From NCBI RefSeq assembly GCF_003788635.1, contig NZ_AYKH01000023.1, forward strand, positions 1 to 64,000: DNA of 64,000 nt, given 5' to 3'. Source of the DNA: Salinisphaera orenii subsp. orenii MK-B5 (GTDB taxonomy: Bacteria > Pseudomonadota > Gammaproteobacteria > Nevskiales > Salinisphaeraceae). The position numbers and the translations under genes were made by a program. Below are positions 1-64,000 of this stretch, piece by piece. Under the pieces are notes generated by a model, which saw only the letters and a list, made by a program, of their open reading frames with translations, was not told where the DNA came from and did no database searches. Each line of letters begins with the position of its first letter. Within the stretch, counting starts at the first letter, position 1.

Positions 1-21
1 TCCGCAGTCTAGGGACGCGCT

Positions 22-1251
22 TTGGATACCAGCCAGATCATGCTCGTTTTCTTCGGCGGACTGCTGCCACTGGCGGTCGTCGCCTACGCAATGGGTCGCC
101 GCAAGGCGCTCATCGCCGATGCGCACGGCGACCGGCTGCATTCGCTGCCGGGCCAGTACGGGGTCTATGTCGCCACCTGGATGGCGCTGCCCGCGATCGC
201 GATCGGAGCGGTCGCTGCGGGTGCGGCGTTGCTCGGCGTACAGGTCCCCTCCGCTCCGTTCGTGCTCATCTTCGCGTTGGTCGGAGCCGCGGTCGGCGCG
301 GCGATGGCGCTCAAACGGGTGGAGCCCGGCCTGCGGGCGCGCAACGCGATCGAGAAATTCGTCTACTGGACGCTGTTCACCGCCTCGCTGGTCTCGATAC
401 TGACCACGCTCGGCATCATCCTGTCGATCGTCTTCGAGGCGCTAAAGTTCTTCAATCAGGTCAGTGTCTGGCATTTCATCACCGGCACCAACTGGAGCCC
501 CATCGCCCAGTTCCGGCCGGGCCAGCAGACCGCCGAATCCCAGTTCGGTTCGGTGCCGCTGTTCGCCGGCACCTTCATGATCAGTGCGATCGCCATGCTC
601 GTGGCGATCCCCATCGGCGTGCTCTCGGCCGTCTACATGTCGGAGTACGCGCCGTACCGTGTGCGCACCATCGCCAAGCCGCTGCTCGAGATCCTCGCCG
701 GCATTCCGACGGTCGTCTACGGTTTCTTCGCCGCCATCACGGTCAGCCCGCTGGTGGTCGACGTGGCCGCCCTGTTCGGGCTGGACGCGTCCTATACCAA
801 TGCCCTGGCGCCGGGGCTGGTCATGGGCATCATGATCATCCCCTTCATCTCATCGCTGTCGGACGACGTCATCAACTCGATTCCGAACAGCCTGCGCGAG
901 GGCGCCTATGCGCTCGGTTCGACCCGCTCGGAGACGATCAAGAAAATCGTGCTGCCGGCGGCCTTCCCCGGCATCATGGCCGCGTCGCTGCTCGGCGTCT
1001 CGCGGGCGCTGGGCGAGACCATGATCGTGGTCATGGCCGCCGGCCTGCGCCCGAACCTGACCTGGAACCCGCTGGAGGACATGACCACGGTGACCGTGCG
1101 CATCGTGGACGGTCTGACCGGCGACCAGGCCTTCGACAGCCCCGAGACCCTGGCGGCGTTCGCGCTCGGCCTGGTGCTGTTCGTGGTCACGCTCACGCTG
1201 AATCTGGTTTCGATCATCGTGATCCGCAAGTTCCGTCAGTCCTACGAATAA
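22..1251 (+). CDS. pstC: Phosphate ABC transporter permease PstC
   Basis: Inner-membrane permease of the high-affinity phosphate importer PstSCAB; pairs with PstA to form the channel energised by PstB. The 409-residue protein has three hydrophobic N-terminal segments (about residues 5-25, 50-95 and 115-140), then the binding-protein-dependent permease domain with the EAA-type loop (EGAYALGSTRSETIKKIVLPAA, abbreviated as EGAYALG...VLPAA) near residue 300. The TTG start at 22 has an AGGGA Shine-Dalgarno at 11-15, and an in-frame stop at 10-12 excludes any earlier start. An ATG at 40 is the alternative. It is followed 12 bases later by pstA. The binding-protein gene pstS would lie outside the window to the left. 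Confidence 0.95.
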   Translation: MDTSQIMLVFFGGLLPLAVVAYAMGRRKALIADAHGDRLHSLPGQYGVYVATWMALPAIAIGAVAAGAALLGVQVPSAPFVLIFALVGAAVGAAMALKRVEPGLRARNAIEKFVYWTLFTASLVSILTTLGIILSIVFEALKFFNQVSVWHFITGTNWSPIAQFRPGQQTAESQFGSVPLFAGTFMISAIAMLVAIPIGVLSAVYMSEYAPYRVRTIAKPLLEILAGIPTVVYGFFAAITVSPLVVDVAALFGLDASYTNALAPGLVMGIMIIPFISSLSDDVINSIPNSLREGAYALGSTRSETIKKIVLPAAFPGIMAASLLGVSRALGETMIVVMAAGLRPNLTWNPLEDMTTVTVRIVDGLTGDQAFDSPETLAAFALGLVLFVVTLTLNLVSIIVIRKFRQSYE

Positions 1252-1263
1252 CGCGAGCCGCTC

Positions 1264-2433
1264 ATGACCGACCGCATTTCGCTAACGCCCTCGCGGCACC
1301 TGAAGAAGCGCTATCGCGCGGAGAAGCGATTCAAGGCCTATTGCGTGGGCGCGCTGGTGCTCGCGATGGCCTTTTTGGTGCTGTTCTTCACCGACATGAT
1401 CCGGCAGGGCTATTCGGCGTTCTACGAAACACAGATCCGCGCCGAGGTGACTTACAACGAGGATACGTTGGAGTTCACCATGGACTCGGTCAGCGAGGAG
1501 GTCTTCCCGCTGGTCTCCCGGGCGTTCTTCCGCAGCATCCCGCGCCAGGTCGAGAACAACCCGGAGCTGATGGGCACGACGCAGACGCAGTGGCTGACCG
1601 CCAAAGCCGACGTCGATCAGTATCGCAAGGGTCACAGCGAGAGCCTCGATCCGGAGATGAAGGCCCCGCTCGAGCAGCTTCAGGCCGATGGCGATGTGGG
1701 CTACGGCTTCAACAAGGGGCTGTTCTTTTCGGGTGATTCCAAGATCCCGTCGAACGCCGGGCTATGGTCCGCGTTCGTGGGTACCTTCTATCTGATGCTC
1801 GTGGTGCTGGCGATCAGCTTCCCGATCGGCGTGGCCACGGCCATCTATCTGGAGGAGTTCGCCCCCGACAACCGCTTCACCCAGGCGGTCGAGATCAACA
1901 TCAACAATCTCGCGGCCGTGCCGTCGATTCTGTTCGGTCTGCTCGGCCTGGCGATCTTCATCAACTTCTTCGGCGTGCCGCGATCGTCGGCGCTCGCCGG
2001 CGGCCTGACGCTGTCGCTGATGACGCTGCCGGTGATCATCATCAGCACCCGCGCCGCCCTCAAGGCGGTGCCGGATAACATCCGCCAGGGCGCGCAGGCG
2101 GTGGGGGCCTCGCGCTGGCAGACGGTGCGCGATCACGTCTTGCCGCTGGCGCTGCCGGGCATTCTCACCGGCACCATCATCGGCATCGCGCAGGCGATCG
2201 GCGAGACCGCGCCGCTGCTGCTGATCGGCATGATCGCCTACATCCCCGACGCACCGGGGAGCCTGACCGATGCCGCCACGGTGCTGCCGGCGCAGATCTT
2301 CACCTGGGCGGGCATGCCGGAGCGTTCGTACGTGAGCCTGACCGCGGCCGGTATTCTCGTGCTGCTGTCGCTGCTGATCGTGCTCAACGCCACCGCCGTC
2401 ATTCTGCGCAACCGCTTCGAGCGGCGCTGGTAG
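1264..2433 (+). CDS. pstA: Phosphate ABC transporter permease PstA
   Basis: Second membrane subunit of the Pst phosphate importer. The 389-residue protein has an N-terminal transmembrane helix (about 25-45), a long polar periplasmic stretch (about 50-155), then the typical six-helix permease domain with an EAA loop (RQGAQAVGASRWQTVRDHVLP region) near residues 275-295. It is longer than E. coli PstA (296 aa) because of the N-terminal extension, a form common in Pseudomonas relatives. The ATG at 1264 follows pstC by 12 bases and the gene is co-oriented with pstB and phoU, so one operon is expected. Confidence 0.95.
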   Translation: MTDRISLTPSRHLKKRYRAEKRFKAYCVGALVLAMAFLVLFFTDMIRQGYSAFYETQIRAEVTYNEDTLEFTMDSVSEEVFPLVSRAFFRSIPRQVENNPELMGTTQTQWLTAKADVDQYRKGHSESLDPEMKAPLEQLQADGDVGYGFNKGLFFSGDSKIPSNAGLWSAFVGTFYLMLVVLAISFPIGVATAIYLEEFAPDNRFTQAVEININNLAAVPSILFGLLGLAIFINFFGVPRSSALAGGLTLSLMTLPVIIISTRAALKAVPDNIRQGAQAVGASRWQTVRDHVLPLALPGILTGTIIGIAQAIGETAPLLLIGMIAYIPDAPGSLTDAATVLPAQIFTWAGMPERSYVSLTAAGILVLLSLLIVLNATAVILRNRFERRW

Positions 2434-2484
2434 GCCGCATGATCGATTCACCCCCGCTTTGTCTTAAGACACCGGAGATTTAGG

Positions 2485-3318
2485 ATGCGCACTCGAGACT
2501 TGACTGGCGATACCGCGGAAATGGTGCGGACGCCGACAACGGAGCGGCCCCCGGTGAGACAGGCCACGAAAATGCAGGTGAACGACCTCGCGGTCTGGTA
2601 CGGCGAGACGCAGGCACTGCACGGTGTCTCCATGGATGTGCTGGAGAACGAGGTCACGGCGCTGATCGGCCCCTCGGGCTGCGGCAAGTCGACGTTCCTG
2701 CGCTGTCTCAATCGCATGAACGACCTGATCCAGGGCGTGCGCATCGAGGGCGAGGTCACCTTCGACGGCGACAACATCTACGCCCCGCACGTGGATGTGG
2801 TGGAACTTCGTGCGCATATCGGCATGGTCTTCCAGAAACCGAACCCGTTTCCGAAGAGCATCTACGAGAACATCGCCTACGCGCCGAAGATCCTCGGCCA
2901 GGTGCGCAAGCGCACCGACATGGATGAGCTGGTGGAGCATTCGCTCAAGCGCGCGGGCCTCTGGGACGAGGTCAAGGACCGGCTGGAGATGCCCGGCCTG
3001 TCGTTGTCCGGCGGTCAGCAGCAGCGCCTGTGTATCGCGCGCGCGATCGCCGTCAGCCCGTCGGTCCTGTTGATGGACGAGCCGTGTTCGGCGCTCGACC
3101 CGGTGGCCACCGCGACCGTGGAACAGCTGATCGACGAGCTCAAGGACAACTACACGATCGTGATCGTGACCCACAATCTGCAACAGGCCGCGCGCGTGGC
3201 CGGCTACACGGCATTCTTCCACCTCGGCGACATCGTCGAGTTCTCCGATACCGACTCGCTGTTCACGCACCCGCGGGAGAAGAAGACCGAGGACTACATC
3301 ACAGGCCGCTACGGTTGA
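2485..3318 (+). CDS. pstB: Phosphate ABC transporter ATPase PstB
   Basis: Cytoplasmic ATPase that drives phosphate import through PstCA. Visible motifs are Walker A (GPSGCGKST, about residues 64-72), the phosphate-family FQKPNPFP segment, the ABC signature LSGGQQQR (about 173-180) and Walker B VLLMDEP (about 193-199), followed by the switch His in VTHNLQQ. The ATG at 2485 has GGAG twelve bases upstream. The first 30 residues are a polar extension not needed for the fold, so an internal start (ATG at 2521 or 2572) cannot be excluded. 277 aa against about 257 in E. coli. Confidence 0.96.
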
Positions 3319-3343
3319 GAGCGGGCCACAGGAGCGCACGACG

Positions 3344-4093
3344 ATGGAAAAGGTAGGCCTGGAGAAGCACACATCGAAGCAGTTCGATGCGGACCTGGAG
3401 GACGTGCGCGAGCTGGTTCTGTCCATGGGTGGCCTGGTGGAGCAGCAGATCGCGGATGCGGTCCGTGCGCTGGTCGACGGCGACGGCGGCCTCGGCGAGG
3501 ACGTCGTGCGCGGCGACACCGAGGTCAACCGCATGGAGATCGAGATCGACGAGGAATGCACCCGCATCCTCGCGCGGCGCGCGCCCCAGGCCGGCGACCT
3601 GCGGCTGGTCATCGCCATCGCCAAGACCATCACCGACCTCGAGCGCATCGGCGACGAGGCCGAGAAGATCGGGCGCATGGCCACGCATCTGGCCAGCTAC
3701 GAGCGGCCCAAGAGCGCTTTTCGCCAGATCGAGACGCTCGGCCGTCACGTGCGCGAGATGGTGCGCGACGTACTCGATGCCTTCGCGCGCCTGGACTCGG
3801 AGAGCGCGGTCCACGTGGCCCGCAACGACGAGGAGGTCGATCGCGAGTACGAGGGCATCGTGCGCCAGTGCATCACCTACATGATGGAGGATCCGCGCAC
3901 GATCCGGCACATGCTGGACGTGCTCTGGGCGGTCAAGGCGCTCGAGCGCATCGGCGATCATTCGACTAACATCGGCGAATACGTGGTCTATTTCGTCGAA
4001 GGCAAGGATGTGCGCCATATCGGCCTGGAGGCCATGGAAAAAGAGATCGCGAAGAGCATGCGGCCGCGCGGTGATGCGTCGGCGTCCGACTGA
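3344..4093 (+). CDS. phoU: Phosphate signalling regulator PhoU
   Basis: Cytoplasmic helical-bundle protein that links the Pst transporter to the PhoR/PhoB two-component system and damps phosphate uptake. The 249 residues show the two PhoU repeats, each with the metal-binding signature LERIGDEAEKIG (about residues 101-112) and LERIGDHSTNIGEYV (about 200-214). The ATG at 3344 is preceded by AGGAG at 3331-3335. It closes the pst operon, 25 bases after pstB. phoB and phoR are not in the window. Confidence 0.95.
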   Translation: MEKVGLEKHTSKQFDADLEDVRELVLSMGGLVEQQIADAVRALVDGDGGLGEDVVRGDTEVNRMEIEIDEECTRILARRAPQAGDLRLVIAIAKTITDLERIGDEAEKIGRMATHLASYERPKSAFRQIETLGRHVREMVRDVLDAFARLDSESAVHVARNDEEVDREYEGIVRQCITYMMEDPRTIRHMLDVLWAVKALERIGDHSTNIGEYVVYFVEGKDVRHIGLEAMEKEIAKSMRPRGDASASD

Positions 4094-4124
4094 TCGCACC
4101 GGCTGACGCAGCCTTTGCTACTAT

Positions 4125-6536
4125 TTGCGCCCTCGTTTGGCGCGGATAGCTGAATTGGCCGCAAGAAAGCGCACCCCCGGCCGTCGGTCCTCCGAAAAGA
4201 AGCCTGCCAAGCGGCGCGGTCTTCTGCGCCGTCTGCTGCCTTACGTCTTTCTGCTGTGCTGCGTCGGCGCGGCCGTGCTCGCGCTGTACACCGTCCAGCT
4301 CGACACCGCGGTGCGGGCCCAGTTCGAGGGCACGCGCTGGACGTTGCCCGCCAAGGTCTACGCGAGCCCGCTAGAGCTCTACGCGGGGCAGGATCTGTCC
4401 CGCGACGCGCTCGTGGCTCGTCTGCAGCGGCAGGGCTATCGCGCCAGCGGCGGTATCCCGGAGCCGGGCACCTACAGCGCCGGTGGCGGGCATCTGGACA
4501 TCCATACTCGTGCCTTCACCTTCTGGGACGGTGAGCAGGCCGCGCGCGAGATCCGCCTGAATTTCAACGGTTCCGGCGTGGCCGGGCTGTCCGCGCTCGA
4601 CGATGACGGCAGCCTGGCGCTGCTCCGGCTCGACCCGCTGCTGCTCGGCAGCATCTATCCGACCCAGGGCGAGGATCGCATCCTGGTCGAGCTGGGCGAG
4701 GTACCGCCGATGCTGCCGGCCGGCCTGATCACGGTCGAGGACCGCGACTTCATGAACCACTGGGGCGTCTCGCCCAAGTCGATCCTGCGTGCGGCCTGGG
4801 CGAACCTGCGCGCGGGTCGGGTCGTGCAGGGTGGCTCGACCATCACCCAGCAGCTGGTCAAGAACTTCTATCTCGACAACCAGCAGACGTTCGTGCGCAA
4901 GGCCAAGGAAGCGCTGATGGCGATTTTGCTGGATGCGCATTATTCCAAGCCCGAGATCCTCGAGGCCTATCTCAACGAGGTCTATCTGGGCCAGGACGGG
5001 GGCCGTGCCATCCACGGTTTCGGGCTCGCCAGCTATTTCTATTTCCAGAAGCCGATTCAGGAGCTCCAGCCGCAGGAGATCGCGCTGCTGGTGGCCATGG
5101 TGAAGGGGCCGAGCTACTACGACCCGCGTCGCCATCCCGAGCGCGCCCGGAGCCGGCGCGATCTGGTACTCGACATGTTCCACGACGCGGGTTTTCTCGA
5201 GGATGACGCCTGGCGGGCCGCCAAGGCGGCCGATCTCGGCGTGGCCGCGCGCAGCGTGCGCAGCACCACGCAGTATCCTGCGTTCATCGACCTGGTGCGG
5301 CGTCAGCTCCACGGCCAGTATGCCGACGAGGATCTGACCGAGGAGGGCTTGCGCATCTTCACCACGCTCGACCCGGCCATCCAGTCGACGACCGAGGCTC
5401 GGGTGGCCGATGGCCTCGATCGGGTCGAGGCCGCGCGGGGTATCGAGAGCGACAGCCTGCAGGCCGCGGCCGTGGTGACCAGCGTGGAAGGTGGCCGCGT
5501 GCTCGCGCTGGTGGGCGGTCGCGACGGCGGTATGGCCGGCTTCAACCGGGCGCTGGATGCCAAGCGACAGATCGGCTCGCTGATGAAGCCGGTGGTCTAT
5601 CTCACCGCGCTGTCGCAGCCGAGCGAGTACAGCCTCGTCACGCCGCTGGACGACAGTCCGCTGGCGGTCGAGCTGCCCAACGGCGATACCTGGCGCCCCG
5701 ACAACTACTCGCGCCGCAGTCACGGCGACAGCGTCCCGCTGCACTACGCGCTCACCCACAGCTACAACCTGTCCACGTCGCGGCTGGCGCTGGAACTCGG
5801 GATCCCGAACGTCATCGATACGCTCGGCAAGCTCGGATACACGGGTGATCCGCTGGCCGTGCCATCCCTGGCGCTTGGGGCCGTGAACATGGCGCCGTTC
5901 GAGGTCGCCCAGATTTACAATACGCTCGCCGCCGGCGGCTACTACACGCCCCTGCTGTCCATCCGGGCCGTGACCACCAGCGAGGGCGAGCCGCTGAACC
6001 GTTATCCGCTGCGGATCGAGCGGGCGGTCGACGAGGCACCGGTCTATCTCACCGATTGGATTCTCCAGCGCGTGGCGCGTTACGGCACGGGTGCCGGGGC
6101 CTACGACGTTCTCCCGAACGACCTGCAGGTGGCCGGCAAGACGGGAACGACGAACAACCTGCGCGACAGCTGGTTCGCCGGCTTCTCGGCCAACCGCCTG
6201 GCCGTGGTCTGGGTCGGTCGCGACGACAATCGCTCGGCCGAGCTCACCGGCGCTACGGGGGCGCTGCCGCTGTGGTCGCGGATCATGGCCGACCTCGAGC
6301 CGCGCGGCATCATCGAGACGCCGCCGGAAGACGTGGTCACCGTGCCGTTGCGCCTGAATTTCGATCCGAGCGGCAGTCGCGGCGCGCGCGGCTGCGGCGA
6401 TACCGTGGCGGTGCCGTTCATCCGCGGTTACGTTCCCGACGGGCTTTCCGACTGTGATAGCGATATCATGCAGGACAACGCCGAACGCCGGCGCAACGAA
6501 GAAGAAGGCAACTGGCTGCAACGACTGTTCCGATGA
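4125..6536 (+). CDS. mrcB: Penicillin-binding protein 1b (bifunctional murein synthase)
   Basis: Class A penicillin-binding protein that polymerises lipid II into glycan strands and cross-links them in the periplasm. Layout: basic cytoplasmic N-terminus; one transmembrane anchor (about 38-58); UB2H-like domain (about 75-160); GT51 glycosyltransferase with catalytic Glu205 in EDRDF and the QGGSTITQQ motif; transpeptidase with SxxK serine Ser485 (GSLMKP), SYN (SYNLSTSR) and KTGT (Lys672). The 803 residues fit PBP1b rather than PBP1a. The start is unsure: TTG codons at 4125, 4137 and 4155 are all in frame and no ATG occurs before the anchor. The stop overlaps the next gene by 4 bases (ATGA). Confidence 0.95.
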   Translation: MRPRLARIAELAARKRTPGRRSSEKKPAKRRGLLRRLLPYVFLLCCVGAAVLALYTVQLDTAVRAQFEGTRWTLPAKVYASPLELYAGQDLSRDALVARLQRQGYRASGGIPEPGTYSAGGGHLDIHTRAFTFWDGEQAAREIRLNFNGSGVAGLSALDDDGSLALLRLDPLLLGSIYPTQGEDRILVELGEVPPMLPAGLITVEDRDFMNHWGVSPKSILRAAWANLRAGRVVQGGSTITQQLVKNFYLDNQQTFVRKAKEALMAILLDAHYSKPEILEAYLNEVYLGQDGGRAIHGFGLASYFYFQKPIQELQPQEIALLVAMVKGPSYYDPRRHPERARSRRDLVLDMFHDAGFLEDDAWRAAKAADLGVAARSVRSTTQYPAFIDLVRRQLHGQYADEDLTEEGLRIFTTLDPAIQSTTEARVADGLDRVEAARGIESDSLQAAAVVTSVEGGRVLALVGGRDGGMAGFNRALDAKRQIGSLMKPVVYLTALSQPSEYSLVTPLDDSPLAVELPNGDTWRPDNYSRRSHGDSVPLHYALTHSYNLSTSRLALELGIPNVIDTLGKLGYTGDPLAVPSLALGAVNMAPFEVAQIYNTLAAGGYYTPLLSIRAVTTSEGEPLNRYPLRIERAVDEAPVYLTDWILQRVARYGTGAGAYDVLPNDLQVAGKTGTTNNLRDSWFAGFSANRLAVVWVGRDDNRSAELTGATGALPLWSRIMADLEPRGIIETPPEDVVTVPLRLNFDPSGSRGARGCGDTVAVPFIRGYVPDGLSDCDSDIMQDNAERRRNEEEGNWLQRLFR

Positions 6537-7098
6537 TCATCTTCAAGCGAATCGCCATACTCCTGGCGCTGCTGGCACTGGCCGGCTGCGCGAATCTGCA
6601 ACGGACCGATTTTCCGCCGCCGGAGGGGCCGGCCGGGCCGGCACCGCCCGAGCCGCCGAACAAGCCGGACCGCGAACCGGAACCGGATCGCCAGCCGCCG
6701 AGTCCGCCCCAGCAGCCGCCGGCCGAGATGCCGCCGCGCAGCGCCCAGGAGGCCAGCAGCCCGGCCGTGCTTTCGCTGCTCGGCCGGGCGGAGACGCTGG
6801 CCCGGGGCGGCCACATGGAGATGGCGGCCGCCACGCTCGAGCGGGCGCTGGACCTGGAGCCGCGCAACCCATTCATCTACCAGCGTCTGGCCAGCGTGCG
6901 TCTGGCTCAGGATCAGGCCGGCCAGGCCGAGGCGATGGCGCGCAAGTCCAACAGCGTCGCCGGTAACAATCCGTTCGTGCGCGCCGACAACTGGCGCCTG
7001 ATCGCCGAGGCCCGCCAGAGCACGGGCGATGGCGGCGGCGCGCGCGACGCACGCGCACGCGCCGACGAGTACCGCAGCGCCAGTCAGCAGTTGGGTCG

Positions 7099-7102
<4 letters not shown>
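6533..7102 (+). CDS. lpoP: TPR-type outer-membrane lipoprotein, probable PBP1b activator (LpoP-like)
   Basis: The protein begins with a lipoprotein signal (hydrophobic residues 5-17, lipobox LAGC with Cys19). About 55 residues rich in Pro and Glu follow, a linker suited to crossing the periplasm, then two TPR-like helical repeats (about 78-185; AAATLERALDLEPRNPF is typical). It is translationally coupled to mrcB by an ATGA overlap. Pseudomonas aeruginosa LpoP is a TPR lipoprotein encoded beside PBP1b that activates it. The same neighbour, architecture and lipobox here make the same role likely, but this is inference from context. The ATG at 6533 is the only sensible start. Confidence 0.8.
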
Positions 7103-9002
<1,900 letters not shown>

Positions 9003-9006
<4 letters not shown>

Positions 9007-9698
9007 AGCTGCTGGCCCTCGATGCCTCGACCCAGGCGCTCTCGGTCGCGCTGTTCGACAGTAACGCGCCCGCAGACGTGCGCGAGCACTTCGAAGTCGC
9101 GCCGCAGGCCCACGCCCGGCGGCTGCTGCCGGCGGCCGAGCGTCTGCTCGCCGAGGCCGGCTGGCCGCTGGCCGCGCTCGACGGCCTGGCCTTCGGTCGC
9201 GGGCCCGGCGCCTTCACCGGGCTGCGGATCGCCGCCGGTCTGATCCAGGGCCTGGCGGCCGGACTCGACCGACCGGTGGTGCCGATCTCCACGCTCGCGG
9301 CGCTCGCCGCGCAGGCCTTTGCGGGCGATAGCGCCGACGCGGTGCGTGTGGTCCAGGACGCCCGCATGGGCGAGGTCTACGTCGGCGATTTCAGCCGCGG
9401 CGAATCCGTGCCGTCGGCCGTCGGTGACGAGCGCGTGATCGAACCCGCGCGTCTCGATGCGGATCCGTCCGCCATCGCGCGCGCCGGCAACGGCTGGCCG
9501 CTGGTGGCCGCGGCCCGCGGCCTGGCTGCGGATCACTACGCGGTGGTTGCGGAGGCGCCGCATGCCGCGGATATCGCGCGCCTGGCCGCGGTCGCGCTGG
9601 CTGCGGGCGACGGCGTGCCGGCGTTTCGGGCACTGCCGGTGTACGTCCGTGATGACGTCGCCCGAAAGCCGGCACGCGCGACGCATTCACAATCATAG
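9003..9698 (+). CDS. tsaB: tRNA threonylcarbamoyladenosine biosynthesis protein TsaB
   Basis: Partner of TsaD and TsaE in forming N6-threonylcarbamoyladenosine at position 37 of ANN-decoding tRNAs. It shows the ASKHA-type N-terminus LALDASTQALSVAL, the AQAHARRLLP helix and the conserved GRGPGAFTGLRIA segment (about 65-77). The 231 residues match the family. It overlaps yoaA by 4 bases (ATGA); the yoaA-tsaB pairing also occurs in E. coli (yoaA next to tsaB/yeaZ). Essential in most bacteria. Confidence 0.95.
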
Positions 9699-9707
9699 GG
9701 AGAGGTC

Positions 9708-10232
9708 ATGCTGTATCGACTCGACGATCGGGTGCCCGTCACGCCCGAAGCCGGCGCCTTCTTCGTCGCCGACAACGCCACCGTGCTCGGCCGTGTCCGG
9801 CTGGCGCACGAGGCCAGCGTCTGGTTCAACGCGGTCCTGCGCGGTGACAACGAGGAGATCGTCGTCGGCGAGGGCAGCAACGTGCAGGATGCCAGCGTGC
9901 TGCATACCGATCCCGGCTACCCGCTGCATATCGGCGCGGGGGTCACGGTGGGCCACCAGGCGATGCTCCACGGCTGCACGATCGGCGACAACAGCCTCGT
10001 CGGCATCAAGGCGGTGGTGCTCAACGGTGCGACCGTCGGTCGCAACTGCCTGATCGGCGCGGGTGCGCTGGTGCCGGAGGGTAAGACGATCCCCGATAAC
10101 AGCATGGTCATCGGCGTACCCGGGCGCGTCAAACGCGAGCTCGAAGCCGCGGAGATCGACAGACTGCGCCAGGGGGCGGAACGTTACGTGGCAAACTTCA
10201 AGCGTTATCTGAAGTCGTTCGAGGCGCTGTAG
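9708..10232 (+). CDS. Gamma-carbonic-anhydrase-like hexapeptide-repeat protein (YrdA family)
   Basis: Left-handed beta-helix protein of the gamma-class carbonic anhydrase family. Hexapeptide repeats run from about residue 20 to 140 (for example [26 protein letters not shown]), and three His positions suited to zinc binding are in VLHTDPG and [12 protein letters not shown]-terminal amphipathic helix follows ([20 protein letters not shown]). 174 residues, the usual length for YrdA/CaiE-type proteins. Whether it has carbonic anhydrase activity is not known for YrdA homologues. ATG at 9708 after GGGAGAGGTC; nine bases separate it from tsaB. Confidence 0.9.
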
Positions 10233-10978
10233 TGATCTCGATTCGGTATGAGATAGACATCGTAACGCACGGATTTGGAACCGAATGAGAGATCCGCGGG
10301 CGCCAGTGGCTCGGCGCGGGCGTGCTGCTTGATCACGCAACGCCGCCCGGCCACGACTCGCGCCGCGGCAAGCAGGTGGGCGGCGTCGGTGTCGGCGCCG
10401 AGCAAGCGGTGGAGCCAGTCCAGCGCCTTCTGGGGCCGCGCCTTGCGCCGCGGCGCCTCGAACATGGGATCGATGTAGACGACGTCGAACGCGCCCGGAT
10501 CGACGCGGGCGAGCCAGGCCGTGGCGTCGGCGTGCACGAGCGTCGGCCAGTGTGCCAGCCAGGCCGGCGGGTCGATCGCGGCACGGCGACGTGCGTCCTC
10601 GAGTAGCGCGTAGAGCAGGGGGCTGCGCTCCAGCGCGCTCACGCGACAGCCGATCGCGGCCAGCGTGGCGCTGTCGCGGCCCAGGCCGCAGGTGGCGTCG
10701 AGCACCCGCTGTCCGGGGCGGCGCTGGAGGCCGATGGCACGGGCGAGCGGCGAGCGGCGTCCGCCCGCGGCGCGTCTTTCGACCTCGCCGTCGCACAGGT
10801 CCAGCCGCAGGCCGCGGTCGCGGCGCGCGGCATCGGCGTTGCAGAGCGTGAGCCCCGCATCGCGCGACTGCAGATAGAAACCGGTGTCCGGCACGGTCTC
10901 GACCGTCGGAATGGCCAGTGTCCGTGCGCGCGCGCGATCATCGTCGGATTCGGCGAACCACACGACGGCCGCGTTCAT
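10205..10978 (-). CDS. rsmJ: 16S rRNA (guanine1516-N2)-methyltransferase RsmJ
   Basis: S-adenosylmethionine-dependent methyltransferase that modifies G1516 of 16S rRNA. It has motif [15 protein letters not shown] (about 94-107), the acidic [12 protein letters not shown] strand end, and the family catalytic-loop motif [15 protein letters not shown] (about 165-180). 257 residues from the ATG at 10978; an earlier GTG at 11050 would add 24 residues that look unlike the family. The 3' end overlaps the convergent YrdA-like gene by 28 bases. Confidence 0.9.
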
Positions 10979-11336
10979 TTGGTTCGCGTGGTGGCTGTGG
11001 TGCTGCCGACGCAGGGCCGAGCACGGTCCAGGGGCGCATGACGAGCGCACGAAGCGTGAAATACCGACCTGCCGAGATGGAGCGCGCCGACCCGCGCATC
11101 CGACGGCGTGAGCCGACTCGTGCGATCGCCGTCCGGCGCCGAGACGGTGGGCGCGTTCAGGCCCACGACGGTCGGCCGCATCGTCGCGGGCGTCAGGCGA
11201 GGCTCGCTCATGTCCGATTCAGGCGTTGACTGGGAGAATCGGCGGCATATTGAGCGACCGTACGCCGTTTGGCCAATGGCCATTGGCGGGCACAATGGCG
11301 TTGAATGCACGTTTGAACCGCAGCACAGGGCACCCC
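10979..11336. other. Intergenic region between rsmJ and tal
   Basis: About 360 bases holding the two divergent promoters of rsmJ and tal. The short open frames here have no recognisable protein features and I do not call them. The one clear structure is a 16-base perfect palindrome at 11272-11287, listed separately. Confidence 0.6.
11272..11287. promoter_or_regulatory. 16-base perfect palindrome upstream of tal
   Basis: The sequence GCCAATGGCCATTGGC is identical to its reverse complement. It ends 49 bases before the tal start codon, a position that suits a dimeric regulator near the promoter. No matching regulator gene is nearby, and the function is inferred only from symmetry and position. 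Confidence 0.4.
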
Positions 11337-12293
11337 ATGGCCGATACCGCAGCAACCACCGCCGCCGCCGAGACCGCACTGGATGCATTGCGCGCGCGCA
11401 CCACGATCGTCGCCGACAGCGGCGACTTCGAGACCATTCACGCGTTCGAACCGACGGATGCGACCACCAATCCCAGCCTGGTGCTGCAGGCTTCGCGCGA
11501 CCCGCGCTATCGCCATGTGGTGGACGAGGCGCTGGCCGGCCCGCCGGTCGCCGGCGTCACCCGGGCGGAGCGGGTGATGACGCTGTTCGGGCGCGAGCTG
11601 ACGCGGGTCGTGCCGCGCTATGTCTCGACGGAGGTCGACGCCCGGCTGTCGTTCGACACGGACGCCACCGTGGCCAAGGCGCGGGCGCTAATCGCCGACT
11701 ACGCGGCGCTCGGCGTGCCGGCGGATCGCATTCTCATCAAGATCGCCAGCACCTGGCCCGGCATCGAGGCCGCGCGGGTGCTCGAGGCGGAGGGCATCGC
11801 CTGCAACATGACGCTGATCTTCTCGCTGGCCCAGGCCCAGGTCTGCTTCGACGCGGGGGTGACGCTGATCTCGCCGTTCGTCGGGCGCATCACCGACTGG
11901 TACAAGAAGACCGAGGGCGTCGAGAGCTACGCTCCGGCGGACGATCCGGGCGTGGCCAGCGTGCGCGCGATCGACGCCTACGCCAGAAGCTATGGCTATC
12001 CCACACAGGTCATGGCAGCGAGCTTTCGCAACCGCGATCAAATCCTGGCGCTGGCGGGAGCCGACCTGATGACCATCTCGCCGGCACTGCTCGAAGAGCT
12101 CGCCGGGCTGGAGAGCGCGGCGGCCGACGGCCTGATCCGGCGGCCGACCGACGTGCCGCTGACGCGGCTCAATCGCGCGGGTTTCGAGTGGGCGATGGCC
12201 GCGGATGCCATGGCTGGCGAGAAACTCGCCGAGGGAATCCGGCGCTTCGCCGACGACCAGGGCGCGCTCGAGGAGGGCATCGCGGCCGTCTAG
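11337..12293 (+). CDS. tal: Transaldolase
   Basis: Pentose-phosphate-pathway enzyme that moves a dihydroxyacetone unit from sedoheptulose 7-phosphate to glyceraldehyde 3-phosphate through a Schiff base. The catalytic lysine is Lys135 in RILIKIASTWPGI; the N-terminal DATTNPSL and the C-terminal SPALLEEL segments are also family-typical. The ATG at 11337 has AGGG at 11327-11330 and gives 318 residues, matching TalB (317). Upstream in-frame codons would add 37 unrelated residues. It is convergent with the small gene at 12315-12575. Confidence 0.95.
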   Translation: MADTAATTAAAETALDALRARTTIVADSGDFETIHAFEPTDATTNPSLVLQASRDPRYRHVVDEALAGPPVAGVTRAERVMTLFGRELTRVVPRYVSTEVDARLSFDTDATVAKARALIADYAALGVPADRILIKIASTWPGIEAARVLEAEGIACNMTLIFSLAQAQVCFDAGVTLISPFVGRITDWYKKTEGVESYAPADDPGVASVRAIDAYARSYGYPTQVMAASFRNRDQILALAGADLMTISPALLEELAGLESAAADGLIRRPTDVPLTRLNRAGFEWAMAADAMAGEKLAEGIRRFADDQGALEEGIAAV

Positions 12294-12314
12294 CGAAGGC
12301 GCCGGTGCGCAGGC

Positions 12315-12575
12315 TCAGCCGTCCAGATAGTCGAGCACGGAGCTGTAGCCGGCTTCGGTGAGCAGAACAGCGTTGACCGTGGTCTCGTAGATGCGACCGT
12401 CGCGGCGCAGCTGCTCGATCTCGCGGGCGTCCTGATCGGAACTCAGATAATAGAAGTCCCGGCCTTCGTCGAAACTGTCCTTGAGCTGCTTGAAGGCGCG
12501 GAACGCGGTGCCCTTGGTGTCGCCGCGGGCCGTGTCAATTTCCTTGAGACTCCAGGTCTTTTCGCGCTTGGCCAT
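12315..12575 (-). CDS. Conserved-looking small protein of unknown function
   Basis: Encodes 86 residues, mostly charged and predicted helical. The segment TKGTAFRAFKQLKD (about 20-33) could be a short helix-turn-helix-like element. The C-terminus is hydrophobic-aromatic (LLTEAGYSSVLDYLDG). There is no signal peptide or transmembrane segment. Codon use is like the neighbours and the frame is closed on both sides, which supports a real gene. I do not recognise the family. Start ATG at 12575 with a GAGCGA stretch upstream. Confidence 0.65.
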   Translation of the reverse strand: MAKREKTWSLKEIDTARGDTKGTAFRAFKQLKDSFDEGRDFYYLSSDQDAREIEQLRRDGRIYETTVNAVLLTEAGYSSVLDYLDG

Positions 12576-12730
12576 GGGTCGCTCGGGGTGAACGGTGGCG
12601 TCAAGCTAGCAGGCACCCCCGGGCGGGTCAACGCGCGCCGAAAAGGGCGTGAAGATGCTGTTCGTGCGCATGAAGATTGCGTAACGTAATACCGGAAATC
12701 ACCGTCGATCGACACACAACGGGTGGTGTA

Positions 12731-13069
12731 ATGAAAGTCAATGAACTCGTGGCACAGTGGCAGTCCAATGCCAGTGAGATGCGGACCGACGAGACCTACG
12801 AGATTCGTCTGCCTCTCTACGATGCGGCCAAGGTCGCCGCGCTCTGCGACCTGTTCCCCGGCCTCACGCGGGAACGGATTCTCACGGACCTGCTGGCCGC
12901 GGCGCTGGACGAGCTGACCAGCTCGTTTTCCTATCAGCCCGGCGACGAGATCGCAGCCTACGACGAGGAGGGCGACCCGATGTATGCCGATGCCGGCCTG
13001 ACGCCGCGTTTTCAGGCGCTGGCCAAGGCCTATGCCGAGCAGCTCAAGCAGCAGCACGCGGATGGATGA
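12731..13069 (+). CDS. Small conserved protein of unknown function (acidic, cytoplasmic)
   Basis: 112 residues from the ATG at 12731 (an upstream in-frame codon at 12677 adds unlikely residues). The protein opens with MKVNELVAQWQ and has a segment resembling a ribbon-helix-helix or antitoxin-like pattern (YEIRLPLYDAAKVAALCDLFPG, about 25-46, then a long helix). Pseudomonas relatives, as I remember them, are often labelled as pilin assembly or type 1 pili tip component, a label without clear basis. It overlaps the Nudix gene by 8 bases, so the two are probably co-translated. Confidence 0.7.
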   Translation: MKVNELVAQWQSNASEMRTDETYEIRLPLYDAAKVAALCDLFPGLTRERILTDLLAAALDELTSSFSYQPGDEIAAYDEEGDPMYADAGLTPRFQALAKAYAEQLKQQHADG

Positions 13070-13724
13070 CCCCGCCATCCCCGAGCGCGAGCACGACACC
13101 GCATGGCGGTCGCGTCTGCGCCGGGCGCTGGTGGGCGTGCCCCCGGCGGTCGTAGGCGGCGACCACCCCGGCCTGACCGGCGAGCGCAGCGCGGCCCACG
13201 CGGCGGCCGTGTTGATCCCGGTGGTGGCCGCGCCCGAACCGTTCATCTGGTTCACCCAGCGCAGCGCGGCGCTGCGCCACCACCCCGGCCAGATCAGTTT
13301 CCCCGGCGGCCGGGTCGAGGCCTTCGACGCCGACGCCCGGGCCGCCGCGCTGCGCGAAGCGCAGGAAGAGATCGGACTGGCGCCGCACCACGTCGAGATT
13401 CTCGGCGAACTGCCGGAGTACCGCACCGTGACCTCGTTCGCGATCCGCCCGTACGTCGGCTGGGTCGACCCGGTGGCGGCGGCCGAAGTGGCGCCCGACG
13501 AGATGGAGGTGGCACGCCTGTTCGGCGTTCCGCTCGAATACGCGCTCGATCACCGGCATTTCCGGCGCGAGCCGATCGAGCGCGGCGGTCGGCGCTACCG
13601 CGTGTATTCCATCGACTACGACGACAACCATATCTGGGGGGCGACCGCCGGCATGCTCTACGGTCTGCTCGATCGGCTCGCGTCGCTCGAGGCCGACGAC
13701 GACGGGCGCCGCGCCGGCGGCTAG
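13062..13724 (+). CDS. CoA-type Nudix pyrophosphohydrolase (NudL-like)
   Basis: Nudix hydrolase expected to split CoA derivatives into 3',5'-ADP and phosphopantetheine. The CoA-family signature around QRSAALRHHPGQISFPGG precedes the Nudix box (GGRVEAFDADARAAALREAQEEIGL region: G, then the REaQEEiG core) at about residues 80-105. The ATG at 13062 sits inside the end of the preceding gene and gives 220 residues; the family (YeaB/NudL) is about 190-200. An earlier start at 13032 would add a serine run and is unlikely. Confidence 0.88.
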   Translation: MDDPAIPEREHDTAWRSRLRRALVGVPPAVVGGDHPGLTGERSAAHAAAVLIPVVAAPEPFIWFTQRSAALRHHPGQISFPGGRVEAFDADARAAALREAQEEIGLAPHHVEILGELPEYRTVTSFAIRPYVGWVDPVAAAEVAPDEMEVARLFGVPLEYALDHRHFRREPIERGGRRYRVYSIDYDDNHIWGATAGMLYGLLDRLASLEADDDGRRAGG

Positions 13725-13789
13725 AGCACGAGCCGCCCCGGTGACCGGCGGCGGCCGGGACGGGCGTGGCCCGACGTCCGGCGTCGGCG

Positions 13790-14629
13790 CTACCCGCCCG
13801 GCTCGCGATCGGCGTCGGTTTCGGTTCCATTCGTCGGGGTCGTGCGGTTCGCTTCGTCCGGGCCGCCGGCCGCGTTGAACGCATCACCCAGATCCATGAG
13901 CGGCCGGATCAGGTCCATCGGCAGGGGGAAGACGATGGTGGAGTTGTTCTCGCCGGCGATGTCGACCAGCGTCTGCAGGTAGCGCAGCTGCAGCGCCTGC
14001 GGTTCGCGCGCGAGCTGCTCGGCCGCGCCCCGCAGGTTCTCGGCGGCCTGCATCTCGCCCTCGGCGTTGATGACCTTGGCCCGGCGGGCGCGCTCGGCCT
14101 CGGCCTGCCGGGCGATCGCGCGGGTCATGCTCTCGTCGAGATCGACCTGTTTGATCTCGACGTTGGCGACCTTCAGGCCCCAGGCGTCGGTGTGCCGGTC
14201 GAGAATCTCCTGGATGTCGGCGTTGAGCTTGTCGCGTTCGGCGAGCATCTCGTCGAGCTCGTGCTTGCCGAGCACGCTGCGCAGCGTGGTCTGGGCGAGC
14301 TGGCTGACGGCGTCATAGAAATGCTCGACCTCCACGATCGCCTTGTCGGCCTCGATGACGCGGAAATAGACCACGGCGTTGACGCGCACCGAGACGTTGT
14401 CGCGCGAGATCACGTCCTGTGGCGGCACGTCGAGCACCACCACGCGCATGTCCACCTTGATCATCTTCTGGATGAACGGGATGACCAGGAAAAGGCCCGG
14501 CCCCTTGACGCCCGTCATGCGCCCGAGCGTGAACATCACGCCGCGCTCGTACTCGGGTAGTATCTTGATGGCCGCGAACAGGAAGATGGCGATCAGAACG
14601 AGGATCGCTGCACCGAAGTTGAGCATCAT
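13790..14629 (-). CDS. SPFH/stomatin-like membrane protein (slipin)
   Basis: Membrane-anchored band-7 protein: one N-terminal hydrophobic segment (about 5-24), then the SPFH domain (about 25-190, with [15 protein letters not shown] and [13 protein letters not shown]), then a coiled-coil helix rich in Ala, Glu and Arg (about 190-235). Such proteins form large oligomers that organise membrane microdomains and often work with an NfeD partner. Here the start ATG overlaps the nfeD stop by 4 bases (ATGA), so the pair is one transcript. Confidence 0.92.
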
Positions 14630-16119
14630 GGGTCGACTCCGTGCCGGTTCTCGACCGGCGACTGGTTTGCAAAAGTGCGGTCGGTCGCGGGTTCCACGGT
14701 AACCGTTAGTCCGTCGACCGCGGTCACGACGAGTGTCTGCTCGCGGGCGACGGGGGTGGCGCAGACGGCGAGCCAGGATTCGCCCTGGAGCCGAACGCGG
14801 CCCTCGCCGTCGAAATCCTCGAGCGCCACGCAGCGGGTGCCGATCAGGCCCTCGCGACCGGTGTGCACCCGCTGCCGGCGCGAGCGCATGAACATGACCA
14901 CGATCAGCAGCAGGAGCAGCGCGCTCGCGGTGGCCAGGCCCCCGATCAGGCCGAGCGGAATCTCGTAGCCGGGCACGTCCGTGTCCATGAGCATGATTGA
15001 TCCGAACACGAAAGCGGCCATGCCGCCCAGCCCCAGCATGCCGAAACTCGGCGCGAAGGCTTCCGCCACGATCAGACCGATGCCGAGCACGATCAGCGCC
15101 AACCCGGCGTAGTTGACGGGCAGGATTTGAAAGGCGAACAGCGCGCAGAGCAGACTGATGCCGCCGACCACGCCCGGCACCGTCGCACCCGGGTTGAGCG
15201 CCTCCAGAATCAGACCGTAAATGCCGATCATGAACAGCAGGTAGGCCACGGTCGGCTGGGTGATGATCGACAGGAAGCGGGTACGCCAGCCGGGCTCCCG
15301 GACCTCGATCGCGCGATCGGCGACCGCGAGGCGGCGTGTGCCGCTGCGGGTTTCGACCGATGTGCCGTCGATGGCGGCCAGCAGCGCGCGGCTGTCGGGC
15401 ACGACGTGCTCCACCACGCCGGCTTCCAGCGCGGCCTGGGCGGACAGGCTCACGCCTTCGCGGACCGCGCGTTCGGCCCAGTCGGCGTTGCGGTCGCGGC
15501 GCTCGGCCAGACTGCGGATGTAAGCCACCGCATCGTTGACCACCTTGCGGCGCTTGGCGGTGGCGTTCTCGGCCGTGTCGGGCTCCCGGGTCGCCTCCTC
15601 GCCGGCGTCGTTCTGATCGGCCTCGCTGTCGCCATCACCGGTCTCGCCGTCCGGGTCGCCCTCGGGCGCGGCCGGGCTGTCGCCGCCCATGCTGACCGGC
15701 GTGGCCGCGCCTAGATTGGTGGCGGGCGCCATGGCCGCCACGTGGCTGGCATAGAGGATGTAGGTGCCGGCGCTGGCGGCCCGCGCGCCGGCGGGGCCGA
15801 CGTAGGCCGCCACCGGCACCGGCGAGGCGAGAACCGCCTGCACGATCTCGCGCATGGCGCCGTCGAGCCCGCCCGGCGTATCCAGCCGCAGGATGACCAG
15901 CGGCGCCTCACTCTCGGCCGCGTCGGCCAGCGCGCCGCGGATATAGTTGCTGGTCGCCGGGCCGATGGCACCGTCGATTGCGATCTCCTGTACGGCGGTG
16001 GTCTCGTCCGTGGCCGCGTCGTCGGCGCCGTCGTTCTGTGCGAGCACGCCGCCCGCGGCGAGCAGGCCGAGAGCCAGCAGGCACAGCGCCATTCCGATGT
16101 GAGAGGCCCGCAGTCGCAT
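14626..16119 (-). CDS. NfeD-type membrane-bound serine protease (long form)
   Basis: Long-form NfeD: signal peptide (about 1-27), periplasmic ClpP-class serine protease domain (about 45-245; LDTPGG and the Ser in [10 protein letters not shown], plus a Lys following the insert), four or five transmembrane helices (about 280-410) and a C-terminal OB-fold NfeD domain (about 425-495). Archaeal homologues cut stomatin partners. An acidic, low-complexity stretch of about 45 residues (roughly 147-190, rich in Asp, Glu, Gly) is inserted between the catalytic Ser and Lys regions. Pairs with the downstream SPFH gene. Confidence 0.9.
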
Positions 16120-16182
16120 GATCAGACTACGCGCGCCGGACGGCCGGCGATGCCTGCCGGTGGCGGGCGGATCCGCTGCCGG

Positions 16183-16947
16183 CTAGTCGAGGCGCTCATA
16201 GAGGGCGACCAGCTGCTCGGTGACCTTGTGCTTCGGCGCGTAATGGATCAGCGGAACCGAGGCGTCGTGCGACTCGCGCACCTTCACCGAAGCGGTGATA
16301 CGGGTGTCGATCAGCGGATGGCCCTCGGCGCGCAGCTCCTCGAGCATGCGGGCCGGCAGCCGCGCCCGGGGCTGGAACTGATTGACGACGATGCCGTCGA
16401 TGACGAGGTCGGGGTTGTGGTCGTCCTGGATCTCGTGGATGTTGTCGAACAGCGAATAGAGCGCCTGACGCGCGAAATCGTCGCAGTCGAAGGGCACGAG
16501 GCAGCGATCGGCGGCGATCAGCGCCGACTGGGAATAGAAATTCAGCGCCGGCGGGGTATCGATGAAGATCGCGTCGAAGTCCTCGAGCTGCTCCAGCGAT
16601 TGCCGCAGCTTGTAGATCTTGTGCTTGGCCTCGAGCTTGACCCGCAGCGCCTCCAGATCGGGATGCGCGGCCATCACCGAGAGATTGTCGAACGGGGTGG
16701 GCGTGACGTAGTCGCCGAGACCGCCGCTGCGACGGCCGCGGGTCAGCGTGGCCTCGAAGAAGTCCGCGCTGCCGGCCTCGGCCTGGCGCCCGTCGGAGGA
16801 CAGCAGGTACTGGCTGGCGTTGCACTGGGCGTCGAGATCGATCACCAGCGTGCGCCGGCCGCGGGCGGCCGCAATGGCCGCGAGATTGCACAGCAGCGTG
16901 GTCTTGCCCACGCCGCCTTTCTGATTGAACACGACCCGACGCGTCAT
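16183..16947 (-). CDS. ParA-family ATPase, orphan
   Basis: P-loop ATPase of the ParA/Soj/MinD group. Deviant Walker A KGGVGKTT (about 10-17), switch I LDAQCNAS (about 38-45), and Walker B IFIDTPPALN (about 123-132). 254 residues, start ATG at 16947 with AAGGAG six bases upstream. No parB gene or parS-like repeat lies next to it, so it is not an obvious chromosome-partition pair; such orphan ParAs commonly position other cellular machinery. Its cargo cannot be told from here. Confidence 0.9.
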   Translation of the reverse strand: MTRRVVFNQKGGVGKTTLLCNLAAIAAARGRRTLVIDLDAQCNASQYLLSSDGRQAEAGSADFFEATLTRGRRSGGLGDYVTPTPFDNLSVMAAHPDLEALRVKLEAKHKIYKLRQSLEQLEDFDAIFIDTPPALNFYSQSALIAADRCLVPFDCDDFARQALYSLFDNIHEIQDDHNPDLVIDGIVVNQFQPRARLPARMLEELRAEGHPLIDTRITASVKVRESHDASVPLIHYAPKHKVTEQLVALYERLD

Positions 16948-17018
16948 TCCCGGCTCCTTTGGCGATCGTCGCCCGTATCCACTATGGCGAAACGACGTGT
17001 TTTCCGACTCCGCTCAGA

Positions 17019-17789
17019 CTATCGGCGCGCGGGCGCGGCGTCGAGCGCGGCGACCAGCGCGGGTAGGGCGTGGCTTGCGGAGGCGCGCAGGGCGACATCG
17101 ACGGCGGTCGACACCGGCGTGGCCTCGGGGTTGACCTCGATCACCGTCGCCGGCCCGGCGATCGCCGTCTCGACCAGCGCGGCGGCCGGATAGACGCGAT
17201 TGGAGGTGCCCACGACGAGCACGCAGTCGGCCTCGTTGAGCCCCTGCTCGGCCCGGGCCAGGGCATCGGCCGGGAGCATTTCGCCGAACCAGACGATATC
17301 CGGCCGTGTCGGCGCGCCGCAGCGCGAGCAGACGGGCAGCGGCGCGTCCTCGTCGGCCGGCGCCACGGCCATGGTGGCGGTCGTGGCACAGGCGCTGCAG
17401 CGCTCGCGCCAGATGTTGCCGTGCAGTTCGGCGATGTCGGAACTGCCGGCGGCGGCGTGCAGGCCGTCGACGTTCTGGGTCGCGATCCGGACGGGCCGGT
17501 GATGCTCGAGCGCGGCGAGCGCCTCGTGGCCGGCGTTGACGCCGCCGCGGGCGATCAGCGTCCGCCGCCAGCGATACCAGCCCCAGACCCGTTCCGGCTC
17601 GCGGGCGAAGGCCTCCGGCGTGGCCAGGTCCTCAGGCGAGAACCGCGCCCACAGGCCCGTCTGCGCCTCGCGGAAGGTCGGAATGCCGGACTCCGCGGAG
17701 ATGCCGGCGCCGGTGAGCGCGAGTATGCGCCGCGCATCGGCCAGCGCCCGCACGGCGGCGTCACGCGCGTGGGTGTCGAGTTCGGTCAT
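17019..17789 (-). CDS. Sir2-family NAD-dependent protein deacylase
   Basis: Removes acyl groups from lysines using NAD+. It shows GAGISAESGIPTFR (about 27-40), the TQNVDGLH motif with its Asn-Asp pair (about 108-115), the catalytic His in ELHGNI, four zinc cysteines (CSAC and CSRC, about 133-136 and 156-159) and the VVGTSNRVYPAA nucleotide-binding strand. An Arg in RARFSPEDL and a Tyr-rich GWYRW segment hint at a class III (CobB-like) enzyme. 256 residues; ATG at 17789 with GAGG upstream. Confidence 0.93.
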   Translation of the reverse strand: MTELDTHARDAAVRALADARRILALTGAGISAESGIPTFREAQTGLWARFSPEDLATPEAFAREPERVWGWYRWRRTLIARGGVNAGHEALAALEHHRPVRIATQNVDGLHAAAGSSDIAELHGNIWRERCSACATTATMAVAPADEDAPLPVCSRCGAPTRPDIVWFGEMLPADALARAEQGLNEADCVLVVGTSNRVYPAAALVETAIAGPATVIEVNPEATPVSTAVDVALRASASHALPALVAALDAAPARR

Positions 17790-17831
17790 ACGGCTGCCTC
17801 GTGTGCCGGAAGCGGGTAAGGGCCGCCCGCC

Positions 17832-19412
17832 TCAGCGGGCCTTGGCGCCCTTGACCGCCCGCCGGCGCGGCTTCCACTGCACGTGGTAGAGGTCGTGCCG
17901 GCGATCGAGCATGTTCTGCACCGACCCCGTGGTGCGGGCGTCGGCGAGCACGTCGAGGCGCACGTCGGCGATCGCGACCATCTCCACGTTCGGGGTGGTG
18001 TCGGCGGCGATGCCGTCGCGGGCGAAGGCGAAGTCGCAGGGGGTGACGATCGCGGACTGGGCGTAGTGCAGATCCATGGCGTGGACGCGCGGCAGGTTGC
18101 CGGTGTTGCCGGCGGTGGCGACGTAGATCTGGTTCTCCACCGCGCGGGCGTGGGCCGAATAGCGCACCCGCAGGTAGCCGTTGCGGTCCTCGGTGGAGAA
18201 CGGCACGAACAGCATGTTGATGCCCTGATCGACCAGATGCCGCGACAGTTCGGGAAACTCGCTGTCATAGCAGACGAGCACGCCGATGGGGCCGCAGTCG
18301 GTCTCGATGGCGTTGAGCGAGTCGCCGCCCACGATGTTCCAGTAGTGGCGTTCGCCGGGCGTGGGGTGGATCTTGGGCTGCTGGTACTCGGAGCCGTCGC
18401 GCAGGTAGATGTAGCCGATGTTCTGCAGATCGTCGCCGACCCAGGTCGGGTGCGAGCCGGCGATGATGTTGATGTTGTACTTGACCGCCAGCGAGGCCAT
18501 CAGCTCACGGAACTCGTCCACGAAATCCGCCAGCCGCTGGATCGCGGCGCGATGGCGCAGCTCCTCGTTCTTGATCGAGAGCAGCTGCACGGTGAACAAC
18601 TCCGGAAACACCACGAAGTCGGCCCTGGCGTCTGCGGTCTCCTGAACGAAGTAGGTCACGATCTGAGCGAATTCGTCGAAGGAGTCGATCGCCCGCTGCA
18701 TGTACTGCACGACCGCGATGCGCACGGTGGCCGGACGCTGCAGGTGCACGTGCGAGTCGCCGGCGACGTCCTCGCGATACTTGTATTCGGGATTGCGCCA
18801 CAGCAGGTGCGCGCCGTAGCCCATGGAGGCCACGTCCGGCGGCAGGTAGTTGGGCATCACGCCGAGCAGCTCGTAGCCCTGGCCGAGCTGGAAGGACAGC
18901 ACCGAGTCGCGGATCTGCTTGTCCTTGACCGCCTCGACGTAGGCCTCCGCGCTGCCGAACTGCTTGAAGCGCCGCCTGAGACCCGGCAGACGGCCGGAGA
19001 ACACGATGCCCTTGAGGCCGAGCTTGACGCAGAGCGCCTCGCGCTCCCGATACATCCGCTGGCCGATGCGCAGGCCGCGATAGCCGGGGTCGACGCAGAT
19101 CTCGTAGCCGTAGAGATAGTCGCCGTCGGTGTCGTGGGTCGAACCGTAGCCGTTGCCGGTGATCTTGGCCCAGGTGTGCGGGCGCATGACCTGCTCCTCG
19201 GGCAGGCACAGCGTGGCGCAGTAGCCGACCACCGTGTCCTCGTAGACCGCGACGAGCTGGCCTTCGGGGAAGTTGTTGATCTGGCCGCGCAGTTCGTCGT
19301 AGGTGTAATCGTCCAGATTCGGGTAGGTGCGCTGGACGACGCGGTTGATCGCCGGAATGTCGGCGAGCCGAGCAGTACGGACGATCAGACGGGAACGGCT
19401 GTTGCGGGACAT
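17832..19412 (-). CDS. GNAT acetyltransferase / carbon-nitrogen hydrolase fusion
   Basis: Bifunctional protein. The N-terminal GNAT domain (about 5-205) has an acetyl-CoA loop at GYRGLRIGQRMYRERE. The C-terminal nitrilase-family amidohydrolase domain (about 225-505) shows the Glu-Lys-Cys triad (FPELF, QQPKIHP, VCYDSEFPE). This two-domain layout is a recognised conserved family without an agreed substrate. The ATG at 19412 has GAGGGG six bases upstream and gives 526 residues; a longer open frame to 19487 adds 25 unlikely residues. It follows typA on the same strand, 86 bases away, behind a GC-rich hairpin. Confidence 0.92.
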   Translation of the reverse strand: MSRNSRSRLIVRTARLADIPAINRVVQRTYPNLDDYTYDELRGQINNFPEGQLVAVYEDTVVGYCATLCLPEEQVMRPHTWAKITGNGYGSTHDTDGDYLYGYEICVDPGYRGLRIGQRMYREREALCVKLGLKGIVFSGRLPGLRRRFKQFGSAEAYVEAVKDKQIRDSVLSFQLGQGYELLGVMPNYLPPDVASMGYGAHLLWRNPEYKYREDVAGDSHVHLQRPATVRIAVVQYMQRAIDSFDEFAQIVTYFVQETADARADFVVFPELFTVQLLSIKNEELRHRAAIQRLADFVDEFRELMASLAVKYNINIIAGSHPTWVGDDLQNIGYIYLRDGSEYQQPKIHPTPGERHYWNIVGGDSLNAIETDCGPIGVLVCYDSEFPELSRHLVDQGINMLFVPFSTEDRNGYLRVRYSAHARAVENQIYVATAGNTGNLPRVHAMDLHYAQSAIVTPCDFAFARDGIAADTTPNVEMVAIADVRLDVLADARTTGSVQNMLDRRHDLYHVQWKPRRRAVKGAKAR

Positions 19413-19448
19413 GGGCAAACCCCTCGATCGATCGGAACGGAAACGGCC

Positions 19449-19481
19449 GGCGGCCGCCGACTCGTGGAGCCGGCGGCCGCC
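19449..19481 (-). terminator. GC-rich hairpin downstream of typA
   Basis: Two copies of the self-complementary decamer GGCGGCCGCC (19449-19458 and 19472-19481), 13 bases apart, can pair as a stem-loop. In the minus direction a short pyrimidine-rich run (TTTCCGTTCC) follows. It lies between the typA stop and the ribosome-binding site of the GNAT-nitrilase gene, so it may end or reduce typA read-through. No strong U-tract is present, so a weak or partial terminator is the safer reading. Confidence 0.4.
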
Positions 19482-19498
19482 TCGCACGAGACGGCGAG

Positions 19499-21334
<1,836 letters not shown>

Positions 21335-21475
21335 AAAGTGTGGGCCGCGGGGGTCGGAGGAAAACGCGCGCATTATCGGGCATAGATCGGCCCCCGGCCA
21401 GCCGTGTGCGGCACGGATTTTCAGAATCGGGTCGCGAACGGCCGCCTGCGAGCGGGTGCATGCGATAATTCGGCG

Positions 21476-22687
21476 ATGAATGAGGCTTCACGCGACGGTA
21501 CCGGTCTGGCCCGCGGCACACCGGGCGCGCGGCGTGCGCTGGTCGCGCTGTTCGCCGCCGGTTTCGCGACATTCTCGTCGCTGTACAGCGTGCAGGCGCT
21601 GATGCCGCTGTTTTCGCAGACTTTCGGCGTCTCGCCGGCCGAGAGCAGCCTGTCGCTGTCGCTGACCACGGGCGTGCTCGCCCTGACGCTGTTCGTGGCC
21701 GGGCTGATGTCCGAGGCGATCGATCGCAAACGGATGATGGCCGCCTCGCTGCTGATCTCCGCCGGCCTGTCGATCGCGGCCGCGTTCTCGCCCGGTTGGC
21801 ATGCTCTGCTGGCCGCGCGCGCCCTCGAGGGGATCGCGCTCGGCGGCGTGCCGGCGCTGGCGATGGCCTATCTGTCGGAGGAAATGCGGGCCGGCGATCT
21901 CGGCTTCGCCATGGGCCTGTATATCGGCGGCAGCGCCTTCGGCGGGATGTCCGGGCGCGTGCTCGCCGGCGTGGTCGCCGATATCGGCGGCTGGCGCGCG
22001 TCGATGGCGGTGATCGGCGGGCTGGGGTTGTTCTGTGCCGCGGTGTTCATCCTGCTGCTGCCGCCGTCGCGGCATTTCCGGGCCCGGCGCGGGCTCGCGC
22101 TGTCGGAGCACTTCGAGCCGATCGCCCGCCATCTGCGCCACCCGGCACTGCCGTGGCTGTTCGCCTGCGGCTTCATTCTCATGGGCGCGTTCGTCACGGT
22201 CTACAACTACATCGGCTATCGGCTGGCGGCACCGCCGTTCGGGCTGAGCCAGAGCGCGATCGGCGCGATCTTCGTGGTCTATCTGCTGGGGATCGCGGCT
22301 TCGGCGCTGTTCGGGCGCCTGGCCGATCGCTACGGGCGTGCGCCCGTACTGGTGGCCGCGCTGTCGGTCATGAGCCTCGGCCTGCTGCTGATGCTGCCGG
22401 CGTCGCTGCCGTTCATCGTGGCGGGGATTGCCCTAGTCACCGTGGGCTTTTTCGCCGGCCACTCGGTGGCCAGCGGCTGGGTCGGTCCGCTCGCGGGAGC
22501 CGGCAAGGGCCAGGCCGCCGGACTGTACCTGCTGGCCTATTACCTGGGGTCGAGCATCGTCGGCGCGCTCGGCGGCGTGGTCTGGTCGCGCTACGGCTGG
22601 CCCGGCGTGGCGGCCATGGTCGGCACGCTCACGGCGCTGGGCATGCTGGCGACCATCCGCCTCGCGCTGTGGCAGGGACGCGGCTGA
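21476..22687 (+). CDS. MFS transporter (YnfM-like drug/metabolite exporter)
   Basis: 403-residue major facilitator with about 12 transmembrane helices. The first-half loop has the cytoplasmic motif-A-like [14 protein letters not shown], and the second half repeats it as [13 protein letters not shown]. The N-terminus ([25 protein letters not shown]) is typical of the YnfM/arabinose-efflux-like subgroup. Substrate cannot be assigned. ATG at 21476; it is divergent from typA, with a 141-base gap, and convergent with the Nramp gene, whose stop lies 12 bases past its own. Confidence 0.88.
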
Positions 22688-22698
22688 GGCTGGACGCT

Positions 22699-24009
22699 TC
22701 AGATGCCGAACAGCGTGCGGTAGAGCAGAAACACGTTCAGACCGATGATGAGGCCGGCCACGCCCCAGGCCGCGATCGAGGTCGCACGGCGATTGACGAG
22801 CGTGCCCATGAGTTCCCGGTTGGAGCAGAAGATCAGCAGCGGAATCAGTGCGAACGGGATGCCGAAGGACAGCACGACCTGGCTCATGACCAGTGCCGTG
22901 GTCGCATCCACGCCGAGCGCCAGAATCAGCAGGGCCGGGCCCATGGTGATCAGCCGTCGCAGGAATATCGGGATGCGGCGGTTGATGTAGCCCTGCATCA
23001 CGATCTGCCCGCTCATCGTGCCCACCGACGAGCTCGAGAAACCGCTGGCCAGCAGGCCGATGCCGAACAGCGTGGCCGCCAGCGAGCCGGACACGGCCTC
23101 CAGATGCGCGAAGGCGCCCTCGAGCGTGGAGACCGGCTCGACCGCGCCGAAGAACAGGCCCGCGGCCATCACCAGCATGGCGCCGTTGATCAGCCCGGCC
23201 AGGCCCATGGCGATGAGGATGTCGATCAGCTCGAAGTGGAAGATGCGCCGGCGTTGCTCGGCGTCGCGGCCCACTACGCGGCGCTGAGTCAGCGCCGAAT
23301 GCAGGTAGATGACGTGCGGCATGACCGTGGCGCCGAGAATGCCGGCGGCCAGCAGCAGGCTGTCGGTGCCCGCGAGCCGCGGCACGAACAATCCGGTCAG
23401 CAGGTCGCCGCCGTCCGGGCGTGCGATCCAGACCTCGTAGGCAAACGCCGCGACGACGACACCGAGCAGGGCGGAGATACCGGCCTCCAGCGGGCGAAAG
23501 CCGCGGCGCTGGAGTTCCAGCAGCCCGAAGGAGAACACCCCGGTGATCACCGCCGCCGGAAACAGCGGGATCCCAAACAGCAGATACAGGCCAAGCGCGC
23601 CGCCGATGAATTCGGCCAGATCGGTCGCGATCGCGATGATCTCGGCCTGAATCCACAGCCCGATCGTCACCGGCCTCGGAAAGCGTTCGCGCGAGAGTTC
23701 CGGCAAATTGCGGCCGGTGGCGATGCCGAGCTTGGCCGACATGGACTGTATGAGCACCGCCATGAGGTTCGACACGGCGACGACCCAGAGCAGCATGTAG
23801 CCATAGCTGGAACCGGCCTGGATATTGGTGGCGAAATTGCCGGGGTCGATATAGGCCACGGATGCGATGAAAGCCGGCCCGAGGAAAGGCAGGAATCGCC
23901 GCAGGCCGCGCTGTCGCCCGGCCAGGGCGGCTTCCGCGGCGCGCGCGGTGGCGTTCTCGCCGGGTAGGGGATCCACGGCGGCATCGGCGGCGGCACGTGA
24001 CTGCGTCAC
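22699..24009 (-). CDS. mntH: Nramp-family divalent metal transporter (MntH-like)
   Basis: Proton-coupled Mn2+/Fe2+ importer of the inner membrane. The metal-site motif DPGN lies in helix 1 (VAYIDPGNFATN, Asp about residue 55) and MPH in helix 6 (ATVMPHVIYLHSAL). About 11 transmembrane helices. No ATG starts the frame. I use the GTG at 24009 because its GTGA overlaps the stop of a short leader frame; a TTG at 24030 would add seven residues. An MntR-type operator about 110 bases upstream supports manganese control. Confidence 0.9.
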   Translation of the reverse strand: MTQSRAAADAAVDPLPGENATARAAEAALAGRQRGLRRFLPFLGPAFIASVAYIDPGNFATNIQAGSSYGYMLLWVVAVSNLMAVLIQSMSAKLGIATGRNLPELSRERFPRPVTIGLWIQAEIIAIATDLAEFIGGALGLYLLFGIPLFPAAVITGVFSFGLLELQRRGFRPLEAGISALLGVVVAAFAYEVWIARPDGGDLLTGLFVPRLAGTDSLLLAAGILGATVMPHVIYLHSALTQRRVVGRDAEQRRRIFHFELIDILIAMGLAGLINGAMLVMAAGLFFGAVEPVSTLEGAFAHLEAVSGSLAATLFGIGLLASGFSSSSVGTMSGQIVMQGYINRRIPIFLRRLITMGPALLILALGVDATTALVMSQVVLSFGIPFALIPLLIFCSNRELMGTLVNRRATSIAAWGVAGLIIGLNVFLLYRTLFGI

Positions 24010-24062
24010 GCCGGCACCACTCGCCGGCAAGAGCGATGGCGTGGTCGTTCGTTTTGCATCAT
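24006..24062 (-). CDS. Possible 18-codon leader peptide before mntH
   Basis: ATGATG at 24062 opens an 18-residue frame (MMQNERPRHRSCRRVVPA) that ends in TGA overlapping the proposed GTG start of mntH (GTGA). It is basic, with six arginines. No strong Shine-Dalgarno is seen in front. Translational coupling or a leader function is speculative, and the frame may be chance. Confidence 0.25.
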   Translation of the reverse strand: MMQNERPRHRSCRRVVPA

Positions 24063-24119
24063 GAGGTGTTTGTAGACGCCGGAACGCGGCGGGCTCGAAC
24101 GGCAGTCTTCGGCTCGCGC

Positions 24120-24149
24120 ATCAAAAATTAGCTAAGGCTTATTTTTGAT
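24120..24149 (-). promoter_or_regulatory. MntR-type operator upstream of mntH
   Basis: Near-perfect inverted repeat with arms CAAAAATTAGC and GCTTATTTTTG around TAAG, one mismatch per arm pair, extended by flanking AT. The core TAGCTAAGGCT closely matches the E. coli MntR box (AACATAGCAAAGGCTATG), as I remember it. It lies upstream of the Nramp transporter on its own strand, in a locally AT-rich stretch where its promoter should be. Repression by MntR-Mn2+ is the natural reading. No mntR gene is in the window. Confidence 0.75.
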
Positions 24150-24224
24150 CCATCGACACTCCGGGTCAAGCCGCATCGACGTCATGGGCATGCCGGCGGC
24201 CGGCCGCCGACGTACAATCGCGCG

Positions 24225-26174
24225 ATGATTGCCCCTACCGATGGCCTGCCCGCGGTTCTGGCCGGCCCGATAGTGCGCCGCGCCGAACCGGAGCGCGTCG
24301 TGTTGTGGCTCGTCACGAGCCGCGACATGCCGCTTACGCTGATGCTGTATCCCGACGACGACGGTCGCGCCGAGGCGCCCGCCGCGCGCATACCGCTGGC
24401 CGCGGCCACCCGGAGCTTGCGCATCGGCAGCCACGCCTGGATTCAGCTCATCGATGTCGATCTGGCGGCACACGCGGTCTCGCCGCTGCCGGTCGATGGC
24501 CCGATCGGCTACGACCTCGAACTCGGCGCCGCGGGCACTTCGCTGGCCGCGGCCGAACCGGGGCTGTGCTATCCGGGCGAGCGGCGGCCGCGATTCGCCA
24601 TCCGCCCCCGGCTGACGAACCTGCTGCACGGCTCCTGTCGGCGACCGCATCACGATTCCGGCGACGGCATGGCGCGCGCCGATCGCTGGCTGGGCGCGCA
24701 GCGCGACGACACCGCGGAGTGGCCCTCGGTGCTCCTGCTGACGGGCGACCAGATCTATGCCGACGACGTGGCGGGACCGATGCTCCGGGCGATCCATGCC
24801 CTGATCGCACGGCTCGGTCTCTGGTCGGAGACGCTCGCCGGCGCGACCCTGCCGGACAGCGACGCGCTGTACGCCTGCGAATACTGCTACTACCAGCGCG
24901 AGGAACTGCTGCCGATGGAAAAGACCACCCGTGACCTGCGGGACCGGTTCTTCGGCGGCACGCGCAAGCCCGTGTTCACCTCGGCCACGGCCGGCAATCA
25001 CCTGATCACGCTGGCCGAGGTCCTGGCCATGTATCTGCTGTGCTGGTCGGACGCGCCGTGGCGGGGTCTGACCTTCACGCGTCCGGAACTCCAGGGCGAC
25101 GAGAATGCGGCCTACGATTCGGAACGGCCGATCATCGAGCGCTTCGTGGCCGAGCTGCCGGCCGCGCGCCGGCTGATGGCGAACTTGCCGACCGCGATGA
25201 TCTTCGACGATCACGACATCACCGACGACTGGAACCTCACCGGCGAGTGGATGGACAGCGCTTATGGCCACCCGTTCTCGCGCCGGATCATCGGCAACGC
25301 GCTGATCGCCTATCTGCTCTGCCAGGGCTGGGGCAATCGTCCAGAGGCCTTCGACGACGGGGTGCTCGACCAGGTCGAACACTTCATCGCACGGCGCGAC
25401 GGCGCCAGCCAGGACGCCCTGATCGATCGGCTGCTGTCCTTTGACCAGTGGCACTTCACCCTCGATACCGAGCCCGCGGTCGTGGTACTCGACACGCGCA
25501 CGCGGCGGTGGCGGCGCCAGCGCCAGCCCACCCGACCCTCGGGGTTGATGGACTGGGAGGCCCTCAGCGAGATGCAGGGCCGGCTGCTCGGCCGCGATGC
25601 GGTGGTTATGGTCTCGCCCGCACCCATTTTCGGCGTGAAGCTGATCGAGAACATCCAGCGCGTGTTCACCTTTTTCGGCAAGCCATTGATGGTGGATGCG
25701 GAGAACTGGATGGCCCACCGCGGCGCGGCGCATACGCTGCTCAACATCTTTCGCCATCGCGGCACGCCGCGCACGTTCACGATCCTGTCCGGCGACGTGC
25801 ATTACTCCTTCGCTTACGACGTCACGCTGCGATTCTCGGCGATACGCCAGCGGATCTGGCAGATCACGAGTTCCGGCGTCAAGAACGAGTTTCCGCGCAC
25901 GCTGCTGGACTGGTTCGATCGCCTCAACCGCTGGCTGTATGCGCCGTATTCGCCGCTGAACTGGTTCACCAAGCGTCGCCGCATGCGCATCGTGCCGAGA
26001 CGGCCTTCACCTGCCGAGCGCGGCGAGCGGCTCGTCAACGGCTCGGGCATCGGGCACGTGCGCTTCGACGCCGCCGGCCGGCCGGTCGCGATTACGGAAC
26101 TTCGCGCGGATTACTCCGATGTGGTCTTCGATTATCCCGAATCGGAGGACGAAAACAGTCACGACCGATTCTGA
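24225..26174 (+). CDS. PhoD-like metallophosphatase
   Basis: 649-residue member of the alkaline phosphatase D-like calcineurin superfamily. It has an N-terminal beta-rich domain (about 1-130), a metal-binding segment LLTGDQIYADDV (about 176-187), FDDHDITDDWNLTG (about 327-340), and a late His motif LSGDVHYSFAY (about 522-532). No signal peptide is seen at the ATG of 24225, so it may be cytoplasmic, unlike exported PhoD phosphodiesterases. Substrate unknown. It stands alone, divergent from mntH. Confidence 0.85.
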   Translation: MIAPTDGLPAVLAGPIVRRAEPERVVLWLVTSRDMPLTLMLYPDDDGRAEAPAARIPLAAATRSLRIGSHAWIQLIDVDLAAHAVSPLPVDGPIGYDLELGAAGTSLAAAEPGLCYPGERRPRFAIRPRLTNLLHGSCRRPHHDSGDGMARADRWLGAQRDDTAEWPSVLLLTGDQIYADDVAGPMLRAIHALIARLGLWSETLAGATLPDSDALYACEYCYYQREELLPMEKTTRDLRDRFFGGTRKPVFTSATAGNHLITLAEVLAMYLLCWSDAPWRGLTFTRPELQGDENAAYDSERPIIERFVAELPAARRLMANLPTAMIFDDHDITDDWNLTGEWMDSAYGHPFSRRIIGNALIAYLLCQGWGNRPEAFDDGVLDQVEHFIARRDGASQDALIDRLLSFDQWHFTLDTEPAVVVLDTRTRRWRRQRQPTRPSGLMDWEALSEMQGRLLGRDAVVMVSPAPIFGVKLIENIQRVFTFFGKPLMVDAENWMAHRGAAHTLLNIFRHRGTPRTFTILSGDVHYSFAYDVTLRFSAIRQRIWQITSSGVKNEFPRTLLDWFDRLNRWLYAPYSPLNWFTKRRRMRIVPRRPSPAERGERLVNGSGIGHVRFDAAGRPVAITELRADYSDVVFDYPESEDENSHDRF

Positions 26175-26329
26175 GGACGCTCCGGTGGGGTCGGATATTC
26201 GCCCGCCTGGTCGGCCGGCCCGGGCCGGATCGCGCGTTTTCGGCCACTCCAAGCGAACGCAGACGCATCGACGCTGCCCAAACTTCGAGTGCGGCTCCGG
26301 CCGCGATCATGCAGACACGGAATCAAGCA

Positions 26330-26791
26330 ATGAACACGAATGCGTCTCCGACCGGATATGTCATCGGCGCGCTGCTCCTTGCCGGCCTGGCCGGGGTGGC
26401 TACAGCGCAGGGGCCGCGCGGCGGCATCGACGCGCTGGATGCCAACGACGACGGCGTCATCAGCCGCCAGGAGGCGATGGATGCCCAGGTGGCCTCGTTT
26501 CGCCGACTGGACTCCGACGGCGACGGCACGATCACGCGCGAGGAGCTCGAGCCCGCCCAGGCGGCCATCGAGGGCGACACGTCGAGTCCCGCGGTTCGGC
26601 GCGCCCGCGAGGCCGCGCGCGAGCGCTGGATCGACAACCTCGACCGAGACGACAGCGGGGGCATATCGCTGGAGGAGTATCAGGCGGCGATGACGCCGTA
26701 CTTCGATCAGCTGGATGCCGACGACAACGGCGAGATCGATCCGGAGGAGCTCCGTCAGGGCTACGGGCTCGAGGAACAGGACGCCGGCTGA
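26330..26791 (+). CDS. Exported EF-hand calcium-binding protein
   Basis: Signal peptide (hydrophobic core about 8-25, cleavage near ATAQG) followed by four EF-hand loops: DANDDGVISRQE, DSDGDGTITREE, DRDDSGGISLEE and DADDNGEIDPEE. Each keeps the 12-residue DxDxDG-like spacing and the closing Glu. Mature protein strongly acidic. It probably binds Ca2+ in the periplasm or outside the cell; no catalytic domain is present. ATG at 26330 with GGA eight bases upstream; an earlier in-frame ATG at 26309 adds seven residues. 153 residues. Confidence 0.85.
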   Translation: MNTNASPTGYVIGALLLAGLAGVATAQGPRGGIDALDANDDGVISRQEAMDAQVASFRRLDSDGDGTITREELEPAQAAIEGDTSSPAVRRAREAARERWIDNLDRDDSGGISLEEYQAAMTPYFDQLDADDNGEIDPEELRQGYGLEEQDAG

Positions 26792-26959
26792 AGGCGTTCG
26801 GTCCGCCCCGATCGACGTAGCCCGGATCCGGTGGTCCCCGTGCGTCGGCGAGCCGCGTGAACACGACTGCGCTCCAGTCGATGCGCGCGGCGTCGAACGC
26901 AGGGGCCCGGCGTTCGGAGGCGCGTCGTAGGCAGCGGCCGGACAGCCGATCGTACTCGT

Positions 26960-27427
26960 TCAGAGCCCGAGCGCGCTCAGCGACGGGTGATCGTCGGGAC
27001 GACGGCCCTGTGGCCAGAAAAACAGGCGGTCGCTGTCCCTGATGGGCAGGTCGTTGATGCTCGCCAACCGTGTGTGCATCAGACCCTGTGCGTCGAACGC
27101 CCAGTTCTCGTTGCCGTAGGCCCGGTACCACTGGCCGCTGTCGTCATGCCATTCGTAGGCGAACCGGACGGCCAGTCGGTCGTCCCGATGGGCCCAGAGC
27201 TCCTTGATCAGGCGATAGTCGAGCTCGCGGCGCCACTTGCGCTGCAGAAAGGCGATGACCTCCGCACGGCCCTGCGGGAATTCGATCCGATTGCGCCAGA
27301 TGGTGTCCGGGGTGTACACGGCGGCGATCGCCTCGGGATCGCGCGTGTTCCAGGCATCCTCGGCCAGCCGCACCTTGCGCAGCGCGCTGGCCTCGTCGAA
27401 GGGTGGAATCGGGGGTTTGGTATCCAT
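26960..27427 (-). CDS. NTF2-like protein (DUF1348 family)
   Basis: 155-residue SnoaL/NTF2-fold protein of the nuclear-transport-factor-2-like DUF1348 group: [27 protein letters not shown] start, the WRNR...FLQRKW signature, then VRFAYEWHD and ENWAFD strands. Function is not established for this family. ATG at 27427; a longer open frame upstream adds 43 unlikely residues. Confidence 0.85.
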
Positions 27428-27625
27428 GATCGCTCCATCGGCATGCCTGCGCGTTCCGGCGCGCGCGATGTGCCGCGTGGCCATCCGAAGATCGTTGGCT
27501 CGGGCTTTTCCGGAGGCGGCGATCGGCCTGTCTGCGTGTCGCGCGGTACCCGTCAATATGCCATGCCGGCGCGATGCGGCGCTCGCAGCGAGGGGACGCC
27601 GTGGCGTGTCGATCCGCGTCGGCGG

Positions 27626-28669
27626 TCAGCGCAGAGCCTCGGCTAGGACCTGCGCTGCGCGCGTTATCGCGGCGTCGGCCCCGCGCACCGCGCCGGCGAA
27701 GTTGAGAAAACCGTGGATCATGCTCGGCAGCCGGCGATGGGTCGCTTTCGTGCCGGCCGCGGCGAGGGCGGCGGCATAGGCTTCGCCCTCGTCACGCAGC
27801 GGATCGAAGCCGCCGGTGATGATGTGGGCCGGGGCCAGACCGGCGAGCCGGCCATGAATCGGCGATACGCGCGGGTCGCGATTGTCCATCGACGCCGGTA
27901 TGTAGTGTCCGTGGAACCAATCCATGGAGGCCTTCTCGAGCAGGAAGCCGCGCGCGAAGGTCCGCACCGACTCGCGGTCCTCGGCGAAGTCGACCGCCGG
28001 GTAGAACAGGAGCTGGAAGGCCGGGGCGATGTCGTCGTCGGCCGTCTGCTGGGCGACCACCGTCGCGAGATTGCCGCCGGCGCTGTCGCCGCCGACGGCC
28101 AGCCGTGTCGGATCGAGGCCGAGGCTGTCGGCGCGGTGGGCGATATCGCGGAACGCCGCCACCGCGTCCTCGACGGCGGCCGGTGCCGGATGTTCGGGGG
28201 CCAGGCGGTAGGCCGCCGAGACCACCACGCAGCCCGCGCGCGCCGCAAGCGCCCGGCAGATGCCGTCGTGCGAGTCGAGCGAGCCGATCACGAAACCGCC
28301 GCCGTGGCAGAAAACGAGCGCCGGCGCCCGGGCGGGGGCACCGTCCGGGCGGTAGAGGCGACCGTCGATCGGGCCCGCGCCGCCCGACAGGCGCACGGCG
28401 CGCGTCTGGATCGCCCCGACGGCCCTCGGCTCCAGCAGGCGGCACTGGGCGTCCATGACCCGGCGCTCGTGGGCCGGGTCGCGACCGCCGAGCGCCGCGT
28501 TGCCCTGCAGCCGCTGCAGGCGCAGCAGCAGCTGGGTCTGGACGTCGAGGGTCTGACCGTCGCGCACGATGGGCGTGCCGGCGAGCAGACGCAGGATCGG
28601 CGCCGGCAGATTGAGCAGGCCGCGGGCGGCGGCGGCCTCGAGGCGCGGCGGCAGGGCGGGTGTCGGCAT
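27626..28669 (-). CDS. HSL-family alpha/beta-hydrolase (carboxylesterase)
   Basis: Hormone-sensitive-lipase family esterase. The oxyanion-hole HGGGF (about 121-125), nucleophile GDSAGGN (about 193-199), acid Asp in GGFDPLRDEGEAY and catalytic His in SMIHGFLNF are all present in the usual order. 347 residues from ATG at 28669. No signal peptide. It probably acts on short acyl esters; the natural substrate is unknown. Stands with the DUF1348 gene on the minus strand, about 200 bases apart. Confidence 0.9.
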   Translation of the reverse strand: MPTPALPPRLEAAAARGLLNLPAPILRLLAGTPIVRDGQTLDVQTQLLLRLQRLQGNAALGGRDPAHERRVMDAQCRLLEPRAVGAIQTRAVRLSGGAGPIDGRLYRPDGAPARAPALVFCHGGGFVIGSLDSHDGICRALAARAGCVVVSAAYRLAPEHPAPAAVEDAVAAFRDIAHRADSLGLDPTRLAVGGDSAGGNLATVVAQQTADDDIAPAFQLLFYPAVDFAEDRESVRTFARGFLLEKASMDWFHGHYIPASMDNRDPRVSPIHGRLAGLAPAHIITGGFDPLRDEGEAYAAALAAAGTKATHRRLPSMIHGFLNFAGAVRGADAAITRAAQVLAEALR

Positions 28670-28975
28670 GGCGGGTGTCTTGACGATGGGTTGTCTGCGC
28701 GGTCTCCGATCACGCATCTGACCAGAGGTATTGTCAGAAGTCTACCGCATCATCACGCCGATCGTCCGCGGCGCCCTGGGCCCGTACGGCGCCGGCCGCC
28801 GCGCGCCCGACGCCGTGTCACGAAGCCGAGCGCCGTTCCAGCGAGATTCCGCCGCCGATCGGCCCGACGGCCGTCGCCGATAGGCCGGCCGGAGGCGAGC
28901 CGGCGGGCCGTTCGATGGCGACAACCGGCTCCTGCCGCGCTGCGCCCCGCCGGGACGACCCACCGGGCGCCCGTG
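28670..28975. other. Intergenic region, nothing recognised
   Basis: 306 GC-rich bases between the esterase start and the stop of the small monooxygenase-fold gene, both on the minus strand. It should contain the esterase promoter, but I see no clear promoter, hairpin or small gene. Confidence 0.5.
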
Positions 28976-29344
28976 CTAGCTCGGCGGGTTACGAAAGCCT
29001 TCGGCCAGCTCGTAGAAGTTCACGTCGAGGCCGGACAAGGGCTCGCGCAGCCGATCCAGTTCGGCCTTGGGGCCGTGGACTTCCATGCGCACAAGGCGGG
29101 CGACGGTCTGGGCCTTGGCGAAGAGTTCGCCGACGTTGTCAAGATGCGCGAGCACGCCGTCGGCGCCGTCGTAGCCCTCGCGACAGGTTGCCGTGTTGCC
29201 GTCGAACAGAAAGCCGTAGTACAGGCACGCGGGTTCGTTGCGCGTCGCCTCGACGAACTGATCCACCAGGGTCTGGAACTCGTCCATGCGGTCCGCCGGC
29301 ACTTCGAAATAGGGCGCGATGGAACAGCAGTTATCCTGTGACAT
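28976..29344 (-). CDS. Antibiotic-biosynthesis-monooxygenase (ABM)-fold protein
   Basis: 122-residue dimeric alpha/beta-barrel type protein with an ABM-like pattern: IAPYFEVPADRMDEFQTLVDQF, NEPACLYYGFLFDG, GYDGADGVLAHLDNVG. Members include quinol monooxygenases, but many have no known activity. The start is clear: ATG at 29344 with GGAGGAGAC immediately upstream. Divergent from the diguanylate cyclase gene at 29526 across a 181-base promoter region. Confidence 0.8.
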   Translation of the reverse strand: MSQDNCCSIAPYFEVPADRMDEFQTLVDQFVEATRNEPACLYYGFLFDGNTATCREGYDGADGVLAHLDNVGELFAKAQTVARLVRMEVHGPKAELDRLREPLSGLDVNFYELAEGFRNPPS

Positions 29345-29525
29345 GTCTCCTCCGGTCAGAATAGGGTGCGGGGCCGAGCTTATCCTGTCGCAGGCGACGG
29401 GTGCGATCCTGGCGCCGTCATCGCCGCAGCGACGGGTGACGCCGCGCGTCTCGGTAGTCGCCGGGATGGCGGCGAGCGGCACGACATGGTTTGATGAACA
29501 GCCGACGGGCAAGGAACGACACCGG

Positions 29526-30467
29526 ATGATCAACCTCGAGCTGCTCAAGCAGGCCGTCATGGACTCGCGGGATGGCATCACCATCACCGACGCGCGCCGG
29601 AGCGACCTGCCGATCATCTTCGCCAATCCCGCTTTCGAGCGCATGACCGGCTACCCGCTGGACAGGCTGGTCGGCCATCCCTGCGGGATCATGCGGCCCG
29701 CCGAAGATGCGGCCGCGGATGCCGCACGCACGGTTCTCGACGACGGGGACGGCTGCGAAGCGACGTTTCACAGCCGCCGGCGCGACGGCAGCCGTTTCTG
29801 GAACGAGGTCAGCATCTCGCCGATCTACGAGGCCGACGGGACCCTGACCCATTACATCGGCATCCACAAGGACGTGACCCAGCGCGTGCTGCTGGAACGT
29901 GAACTGCGTTCCAAGACGCGCGACCTGGCCACCGCCAACGCCGAGCTGGAGAAGCTGGTGGCTCTCGATGCGCTGACGGGCATCTACAATCGGCGCCACT
30001 TCGACGAGCGGCTGGCCGTGCTCTGGGAGTTCGCCGCGCGCAACGCCGATCCGATCGCGCTCTTCTTCATCGACATCGACCACTTCAAGCACTACAACGA
30101 CGCCTTCGGCCATCCCGCCGGTGATCGGGCGCTGGTGCAGGTGGCACAGCGCCTCGCGGAGATCTTCCAGCGCGGCTCCGACGTCCTGGCCCGCTACGGT
30201 GGCGAGGAATTCGTGGTGCTGGCCAGCGGCATGGCCCGCGAGCCGGCGGCGCGCTTCGCGCAGCGCCTGTGCGAGCGGATCGAGGCGCTCGAACTGCCGA
30301 ATCCGGAAGCGCCCGGAGCGCGCCTGACCATCAGCGTCGGCCACATCGTGGTCACCCCCAAGGCGGGGATGCGGCCGGCGGAAGCCCTCGAACGCGCCGA
30401 CCGGGCGTTGTTCGAGGCCAAGACCAGCGGTCGCGGGCGGGCGGTCGGCGCGGTCGAGGTGGCCTGA
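29526..30467 (+). CDS. PAS (LOV-like)-GGDEF diguanylate cyclase
   Basis: Makes cyclic di-GMP. The N-terminal PAS domain (about 5-125) is close to the LOV subgroup (NPAFERMTGY, DGSRFWNEVSISPI, IGIHKDVT). Cys53 sits where LOV photoreceptors have their reactive cysteine, but the surrounding GRNCRFLQ motif reads GHPCGIMR. A short coiled coil (126-150) leads to GGDEF (about 155-305) with the active motif GGEEF (225-229) and an inhibitory I-site RGSD (216-219). ATG at 29526 with AAGGAA at 29511-29516. Soluble, 313 residues. Confidence 0.92.
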   Translation: MINLELLKQAVMDSRDGITITDARRSDLPIIFANPAFERMTGYPLDRLVGHPCGIMRPAEDAAADAARTVLDDGDGCEATFHSRRRDGSRFWNEVSISPIYEADGTLTHYIGIHKDVTQRVLLERELRSKTRDLATANAELEKLVALDALTGIYNRRHFDERLAVLWEFAARNADPIALFFIDIDHFKHYNDAFGHPAGDRALVQVAQRLAEIFQRGSDVLARYGGEEFVVLASGMAREPAARFAQRLCERIEALELPNPEAPGARLTISVGHIVVTPKAGMRPAEALERADRALFEAKTSGRGRAVGAVEVA

Positions 30468-30613
30468 GCGCCCCGGGGCGTTCGCTCCCGGTGTCTATAC
30501 CGGATCGGACCGCGAATACGCGTCGGCCGGGCCCGGGTCACTCGCGATCCTCGGCTTCCCCTTTCGCGCCGCCGCCCGAATCGGCCCCCTGACGGCGCGC
30601 TGGCAAACGAAAC

Positions 30614-31579
30614 TCAGTCGCGGGCGGCGAACCGGTCGGTCGCCTCGAGCAATGCATGCCGATTGGCGGGCTCGAAGGCCGAATGGCCGGCGGCGGGGCT
30701 GATCCGCAGCGCCGCCTCCGGCCAGGCGCGGTGCAGATCCCAGGCGTTGGCCAGCGGGCAGACGACGTCGTAGCGGCCGTGCACGATGACGGTCGGGACG
30801 TGGCGGATACGCTCGATCTCCCGCAGCAGCTGATCGTCGTGTTCGAAGAAGCCGCCGTGCACGAAGTAGTGGCATTCGATGCGGGCGAAGGCCAGCGCGA
30901 AACGGCTGCCGGCGGTGGTCTCGAGATAGTCGCGGCTGGGCTGGAGATGGCTCGTCGCGCCTTCCCAGGTGGACCAGTGCCGGGCGGCTGCCATGCGCAC
31001 GTCCGGATCGTCGCTGGTCAGGCGCCGATAGTAGGCGCCGATCATGTCGCCGCGCTCGGCCGCGGGGATGTGATCGCGATAGGCTTCGAAGGCATCCGGG
31101 AACAGCGCGTTGGCGCCCCGTTGATAGAACCAGAGCATCTCGGCGCGGCGCAGCATGAAGATGCCGCGCAGCACGAGCTCGGTCACCCGCTGCGGGTGCG
31201 CTTCGGCGTAGGCCAGGGCGAGCGTCGAGCCCCAGGAACCGCCGAAGACCTGCCAGCGGTCGACGGCCAGATGCTGTCGCAGGCGTTCGATGTCGGCAAC
31301 CAGGTGCTGGGTCGTGTTGTCGACGAGGTCCGCATGTGGCGTCGAGCGTCCACAGCCGCGCTGGTCGAACAGCACGATGCGATAGCGCTCGGGATCGAAG
31401 AAGCGCCGACTTGCCGGGGCGCAACCGCCGCCCGGGCCGCCGTGCAGGAACACCACCGGCTTGCCGTCGGGACGCCCGCACTGCTCGTAGTAGAGGGTGT
31501 GGCGGTCGGACACGGCGAGACGGCCGCTGTCGAAGGGCTCGATCTCCGGGTAGAGGGCGCGAAACGTGTGATCGGTCAT
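30614..31579 (-). CDS. pip: Prolyl iminopeptidase
   Basis: Alpha/beta-hydrolase (S33) that removes N-terminal proline from peptides. It has the oxyanion HGGPGGGC (about 46-53), FDQRGCGRS, nucleophile GGSWGSTLAL (about 112-121), acid Asp in HGRYDVVCP and His in AAGHSAFEP. 321 residues match the bacterial monomeric enzyme (about 313-320). ATG at 31579. It lies 55 bases downstream of the membrane-protein gene on the same strand but need not belong to that operon. Confidence 0.93.
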   Translation of the reverse strand: MTDHTFRALYPEIEPFDSGRLAVSDRHTLYYEQCGRPDGKPVVFLHGGPGGGCAPASRRFFDPERYRIVLFDQRGCGRSTPHADLVDNTTQHLVADIERLRQHLAVDRWQVFGGSWGSTLALAYAEAHPQRVTELVLRGIFMLRRAEMLWFYQRGANALFPDAFEAYRDHIPAAERGDMIGAYYRRLTSDDPDVRMAAARHWSTWEGATSHLQPSRDYLETTAGSRFALAFARIECHYFVHGGFFEHDDQLLREIERIRHVPTVIVHGRYDVVCPLANAWDLHRAWPEAALRISPAAGHSAFEPANRHALLEATDRFAARD

Positions 31580-31634
31580 CAGGACGAGGCCATGGGATAT
31601 CCGCTCAGGCTATCACCGCGGCCGGTACGGGCCG

Positions 31635-32957
31635 CTAACCGAACAGCGCGGTCACGGTCACGGCGGCGGCGAGCATCGAGGCGAGCGTCAGGGCGCAGAG
31701 CGACAGCCGCCCGCTCCAGGTCACCGACACCCGCCAGTTGTCGTAGCCGGTCAGGCGCTGGACGAGCAGGGCGTTCGCGGAATAGGGCGTGCCGGCGATG
31801 GTCAGCCCCCAGCCGGAGACCAGTGCGATGCCGAGACCGAGACCGGCCGCCGGCGGCCACAGTCGGCCGGCGAGTCCACCAAGCAGCGTGACCAGCACCA
31901 GAGGATTGAGGCCGCAGAGCCCGCCGCCGAACAGCAGCCAGGGCGTGCCCAGCGCGACCAGCGGGAACGACCACAGGGGCAGCGCAAAGTCGGCGCCGAG
32001 CCGGGTGGCGACGAACGCGCTCAGGGTCGCGCCCAGAAATGCCGAACCGCCGATGATCGCCAGCTCGTTGCCGATGCCGCCCATGGCCGGCACGCGCTCG
32101 CCTCGGGGGGCGCCGAGCAGCCCGAGCGCGACCACTGCGAGGCAGCTGCAGGTGACCGCGCGGGCGTAGTCGAAGCCGGCGAGCTGGCGCAGCAGGCCCG
32201 TGCCCACACAGATCAGTCCGATGCAGCCGGCAAAGAACAGCCAGGATGCGGCCACCCGGCCGGCGGACCGGTCCGGCACCCGGCCCGCGTCGGATTCGGG
32301 CTCGCGAAACCAGGCGCCGAGGCACAGATAGGTTGCCGCCAGCGGAAAGGTGAGTGCGATCAGCGACGTGCCATCGATGCCGGGAACCAGGGTCAGGGTG
32401 AGCACGACCGCGATCGACAGCGGCGAGCACAGCGACGCCGAACCGAAGCCCCTGAGCACGCCGCGGGCCGCGTTGCGGGTGCCGGCGGAGTCGCCGTGGC
32501 GCTCGATCTCGCGGCCGATGAGCGTGCCCACGACGCTGACCGCGCCGAAGTTCAGCGGCACCGCCAGGAACAGGCTGCCGAAGGTCACGCTGAGATAGCG
32601 CGTCAGCGCCCGTCCGGAGAACAGATGCTCCGAGATCACGCCCAGATGGCGCGAGCGGCCGAGCGTATGGGCGAGCAGCATGACGGCGATGATCAGCGCG
32701 GCCAGCCGGGTCAGCGTGCGACCGCCGTCCACCAGCAGCGCGGGCGCGGCGAGCAGGCAGACGCCAGTGGTCGCGGCGGCGACCGCGAGGATGAACCGGG
32801 GGACGCGGTTCAGCGACGGCCAGGCAAGGGCCACATAGGCCAGCACCGCCGGCGCGCCGACGACGGCCGCCCCGTGGCCCACGCCGGCGACACCGGCGGC
32901 CAGCGCGATGTAGGCGAGCGCGCTGCGCAGCCGGGCGCTGTCGAGGTTCGCGTTCAG
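31635..32957 (-). CDS. Unrecognised polytopic membrane protein, ion-transporter-like
   Basis: About 440 residues with 11-12 predicted transmembrane helices and small-residue-rich loops (VPLNFGAVSVVG, GFGSASLCSPLSI, GTPYSANALLVQRLTG) reminiscent of the IT superfamily (DctM, ArsB, CitM). I cannot place it in a family. It is the last gene of the TAXI-TRAP/CoA-transferase operon. No ATG fits: the frame has a CTG at 32957 overlapping the stop of the CoA-transferase beta gene (CTGA) and a GTG at 32882 inside the first helix. The start is therefore unsure. Confidence 0.7.
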   Translation of the reverse strand: MNANLDSARLRSALAYIALAAGVAGVGHGAAVVGAPAVLAYVALAWPSLNRVPRFILAVAAATTGVCLLAAPALLVDGGRTLTRLAALIIAVMLLAHTLGRSRHLGVISEHLFSGRALTRYLSVTFGSLFLAVPLNFGAVSVVGTLIGREIERHGDSAGTRNAARGVLRGFGSASLCSPLSIAVVLTLTLVPGIDGTSLIALTFPLAATYLCLGAWFREPESDAGRVPDRSAGRVAASWLFFAGCIGLICVGTGLLRQLAGFDYARAVTCSCLAVVALGLLGAPRGERVPAMGGIGNELAIIGGSAFLGATLSAFVATRLGADFALPLWSFPLVALGTPWLLFGGGLCGLNPLVLVTLLGGLAGRLWPPAAGLGLGIALVSGWGLTIAGTPYSANALLVQRLTGYDNWRVSVTWSGRLSLCALTLASMLAAAVTVTALFG

Positions 32958-33598
32958 GCCGCCGGCGGCAGCAGCCGGGTGCCGGTCGCCGCCTGGACGT
33001 CTTCGAAGCTGTTGCCGTCGTGCAGTTCCACGACCTGCAGCCCCGCGTCGGTGACCTCGATCACGGCGAGATCGGTGTAGATGCGACGGACCACCCCGGC
33101 GCCGGTCAGCGGATAGCTGCACTCGTCGAGGATCTTGGGCTGGCCGTCCTTGGTGGTGTGCCGCATGAGCACGTACACCGCCTTCGCGCCCACCGACAGA
33201 TCCATGGCGCCGCCCACGGCCGGCGGGTATTTCTCGTTGTCGGTCGCCCAGTTGGCCAGATCGCCGGCGGCGGAGACCTGGAAGCCGCCGAGCACGGCGA
33301 TGTCCAGATGGCCGCCGCGCATCATGGCGAAGGATTCGGCCGTATCGAAGAAGCAGCCGCCCTTGATCAGGGTGACGTACTGCTTGGCCGCATTGATCAG
33401 GTCCGGATCCTCGGTGCCCGGCGCCGGCGTCGGGCCGACGCCGAGAATGCCGTTCTCGCTGTGATAGATCACGTCCCGGCCCTCGGGCACGAAATTGGCG
33501 ACCATCACCGGCATGCCGATGCCGAGATTCACGTAGCTGCCGTCGGGAATATCCTGGGCCAGCCGTTCGGCCATCTGTTCGGGTGTCAGGCGCTGCAT
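32954..33598 (-). CDS. 3-oxoacid CoA-transferase, subunit B
   Basis: Beta subunit of a family I CoA-transferase (AtoA/ScoB/PcaJ type). The catalytic glutamate lies in HSENGILGVGP (Glu about residue 51). Other typical parts are YVNLGIGMP and GAMDLSVGAKAVYV. 214 residues; ATG at 33598 overlaps the subunit A stop by one base (TGATG). The acyl substrate cannot be fixed from sequence by eye: acetoacetate, 3-oxoadipate and other short carboxylates are handled by this family. The TRAP transporter upstream suggests the imported acid is the acceptor. Confidence 0.92.
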   Translation of the reverse strand: MQRLTPEQMAERLAQDIPDGSYVNLGIGMPVMVANFVPEGRDVIYHSENGILGVGPTPAPGTEDPDLINAAKQYVTLIKGGCFFDTAESFAMMRGGHLDIAVLGGFQVSAAGDLANWATDNEKYPPAVGGAMDLSVGAKAVYVLMRHTTKDGQPKILDECSYPLTGAGVVRRIYTDLAVIEVTDAGLQVVELHDGNSFEDVQAATGTRLLPPAA

Positions 33599-34269
33599 CA
33601 GTTCATGCCCTCCTGGGCGACGACGCGGTTCACGAACACGCCGGGGGTGGCGACGCTTTCGGGGTTGAGATCGCCGAGCTCGACGAGATGCTCGACTTCG
33701 GCCACGGTGACCTCGGCGGCCATCGCCATCACCGGATTGAAGTTGCGGCCGGCGGTGTTGTAGGCGAGGTTGCCCCAGCGGTCGCCCTTGTGGGCGCGGA
33801 CCAGGGCGAAATCCGCCGACAGCGGATGCTCGAGGACATAACCGCGACCGTCGATCTCGCGGGTCTCCTTGCCTTCGGCCATCTTGGTGCCGTATCCGGT
33901 CGGCGTGAAGAAGCCGCCCAGGCCCGCGCCGGCCGCACGCATGCGCTCGGCGAAGGTCCCCTGCGGAATAAGCTCCAGTTCGATCGCGCCTTCCTCGAAC
34001 AGGCGCTCGAACCAGATCGAACCCTGGGAACGCGGGTAACTGCAGACCACCTTGCGCACCAGGCGATCGCGCAGCAGGGCGGCGATGCCTTCCTCGGCCA
34101 CGCCCGCGTTGTTGGAGATGATGGTCAGATCGCCGGCCCCGTGCTGACGCAGGGCCTCGATCAGTTCGAACGGAATGCCCGAACTGCCGAAGCCGCCGAT
34201 CATCACCGCGCTGCCCGGCGCGACGTCGGTCAGGGCCTCGCGCATGGAGGCGATACGCTTGTCTATCAT
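33598..34269 (-). CDS. 3-oxoacid CoA-transferase, subunit A
   Basis: Alpha subunit of the same CoA-transferase. It has the CoA-binding GGFGSSGIPFELIEAL (about 25-40), SNNAGV, and the G-rich GLGGFFTPTGYGT (about 116-128). 223 residues. The start codon abuts the TRAP permease stop with no gap, showing that transporter and transferase are made from one message. Codon use and GC match the neighbours. Confidence 0.92.
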   Translation of the reverse strand: MIDKRIASMREALTDVAPGSAVMIGGFGSSGIPFELIEALRQHGAGDLTIISNNAGVAEEGIAALLRDRLVRKVVCSYPRSQGSIWFERLFEEGAIELELIPQGTFAERMRAAGAGLGGFFTPTGYGTKMAEGKETREIDGRGYVLEHPLSADFALVRAHKGDRWGNLAYNTAGRNFNPVMAMAAEVTVAEVEHLVELGDLNPESVATPGVFVNRVVAQEGMN

Positions 34270-36285
34270 TCAGATTCCCTCGTGGGTCGCGGGCTTGTCT
34301 TCGGCGGCCTGCTGTTCGGCCCGCTCGCGGGCATACCGCTGGGCCTCCTTCGAGCCCAGGCGGCCGCCCAGGGCGGCGTCGGCGATGTAGACGCCGACGA
34401 TGATCGCAAGGCCGGCCAGGTCCGTCTGGCGCTCCGGATAGATGAGGGCCGCGGCCGCGACCAGCACGATCAGGCGCATGGCCGGGTTGATCGTGCCGAC
34501 GCGGTAGAGATAGCCCTCGAGCGCGGAGGCCACCAGCCAGATCGCGGTGAGCGCGGTGGCCGCCGAGATGACGATATGGAGCAGGTCGCCCTGCAGGATC
34601 AGCGACGGATTGGTCACGAACAGGAACGGCAGCACGAACAGAATGCTGCCCAGACGCATGGCGTAGAGTCCCGTCCGCGAGGCCTTGGAGCCGGCCACGC
34701 CGGCCGCGGTGATCGCCGCCAGCGCCACCGGCGGGGTGATGTAGGACATCATGCCCCAGTACAGGATGAACAGATGGCTGGCCAGCGGATTCAGCCCGGC
34801 CTGCACCAGCGCCGGCGCCAGCAGGATCGACAGGAAGATGTAGCAGGCGCTGACCGTCATGCCCATGCCCAGCACGAAGCTGGTGATCGCGCCGGCGCCG
34901 AGCATCAGCGCGATGTTGCCGTCGGCATAGAGCAGCAGCTCGCGCGAGAACGCGCCGGCCACGCCGGTGTACGACAGCCCGCCGACAACCAGGCCGATAC
35001 CCGCGAGAATGGAGACCAGGCTGCCGACGCTGCTGGTCAGCGTCATGATCAGGTACTGCAGCCGGGACCAGTTCATCCGGTACTGACGCTTGAACACCGA
35101 GATAACCAGCAGGACCACCGTGGCGTAGTAGGGCGCGTAGGCGTCCAGGCGCATGACCAGCAGCATGTAGATGAGCATCGCCAGGCTGAACAGATACGGC
35201 CAGCCCGTCTTCAGCGTGTCCAGCACCTTCGGAATCTGCGACTCCGGCATGCCGATGAGTCCGCGCCGGGCGGCGTAGGCGTCCACCTGGAACAGCAGCG
35301 CCATGTAGAACAGCAGCGCCGGCAGGAAGGCCGCGATCATCACGTCGGCGTAGGGCACGTTCAGAAACGAGGCCATGATGAAGGCCACCGCGCCCATCAC
35401 CGGCGGCATGAGCGTGCCGCCGGTCGACGCACAAGCCTCGATCGCGCCGGCGTAGTGGGCCGGATATCCGGCCTTTTTCATCGTCGGGATGGTGATCGGG
35501 CCGGTGGTCAGGATGTTCGATATCACGCTGCCCGACAGGCTGCCCATGATTCCGCTGGAGACCACGGCCACCTTGGCCGGACCGCCGCGGCTGCGGCCCA
35601 TGAGCGCAAGCGCGAAATCCATGAAGAAGTCGCCACCGCCGGTCACCGTGAGTGCGGCGCCGAAGACGACGAAGCCGATGATCAGGTTGGCCACCACCTG
35701 CATCGGAATGCCGATGACCGACTCCACACCCATGACGTGTGCGCGCAGCGTCTCGCCGAAGCCGTACTGCGTGCCCCACAGAAACCCGGGCATGTAATCC
35801 GCGAACAGCGGATAGCTGCCGAACAGAATCGCAACGAGCAGCAGCGGAATCCCGCCGCAGCGTCGCGTGCCCTCCAGGATCAGCGCCAGCAGGACGCCGG
35901 AGGCGATGGTGGCTTCGAGCGGCGCGCTGAAGTCCCAGCCCTCGCGGATGATCTCGAGCCCGTGATAGCCGAGATAGAGCGCGGGGATGATCGCCGCGAT
36001 CGCCAGAACCCAGTCATACAGCGGGACGTGGTGCTTGGCGCCAACCCAGGCCGGATAGTAGAGAAAGGTGACGGCGAGAAAGATGCCGATCAGGTAGTAG
36101 AGAAACGAATTGCCCAGCGGCTGAAAGCCGAATGGGCCGATATTGAACGTCTGATTGATGGTCAGCAGCAGGCCGACCGTGCCCAGCAGCAGCACGATCC
36201 AGTAGGACACACCGGAAAGTCGACTGCCGGCTTCGCGCTCGGCTTCCATGTTCAGCTCGGTCGCCGAAGGGGTTTGGGTGCTCAT
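34270..36285 (-). CDS. TRAP transporter fused permease, TAXI type (DctQM fusion)
   Basis: 671-residue fused small and large permease of a TAXI-class tripartite transporter. The N-terminal four-helix DctQ-like part (about 25-140) runs into the DctM-like part (about 140-600) with SGSVISNILTTGPITIPTMKK and ACASTGGTLMPPVMGAVAF, both typical of the family. TRAP systems import organic acids using the sodium gradient. It is separated from the binding-protein gene by 78 bases containing a strong hairpin. Confidence 0.94.
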   Translation of the reverse strand: MSTQTPSATELNMEAEREAGSRLSGVSYWIVLLLGTVGLLLTINQTFNIGPFGFQPLGNSFLYYLIGIFLAVTFLYYPAWVGAKHHVPLYDWVLAIAAIIPALYLGYHGLEIIREGWDFSAPLEATIASGVLLALILEGTRRCGGIPLLLVAILFGSYPLFADYMPGFLWGTQYGFGETLRAHVMGVESVIGIPMQVVANLIIGFVVFGAALTVTGGGDFFMDFALALMGRSRGGPAKVAVVSSGIMGSLSGSVISNILTTGPITIPTMKKAGYPAHYAGAIEACASTGGTLMPPVMGAVAFIMASFLNVPYADVMIAAFLPALLFYMALLFQVDAYAARRGLIGMPESQIPKVLDTLKTGWPYLFSLAMLIYMLLVMRLDAYAPYYATVVLLVISVFKRQYRMNWSRLQYLIMTLTSSVGSLVSILAGIGLVVGGLSYTGVAGAFSRELLLYADGNIALMLGAGAITSFVLGMGMTVSACYIFLSILLAPALVQAGLNPLASHLFILYWGMMSYITPPVALAAITAAGVAGSKASRTGLYAMRLGSILFVLPFLFVTNPSLILQGDLLHIVISAATALTAIWLVASALEGYLYRVGTINPAMRLIVLVAAAALIYPERQTDLAGLAIIVGVYIADAALGGRLGSKEAQRYARERAEQQAAEDKPATHEGI

Positions 36286-36315
36286 GAAACCGGTCTCCGT
36301 TGCAAACGGGATAAG

Positions 36316-36347
36316 CGTCGGGCGCAGGTCTCTGCCTGCGCCCGACG
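36316..36347 (-). terminator. Intercistronic hairpin between TAXI binding protein and permease
   Basis: Perfect 13-base inverted repeat (arms CGTCGGGCGCAGG and CCTGCGCCCGACG) with a six-base loop. It lies just after the binding-protein stop and before the permease. With no U-run on the minus strand it is more likely a partial terminator or a 3'-end RNA stabiliser, a common way to make binding protein in excess of permease. Confidence 0.7.
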
Positions 36348-36363
36348 GGCCACGGCGCTCGGT

Positions 36364-37521
36364 CTAGAGGGAGTCGAGTGCGTCCTGACGATGTTTCTGC
36401 CAGATCTCGGCGAAAGCCTCCTCGCTCTTGCCCTCGCCCTCGGCGACGGCTTCCTTCCAGGCCGATTTCAGCGCGTTGAGCCGGGCCAGACGCTGGTCGT
36501 TCCAGGCCTGCATCTCATCGGTCCAGATGCCCTTTTCCTCGAGATACTTGATCGCGCCCGGGTGGAACGGGGCGTCGATCGGCGGGGTGCCGGCGCGCTC
36601 GAGGTTCCAGCGGTTCATCACCGACGTACCGTCCTTGTACATCGGATAGGTCTGGTCGAACGCCTTGAGGAAGTTGTATACGAAGTCCTCGTCCGTGTCG
36701 GCCTGGACCACCAGGACCGGATAGCGATAGGCGAAGATGTCGACCGGGTTGTCCTCGCTCAGGCCCGCGCCGACCGTTTCGCGATAGGGCTGGAGAAAGG
36801 GCGCGACCTTCTTGAGGCGCTCCCAGCCTTCGGTGTTGTCCGGGTCGACCTCGAGCCAGCGGATGCCGCGCGGCGACTCGGCAAGCTCATAGACCTGGCT
36901 CGGCGTGGTCGTGGTGCACGAGGCGTCGGCCTTGTCCTGGGCCAAAGAGCTCATGGCCGCGTTGTAGGTCGGGAACATGCGCGCATCGACGTCGTCTCGG
37001 CTCAGGCCGGCGAAGGCGAGCAGCGCATCGCATTTCTCGTTGATCGAGGGGTTGCCTGCCACATAGGCGAAACGCTCGCCCTCGAGTTCCTCCATGGACG
37101 TGATGTTCGCATCGCGCGCCGTGAAGATGCCGAACGAGGACGGCCGACCGGCCATCGTGCGCAGGTCCTGCGGGCCCCACTTGCGCTTGCCGAAATCGGC
37201 GACGCCTTCGGTGGCGAAGAAGGTCTCGGTCGCCAGGAACCCGACCTGAGCACGATCGTGCAGCAGCGGCTGGAGCCGGCCGATCGCCGAGCCCGAGGGC
37301 TGGATGCGGATCCGGGTGCCGAATTCGCGGCCGAAGGCATCGGCGATTGCGGAGGCCTCGGCGTAGCCGGCGGAACCGACGTCATAGGACGACCACGTCA
37401 TGGTGCCGGGCAGGTCCGGCTTGCTGTCCTCGTCGGCGAGGGCCTGCGTCATCGGCGCGAGCGCGAGGGCGCCGAGCACGAGCGAGGCGGACAGTGGACG
37501 CAGAAAGGAATCGATGAGCAT
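36364..37521 (-). CDS. TAXI-family TRAP transporter solute-binding protein
   Basis: Periplasmic receptor that delivers the substrate to the fused permease. Signal peptide residues 1-29 (cleavage after QALA). The TAXI pattern includes TMTWSSYDVGSAGYAEASAIADAFG (about 40-64) and RIRIQPSGSAIGRLQPLL (about 69-86). 385 residues, slightly longer than usual (about 320-340). The ATG at 37521 precedes the signal peptide; the open frame upstream to 37638 is not coding. First gene of the operon. Confidence 0.93.
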   Translation of the reverse strand: MLIDSFLRPLSASLVLGALALAPMTQALADEDSKPDLPGTMTWSSYDVGSAGYAEASAIADAFGREFGTRIRIQPSGSAIGRLQPLLHDRAQVGFLATETFFATEGVADFGKRKWGPQDLRTMAGRPSSFGIFTARDANITSMEELEGERFAYVAGNPSINEKCDALLAFAGLSRDDVDARMFPTYNAAMSSLAQDKADASCTTTTPSQVYELAESPRGIRWLEVDPDNTEGWERLKKVAPFLQPYRETVGAGLSEDNPVDIFAYRYPVLVVQADTDEDFVYNFLKAFDQTYPMYKDGTSVMNRWNLERAGTPPIDAPFHPGAIKYLEEKGIWTDEMQAWNDQRLARLNALKSAWKEAVAEGEGKSEEAFAEIWQKHRQDALDSL

Positions 37522-37637
37522 GGGCTGCTTGATCTCCGGTTTTATTGTAAAAGCGTCGTATTTGGCGGCCCGGGACGATTTCGATCCCGCGATGGGGAAA
37601 CACGCTTTGGCCGGACCACCGGAAAGCGGCGTTCGCA

Positions 37638-37666
37638 AGCCTAAACGGCCGTCGTTCGAGCGTCAA
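37638..37666 (-). promoter_or_regulatory. Candidate sigma-70 promoter of the TAXI operon
   Basis: On the minus strand TTGACG (-35, bases 37661-37666) and TAGGCT (-10, bases 37638-37643) are 17 bases apart. The -35 is near consensus, the -10 weaker. The start point would leave a leader of about 110 bases before the binding-protein ATG. Confidence 0.45.
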
Positions 37667-37821
37667 TATATTTATCGAGCACGATGGAATGCGGCTCTTG
37701 AAGGGTGAATTGTTTTTAAAAAACGGGAAAAATAACGAAGGACTGAACTTATTTCGTATTTGCCGTCGACGGCGGAATATTGAATCGACATGCGCCGCTG
37801 CGAGCGTACCCGAGACCGATG

Positions 37822-37840
37822 TTCGTATACAGAATACGAA
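37822..37840. promoter_or_regulatory. Candidate operator TTCGTAT-N5-ATACGAA
   Basis: A perfect 7-base inverted repeat with a 5-base spacer (ACAGA). A further TTCGTAT lies at 37753-37759. The GTAT/ATAC core recalls operators of GntR-family (FadR-like) regulators, which often control organic-acid uptake operons. No regulator gene is adjacent, so the assignment is by pattern only. Confidence 0.45.
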
Positions 37841-38259
37841 GCCCTTGTCGCCGCGCCGAGTCCGGTGTACAAAAGGCTCGAGACATTGAGTTCGCTGTGA
37901 AAGTTGAGTAGCGTCGAGCCGCGAACAAAGAGGTGCTCAACTTCGCACAGATTCCACCGGGAGGTTCGCCGAAGCGGACTTGCCGGCCCGATAATGTCAT
38001 TCGCACACTCGCCTGTGCCAATGGGCGAAAGATAGTATCGCTAAGCGGAATATATGTCGAGGTGTGCCATCCCTTGCCATGGAGTGGACGCTCCGATACG
38101 CGCCGCCGACGGCTCAGTGCGACACGCCTGCCGGCGCCGGCCGGGAATCGGCGCCGCTGCCACCGTGTCCCGTCGGGCTTCGGGCGTCTTAATCATGCGC
38201 CTCGAAGTGCGGGCTCATAGGGGGCGGGCAAGACGCTCACACCGAAGCGGACACCGCCC

Positions 38260-39078
38260 TCAGCGATCGCGCCAGTGCGGCGCGCGTTTCTCGAGGAAGG
38301 CGTCGATGCCTTCCCGTGCGTCGTGCGAGGACAGGTCGCAGGTGATGGCCTCGCTCGCATCGGCGTAGGCCTCGGCCAGGGGGCGCTCGATCTGGCGATG
38401 GAAGAGCGCCTTGCCGCGCCGAATGGCGTGACGGCTCTTGGCACAGATGCTGTCGGTGTAGCGGGCCACGCCCTCGTCGAGCGCGGCGTCGGTGACGACG
38501 GCGTTCACGAGGCCCCAGTCGCGTGCGGTCACGGCGTCGATGAAATCGCCGGTGACGAGCATCTCGAAGGCGCGCTTGGGCGCGATCGCACGGCTGAGCG
38601 CCACGGCCGGCGTCGAGCAGAACAGGCCGGCTCGGATACCGGAAACCGCGAACTGCGCCCGTTCGGCGGCGACCGCCAGATCGCAGCTGGCCACGAGCTG
38701 ACAGCCGGCGGCGGTGGCCAGGCCCTGCACTCGTGCGATCACGGGCACGGGGTGAGCGACGATGCGCTGCATGAGCCCGCTGCAGCGGGCGAAGGTGGCC
38801 TCGTGGACGCGCCGGTCCTCGCTGGCGCGCAGTTCCCGGAGATCGTGGCCGGCACAGAACGCGGGCCCGTTCGCGGCGATCACCACGCAGCGGACCTCCG
38901 GGTTCTCGCCGCTGGCCAGGAGCGCGGCGTCGAGTTCGTCCAGCACCGCGTCGGACAGGGCGTTGTACTGCCGGGGTCGATTCAGTGTCAGGGTGCAGAC
39001 ACCGCGAGCGCCGACGCTCTGCAGCACCAAAGCGTCGGTGTCGTCGATTCGCGTGGGAGCGGTCTCGGATGGAGTCAT
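38260..39078 (-). CDS. Enoyl-CoA hydratase/isomerase family protein
   Basis: Crotonase-fold enzyme. LTLNRPRQYNALSDAVLDEL (about 31-50) and the oxyanion-hole segment AFCAGHDLRELRA (about 72-84) are typical. The region VQGLATAAGCQLVASCDLAVA (about 117-137) has Ala-Ala-Gly-Cys where hydratases carry one catalytic glutamate, and similar loss is seen in the ECHDC3 subgroup. True hydratase activity is therefore doubtful. 272 residues from ATG at 39078; a GTG at 39090 adds four residues. Confidence 0.88.
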   Translation of the reverse strand: MTPSETAPTRIDDTDALVLQSVGARGVCTLTLNRPRQYNALSDAVLDELDAALLASGENPEVRCVVIAANGPAFCAGHDLRELRASEDRRVHEATFARCSGLMQRIVAHPVPVIARVQGLATAAGCQLVASCDLAVAAERAQFAVSGIRAGLFCSTPAVALSRAIAPKRAFEMLVTGDFIDAVTARDWGLVNAVVTDAALDEGVARYTDSICAKSRHAIRRGKALFHRQIERPLAEAYADASEAITCDLSSHDAREGIDAFLEKRAPHWRDR

Positions 39079-39140
39079 CGGATTTAGCACCGAGCGATTT
39101 TCAGCCGATCATGCCACATACCGCCACGAGCCACGGCCTA

Positions 39141-39908
39141 CTACTTAGGCTGCATCCGGATGGCGCCGTCGAGCCGGATGGTGCTGCCGTTGAGCATCGG
39201 ATTCTCGATGATGTCGCGGGCCAGGCGGGCGTACTCGGCCGGCTGCCCCAGGCGCGACGGGAAGGGCACCATCGCCCCGAGCGAATCGCGGACATCCTCG
39301 GGCAGTTCGGCCATCATCGGCGTGTCGAACAGCCCCGGCGCGATGGTCATCACGCGAATGCCGTGGCGTGCCATCTCGCGGGCGATGGGCAGCGTCATGC
39401 CGACGACGCCGCCCTTGGAGGCGGCATAGGAGGCCTGGCCGATCTGGCCCTCGAAGGCCGCCACCGAAGCCGTGTTGATGATGACGCCGCGTTCGCCGTC
39501 GTCGTCGGGCGTCTCCGCGGCGATCGCCTCGCTGGCCAGCCGGATCATGTTGAAGCTGCCGATCAGATTGATCTGGATGACGCGACTGAACTGGGTCAGG
39601 TCGTGGGGGCCGTCCCGGCCGAGCACCTTGGCCGGGATGCCGATGCCCGCGCAGTTGATCAGCCCGTGCAGCCCGCCGCCGTGCTCGCGTGCCGCGGCTA
39701 CGGCCGCGCGGCCGTCCTCCTCGCGCGTGACGTCGCAGTGGACGTAGTGGGCGGAGCTGCCGATGGCGTCGGCGGTCTCGCGTGCCTTGGTGTCGTCGAT
39801 ATCCGCCAGCACGACACGGGCGCCCGCCTCGACCAGCGCGCGAGCGCTGGCGGCGCCGAGCCCGGAGCCGCCCCCGGTGATCAGGAAACAGCGATCCTCG
39901 ATGCGCAT
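39141..39908 (-). CDS. SDR dehydrogenase, HSD10 / 3-hydroxyacyl-CoA dehydrogenase type II-like
   Basis: Short-chain dehydrogenase using [14 protein letters not shown] (about 12-22), DIDD after strand 2, and the Ser-Tyr-Lys set in [21 protein letters not shown]. The closest relatives by motif ([27 protein letters not shown]) are 3-hydroxy-2-methylbutyryl-CoA dehydrogenases, which act late in isoleucine and short branched acyl-CoA oxidation. 255 residues. Lies 62 bases upstream of the enoyl-CoA hydratase-like gene on the same strand, probably one transcript. Confidence 0.9.
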
Positions 39909-39992
39909 GATCTGTCCTTGTTATCTGCGTGAACGCCGGATCGCAGCCTAGCAGGCCCGGCCCGCAGGGCGCAGGCGCGGGCGTTTTGCGAC

Positions 39993-40517
39993 TCAGCGTC
40001 GATGCGATCCGGGCGTGGGCGCGGACGTGGCGCCGGCCGACCAGGCGCCGATCCAGCGTCTGACGAACGGGGCCAGGTCGTGTGGCTGACAGGCGCGCGC
40101 GACCTTGAATCGACGCACGGAGCGGCATCGATAGGTGGCCGGCAGTCCAGACTCACGCACGGTGCGTGTCGAGGCGGGCCGGCTGCTGCCGCCGGCCGCG
40201 CCCGCCGACATGCGATGGCGGCCGGCCAGCAGCTGCAGCGGCTGTCGCGGGCGGGCGCAGTGAATGGCGTTGAAACGATGGACCAGCCCCGGCTCGTTCA
40301 TCACCGCGAGTGGCGACAGGAACAGGTGGACGCCGCCGTCGGATTGCGGTTCCGCCCACAGGCTCACATCCTCGGGGCTGCCTGCGGCCCGATGGGCGTT
40401 TTCGAACGCTTGTTTCACACGCTCGCGTTCGCCGCGCGTCAGCGCATTGGCATCGAGGGCGATCCGGTACCAGCTCGCCGTCATGCGCATTCGTCGCGTT
40501 CGATGGCTCAGAAGCAT
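39993..40517 (-). CDS. Hypothetical basic protein with a very strong ribosome-binding site
   Basis: 174 residues. The first 80 (MLLSHRTRRMRMTASWYRIA..., then a long helix with SLWAEPQSDGGVHLFLS) look like a compact folded domain. The C-terminal half is rich in Arg, Ala, Gly and Ser and looks disordered. AGGAGGAG lies eight bases before ATG 40517, the strongest such site in the window, which argues for a real gene; an ATG at 40550 lacks one. No family recognised, no signal peptide. Confidence 0.65.
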   Translation of the reverse strand: MLLSHRTRRMRMTASWYRIALDANALTRGERERVKQAFENAHRAAGSPEDVSLWAEPQSDGGVHLFLSPLAVMNEPGLVHRFNAIHCARPRQPLQLLAGRHRMSAGAAGGSSRPASTRTVRESGLPATYRCRSVRRFKVARACQPHDLAPFVRRWIGAWSAGATSAPTPGSHRR

Positions 40518-40924
40518 GGCGATCTCCTCCTGTGTTATGGCGATCCTCATTTCGCCACGCGGCTGCGACGTGCGTCCATCCGGTAATTTACCCCCCTCGG
40601 GCCGCTGTTGCGCGCCGGCGCGCCCTGTGCTGGACGATAGCCCGCGGCGTGCGAAGCGCCTGGTCAGAAAATGACCGCCGGCCGCAATCCCTTGGTGCAG
40701 CGGAGCTGTCGCCGTTTGTTCACAGGCTTGTGCACGCCTGGTGTTGATTGTTGTTGGGGTGCGCACGGGCGGTTGTCTGCGCGGCAGCCTCGCACCGCGT
40801 CCACTTGGCGGGGCGGCCAGCGGCCCAAGCACGACGCGATCGCGGAAACCACGGCGTCCGGTCGCTCCGAGCCCCCTGTGCGCGAGGGCCGGCCGGGGCG
40901 CAGCTCGGGCGGCTGACTGCCGTA
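40518..40924. other. Intergenic region, nothing recognised
   Basis: About 400 bases between the hypothetical gene at 39993-40517 and the atl stop. Apart from the Shine-Dalgarno of the former gene I see no promoter, repeat or gene. Short frames in it lack protein character. Confidence 0.5.
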
Positions 40925-41257
40925 TCAGTCGGGTTGCCAGCCGTGACGTTCGAGGTCGATACGTCCGCCGATGAAGACCACGCCCTCGGTCTCCAGCCGT
41001 CGCCGCTGGGTGAGCGCACCGGTGCTGCCCTCCGGCAGCGACAGCCGTCCGCGGGCGTTGATCACGCGATGCCACGGCAGTCCCGGCGGACATTGATGCA
41101 TCGCATAGCCGACCTGGCGCGCGGCCCGGGGATGCCCGGCCAGCCGGGCGATCTGGCCGTAGGTGGCGACACGGCCCTCGGGGATCCTGCGCACCAGGGT
41201 GAAGATCGCGGCGTGGGTGAGCTTTGACTTGCGGCTTGCGGACATGGGCGCGGACAT
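40925..41257 (-). CDS. Alkyltransferase-like DNA repair protein (Atl)
   Basis: 110-residue protein with the DNA-binding domain of O6-alkylguanine-DNA alkyltransferase. Where the enzyme has the alkyl-accepting cysteine in PCHR, this protein has PWHRV (Trp62). It is therefore a non-enzymatic Atl (YbaZ/eATL) that binds O6-alkylguanine and hands it to nucleotide excision repair. Other family parts: RVATYGQIARLAGHPRAARQVGYAM. ATG at 41257; a second ATG at 41245 is possible. Divergent from the thiolase gene. Confidence 0.93.
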   Translation of the reverse strand: MSAPMSASRKSKLTHAAIFTLVRRIPEGRVATYGQIARLAGHPRAARQVGYAMHQCPPGLPWHRVINARGRLSLPEGSTGALTQRRRLETEGVVFIGGRIDLERHGWQPD

Positions 41258-41330
41258 CGCGCTTTACAGGGTTCGGGCAGGCTGGCACAAACGTAGGCTC
41301 AGCGTTGCGGGCAGAGCAGGACATTGCGTC

Positions 41331-42509
<1,179 letters not shown>

Positions 42510-42525
42510 GACCGGGGTGTCTGGC

Positions 42526-43227
42526 ATGAGTCCTCCGGTCTGTGCGATTCCCGGCGCCGGCCCGGGCAACGGCCGGGCGCTGGCCCGGCGCTTCGCGGCG
42601 GCGGGCTATCGCGTGGCCTTGATCGCGCGCCGCGACGAGACGGTCGCCGCGAGCGCCGAGGGGTTGGGCGCGGCGCACGGCTATGTCTGCGACGTGACCG
42701 ACGGGGCGGCCGTCGAGGCGACGTTCAAGGCCATCGCGGCGGAGCTCGGCCCCGTCGAGACGCTGCTCTACAACGCGGGCAACGCCGTGTTCGGCAGCGT
42801 GGACGAGGTCGAAGCCGCGGATCTCGAAGCCGCCTGGCGCACGAATACGCTCGGCCTGTTCCACTGCACGCGCGCGGTCCTGCCCGGGATGCGTGCGGCC
42901 GGCGCCGGCCACATCGTGGTTTCCGGCGCCACCGCGAGCCGCAAGGGCGGGGCGCGTTTCGCCGGGTTCGCCCAGGCCAAGGCCGCGCAGTATAGCCTCG
43001 CGCAGTCGCTCGCTCGCCAGCTCGGACCCGAGGGCATCCACGTGGCGATCGCGATCATCGACGGCGTCGTCGCCACCCCGCGCACCCGTGAGATGATGCC
43101 GGACAGGCCCGATACCTTCTTTCTCGATGCCGATGCGATCGCGGAATCCGTCTATCAGATCACGCGTCAGCCGCCGTCGGCGTGGACGTTCGAGTTCGAT
43201 CTGCGGCCGTTCGGCGAGCGCTGGTAA
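42526..43227 (+). CDS. SDR-family protein lacking the catalytic tyrosine
   Basis: Rossmann-fold protein with an altered dinucleotide motif PGAGPGNGRALA (about 9-20) and NAG (about 83-85). The YxxxK motif reads Phe148-xxx-Lys152 (FAQAK), and no serine stands at the usual place. A whole subgroup of bacterial SDRs shares the GATAS...F..FA..K pattern, as I recall, so this is probably a stable variant, not decay. Activity may be absent or unusual. 233 residues; ATG 42526, 16 bases after the thiolase stop. Confidence 0.85.
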   Translation: MSPPVCAIPGAGPGNGRALARRFAAAGYRVALIARRDETVAASAEGLGAAHGYVCDVTDGAAVEATFKAIAAELGPVETLLYNAGNAVFGSVDEVEAADLEAAWRTNTLGLFHCTRAVLPGMRAAGAGHIVVSGATASRKGGARFAGFAQAKAAQYSLAQSLARQLGPEGIHVAIAIIDGVVATPRTREMMPDRPDTFFLDADAIAESVYQITRQPPSAWTFEFDLRPFGERW

Positions 43228-43251
43228 CACCACCACAGCAGAGTCCAAGAC

Positions 43252-44085
43252 ATGAAGACGGTGACACTGCCCTGCGGCGAGTCGGTGCCCGCGCTCGGCC
43301 AGGGTACCTGGTTTCTGGGCGACGATCCGGCGACGCGCGACACCGAGGTGGCCGCGCTACGCGCCGGCATCGATCACGGCATGCGCCTGATCGATACCGC
43401 CGAGATGTACGGCAGCGGCCGCGCCGAACGGCTGGTCGGCGAGGCGATCGCCGGCCGCCGCGACGAGGTGTTCCTGGTCAGCAAGGTGCTGCCGTCGAAC
43501 GCGGACACGTCCTCGGCCATCGCCGCCTGCGAAGCCAGCCTCGAACGGCTCGGTACCGATCATCTCGATCTGTATCTGCTGCACTGGCAGGGCGGCGTGC
43601 CCTTCGAGGCCACGCTCGAGGCGTTCCGGCGGCTGCAGGCGGACGGCCGCATCCGCCACTTCGGCGTGAGCAATCTCGATCTGGCGGCGAGCCGGCGCTT
43701 CGTCGACTGCGAGGGCGGGGCGGCGATCCAGGCCAACCAGCTGCTCTACAACCTGGCCCAGCGCGGCATCGAATGGGAGCTGCTGGGCTGGCTCCGGGAA
43801 CGCGGGATCGCGACGATGGCGTATTCGCCCTTCGACCACGGCGGGCTGCTGCGGCACGCGGGTCTGGCCGCCTTCGCCCGGGCACGCGACCTGACGCCCG
43901 CCCAGGCCGCACTGGCCTGGCTGCTCGATCGGGGCGGGGTGATCCCCATCCCGAAATCCGGCGACCCGGATCGCGTGGCCGAGAACGCCGCAGCACTCGA
44001 GGTCACGCTCGGCGTCGACGATCGGGCCGAGCTCGACCGGCTGTTCGCGCCGCCCGCCGGACCTGAGCCGCTGCAGATCTACTGA
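43252..44085 (+). CDS. Aldo/keto reductase
   Basis: NADPH-dependent (beta/alpha)8-barrel reductase. The tetrad is visible as Asp and Tyr in DTAEMYGSGRAE (about 48-59), Lys in FLVSKVLPSNA (about 78) and His in LYLLHWQG (about 108). The C-terminal cofactor loop reads VIPIPKSGDPDRVAENAAA. 277 residues, resembling YeaE/AKR5-like enzymes. Substrate unknown. 24 bases after the preceding gene in the same direction. Confidence 0.92.
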   Translation: MKTVTLPCGESVPALGQGTWFLGDDPATRDTEVAALRAGIDHGMRLIDTAEMYGSGRAERLVGEAIAGRRDEVFLVSKVLPSNADTSSAIAACEASLERLGTDHLDLYLLHWQGGVPFEATLEAFRRLQADGRIRHFGVSNLDLAASRRFVDCEGGAAIQANQLLYNLAQRGIEWELLGWLRERGIATMAYSPFDHGGLLRHAGLAAFARARDLTPAQAALAWLLDRGGVIPIPKSGDPDRVAENAAALEVTLGVDDRAELDRLFAPPAGPEPLQIY

Positions 44086-44109
44086 CCCGTCAATCTTCCG
44101 GAGACCGAC

Positions 44110-44526
44110 ATGCCGCGTTTGAACGGTGTCATCGAGACCATCCTCTACACGGCCGACATGGCGCGTGCGCGAGCTTTTTTCGAGCAGGTGATGGGGCTGA
44201 CGGCGCACGTGGCCGATCATCGCTTCACCGCCTACCCCGTCGGCACGAGCATGCTGCTCCTGTTCGCCCAGGGCGAGACCCTGGAAACGGTCGAACTGCC
44301 CGACGGCATGGGCACGATTCCGCCGCACGACGGCGGCGGGCGCCAGCACATCGCGCTGGCGATCCCCGAGGACGAGCTCGCGGCATGGGAGGTACATCTC
44401 GCCGCGCACGAGGTCGCCATCGAAGGCCGCACCCACTGGCCGAAAGGGGCCGAGAGCCTCTATTTTCGGGACCCCGACGGCCATCTGCTGGAGATCGTCA
44501 CCCCCGGCATCTGGCCGAACCACTAG
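44110..44526 (+). CDS. VOC-superfamily (glyoxalase/dioxygenase fold) protein
   Basis: 138-residue single-domain vicinal-oxygen-chelate protein: IETILYTADMARARAFFEQVMGL (about 6-28), HIALAIPEDELAAWEVHL and the closing LYFRDPDGHLLEIVTPGIWP with the metal-ligand Glu. The two possible metal ligands (His near 80 and Glu near 129) are kept. Role unknown; possibly detoxification. Last gene of the row; a 900-base empty region follows. Confidence 0.88.
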   Translation: MPRLNGVIETILYTADMARARAFFEQVMGLTAHVADHRFTAYPVGTSMLLLFAQGETLETVELPDGMGTIPPHDGGGRQHIALAIPEDELAAWEVHLAAHEVAIEGRTHWPKGAESLYFRDPDGHLLEIVTPGIWPNH

Positions 44527-45430
44527 CCTCCTGTTCCGCCTTGGGGCCGTCGTCGCAGCCCGGTAGGGGCGTCGTCAGGGCTGGGCACATCATCGTGGGT
44601 CGGCCGGCCAGCAAAGGCGGCGACGTCGCCTCGGCGCTCGGGTCGGTTAACGCTTCATGCGAGGACCCGCCGAGCGCCCTGGTGCGGCAAGGCGGGGCGT
44701 CATGCGCGCCGGGCAGTCATTGTGCCAACGTGCAACAACGCTGGATCGTCGCACCACAGTGATTGGCCTTCCGGGTTGGACCACACATCGCGCGCTGCGG
44801 CGTTGCCCGCCTGGATCGTGGCTCGCCACGATCGGCAATTCGCGCCTTGCCACGCGCGGTGTGCGGTCTCCAATGCGGCGTTCGCACGAGATGTTGATAG
44901 GCCTTGGCGCCCTCGGGCTACATCGGGAAGCGATCATCGGCGGCGCCGCGCTGCCGCGCTGTCTGGCTGTAGGGCGGCGACGGTGCGCGCGAGCCGCGGC
45001 CCTTCGGTCATCGCTCGTCCGGTGACTGCCATGATCATGAGCGAAACAGGAGCTCCGGCGACATGGCGAATTCGCACGGCCGATATGTGAACCGGCGCGG
45101 CGCATCCGGCATGCAGGTCCGCCAGCGCCCGCCACCGGACTTGCCGTGTCCACCGTCTCGGGCATCAATCCGATCGATCCCACCTGCGCTGGCGTTGCCG
45201 CGTTGTCGATGCGGCGCCGCAGCTTAGCCTGGCGGCGTTGTGGCCCGGAGCGTTGGCTGGCCGTCACGCGTGAACGAGTCGGCCGGCGTGTGCCGCGGCC
45301 GATCGGGGTCGGATTGGCCTGCCGGCATCTAACCTGGGCTCGCCAGCGCGAATGCGCACGTCTGCGATGCGATGCCGGCGGTGGTCGCAAGTGCGAATCC
45401 AGCCCGCCCCCTGACACGCGGCCGAGGCGG
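44527..45430. other. Long intergenic region without a recognisable gene
   Basis: About 900 bases between the VOC gene and the dnaE2 stop. GC is high and several open frames cross it on both strands, but none gives a protein with recognisable domain, signal peptide or ribosome-binding site. Near 45376-45420 a stretch faintly resembles a tRNA T-arm, but no cloverleaf forms. It may be a decayed gene or spacer. Confidence 0.5.
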
Positions 45431-48400
45431 TCAGTGAAAATCCCGTGACCGCACGTCGAGCTGGCCCAGCAGCGGAGTGTCGTCGACGATATGCCGCGCC
45501 ACGCAGTGGGTGACCGGCCCGTTGCGCTGCATGACGCCGAGCACCCGCAGCAGCCGGGCGCTGACGACCGCCACCCGATAGCGCGCCAGCAGACGGGCAT
45601 GGATGACCAGATTCACCTGACCGGTCTCGTCCTCCAGCGTGACGAACGTGGTGCCCTTGGCGCTGCCCGGGCGCTGGCGCATGGTCACGATCCCGGCCAC
45701 ATGCACGCTGCAGCCGTCGGCCTGACGGTTGAAGTCGGCCGCGCAGAGCACGCCGGTGGCGCGCAGCCGTTCGCGCAGCAGGGCCATCGGATGGCGGCGC
45801 AGGGTCAGGCCGGTGCTGGCGTAGTCGGCGACGATGTCGGCGGCTTCGCGCGGTTCGGCCAGCGTCACCGACGGCTCGGGCGCATCCAGGCCGGCGAACA
45901 GATCGTCCTGGACGCCGGCGGCGGCGATCTGCCACTGGGCGCTGTGGCGGTGTCCGGCCAGCCCGCGCAGGGCATCGGCGCGGGCGAGGGCGTTGCGGGC
46001 GCGGCGGTCGAGCCGCGCCCGCTGGACCAGGTCGGCGACGCTCTGAAAGGGCGCCTCGGCGCGTGCGGCGGCAATGCGTTCGGCCGCGGCCGGGGCCAGG
46101 CCGCGCACCAGCCGCAGTCCGAGGCGCAGCGCCGGCCGATCGCCGGCGGCCGCGGCGACGCCGGGCTCGGCCTCCAGGCTGCAGTCGACGTGCGAATGGC
46201 GCACGTCGGTCGGGCGTACCGCGACGCCGTGGCGGCGGGCATCGGCCACGATCTGGGCCGGCGCATAGAAGCCCATCGGCTGGCTGTTGAGCAGGGCGGC
46301 CGCGAAGGCGGCCGGCTCGTGGCATTTCAGATACGACGAGACATAGACCAGCAGGGCGAAACTCACCGCGTGGGACTCGGGAAAGCCGTAGCTGCCGAAG
46401 CCCTTGATCTGTTCAAAGATGCGGTCGGCGAATTCGTCGGCATAGCCGTTGTCGCGCATGCCGCGCTTCAGGCGTTCGCGCCAGGGCTCCAGGCCCCCTT
46501 TCTTCTTCCAGGCCGCCATCGAACGGCGCAGGCCGTCGGCTTCCGCAGCGCTGAAGTCGGCCGCGACCATGGCGATCTTCATCACCTGCTCCTGGAAGAT
46601 GGGCACGCCGTGGGTGCGTTCGAGCACGCCGCGCAGCGCCTCGCTGGGATATTCGATCTCGGCGGGATCTCGTGCCCGGTTGAGCAGATAGGGGTGGACC
46701 ATGCCGCCCTGGATCGGGCCCGGCCGCACGATGGCGACCTCCACCACCAGGTCGAAGAAACGCCGGGGCCGGAGCCGCGGCAGCATGCTCATCTGGGCGC
46801 GGGACTCGATCTGGAACACCCCCACCGTATCGGCGGCGCTGATCATGTCGTAGGTGGCGGTATCGCCGCCGGGGATCTCCGCCATCGTCCAGCGCACGCC
46901 GCGGCTCGCTTCGACGAGGTCCAGACAGCGACGGATGCAGGTGAGCATGCCCAGCGCCAGCACGTCGATCTTGAGCAGGCCGACGGCCTCGAGATCGTCC
47001 TTGTCCCACTGGATGATGGTGCGTTCAGCCATCGCCGCGTTCTCCACCGGCACCAGTTCCTCGAGCGGCCGGTCGGAGAGCACGAAACCGCCCACGTGCT
47101 GGGACAGATGGCGCGGGAAGCCGATCAGGTCGTCCACCAACCAGAGGATGCGTTCGAGGCTGCGCTGGCCGATGTCGATCCCCCGTTCGGCCAGCTGCGC
47201 AGCCAGCGTGCCGTCGGCGCTGCGGCTGGACAGCGCCGAGGCCAGGGTGTCGATGCCGTCCGCGCTCAGACCCATGGCCCGGCCCACGTCGCGCATGGCG
47301 CTGCGCGGCCGGTAATGGATGACGGTGGCCGCGAGCGCGGCCCGGCCGCGGCCGTACTTGCGGTAGATGTACTGGATGACCTCCTCGCGGCGCTCGTGCT
47401 CGAAGTCCACGTCGATGTCCGGCGGTTCGCCGCGGTCGCGGGAGATGAAGCGCTCGAACAGCAGCTCGTGGCGGGCCGGGTCGACTTCGGTGATGCCCAG
47501 GCAGAAGCAGACCACCGAATTGGCCGACGAGCCGCGGCCCTGGCAGAGAATGCTCCGGCTGCGGGCATGGGCGACGATGTCGTGCACGGTGAGGAAATAG
47601 TGCGGATAGTTCATTTCGCCGATCAGCGCGAGTTCGTGCTCGATCTGCCGGCGCAGGCGCGGGCTCGGCCCCTGCGGCCAGCGTCGCGCGCTGCCGCGTT
47701 CGACCAGACGACGCAGATGCGACAGGGCGGTCTCGCCGGCCGGCACCAGTTCCGCCGGGTAGTCGTAATGGATCTCGCGCAGCGAGAAATCGCAGTCCGC
47801 GGCCACCCGGCGCGCGGCCGCCAGCGCTGCGGCCGGATAGAGCCGGTGCAGGGTGGCGACCGGGCGCAGGTAGCGTTCGCCGTTGCCGGCCAGCCGGGTG
47901 CCGGCCGCGGCGACCGTGGTGCCGTGGCGCAGGGCGGTGAATACATCCTGCAGGGCACGCCGCGCGCGGCTGTGCATGTGGACATCGCCCGTGGCGATCA
48001 GCGGCAGGCCGTACTGGGCGCGCAGGGCGGCCAGCGTATCCCTGTGGGCCGTATCGCGAACCCGTCGATGCAGCGCCAGGGCGATCCGGGCGGTACCCGG
48101 ATAGCGCGTGGCCAGCCAGGCGAGGGTGGCGTGCAGCGCGGGCCCGGGCGGGGTGTCGTGCTCGGGCAGGACGATCAGCCAGCAGTCGTCGAGATCCATG
48201 GCCTCGAAGTCCGCCCGCTCGATGCGATAGACGCCCTTGTCCGCCCGTCGCCGGGCGGTGGTGATCAACTGGCAGAGACGAGTGTAGCCGTGGCGGTTGC
48301 GCACCAGGACCACCAGCGTGACGCCGTCGCTGCAGGTGAAGCGCGCCCCGAGAATGAGCTTGATGCCGGTCTTTTCGGCGGTCTGCAGGGCGCGTACGGC

Positions 48401-48544
48401 ACCGGCCAGGCTGGCCTCGTCGGTCAGCGCGATGGCCTCGTAGCCGAGTGCCGCGGCCCGGGCGACGAGCTCCTCCGGGGTCGAGGCGCCGCGCTGGAAG
48501 GAAAACGCGGACAGGCAGCACAGCTCGGCGTGCGTTGCGCTCAT
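45431..48544 (-). CDS. dnaE2: Error-prone DNA polymerase III alpha subunit ImuC/DnaE2
   Basis: C-family polymerase for translesion synthesis in the SOS mutasome. Layout: PHP domain (about 5-270; SAFSFQRGASTPEELV), palm with the metal-binding motif PPDIDVDFEHE (about 374-384), RGSSANSVVCF, fingers, and a C-terminal OB fold (VHVAGIVTMRQRPGSAKGTTFVTLEDETG). 1037 residues match DnaE2 (about 1020-1060), shorter than replicative DnaE. ATG at 48544 overlaps the imuB stop by 4 bases (ATGA). Expected to work with ImuA, ImuB and the beta clamp under LexA control. Confidence 0.96.
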   Translation of the reverse strand: MSATHAELCCLSAFSFQRGASTPEELVARAAALGYEAIALTDEASLAGAVRALQTAEKTGIKLILGARFTCSDGVTLVVLVRNRHGYTRLCQLITTARRRADKGVYRIERADFEAMDLDDCWLIVLPEHDTPPGPALHATLAWLATRYPGTARIALALHRRVRDTAHRDTLAALRAQYGLPLIATGDVHMHSRARRALQDVFTALRHGTTVAAAGTRLAGNGERYLRPVATLHRLYPAAALAAARRVAADCDFSLREIHYDYPAELVPAGETALSHLRRLVERGSARRWPQGPSPRLRRQIEHELALIGEMNYPHYFLTVHDIVAHARSRSILCQGRGSSANSVVCFCLGITEVDPARHELLFERFISRDRGEPPDIDVDFEHERREEVIQYIYRKYGRGRAALAATVIHYRPRSAMRDVGRAMGLSADGIDTLASALSSRSADGTLAAQLAERGIDIGQRSLERILWLVDDLIGFPRHLSQHVGGFVLSDRPLEELVPVENAAMAERTIIQWDKDDLEAVGLLKIDVLALGMLTCIRRCLDLVEASRGVRWTMAEIPGGDTATYDMISAADTVGVFQIESRAQMSMLPRLRPRRFFDLVVEVAIVRPGPIQGGMVHPYLLNRARDPAEIEYPSEALRGVLERTHGVPIFQEQVMKIAMVAADFSAAEADGLRRSMAAWKKKGGLEPWRERLKRGMRDNGYADEFADRIFEQIKGFGSYGFPESHAVSFALLVYVSSYLKCHEPAAFAAALLNSQPMGFYAPAQIVADARRHGVAVRPTDVRHSHVDCSLEAEPGVAAAAGDRPALRLGLRLVRGLAPAAAERIAAARAEAPFQSVADLVQRARLDRRARNALARADALRGLAGHRHSAQWQIAAAGVQDDLFAGLDAPEPSVTLAEPREAADIVADYASTGLTLRRHPMALLRERLRATGVLCAADFNRQADGCSVHVAGIVTMRQRPGSAKGTTFVTLEDETGQVNLVIHARLLARYRVAVVSARLLRVLGVMQRNGPVTHCVARHIVDDTPLLGQLDVRSRDFH

Positions 48545-49992
48545 CCGAACAGGCCGTGCAGATAGTAGGGCGACGGGCCGCCGCGGGCCGCGTCGAGATC
48601 GCGATAGATCCAGAGCAGGCGGCCGCGCCGGTCGCGAGCCCGATAATAGTCGCGGCGCACGGCCTGCGCGTCCCACCAGCCGCTTTCGATGCGCTCGGGG
48701 CCGGCGATGAAGGTCAGTGTCTCCGGTGCCGCGATCGGCCGGGGGTGCGCGTAGAGCCACAGCGGCCGCATGGCGTTGCCGGTCGGCGTCTCGATCGGCG
48801 GCCGATCGCCTGTGGCGCTGGCTTTTTCGGGGCGATGCGCGTCCGGCGCGTGCAGCCACCCGACGGCGTCGTGCCCGAGCCGGGCGCGCAGCCGGTCGAG
48901 CACGGCCGGCCATGCGCCCGGCTCGACGCCCGGCCGGGCGGCCTCCGACAAGAGCTGGCTCTGGGCCTGCTCGCGCCGTCGCAGGCGTTCGCTGGCCAGG
49001 CCGATCTCGACCACCGGGGCCGTCAGCTCGACCCGGGTCAGCCGATCGTTGACCACCCGTTCGAAGTGCGCGGCGTCGTGGGCCGGGCTGTTCAGGCGCA
49101 GATCCAGCCGGGTGCGGCTATCGTCCTCGTGGATGAGGATGAGCCGCAGATGCTGGATGGCGGCGTCGGCGCCGCGCAGGAACGCGGCCAGATCGGCGAG
49201 AACACGCCGCAGCACGAAGACCAGCCCCTGGGTCGTGACCACGGCGCCGGTGAGTTCGTGACGGGTGCGATAGCGGGCGGGCAGTCGATACAGGGGCAGG
49301 CCGTGCGGCCTGTGGCCCTGGAGCCGGTCCAGATCATCGAGCAGGGCGGCGCCGTAACGCCGCATCAGCGTGGCCGGGGGCAGCGCGAGCAGTTCGCCGA
49401 GCGTTCGGAAGCCGCTGGCCTGCAGCGAGGCGAGCGTGTCCGCGTCGAGGGCCAGACAGGACAGCGGCAGTGCCGCCCGCTCGGTCCGCGCCCGGGATCG
49501 GGGCGCGCGGGTTCGTGCCAGGGCGGCCTGTGGCGTGCTGTCGATACCGGCCGCATGGCGATGGCCGAAGCGCTTCAGATCCGCCGCGATCCGCCGGCGC
49601 AGCGCGCGCCGGCCGCCGAACAGACGCAGACTGGCCCCGATCTCGAACACGAGATGGCTGCCGCCGGCGGTGTCGTATGGCGGCTCGCCGGCGCAGGCGA
49701 GGTGCACGTGATCGCTGTATTGCCAGGCCCAGCCGGCCAGACGCGTCAAGGCGGCCCGCTCGCCGGCCGGACGACGCGACAGCACGCCGGCATCCGGCTG
49801 TCGCAGTCGTGCATCCGCAAGGTCCATGCCATGGCGCACACCGGCCGCCACCGCATCGGCCGTGGCCGCGACCACGAAGCAGCGGCTGCCGCGGGTCTCG
49901 ACCACCAGCCACGAGCCGTCGGCCGTCTCCCCGGTGCGGCTATCGAGGGGCCAGTGGGGGAAACGCAGGGCGAGCCACAGTGCCGTCGTCAT
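48541..49992 (-). CDS. imuB: Y-family polymerase-like protein ImuB
   Basis: Adaptor that ties DnaE2 to the beta clamp. It has the Y-family fold, but the palm opening reads LWLALRFPHWPLDS in place of the usual DxDxFF, so the catalytic acids are missing, as is known for ImuB. Helix-hairpin-helix (LQASGFRTLGELLALP, about 198-213) and little-finger domain follow. AQSQLLSE (about 345) is a possible clamp-binding motif. The ATG at 49992 has GAGG six bases upstream and gives 483 residues; ATG 50007 adds five. It overlaps the end of imuA by 53 bases in another frame. Confidence 0.92.
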   Translation of the reverse strand: MTTALWLALRFPHWPLDSRTGETADGSWLVVETRGSRCFVVAATADAVAAGVRHGMDLADARLRQPDAGVLSRRPAGERAALTRLAGWAWQYSDHVHLACAGEPPYDTAGGSHLVFEIGASLRLFGGRRALRRRIAADLKRFGHRHAAGIDSTPQAALARTRAPRSRARTERAALPLSCLALDADTLASLQASGFRTLGELLALPPATLMRRYGAALLDDLDRLQGHRPHGLPLYRLPARYRTRHELTGAVVTTQGLVFVLRRVLADLAAFLRGADAAIQHLRLILIHEDDSRTRLDLRLNSPAHDAAHFERVVNDRLTRVELTAPVVEIGLASERLRRREQAQSQLLSEAARPGVEPGAWPAVLDRLRARLGHDAVGWLHAPDAHRPEKASATGDRPPIETPTGNAMRPLWLYAHPRPIAAPETLTFIAGPERIESGWWDAQAVRRDYYRARDRRGRLLWIYRDLDAARGGPSPYYLHGLFG

Positions 49993-50722
49993 TGCAGGCC
50001 TCGGCATGGGTTTCGAATCCTCGGGTCGCGGGCGACGACTCAGGCATGAAGATCCAGGGCCGGTCACGACCCGGCTGCAGGCCGTCGAGGCGGGCGCCGG
50101 CCGGACCGCGACATTTGCGGACCTCGATCCGCTGGCCTCGGTCGCCCCGGGTGATCGCAAGCCGAAGGGCCGCCGGCGAGCGCTGCCCGACACAGGCCAG
50201 ATCGCGATAGACGAAGATCGGGCAGGCGGCGTTCTCGGCGGCCAGTTGCAGCTTGCGCAGGGCCGTGTTCGTCAGGCCGTCAGACCAGAACACGAAGCCC
50301 GCGAAGCCGCCCGAGTGCGCCATCTGCTCGATGGCCCAGACACATTCACCGTCATCCCCGCCGGCGATCAGCGGCAGGCGCCGGATATCCAGCCCCTGGG
50401 CCGCCAGCGCCGGGGCATTGAGCGGGCGGGGCGGGGCGACTAGACCGATTCGGCTGTCGGGATGCGCACTCAGCCGTTGCCCAAGACACGTCAGGAGCAG
50501 ACTGAATTCGCCCGTTCCAGCCGTCTCGACCAGAAACTCCGTCACGGCGTGGGCCGGATAGCCGCCACCCGGCAGCAGGCGATCGAGGGCACTCCAGCCG
50601 CTGCCCACGATGGACTGACGCGCCTGCTGACTGGCCCGGCGCAGCCCCAGCCGCTGCCACTGGCTCGCGTCGCCCGGCAGCGAATGGCGGCGCTGTGTCT
50701 TGATGGGGCGCGCGGATCGCAT
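49940..50722 (-). CDS. imuA: ImuA, RecA/SulA-like mutasome protein
   Basis: First gene of the SOS mutasome cassette. 260 residues with a RecA-like core: GWSALDRLLPGGGYPAHAVTEFL (about 42-64) and LLLTCLGQRL, then VFVYR/IFVYRDL strands; the Walker A Lys is lost, as usual in ImuA. ImuA contacts ImuB and RecA in other species. The only ATG is 50722, two bases downstream of a LexA box covering the -10 element, so the message is predicted to be leaderless. No alternative start precedes the conserved core. Confidence 0.9.
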   Translation of the reverse strand: MRSARPIKTQRRHSLPGDASQWQRLGLRRASQQARQSIVGSGWSALDRLLPGGGYPAHAVTEFLVETAGTGEFSLLLTCLGQRLSAHPDSRIGLVAPPRPLNAPALAAQGLDIRRLPLIAGGDDGECVWAIEQMAHSGGFAGFVFWSDGLTNTALRKLQLAAENAACPIFVYRDLACVGQRSPAALRLAITRGDRGQRIEVRKCRGPAGARLDGLQPGRDRPWIFMPESSPATRGFETHAEACNDDGTVARPAFPPLAPR

Positions 50723-50763
50723 GACTGTATTTATATACAGTTATTGTCGCCGTGGCCAGCCTC
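50723..50763 (-). promoter_or_regulatory. imuA promoter with perfect LexA box
   Basis: CTGTATTTATATACAG at 50725-50740 has the LexA consensus CTGT-N8-ACAG. Read on the minus strand it contains the -10 hexamer TATAAA, with TGGCCA 17 bases upstream as -35 (four of six matches). Transcription would begin at or next to the A of the imuA ATG. LexA binding would block the -10 directly. Confidence 0.85.
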
Positions 50764-51138
50764 CGATCATTCGTCCGACTCAAGTCCCTGTATGGGCGAC
50801 CGTGCGTTGCGACATCGCCTGAAGCCAATGGCTGATCCGCGCGAATCTATCGACCCGGAATCGGAAACCGGGGAGGAGCGTGGTTGCGACCGTACGTTCA
50901 AAGCCGGTCGGCCCCTCGTTCTGCCGTCTTGCGGCGGTTCAGCGCCTGGGGGAATGTCGCTGCCCGGCACGATGGGCCGATTAGAGACACGGTGCGAGCG
51001 GGTCGTCTCAAGAGGGAACGCTTTCAGTGACGCGGGTGCCCTGAACTACGGCCACTTGGTCTGATCGCCAGCACCTGACGTCAGGTTTCCCGATCGCAGC
51101 CGATAACGCCGCTCGTGGGTTAGAGAGCGGGTTCGACT
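50741..51138. other. Intergenic region between imuA and the hypothetical membrane gene
   Basis: Apart from the imuA promoter at its left edge, this stretch of about 400 bases shows no recognisable gene, repeat or terminator. It should contain the promoter for the gene at 51139, but I see no strong consensus. Confidence 0.5.
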
Positions 51139-51567
51139 GTGCAACATCCGATCAGCTACTGGCGCATGTTCATCGCCGTGACGGCCGGCGTTGTCGTCGG
51201 CAACATTATTCTCACCATCTTATGGGGTGTCGTCGGCACCATGGCCGTCGGCGCATTCGTCAATGCGTTGGACTTCGATTTCGGTGGAACCCCCGGCTCG
51301 TCGGTCACGAGCGGCCGCGAGTATCGCCAGCAGCGCCAGGAAGAACGCAATCAATCGCCTGGTATCCCGCAATCAGCCGCGCGGCCGTCGATCGAGCAAT
51401 CGCTACGCGATCAACGCCAGAACACCCCGACGGGCCGAAAGCTCTACGTTCAGTGCCGCACCTGGCGCATTCAGTACAACAGCTCGCCAAGCGATGCGCG
51501 CCGGGCCGGCCGCGATCGAGCGTGCAACGCGTATCGCGCCTATATCGAGTCCGGCCGGGCTCCGTGA
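51139..51567 (+). CDS. Hypothetical single-pass membrane protein
   Basis: 142 residues. One hydrophobic segment (about 10-42, FIAVTAGVVVGNIILTILWGVVGTMAVGAF in outline) is followed by a polar, Gln/Arg/Ser-rich tail (about 55-100) and a C-terminal part with two cysteines (VQCRTWR and RACNAYR) that could pair. The Cys-containing end looks folded and outside the membrane. GTG at 51139; ATG 51166 is the alternative. No family recognised. It stands alone between SOS and cobalamin genes. Confidence 0.65.
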   Translation: MQHPISYWRMFIAVTAGVVVGNIILTILWGVVGTMAVGAFVNALDFDFGGTPGSSVTSGREYRQQRQEERNQSPGIPQSAARPSIEQSLRDQRQNTPTGRKLYVQCRTWRIQYNSSPSDARRAGRDRACNAYRAYIESGRAP

Positions 51568-52328
51568 TGGCTCATGACAGACGCCCGTAGGGCGCTAGGT
51601 CAAAAGCAGACGGGTAACCACCGATCGGTAATTCGCGATTCGACAGACCCGGCGAATCGCCGACCAAGTCGCGTGAGCCTTGAGACCCCAGGCGCAGGTC
51701 AACTCAGGAGGCTGCCATTTCGTCGTTGTATGGCTGAATCATGTGGCATACAGCGATCGAGAGGATTAAAACCAATAAATACGCATAATGTATATTATGT
51801 TAAATATTGTGTCGGGCTGAGCAGATGTGAAGCACATCGCTGGTTCTTCGGCTGCCACTCCATTATTGCGACGCGCATTCATGTGAAGGTCATCACTTCT
51901 GGTATCCGCGTAGCAACGGCGCGTTTCGACGCCCACACTCAGGGCATCGGCCACGACCTCTTCGCTCTAGCTCGAACGAGCAAGCCTGTTGTCCAGTCAG
52001 GCCTGACGCTCGTTGATGTTATCGATTGCGTCACCGCGTGCGTGTCCGCGAGCGCATCGTGAAGACGCACTCCGATGGTTATCGCGTCGAATCACTGGGT
52101 GTTATCGGGCGCGACGAGCCCGCCGTCTGTGATGTCGAGGTTGAACAGCGAACGGGAGTTCGCGAACGGCGGCGAGTCTGCGACCAAGTCAGGCGCTTGC
52201 CGCTGACATGGACCGGATGACGTGGTCCGATGCGGTTGCTCAACACCCTGTTGGTCTGAGCTGGCCTGACGATCGGATGCGGACAATGTCTCTCCGCGTG
52301 GCCGGCAGCGCCTGTTCTCGTGGCGCAC
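51568..52328. other. Long intergenic region with an AT-rich patch
   Basis: About 760 bases before the cobN stop. From 51765 to 51830 the sequence is strikingly AT-rich for this genome and contains a perfect short inverted repeat. Open frames across the region (for example 51574-52062) have no recognisable protein features. No tRNA or mobile-element end was found. Confidence 0.5.
51784..51799. repeat. Inverted repeat CATAAT-gtat-ATTATG
   Basis: Six-base perfect arms with a four-base loop, in the middle of the AT-rich patch. It could be a protein-binding site or part of a promoter. No gene is clearly served by it. Confidence 0.35.
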
Positions 52329-55300
52329 CTATTCGAGCGGTTGTTCGTAGCCTTCCTCGAGTTCCAGAATCGCGTTCTCGATGTGTTCGCGATAGGCGCC
52401 GGGTTCGTGCCAGAGGCCGCGCTGCATGGCTTCGAGCATGCGTTCGGACATGTTGCGCAGCGCATCCGGATTGTGGGCTTCCACGAACGCCCGGTTGTCC
52501 TCGTCGAGGATCAGCGCGTCCGAAACGGCGGCATACTGGTAGTCGGCGACCACCTGCGTGGTGGCGTCGTAGGCGAACAGGTAGTCGACCGTGGCGGCCA
52601 TCTCGAAGGCGCCCTTGTAGCCGTGGCGCTGCATGGCGCCGATCCATTTCGGGTTGGTCACCCGGGTCCGGATCACGCGGTTGATCTCCTCGGTGAGCGT
52701 GCGGATGCGCGGCGCGCCCGGGTTGCTGTGGTCGCCGTGGTAGACGGTCGGCATACGGCCACTGCGGCGGCTGCGGGCGGCGTTGGCCATGCCGCCCTGG
52801 AACTGGTAATAGTCCGCGGAATCGAGGATGTCGTGCTCGCGGTTGTCCTGGTTCTGGATGACCGCCTCGAGCCCTTCGAGGCGGTCGTTGAACGCCTCGA
52901 AGGCCGCCTCGCCGTATTCGCGTTCGCCGTAGGCGTAGCCGCCGCGCTCGACGTAGGCGTCGGCCAGATCGTCGCCGTCACTCCAGTCGCCGGCGTCGAT
53001 CCGCTCGCTCAGGCCTGAGCCGTAGGTGCCGGGCTGCGAGCCGAACACCCGGAAGCTGGCCTGGCGCATGGCGCTGTCGTGGTCGTGGCCCTGCGCCAGA
53101 AGTTCGGCCACCCGCTGCTCGACGTTGGCCCGGATGGTGTTGCCCTCGCCCGGGTCCTCGAACGTGGCCAGCCGGCGGACCGCGGCATCGAACAGCCGGA
53201 TGATGCCGGCGAAGGCATCGCGAAAGAAGCCTGAGACGCGCAGGGTGACGTCCACCCGCGGCCGGCCGAGCTGAAAGGCGGGCACGATCTCGAAGTCCAC
53301 CAGACGATTGGAGCCCGGGGCCCAGACCGGCTTGATGCCCATCAGCGCGAACGCCTGAGCGATGTCGTCGCCGCCGGTGCGCATCGTGGCCGTGCCCCAG
53401 ACCGACAGCCCGATCCGGCGCGGATAGTCGCCCTGCTCCTGCAGATGCCGCGTGATCAGCGCCTCCGCTGATGTCCGACCCAACTCCCAGGCCGTCGTTG
53501 TCGGAATCGCGCGGCTGTCGACGGTGTAGAAGTTGCGGCCGGTGGGCAGCGTGTCCAGGCGTCCGCGGGTGGGCGCCCCGCTCGGCCCCGGCGGGACGAA
53601 ACGCCCGTTCAGCCCGCCGAGTGTGTGCGCGATCTCGTCGGCGACGCCGCGCGTGAGCGCCGGCAGCAGCGTGTCGCGGACATAGTCCAGCAGCGCCGCG
53701 GTCTGCGTGAGGCCCCGCACGGCCGTCATATCGCCGTCGATCACCGCCCGGGCGACGAGATCGACCGCCAGCTGCTCGAGGCGTTCGCGGGTGTGATGAT
53801 CCGTGCGCCAGCCCTGCGACGACAGCGAGGCGAGGATCGCCGGCTTCGGCCCGGCCCAGGCCTGGCCGTCCACCCGGAGCGGGTCGAAGTCGCCAAGCTC
53901 CAGATCGGCCGCGAGGGCGTGCAGCAGACCGCGGTCAGTCGCGCCCTCCCCGCGCGGCATGCGGGTCAGCGAGACCAGAGTCTCGGCCAGCTGCGCCCGA
54001 TCCGGCAGCCGGCCGAGGCAATGCAGGCCGCCCCTGATCTGGGCTTCCTTGAGATCGCAGATATAGGTGTCGAGCCGGGCCAGGATCGCCTCGTCGTCGC
54101 TCGGGTCCTCGGCGATCTCGTCGGCGACGTGGCTGCGCCGGGCGATCTCCAGAATGCGATCGCGCAGATAGGTCTCGCGCCGGCGATCCAGGCCCGCGGC
54201 CTCGAAGTATTCGTCGACCAGGCCTTCCAGCTCGGCCAGCGCGCCGTGGCTTTCCGCGCGCACGATCGGCGGCGTCATGTGGTCGATGATCACGGCCTGG
54301 CTGCGGCGCTTGGCCTGGGCGCCCTCGCCCGGATCGTTGACGATGAACGGATAGAGTTGCGGCATCGGGCCGAGGGCGATGTCCGGCCAGCAGTGTCGTG
54401 ACAGCGCCACGCTCTTGCCCGGCAGCCACTCGAGGTTGCCGTGCTTGCCGACGTGGATCACGGCATCCACCGCATAGACTTCGCGCAGCCAGGCGTAGAA
54501 GGCCAGATAGCCGTGGGGCGGCACCAGATCGGGGTCGTGGTAGTTGGCGGCCAGGTCGATCCCGAAGCCGCGCGCCGGCTGCGGCCCGACGAACACGTTG
54601 CCGAAGCGCAGCCCGGCGATCTGCAGACGCCCGTCCTGATGTTTCGGATCCGCCCGCGGTTCGCCCCAGCGCTCGAGGACCGCGGCCTGACTGGCGGCCG
54701 GCAGGGTCGCGAACCAGTCCTCGTAGACGGCGATGTCCAGACTCTGGTGACTCGGCTTGAACTCGTTGCGCGCGGCATCGTTGGAGACCGCCGCCCGCAG
54801 GTGCTCCATCAGCGCGGTCGGATCGTCGGGCAGCGCGCCGGTGTCGTAGCCGTCCGCGCGCAGCGCGGCCAGCAGCTCCAGCGTCGAGGCCGGCGTGTCC
54901 AGCCCCACGCCGTTGCCGATGCGCCCGTCGGTGCCGGGGTTGTTGGCGAGGATCAGGGCGATGCGCTTGTCGGCGTTCGGCCGCGTCTGCAGACGGGCCC
55001 AACGTCGGGCGAGATCGGCCACGAAAGCGGCACGTTCGGGCATCAGCTCGTGGCGAACGACATCGATCTCGCAGCGTCGGCTACGGTACGCCAGGGTCTT
55101 GAAGGCCACCGCGCGGGTGACGATGCGGCCGTCGAGCTCGGGCAGCACCACGTACATTGCCAGATCGCGCGACCGCAGGCCCGCGTTCTGCTCTGTCCAA
55201 TCCGCTTCGGTGGTGCTGGCCGGGATCAGCTGCAGGACCGGGATGTCGCGGGCGAAGGTGGCGCGACCGGTGCCGGGGTCAGAGGCCGTGGCCGCGTTGG

Positions 55301-56132
55301 TCGCCGCCCGCAGCGCGAAGCCGGTGGTGTTGAGCACGACCGCGGCGTCGGCCGCCTCGATGAACTCGTCGATCGCGGCCAGACAGGCGGGCTCCTTGAG
55401 CGAGGCGACGGCCACCGGCAGCGGGTTCAGCCCCCGGGCCATGAGCACCTCATACAGGGCCTCGAACACCGCGGTGTTGCCGTTCTGCAGATGACTGCGA
55501 TAGAGCACGACGACGGCTACCGGCCGGTCGTGGCCCGCCGGCCAGCGGGCACGCCAGTCCGCGAGCGTGGCCGGCAGCCGCTGGGGATGATGGATCAGTG
55601 CCCGCGCCAGCACTGTCGGCTCGCGCCAGTCGAAGTCCCGGTCGAGACAGGTGGCGGCGACGAAGCGCATCAGCGCCTCGGCGTTGTCCGCCCCGCCCTC
55701 GCGGGTGTAGCGCCACACGCGGTGGGCGGTGTCGTAGTCGACCGTCGAAAGCGCGAAGACCTCGTCGTCGTGGTAGTCCTCGCCGGGAACCACGATCAGC
55801 TGGCGGTCGGAAGCCGCAGTGGCCCAGTCGGTCAACTGCTCGACCCCGTACGGCCAGTAGGCGCGGCCGCCGATCAGCGATACGACCACCACCCGGGCCC
55901 GGTCCAGCGTGCGGTCGCGATACAGATCCAGCGCCGCGGGCTTGGACAGATTGCGCCAGTTCGCCAGACGCAGGCTCGGAAATTCCGCCGGCAGCCGTTC
56001 GGCGGCCTGGGCCAGCATCGCCAGCACGCCGTCGGCCGCGCTCAGGATCACCATGTCGGCCGGCGACTGGTCGAGGTCGATGATGCCCTCGCCGTCGGCG
56101 AAGCCGCCCGGTTGTGCCGCCAGTAGATGCAT
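52329..56132 (-). CDS. cobN: Cobaltochelatase large subunit CobN
   Basis: Inserts Co2+ into hydrogenobyrinic acid a,c-diamide with ATP-dependent helper subunits. 1267 residues of the CobN/BchH/ChlH family, with the signature HVGKHGNLEWLPGKSVAL (about 555-572), the LYPFIVNDPGEGAQAKRR block after it, and GGRAYWPYGVEQL near the N-terminus. ATG at 56132. It is the last gene of the riboswitch-led minus arm; its chelatase partner here is the fused ChlID protein at 58643-60343, not CobS/CobT. Confidence 0.96.
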   Translation of the reverse strand: MHLLAAQPGGFADGEGIIDLDQSPADMVILSAADGVLAMLAQAAERLPAEFPSLRLANWRNLSKPAALDLYRDRTLDRARVVVVSLIGGRAYWPYGVEQLTDWATAASDRQLIVVPGEDYHDDEVFALSTVDYDTAHRVWRYTREGGADNAEALMRFVAATCLDRDFDWREPTVLARALIHHPQRLPATLADWRARWPAGHDRPVAVVVLYRSHLQNGNTAVFEALYEVLMARGLNPLPVAVASLKEPACLAAIDEFIEAADAAVVLNTTGFALRAATNAATASDPGTGRATFARDIPVLQLIPASTTEADWTEQNAGLRSRDLAMYVVLPELDGRIVTRAVAFKTLAYRSRRCEIDVVRHELMPERAAFVADLARRWARLQTRPNADKRIALILANNPGTDGRIGNGVGLDTPASTLELLAALRADGYDTGALPDDPTALMEHLRAAVSNDAARNEFKPSHQSLDIAVYEDWFATLPAASQAAVLERWGEPRADPKHQDGRLQIAGLRFGNVFVGPQPARGFGIDLAANYHDPDLVPPHGYLAFYAWLREVYAVDAVIHVGKHGNLEWLPGKSVALSRHCWPDIALGPMPQLYPFIVNDPGEGAQAKRRSQAVIIDHMTPPIVRAESHGALAELEGLVDEYFEAAGLDRRRETYLRDRILEIARRSHVADEIAEDPSDDEAILARLDTYICDLKEAQIRGGLHCLGRLPDRAQLAETLVSLTRMPRGEGATDRGLLHALAADLELGDFDPLRVDGQAWAGPKPAILASLSSQGWRTDHHTRERLEQLAVDLVARAVIDGDMTAVRGLTQTAALLDYVRDTLLPALTRGVADEIAHTLGGLNGRFVPPGPSGAPTRGRLDTLPTGRNFYTVDSRAIPTTTAWELGRTSAEALITRHLQEQGDYPRRIGLSVWGTATMRTGGDDIAQAFALMGIKPVWAPGSNRLVDFEIVPAFQLGRPRVDVTLRVSGFFRDAFAGIIRLFDAAVRRLATFEDPGEGNTIRANVEQRVAELLAQGHDHDSAMRQASFRVFGSQPGTYGSGLSERIDAGDWSDGDDLADAYVERGGYAYGEREYGEAAFEAFNDRLEGLEAVIQNQDNREHDILDSADYYQFQGGMANAARSRRSGRMPTVYHGDHSNPGAPRIRTLTEEINRVIRTRVTNPKWIGAMQRHGYKGAFEMAATVDYLFAYDATTQVVADYQYAAVSDALILDEDNRAFVEAHNPDALRNMSERMLEAMQRGLWHEPGAYREHIENAILELEEGYEQPLE

Positions 56133-56175
56133 GTCGCTCTCGGGCCGGTACGCGCGTCGAACGCGCGGCGCCGTG

Positions 56176-57258
56176 TCAGTCGGCGTCGGCGGTGGCCACC
56201 TCGGCCTCGCCCAGCACCGCGCGGATGCGGTCCCGGTCAAGATCGTGGCCGATGAACACCAGCCGCGTCTCGCGGCGCTCCTCGGCCGCCCACAGGCGAT
56301 CGAAGTAATGGGCGACGCGCTCGCCCACCGCCTGGACGACCTGGCGCATCGGCTTGTCGCCTACCGCCGCGAAGCCCTTGGCGCGGTAGATCGTCTGTTC
56401 CGCGATGAGCTGCTGCATGCCCGCTAGCAGGCGCTCGCTGTCGACCGGCCCGAGTGCGATCACGGTCGAATCGAAGTGGTCATGGGCGTGCTCGTGCGCC
56501 TCGCCGGCGGCGTGGTGGGCGTCGTGGTGGGTCTGGAGCGCCTCGATGCGATCCTCGGTCGCCGAGTCCAGCCCCGTCAGCAACTCCGGATCGGCGGCGC
56601 CGTTGTCCACGAACAGCGTCTTCACCCGCGCCGGCAGCCGCGACCGCAGCCACTCGTCGACCGCGTCGCGATCGGCCGCGCTCAGCCGGTCGGCCTTGCT
56701 CACGATCGCCAGATCCGCGGCGGCGAGCTGATCGTCGAGCAGTTCCTCCAGCGTGGGGTCGTGATCCAGGGCATCGTCGGCGAGCCGGGCGGCGTCCACG
56801 CGCTCCGGCTCGTGCGCCCAGGTGCCGGCCGCGATCGCCGGGCCGTCGAGCACGGCGATGACCGAGTCGACCGTGCAGTGCTGCTTGATCTCGGGCCAGT
56901 TGAAGGCCTGGACCAGCGGCTTGGGCAGCGCCAGACCGGAGGTTTCGATGACGATGTGGTCGATCGTATCGCGCTTTTCGATGAGCTTTTTCATCACCGG
57001 CACGAACTCCTCCTCGACCGTGCAGCAGATGCAGCCGTTGGCGAGTTCGAAGATGCCGTCTTCGCCCTCACCCTCGTCGTCACAGGCCAGCGGACAGCCG
57101 CGCAGCAGCTCGGCGTCGATATCCATTTCGCCGAACTCGTTGACGATCACGGCGATGCGCTTGTCCTGCGCGTTGCGGATCAGGTTCGACAGCAGCGTGG
57201 TCTTGCCGCTGCCGAGAAAACCGGTGACGACCGTGGCGTGGATCTTGTCGAGTTGCAT
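56176..57258 (-). CDS. cobW: CobW GTPase metallochaperone
   Basis: G3E-family GTPase that delivers a metal ion, Co2+ for cobalamin synthesis in this context. GFLGSGKTT P-loop (about 13-21), metal-binding CICC motif (about 75-78), SKAD guanine-specificity motif (about 190-193), and a His-rich stretch (HHDAHHAAGEAHEHAHDH, about 245-262) before the C-terminal domain. 360 residues. Lies 43 bases before cobN and 29 bases after cobB, in one transcript. Confidence 0.95.
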   Translation of the reverse strand: MQLDKIHATVVTGFLGSGKTTLLSNLIRNAQDKRIAVIVNEFGEMDIDAELLRGCPLACDDEGEGEDGIFELANGCICCTVEEEFVPVMKKLIEKRDTIDHIVIETSGLALPKPLVQAFNWPEIKQHCTVDSVIAVLDGPAIAAGTWAHEPERVDAARLADDALDHDPTLEELLDDQLAAADLAIVSKADRLSAADRDAVDEWLRSRLPARVKTLFVDNGAADPELLTGLDSATEDRIEALQTHHDAHHAAGEAHEHAHDHFDSTVIALGPVDSERLLAGMQQLIAEQTIYRAKGFAAVGDKPMRQVVQAVGERVAHYFDRLWAAEERRETRLVFIGHDLDRDRIRAVLGEAEVATADAD

Positions 57259-57287
57259 GATCGGACTCCGAAGCGTCGGTTGGAGAA

Positions 57288-58646
57288 TCAGGAGACGGCG
57301 GTCGTGGCGGTCTGCGCGCCGGCGGTCGATGACCGCGCGGCGCCGCCGACCAGGGCCGCCGTGGCCGCCGGATTCGAGGCGAAGAACAGATGCAGATAGG
57401 TCGCGGTGAGGCCGCGATCGCGCACGATCGCTTCACCGGGCGCGGGATGCCGCGGCCGACGCCCGTGCGCGATCGGCACCGCGCCGTCGTCAGTGGCCGA
57501 ACGATGGTGGGCGTGACCGCGGATCTCGCCCTCGGGCAGTGGCGCGGTCTGCATGCCCTGGCAGCCGCCCTTCGCGCGCATGCGCCCGGCGCCGGGAATC
57601 AGACCGACCATCCGATGCGTCGGCCCGTCCAGCTCGGTGAGGCTGTCCTGCAGATAAAGCATGCCGCCGCATTCGGCGAGCATCGGCCGGCCCGAGCGAT
57701 GAAACGCCTGCAGCGCGGCGTGCATCGCGGTGTTGGCGGCCAGATCGGCCGCGTGCAGCTCGGGATAGCCCCCGGGCAGCCAGAGCGCGTCCACGTCCGG
57801 CAGCGCGGTGTCGTCAAGTGGCGAGAAATACCGCAGTTCCGCACCCATGCTTTCCAGTAGCCGCTCGTTGGCGGCATAGGCGAAGCTGAATGCGGCGTCC
57901 CGGGCGACGCCGATGCGGTGGCCCGCGAGCCACGGCCCGGGCACGGCCGCCGGCTTTCGGGTGAAAGCGACCGGAAGCGGAGCGTCCGGCAGCGATGTTC
58001 TTTCGATGCGCTCGGCCGCGGCGTCGAGGGCCGCCTCCAGAGACGCCCCCTGCTCCTGCGCCTGGACCAGGCCGAGATGCCGATGCGGCAGGGCCACCGC
58101 CTCGTCCCGGGCCAGGCAGGCCAGCAGCGGCAGGTCCGCGGGCAGCGCCTCGGCGATCAGGTCGGCATGGCGCGCGCTGCCGACACCGTTGGCCACCAGG
58201 CCGGCGACCGCCAGTTCCTCGCGGGCGTGCTGCAGTCCGGCGGCCACGGCGGCCGCGGTCTGGGCCATGCCCCGGCAGTCCAGCACCAGAGCCACGGGCA
58301 GACCGAATTCGGCGGCGAAGTCCGCGCTTGACGGCTGGCCGTCGTGAAGGCCCATGGTGCCCTCGACCAGAATAAGATCGGCCGCTCCCGCGGCCTCGAA
58401 CAGGCGCTGGCCGCAGTAGTCGGCGCCGGCCATCCACAGATCGAGTGGCTCGACCGCACTCCCGGCTGCCGCGGCCAGAATCTGAGGATCGAGATAATCC
58501 GGCCCCGCCTTGAATACCGCCACGCGCCGGCCGCCACGGCGGGCGGCACGTGCCAGCGCGGCCGTCACCGTGGTCTTGCCCTGCCCCGAGGCGGCCGCGC
58601 CGATAAGCAGCGCCGGACAGGCGCGTGTCTCGGTTTCGCGGCTCAT
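57288..58646 (-). CDS. cobB: Hydrogenobyrinic/cobyrinic acid a,c-diamide synthase CobB
   Basis: Glutamine-dependent amidation of the a and c carboxylates of the corrin ring. N-terminal P-loop synthetase domain (SGQGKTTVTAALARAARR, about 20-37; FKAGPDYLDPQIL) and C-terminal class I glutaminase with catalytic Cys in LAECGGMLYLQDSL (about 328-341) and His in TATYLHLFFASNP. 452 residues. ATG at 58646 overlaps the chlID stop by 4 bases (ATGA). Not the sirtuin also called CobB, which is the gene at 17019-17789 here. Confidence 0.94.
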   Translation of the reverse strand: MSRETETRACPALLIGAAASGQGKTTVTAALARAARRGGRRVAVFKAGPDYLDPQILAAAAGSAVEPLDLWMAGADYCGQRLFEAAGAADLILVEGTMGLHDGQPSSADFAAEFGLPVALVLDCRGMAQTAAAVAAGLQHAREELAVAGLVANGVGSARHADLIAEALPADLPLLACLARDEAVALPHRHLGLVQAQEQGASLEAALDAAAERIERTSLPDAPLPVAFTRKPAAVPGPWLAGHRIGVARDAAFSFAYAANERLLESMGAELRYFSPLDDTALPDVDALWLPGGYPELHAADLAANTAMHAALQAFHRSGRPMLAECGGMLYLQDSLTELDGPTHRMVGLIPGAGRMRAKGGCQGMQTAPLPEGEIRGHAHHRSATDDGAVPIAHGRRPRHPAPGEAIVRDRGLTATYLHLFFASNPAATAALVGGAARSSTAGAQTATTAVS

Positions 58647-60343
58647 GACGATACCGCCAGTGCCCGGGGGCTGGCGATGTAACCGCCGCCGAGTCGATTC
58701 GCCAGTCGGCGGGCGCGGCCGAGCGGCACGCGGGCGCGCTCGGTGTCGACCACGGCCAGCGCGCCGGGCCAGCACAGCTCCGGGATGTCGTCGCGACAGC
58801 GGCCGTCGGTGAACAGCAGCGTGCGCGTGCGCAGCCCGGGTTCCCGGCGTACCAGCCGTCGCAGCCGCTCTTCGGCGATGCGCAGCGCGGCGCGCAGCGG
58901 CGTGCCGCCGCCGGCGGGCCAGTCGGCGAGCGCGCGCTCGCACTGTTTCGGCGCCCTTTTAGGGGCGATCAGCCAGTCGATCCGGTCGCCGCCGAAGGCC
59001 AGTATCGCCAGCCGTTCGCGGGCGCGCCAGGCGTGCCGGGCGATGCCGGCGACCGCCGACCGGGCCTCGTCCTGGGCCGCCTGCCCCAGGGTCGAGGCCG
59101 AGGTGTCGAGGAGAATGCAGTTCAGTGTGGCCGGCCGGGTGCTGGCCGGACGGTGCACGAGCCGGCGCGGACGCCGATGCGCGGTGCGCGCCGCATCGCC
59201 CAGGGTGCGGAACCAGTCGACGCGCCGCCCGGCCGGGCCTGCGAGCGACGCGCCGCCGCGCGGGTCGCGTCCGGGCCCCGCGCCTCGCCCGGCGACGGCG
59301 GTCTGCGCGGCTCGACCGACCGGGTCGGCGTTCGGCAGTGCCGCGGGATCGGTCGTGACGGCGCGCTGCGGCGCGATTCGTCGGGGCGGCAGTCCGCCCC
59401 AGGTATCGCCCTGGCCGCTATCGGCCCGCTCGCTCGACCCCTCGGCCCCGCCCTGCCCGCCGGCGGCGCCACCGGAGCCCTCGCTGTCGTCGACGTTCCG
59501 CCGATGACAGAGCACGAACTCGGCGACCGCTTCGACGTCTTCCGCGGTCACGTGCTCGCGTGCCTGCCAGGCGGCGTGGGCGACGGCGGCCTGGCGCCAG
59601 TGGATGTCCGCGCGAACGCCCTCGACACCCGCGGCCAGGCAGCGCTCGGCGATCGCGTTCTTGATCTCGTCGTTACAGTCGATCTGCGGGAGCCGGGCGC
59701 GGGCGGCCTCGAGGCGTTCGGCGAGCGCGGCCTGGGCCGGGGCGTGCTCGGCGGCGAAGTCCTCGGGGTCGCGCGTGTAGGCCAGTCGCTGATCCACGAT
59801 CCGACGACGCGTTTCGGCGTCGTAATCGGTATCGAGCACCACGCACAGCCCGAACCGGTCCGCGAACTGGGGCCGCAGGTCGCCCTCGTCCGGATTCATC
59901 GTGCCCATGAGCACGAATTCCGCGGCGTGCTCGTGGCTGATGCCGTCGCGCTCGATGCGATTGACCCCGGAGGCGGCCACGTCCAGCAGTACGTCCACCA
60001 GCGCATCGGCGAGCAGATTGACTTCGTCGATGTACAGATAGCCGCCATGGGCGCGGCCGATGACGCCGGGCTGGTGGGCGACTTCGCCGGTGCCCAGCGC
60101 GCGTTCCAGATCGAGCGTGCCGACGACCTGTTCTTCGGTCGCCCCCAGCGGCAGCGTCACGAAACGACCGTCGGCCCGCCGATCGATCGCGGCCAGCGCC
60201 CGGGCCAGCGTCGATTTAGCCGAGCCGCGCGGGCCGGAGATGAGCACCCCGGCCAGGCCCGGCTCGATCGCGGCAAGCAGCAGCGCGGTCTTCAGCCGCT
60301 CTTGGCCGACGACCGCCGCGAAGGGGAAATCAGCCCGCGGCAT
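58643..60343 (-). CDS. Fused ChlI-ChlD-type AAA+/VWA chelatase subunit
   Basis: Motor subunit for metal insertion with CobN. The N-terminal AAA+ ATPase (about 10-340) has Walker A GPRGSAKST (about 37-45) and Walker B GYLYIDEVNLL (about 100-110). A Gly/Ser/Pro-rich linker (about 285-370) leads to a VWA domain with the MIDAS residues DTSAS and FTDGR. The fusion of I- and D-type subunits replaces CobS and CobT in Pseudomonas-like pathways. 566 residues; it overlaps cbtA by 14 bases. Confidence 0.92.
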   Translation of the reverse strand: MPRADFPFAAVVGQERLKTALLLAAIEPGLAGVLISGPRGSAKSTLARALAAIDRRADGRFVTLPLGATEEQVVGTLDLERALGTGEVAHQPGVIGRAHGGYLYIDEVNLLADALVDVLLDVAASGVNRIERDGISHEHAAEFVLMGTMNPDEGDLRPQFADRFGLCVVLDTDYDAETRRRIVDQRLAYTRDPEDFAAEHAPAQAALAERLEAARARLPQIDCNDEIKNAIAERCLAAGVEGVRADIHWRQAAVAHAAWQAREHVTAEDVEAVAEFVLCHRRNVDDSEGSGGAAGGQGGAEGSSERADSGQGDTWGGLPPRRIAPQRAVTTDPAALPNADPVGRAAQTAVAGRGAGPGRDPRGGASLAGPAGRRVDWFRTLGDAARTAHRRPRRLVHRPASTRPATLNCILLDTSASTLGQAAQDEARSAVAGIARHAWRARERLAILAFGGDRIDWLIAPKRAPKQCERALADWPAGGGTPLRAALRIAEERLRRLVRREPGLRTRTLLFTDGRCRDDIPELCWPGALAVVDTERARVPLGRARRLANRLGGGYIASPRALAVSS

Positions 60344-61100
60344 GCGCCCCGCCGATCACGTCGCGATCGAGCACCCAGCGTTGCATCGCCCAGCCGCAGG
60401 CCACGCCCAGCACCAGCCAGAACACGGCATTGGTCAGCCCGGCGGCCCAGACGAACTGGCCGTGAATCGTCTCCAGCGCGGCCGCGGTGGCGGCGTCGTG
60501 GCCGCCATAGGGCGAAGCGGGCATCTCCGGTGCGCCGAACAGATAGGGCAACGGCAGCAGCACGAGCGCCGGCAGCTTCCGCCAGCCCGGCGCGAAGACG
60601 GCGATGGCCAGGGCCGCCGCGGTCACCGCGGCCGTGAACAGCCACCAGAGCTGGCGCTCGGTCAGGCCGGCCGAGGCCGCGCCGGGCACCTCGGGCGGCA
60701 GCCCCAGCGAGGGCGCGACGAACACCACGGCGAAGCCGGCCAGCCCCCAGGCCGCGCCGGTGGCGGCGTTCACCGGTGCGCCGCGGCCGCGGGCGGCGAT
60801 ATACATGGCCACCATCAGCAACAGGCTGAAGCCGATGGCCACGCCCATGTTGGTGACGATCGTGAAGCCGATGCGCTGGGCGCCGTCGGCGGGCGCCCAG
60901 GCCGTGCCGTCACCGTGATGGCCGTGGCCAGCCTCGGCGCTGTGTTCGTGTTCGTGGCCATGGGCGTGCCCGTGGCCCTCGGCCTGGTGTTCGGCCGCGG
61001 CGATCAGCGGCGCGGTGGAGAACTGCTCGCCGAGACCGAGCAGCGCGCCCACGAGGGCGCCCACCAGCACGGCGCTGAGAATCAAGCGTCGAAAGAGCAT
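60330..61100 (-). CDS. cbtA: CbtA-family predicted cobalt transporter subunit
   Basis: About five transmembrane helices, first at LILSAVLVGALVGALLGLGEQ. A His-rich loop (about 42-65, 10 His in HGHAHGHEHEHSAEAGHGHHG) follows helix 1, probably periplasmic, suited to metal capture. CbtA is a known B12-riboswitch-linked cobalt transporter candidate that acts with CbtB. ATG 61100 has GGGA upstream; ATG 61118 would add six residues. 256 residues. Confidence 0.9.
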   Translation of the reverse strand: MLFRRLILSAVLVGALVGALLGLGEQFSTAPLIAAAEHQAEGHGHAHGHEHEHSAEAGHGHHGDGTAWAPADGAQRIGFTIVTNMGVAIGFSLLLMVAMYIAARGRGAPVNAATGAAWGLAGFAVVFVAPSLGLPPEVPGAASAGLTERQLWWLFTAAVTAAALAIAVFAPGWRKLPALVLLPLPYLFGAPEMPASPYGGHDAATAAALETIHGQFVWAAGLTNAVFWLVLGVACGWAMQRWVLDRDVIGGAHAAG

Positions 61101-61210
61101 CGCGTATCCCGTTGGCATGCACCGGAACGCCGCGGGTCGGCGGCCGGCGCGAATGATTCGGATGACTGGCAGCGCGCGCGGCGGGGCCGCGACGCGGGCG
61201 GGTCATCGGA

Positions 61211-61405
61211 TCAGTGGCAGGGGAAGGTCGCGGAGTGCCGGGTGTCGTGCGCCGCGTTGTGCACCGGCATCAGGTGCGAGAAGCCGACGCCGTAGACGAC
61301 GAACGCGCCGATGAGCGCCGCGCCGGCGAGCTGAACGATCTCACTGGAAATGGCCGTCGGCCGCGTCTGCGCGCTCCGGGCCGGATTCGACTGCTGGTTC
61401 TGCAT
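61211..61405 (-). CDS. cbtB: CbtB-family small cobalt transporter subunit
   Basis: 64 residues with one transmembrane helix (about 26-43) and the conserved His-rich C-terminus HNAAHDTRHSATFPCH, the CbtB signature thought to bind cobalt. First gene after the cobalamin riboswitch. ATG at 61405; a GTG at 61411 adds two residues. A 110-base gap separates it from cbtA. Confidence 0.93.
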   Translation of the reverse strand: MQNQQSNPARSAQTRPTAISSEIVQLAGAALIGAFVVYGVGFSHLMPVHNAAHDTRHSATFPCH

Positions 61406-61451
61406 GTACACACCCGTACGTCATGAGTTGTCGGCGATCGTGTGACCGCGT

Positions 61452-61640
61452 CGAGCCAGGGCCGGTCTCCGGGCTTGCGAGCGGGCGGATGCCCGGGTTC
61501 GCGCCTTCCCGCGCTGTGCGCAGTGGCCGTGTGCGAACCTGAATCGCTTACCGTTGCGGGGGCAGCAGTGGCCTGGTGCCCGTGGGCACGCACCACTTTC
61601 CCGATTATCCTTGTCCTGTCGGATCAAGGCACCCTGTCCG
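61452..61640 (-). ncRNA. Cobalamin (B12) riboswitch controlling the cbtB-cobN operon
   Basis: All conserved blocks occur in order on the minus strand: GGTGCC (61628-61633), ATCGGGAAAGTGGTG (61591-61605), CTGCCCCCGCAACGGTAAGCG (61545-61565), the B12-box core GCCACTGCGCAC (61516-61527), GGGAAGGCGCGAAC (61497-61510) and GCAAGCCCGGAGACCGGCC (61460-61478). Stems around these blocks can pair. It ends about 47 bases before cbtB. When adenosylcobalamin or a related cobamide is plentiful it should lower expression of the whole arm. Confidence 0.93.
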
Positions 61641-61745
61641 AGCGGAGTCTAGGCAGGCGCGCGCCCCCGGTCAAACCGCTGCCCGCGGATGGATCGGTGG
61701 GCATACGGGGTTCGATAACGCCTGTTCACGGTCCAGGGAGGCTCA

Positions 61746-62195
61746 GTGCCGTCGAATTCGTCATACGCTTCGGCACAACGAACACCGCTGTTCGTCGGCA
61801 TCGGTTGTCGACACGGCTGTGGGTCGGACGTGCTTCGACAGCTGCTCGACGAGACCGCGGCGGCGCTTGCCTTCGACATCCGTGATGTCCGGATCATCGC
61901 GAGTATCGTCGACAAGCGCGAGGCGCCGGCGCTGCGCGAGCTGGCCGCAGTCCTGGGCTGCGAACTCTGGTTCGGAACGGCGGCCCAACTCGCGCGTTTC
62001 GATGCGCGGGTGGCACGCCCGTCCGCCGCGGCCCGGGCGCGTTTCGGCGTGGCCAGTGTGGCCGAATGCGCCGCTCTTGCGGCTGCCGCTGCCTGCGGCG
62101 GCGATCGCGCGAAGACGCGGCTCCTCGGACCGCGCCGGGCCAGCGCCCGTGCCACCGTGGCTGTCGCCACCGATGCGCCAGAGGACGTACAGTAA
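61746..62195 (+). CDS. cobE: CobE / CbiG C-terminal-domain protein
   Basis: 149 residues of the CobE/GbiG C-terminal fold: LFVGIGCRHGCGSDVLRQLL (about 15-34), the IASIVDKREAPALRELA block, and GVASVAECAALAAA with the SVAE motif. CobE binds precorrin-type intermediates in the aerobic route; the same fold in CbiG helps acetaldehyde loss. GTG start at 61746 with GGGAGG at 61737-61742. Divergent from the riboswitch arm, 105 bases apart. Confidence 0.9.
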   Translation: MPSNSSYASAQRTPLFVGIGCRHGCGSDVLRQLLDETAAALAFDIRDVRIIASIVDKREAPALRELAAVLGCELWFGTAAQLARFDARVARPSAAARARFGVASVAECAALAAAAACGGDRAKTRLLGPRRASARATVAVATDAPEDVQ

Positions 62196-62221
62196 CGCTT
62201 CGCCCGAGACCACAGGTGCCC

Positions 62222-63388
62222 ATGGCGGGTCTGAACATCCAGCTCAACGCGGACGAGCGGCCGGCCGTGATCGGCGGCGGCGATCGTGCCGCGGCACGGC
62301 CGCTGGCGGCGCTCGCCCGCGCCGGGCTGACCGTGCGTCTGTGCTGCGCCAATCCCGAACCGTGGCTGCGTGATCTGATCGAGAGCCGGGCCATCGACTG
62401 GCGCCCACGGCCGGCGACGGCCGCCGACGTGGCCGCCGCGCGACTGGTGATCGCCGCCAGCGCCGAACCGGCATGCGTTCGCGATCTGCGCCGGCTGGCC
62501 ACCGACGCCGGCCGGCTGTTCCACGACGCCGTCACCGGCGGCGGCGATTTCGTCTTCGAACCGCCGGAGTCGACGCCCGCCGCGCGCGACGATCCCTGGC
62601 AGCATGTCCAGGTCTGTCTGGTCGGCGCCGGCCCCGGCGATCCGGGCCTGCTGACGCTGGACGGCGAGCGCGCCCTGCGCGGCGCCGACGTCGTTCTCTA
62701 CGACCGGCTGGTCTCGCCCCGGCTGCTGTCTTGGGCGCCGGCCCACGCGGAGCGTGTGTTCGTCGGCAAGCGCCGAGGTCATCACCATTACCGTCAGCCG
62801 GAGCTGAACCGCCACATGATCGCCCTGGCCCGCGCGGGCCGTCGCGTGCTGCGTCTCAAGGGCGGCGATCCGTTCGTGTTCGGGCGCGGCGGCGAGGAGC
62901 TGGTCGAACTGGCCGCGGCCGGGGTCGCCACCCGTGCGATCCCGGGCATCACCGCCGGTTCCGGCTGTGCGACCTACGCCGACATCCCGCTGACCCATCG
63001 CGATCACGCCGCCGGCTGCGAATTCCTCACCGCCCACGGCCAGGCCGGCGAGATGCGCCACGACTGGGCCGCGCTGGTGCGCAGCCGGCACACGCTGGTG
63101 ATCTACATGGGGGTAATGGCGCTGACCAATCTCTGTCCGGCGCTGGTGGCGCACGGGATGGATCCAGATACGCCGGCCGCCCTCATCGAGCGCGGTACCA
63201 CGCCGGAACAGCGGGTGCTCACGGGGTCCGTGACCAGCCTGCCTGCCACGGCGCGACGCCATACCGTCACCTCGCCGGCCGTGTTGATCGTGGGTTCGGT
63301 CGTGAGTCTGCGCGAGACGGTGCGCGCCGCGCGTCGCGGTCGCCTGCCCGACCCCGCCGTCGACCATCCGCCCGTACCCCGGGCTTGA
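62222..63388 (+). CDS. cobA: Uroporphyrinogen-III C-methyltransferase with eroded CysG N-domain
   Basis: C-terminal SUMT domain (about 130-380) methylates uroporphyrinogen III to precorrin-2: [35 protein letters not shown] and [21 protein letters not shown] are intact. The first 115 residues resemble the Rossmann part of CysG but with [10 protein letters not shown] in place of GGGxVAxRK, and the catalytic Asp region (VVDAP) is lost. The dimerisation domain of CysG is absent. It probably serves only as SUMT for cobalamin. ATG 62222; 388 residues. Confidence 0.9.
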
Positions 63389-63401
63389 CGCCGCAACGAC
63401 C

Positions 63402-64000
63402 ATGGCGATCCCCATGCGCGAAGAGACCGCAGAGAACGGCGATCGGCCGCTGCGCACCGGCTGGACCACGGGCGCCACGGCCACGGCCGCGGCGATGGCC
63501 GCCGCCTACCAAGTGCTGGCGGATCGCACGCTGGAACGCGTGCATCTGTCGCTGCCGAAAAATCGCGAAGCGGATCTGGACGTTCACGACTGCCGCCTGA
63601 TCACCCCGGGCGTCTGCGCCGAAGCCGGTCTGATCAAGGACGCCGGCGACGATCCGGACGCCACCCACGGCGCTCGGGTCTGGGTCCGGCTGACCCTGAC
63701 CGAGGCCCCCGGCGTCGTCTTCCGGGCCGGCGCCGGTGTGGGCACGGTGACCCGCGCGGGGCTGGCGCTGGCGATCGGCGAGCCGGCGATCAATCCCGTG
63801 CCGCGGCGCATGATCGACGAGCATCTGGCCCGCGTGGCGGCGGAACTGGGCCACACGGGCGGCTTCGACGTGACGGTCGGCGTCGACGACGGCGAAGCGA
63901 TCGCCCAGCGGACCATGAACGCGCGCCTCGGCATCCTCGGCGGGCTGTCGATCCTCGGCACGACGGGCATCGTGCGGCCGTTTTCCTGTGCCGCCTACAT
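63402..64000 (+). CDS. cbiD: Cobalt-precorrin-5B C1-methyltransferase CbiD (3' end beyond window)
   Basis: Incomplete at the right edge. The visible 199 residues have the CbiD start [18 protein letters not shown] (about 17-34), then [20 protein letters not shown] (about 84-95), [14 protein letters not shown] (about 112-125) and [17 protein letters not shown] near the break. CbiD belongs to the anaerobic pathway in Salmonella, but also occurs in the Pseudomonas pathway with CobN. ATG 63402; ATG 63414 is possible. Fourteen bases after cobA. Confidence 0.93.

Follow-up and report, generated by a model that had tools for sequence, protein, structure and literature searches.

A described system that closely resembles the riboswitch analyzed here is the env8 platform, in which, as stated in part of a review (PMC10907184), the ribosome-binding site lies in the loop of hairpin P13 and a bulge of one or two bases gives B12 dependence. 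Sections of a mutational study (PMC10653944) report a mismatch along with the bulge in the env8 kissing interaction and identify, in another riboswitch, CCG in L5 and CGG in L13 as the working kissing pairs. In the mainly open literature that was searched, no prior account of a cobalamin riboswitch in Salinisphaera was found, and an earlier description is possible. B12 regulation was reportedly covered by a comparative survey in 2003, and the btuB riboswitch of E. coli reportedly acts on the mRNA as well as on translation.

The window, i.e. the entire 64-kb stretch of Salinisphaera DNA that was analyzed, includes a junction of two divergent gene arms. The features of this junction, listed below, most probably amount to a B12 riboswitch that represses translation and, of the two arms, governs only the one for cobalt handling.

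52329-56132, minus: cobN, cobaltochelatase large subunit (TIGR02257, 1519 over 822; start at 56132 likely)
56176-57258, minus: cobW (TIGR02475, 448 over 332.1)
57288-58646, minus: cobB, a,c-diamide synthase (NF002204, 397.7 over 254)
58643-60343, minus: chlID, ChlI/ChlD-type AAA+VWA cobaltochelatase subunit (PF01078, PF17863, PF13519; TIGR02442 431.6, well under the cut-off of 779.45)
60330-61118, minus: cbtA, predicted cobalt transporter subunit (PF09490, 141.6 bits; TIGR02458 170.9, narrowly under the cut-off of 182.9)
61211-61405, minus: cbtB, predicted cobalt transporter subunit (PF09489, 72.5 bits; TIGR02459 over the cut-off; ATG at 61405)
61406-61419, minus: putative P13/L13 hairpin GUAC[GGGUGU]GUAC with the cbtB Shine-Dalgarno sequence in the loop (conserved in 5 of 5 junctions)
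61443-61651, minus: cobalamin riboswitch aptamer, RF00174 (full-length covariance-model match, 100 bits, E 8e-24)
61646-61651, minus: -10 hexamer TAGACT of the minus arm, reaching into the start of the Rfam match (promoter scan)
61669-61674, minus: -35 hexamer TTGACC of the minus arm (promoter scan; identical in 5 of 5 Salinisphaera junctions)
61652-61745, no strand: gap from the aptamer 5' end to the start codon of the plus arm (contains the minus promoter; plus promoter not found)
61746-62195, plus: cobE-like gene, CbiG C-terminal domain, first of the plus arm (PF01890, 94.6 bits; GTG start)
62222-63388, plus: cysG/cobA-like uroporphyrinogen-III methyltransferase (TIGR01469, 282.1 over 185; start ATG at 62222 likely)
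63402-64000, plus: cbiD, C1 methyltransferase, running past the window (L036:3403-4542; PF01888, 296.4 bits; NF000849, 476.2 over 348)

The only match in the window to any of the 4227 Rfam families (cmscan, gathering thresholds) is the cobalamin family RF00174, on the minus strand. The alignment spans model positions 1-189 of 189, and the score is far above the gathering cut-off of 31.5 bits. A sequence-only reading of this DNA, which had recognized all conserved blocks of a B12 riboswitch and proposed a covariance-model scan, is borne out by this match. Its coordinates, 61452-61745, cover most of the aptamer and also take in the intergenic gap as far as the plus-arm GTG. It correctly gave the plus arm a GTG start, which lies at 61746. 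The distance that it stated, 105 bases, depends on the point chosen as the beginning of the aptamer and becomes 94 if the Rfam match is used to set that point. The aptamer would be expected to bind cobalamin. It is very improbable that it is a relic that has lost switching: some pairs of the outer helix are non-standard in the Rfam alignment, but the match is full-length and far over the threshold, 18 of the 59 pairs predicted by RNAalifold for the five Salinisphaera leaders remain paired despite changes on both sides, and the minus-arm promoter and leader hairpin are conserved. In the RNAalifold structure, the 5' end is paired otherwise than in P1 of Rfam.

The aptamer precedes the minus arm only, as had been claimed, and the genes behind it, identified by HMM search as cbtB-cbtA-chlID-cobB-cobW-cobN, are the B12 and cobalt genes that an RF00174 element would be expected to control: cbtBA provides for cobalt uptake, cobN and chlID for cobalt insertion, and cobB for a,c-diamidation. 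Judging from strand and spacing, the genes from cbtB to cobN probably form one operon read as a single transcript. Of the five genomes that have the pathway, two encode a second large subunit of the CobN/magnesium-chelatase type (G001:C5:62298-65390 and G010:C18:42024-45110). Between positions 61380 and 61800, there is one promoter-like site, compared with 0.0 (sd 0.1) in shuffled sequences. This site, TTGACC-16/17-TAGACT, abuts the aptamer in all five Salinisphaera junctions, with a fraction of only 0.00-0.01 of the shuffles scoring as well. Because its -10 hexamer overlaps the start of the Rfam match, transcription of the minus arm should begin about at P1.

Between the aptamer and cbtB, a single element is conserved, GUACGGGUG(A/U)GUAC, which stands directly before the AUG in all five junctions, with one extra base in G010; these five junctions represent four distinct ones, those of G000 and G012 being nearly identical. 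The element forms a hairpin with a 4-bp stem that folds in each of the four distinct leaders. The hairpin is weak, with 186, 186, 119 and 123 of 200 dinucleotide shuffles folding as well in the four leaders, as expected of a hairpin that needs docking, yet its structure is unproven. The chance of finding such an element in a random 45-base leader is 0.0044, a figure that assumes simple base composition and applies to an element defined after it had been seen. In all four leaders, the hairpin loop is the strongest leader partner of aptamer loop L5 (CCCCCG), with four pairs, a bulged U and one further pair (-6.4 kcal/mol), and also the best anti-Shine-Dalgarno partner (-6.4 in G000, -8.4 in the three others). 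Thus, both a ribosome-binding site in the P13 loop, directly before the AUG, and, by duplex energy, bulged complementarity of L13 to L5, as in the env8 type, are found in 4 of 4 leaders, with CCG in L5 and CGG in L13 both present; the bases involved are invariant across the leaders, so that the kissing pair has complementarity and no covariation support. A distant relative, L098, retains the hairpin GUAC[GGGAGA]GUAC after its aptamer with the Shine-Dalgarno sequence located separately, which points to P13 as the identity of the Salinisphaera element. When the pattern GTACGGGTGNGTAC-(0-1)-ATG was searched in 369 genomes of the class, a sample that did not comprise G001, G010 and G012, it occurred in three, G000 and G013 from Salinisphaera and G285, and a reversed-pattern control gave two hits. 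The match in G285 was taken as chance, given these control hits and the lack of an Rfam match in its 3-kb locus.

The leader therefore carries a plausible repressing platform, and the following sequence of events can be proposed. RNA polymerase would start at the TTGACC-TAGACT promoter and transcribe the aptamer first. When B12 is scarce, P13 would stay undocked and its loop, GGGUG(A/U), would be free to act as the Shine-Dalgarno sequence, so that the products of cbtB-cbtA-chlID-cobB-cobW-cobN would be made. With B12 bound, L5 (CCCCCG) would kiss L13 (CGGGUG) and mask the ribosome-binding site, and the uptake of cobalt, its insertion and the diamidation step would all be lowered. Neither the opposite arm nor the neighboring ring genes carry a riboswitch, and they would not answer to B12 via this RNA. 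A scan of 61380-61800 detected no intrinsic terminator between the aptamer and cbtB, and a transcription-terminating cobalamin riboswitch was accordingly rejected; the only terminator-like site in this interval lies upstream of the minus promoter, inside cobE. The same result weighs against a role of B12 mainly at the level of the transcript, through Rho-dependent termination or decay of the mRNA within the leader or the first part of cbtB, whether or not the ribosome site is hidden as well. Such a role would have a parallel in the mRNA effects reported for E. coli btuB, but the conserved hairpin with the Shine-Dalgarno sequence in its loop fits translation control, and we consider this alternative unlikely.

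Translational repression of the minus arm would leave the opposite arm unswitched. The plus arm encodes the CysG/CobA-like first methyltransferase, CbiD as the C1 methyltransferase and the protein of gene 61746-62195, which we take to be CobE; the latter scores under the NCBIfam cut-offs of the CbiG models, and the label is supported by Pfam. The GTG of cobE is preceded by a good ribosome site, AGGGAGG. In the CysG-like protein, the N-terminal NAD-binding domain of the precorrin-2 dehydrogenase type is short, weak and partial (TIGR01470, 31.1 vs 62.3) and the central CysG domain is apparently absent; dehydrogenase activity would oppose the oxygen-dependent B12 route. To the right of the plus arm follow cobM and cobL (minus strand, convergent), cobK (plus) and then cobJ, cobI, cobH and cobG (minus), with bluB divergent from cobG, to the right of the window. 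CobJ, CobH and BluB, as well as CobL through its CbiE and CbiT domains, were identified by HMM search, CobG by Pfam domains of the nitrite/sulphite-reductase type together with its position, whereas CobM, CobI and CobK are identities presumed from the sequence. The placement of cobK on the plus strand (L036:6620-7369) between the minus-strand cobL and cobJ recurs as the same inversion in G001.

A permissive scan of both strands of the 19.9-kb locus L036 detected no second riboswitch at E up to 1, be it on the plus arm, before cobG, or at the cobG-H-I-J, cobK, cobL-M and bluB units. The absence of a second riboswitch from the plus arm, which the sequence-only reading had noted, is thus upheld, and its interpretation of the two arms is partly supported: the arrangement of a cobalt arm behind the riboswitch and a plus arm with none is kept in all five cbiD-bearing genomes. 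The restriction of the unswitched part to early ring methylation was too narrow, given that cobG, H, I, J, K, L and M have no riboswitch either; the ring enzymes found here, and not only the early ones, would be outside riboswitch control.

The split could be without function if the tightly packed divergent promoters coupled the two arms, through overlap, supercoiling or a shared regulator, and made both of them B12-responsive. The distance from the cobE start codon to the opposing -35 hexamer is 34-37 bp in three genomes and 71 bp in the other two, so that, in the former three, a separate cobE promoter must overlap the DNA of the other promoter or of the riboswitch. Furthermore, in none of the five genomes does the best cobE-facing site exceed the chance level (fractions of 0.70, 1.00, 0.99, 0.17 and 0.68 of 200 shuffles are as good). 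However, the riboswitch works after transcription starts, and coupling of the promoters would need another B12-sensing factor bound in the gap, where the minus promoter is the only element conserved across the junctions, and a shared operator was ruled out on this ground. Coupling is, accordingly, an unlikely explanation, and regulation of the cobalt arm only remains the preferred one. Two gaps contain palindromic sequences just upstream of the aptamer, detected by eye and not present in the other genomes, namely, the perfect palindrome GTCTATCGCGATAGAC in G010 and the inverted repeat GGCCTCG-AGC-CGAGGCC in G013 (loci L050 and L052).

Within the genus, CbiD is present in 5 of the 14 genomes (G000, G001, G010, G012 and G013), which makes the de novo pathway an accessory trait, and CobN in six, the sixth being the 81%-complete G011, with cobN near a contig start. 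All five CbiD-bearing genomes have one riboswitch at the junction of cbtB and the plus arm, and in each the remaining ring genes lie on the far side of cbiD. CobE gave no tblastn match in G013, but the same position there holds the start of an open frame that is about as long. The other nine genomes have one aptamer each, ahead of a btuB homologue.

The cbtB junction contributes one of the three cobalamin aptamers in the genome. The second is found ahead of a btuB cluster (L034). HMM searches identified cobU, cobT and a gene resembling adenosylcobinamide hydrolase in this cluster, which presumably, judging from the sequence, also includes cobO, cobQ, btuC, btuD and cobC. The hydrolase-like gene (L034:5888-6688) resembles the corresponding part of CbiS (67.3 bits vs a cut-off of 250). 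At this second locus, B12 feedback appears to fall on corrinoid uptake and late steps. The third aptamer (L035:9159-9357) precedes a TonB-dependent receptor that matches BtuB models under their cut-offs, and overlaps the predicted ORF of this receptor, whose true start is probably further on.

In Gammaproteobacteria at large, CbtB is encoded in 17 of 274 genomes, with 19 matches, one from the present genome and 18 from others. RF00174 occurs within about 1.5 kb of six of these 18 loci and, when wider cbtB regions of all 16 other genomes were scanned (L097-L112), in 10 of the 16. In seven of these regions, which belong to seven different families (L097, L098, L102, L103, L108, L110 and L111), homologues of cobM, cobH, cbiD, cobL and cobJ are co-directional and downstream of the riboswitch (tblastn, 1e-5); cobM, cobL and cobJ, as members of one superfamily, may cross-match in such a search, whereas cobH and cbiD do not. 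Three more regions (L099 and, from a single genus, L100 and L101) have the riboswitch ahead of cbtBA and no ring genes found nearby. No riboswitch, cobH or cbiD was found in the regions scanned for the remaining six (L104, L105, L106, L107, L109 and L112), those of L104 and L107 ending close upstream of cbtB. Divergent junctions with back-to-back aptamers, one on each arm, were observed in L111 (6091-6302, minus, and 6572-6808, plus) and in G044 (L071; 9897-10166, minus, and 10202-10414, plus), which indicates that each of two divergent arms can have its own aptamer.

From the sequence, we infer ligand binding, repression and non-response of the ring genes to B12, and B12 feedback in Salinisphaera accordingly appears to act on the entry of cobalt, on its insertion and on diamidation, not on ring building. 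It is possible, although we advance this only tentatively, that in Salinisphaera ring building has become independent of B12 feedback, with B12 gating metal entry, diamidation and cobalt insertion, and corrinoid uptake and late steps at the second locus, and with the metal-free ring produced in any case. If so, hydrogenobyrinic acid, on which the riboswitch-gated CobB acts, would accumulate in B12-replete cells, and this store would be ready for fast conversion once B12 falls. The junction is a clean natural split, with the switch on one arm and none on the other, kept in all pathway-bearing members of the genus examined, and makes the site of B12 feedback in the pathway directly testable; the platform itself is natural and compact, with L13, the Shine-Dalgarno sequence and the start codon all within 17 bases.

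Compared with described systems, the switch belongs to a known type, and it is the division of labor between the arms that is unusual. All 189 positions of the Rfam cobalamin aptamer are matched, and the Salinisphaera aptamer differs only in the placement of the genes around it. As in the env8 platform, one short hairpin precedes the start codon, with the Shine-Dalgarno sequence in a loop whose complementarity to L5 includes a one-base bulge; env8 differs in having a mismatch in addition to the bulge, according to the portions of the study cited above (PMC10653944), and the Salinisphaera switch is found in the context of a cobalt-uptake gene. Many btuB riboswitches of the genus share with the cbtB junction the position of the promoter relative to the aptamer, but the Shine-Dalgarno sequence of the G000 btuB leader lies more than 100 bases beyond the aptamer, in contrast to its location in the hairpin directly before the start codon of cbtB, and this leader, folded as one piece, forms a long rod with no clear P13. 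The seven other gammaproteobacterial operons resemble that of Salinisphaera in having RF00174 ahead of cbtBA, directly or through btuB, cobO or cobB. In these operons, the ring genes follow in the same direction behind the riboswitch, which does not prove a single transcript, whereas in Salinisphaera they form separate units without one. Ring genes beside cbtBA are located behind the riboswitch in 7 of 7 sampled regions from outside Salinisphaera, compared with 0 of 5 within it, and Salinisphaera thus departs from the sampled gammaproteobacterial pattern.
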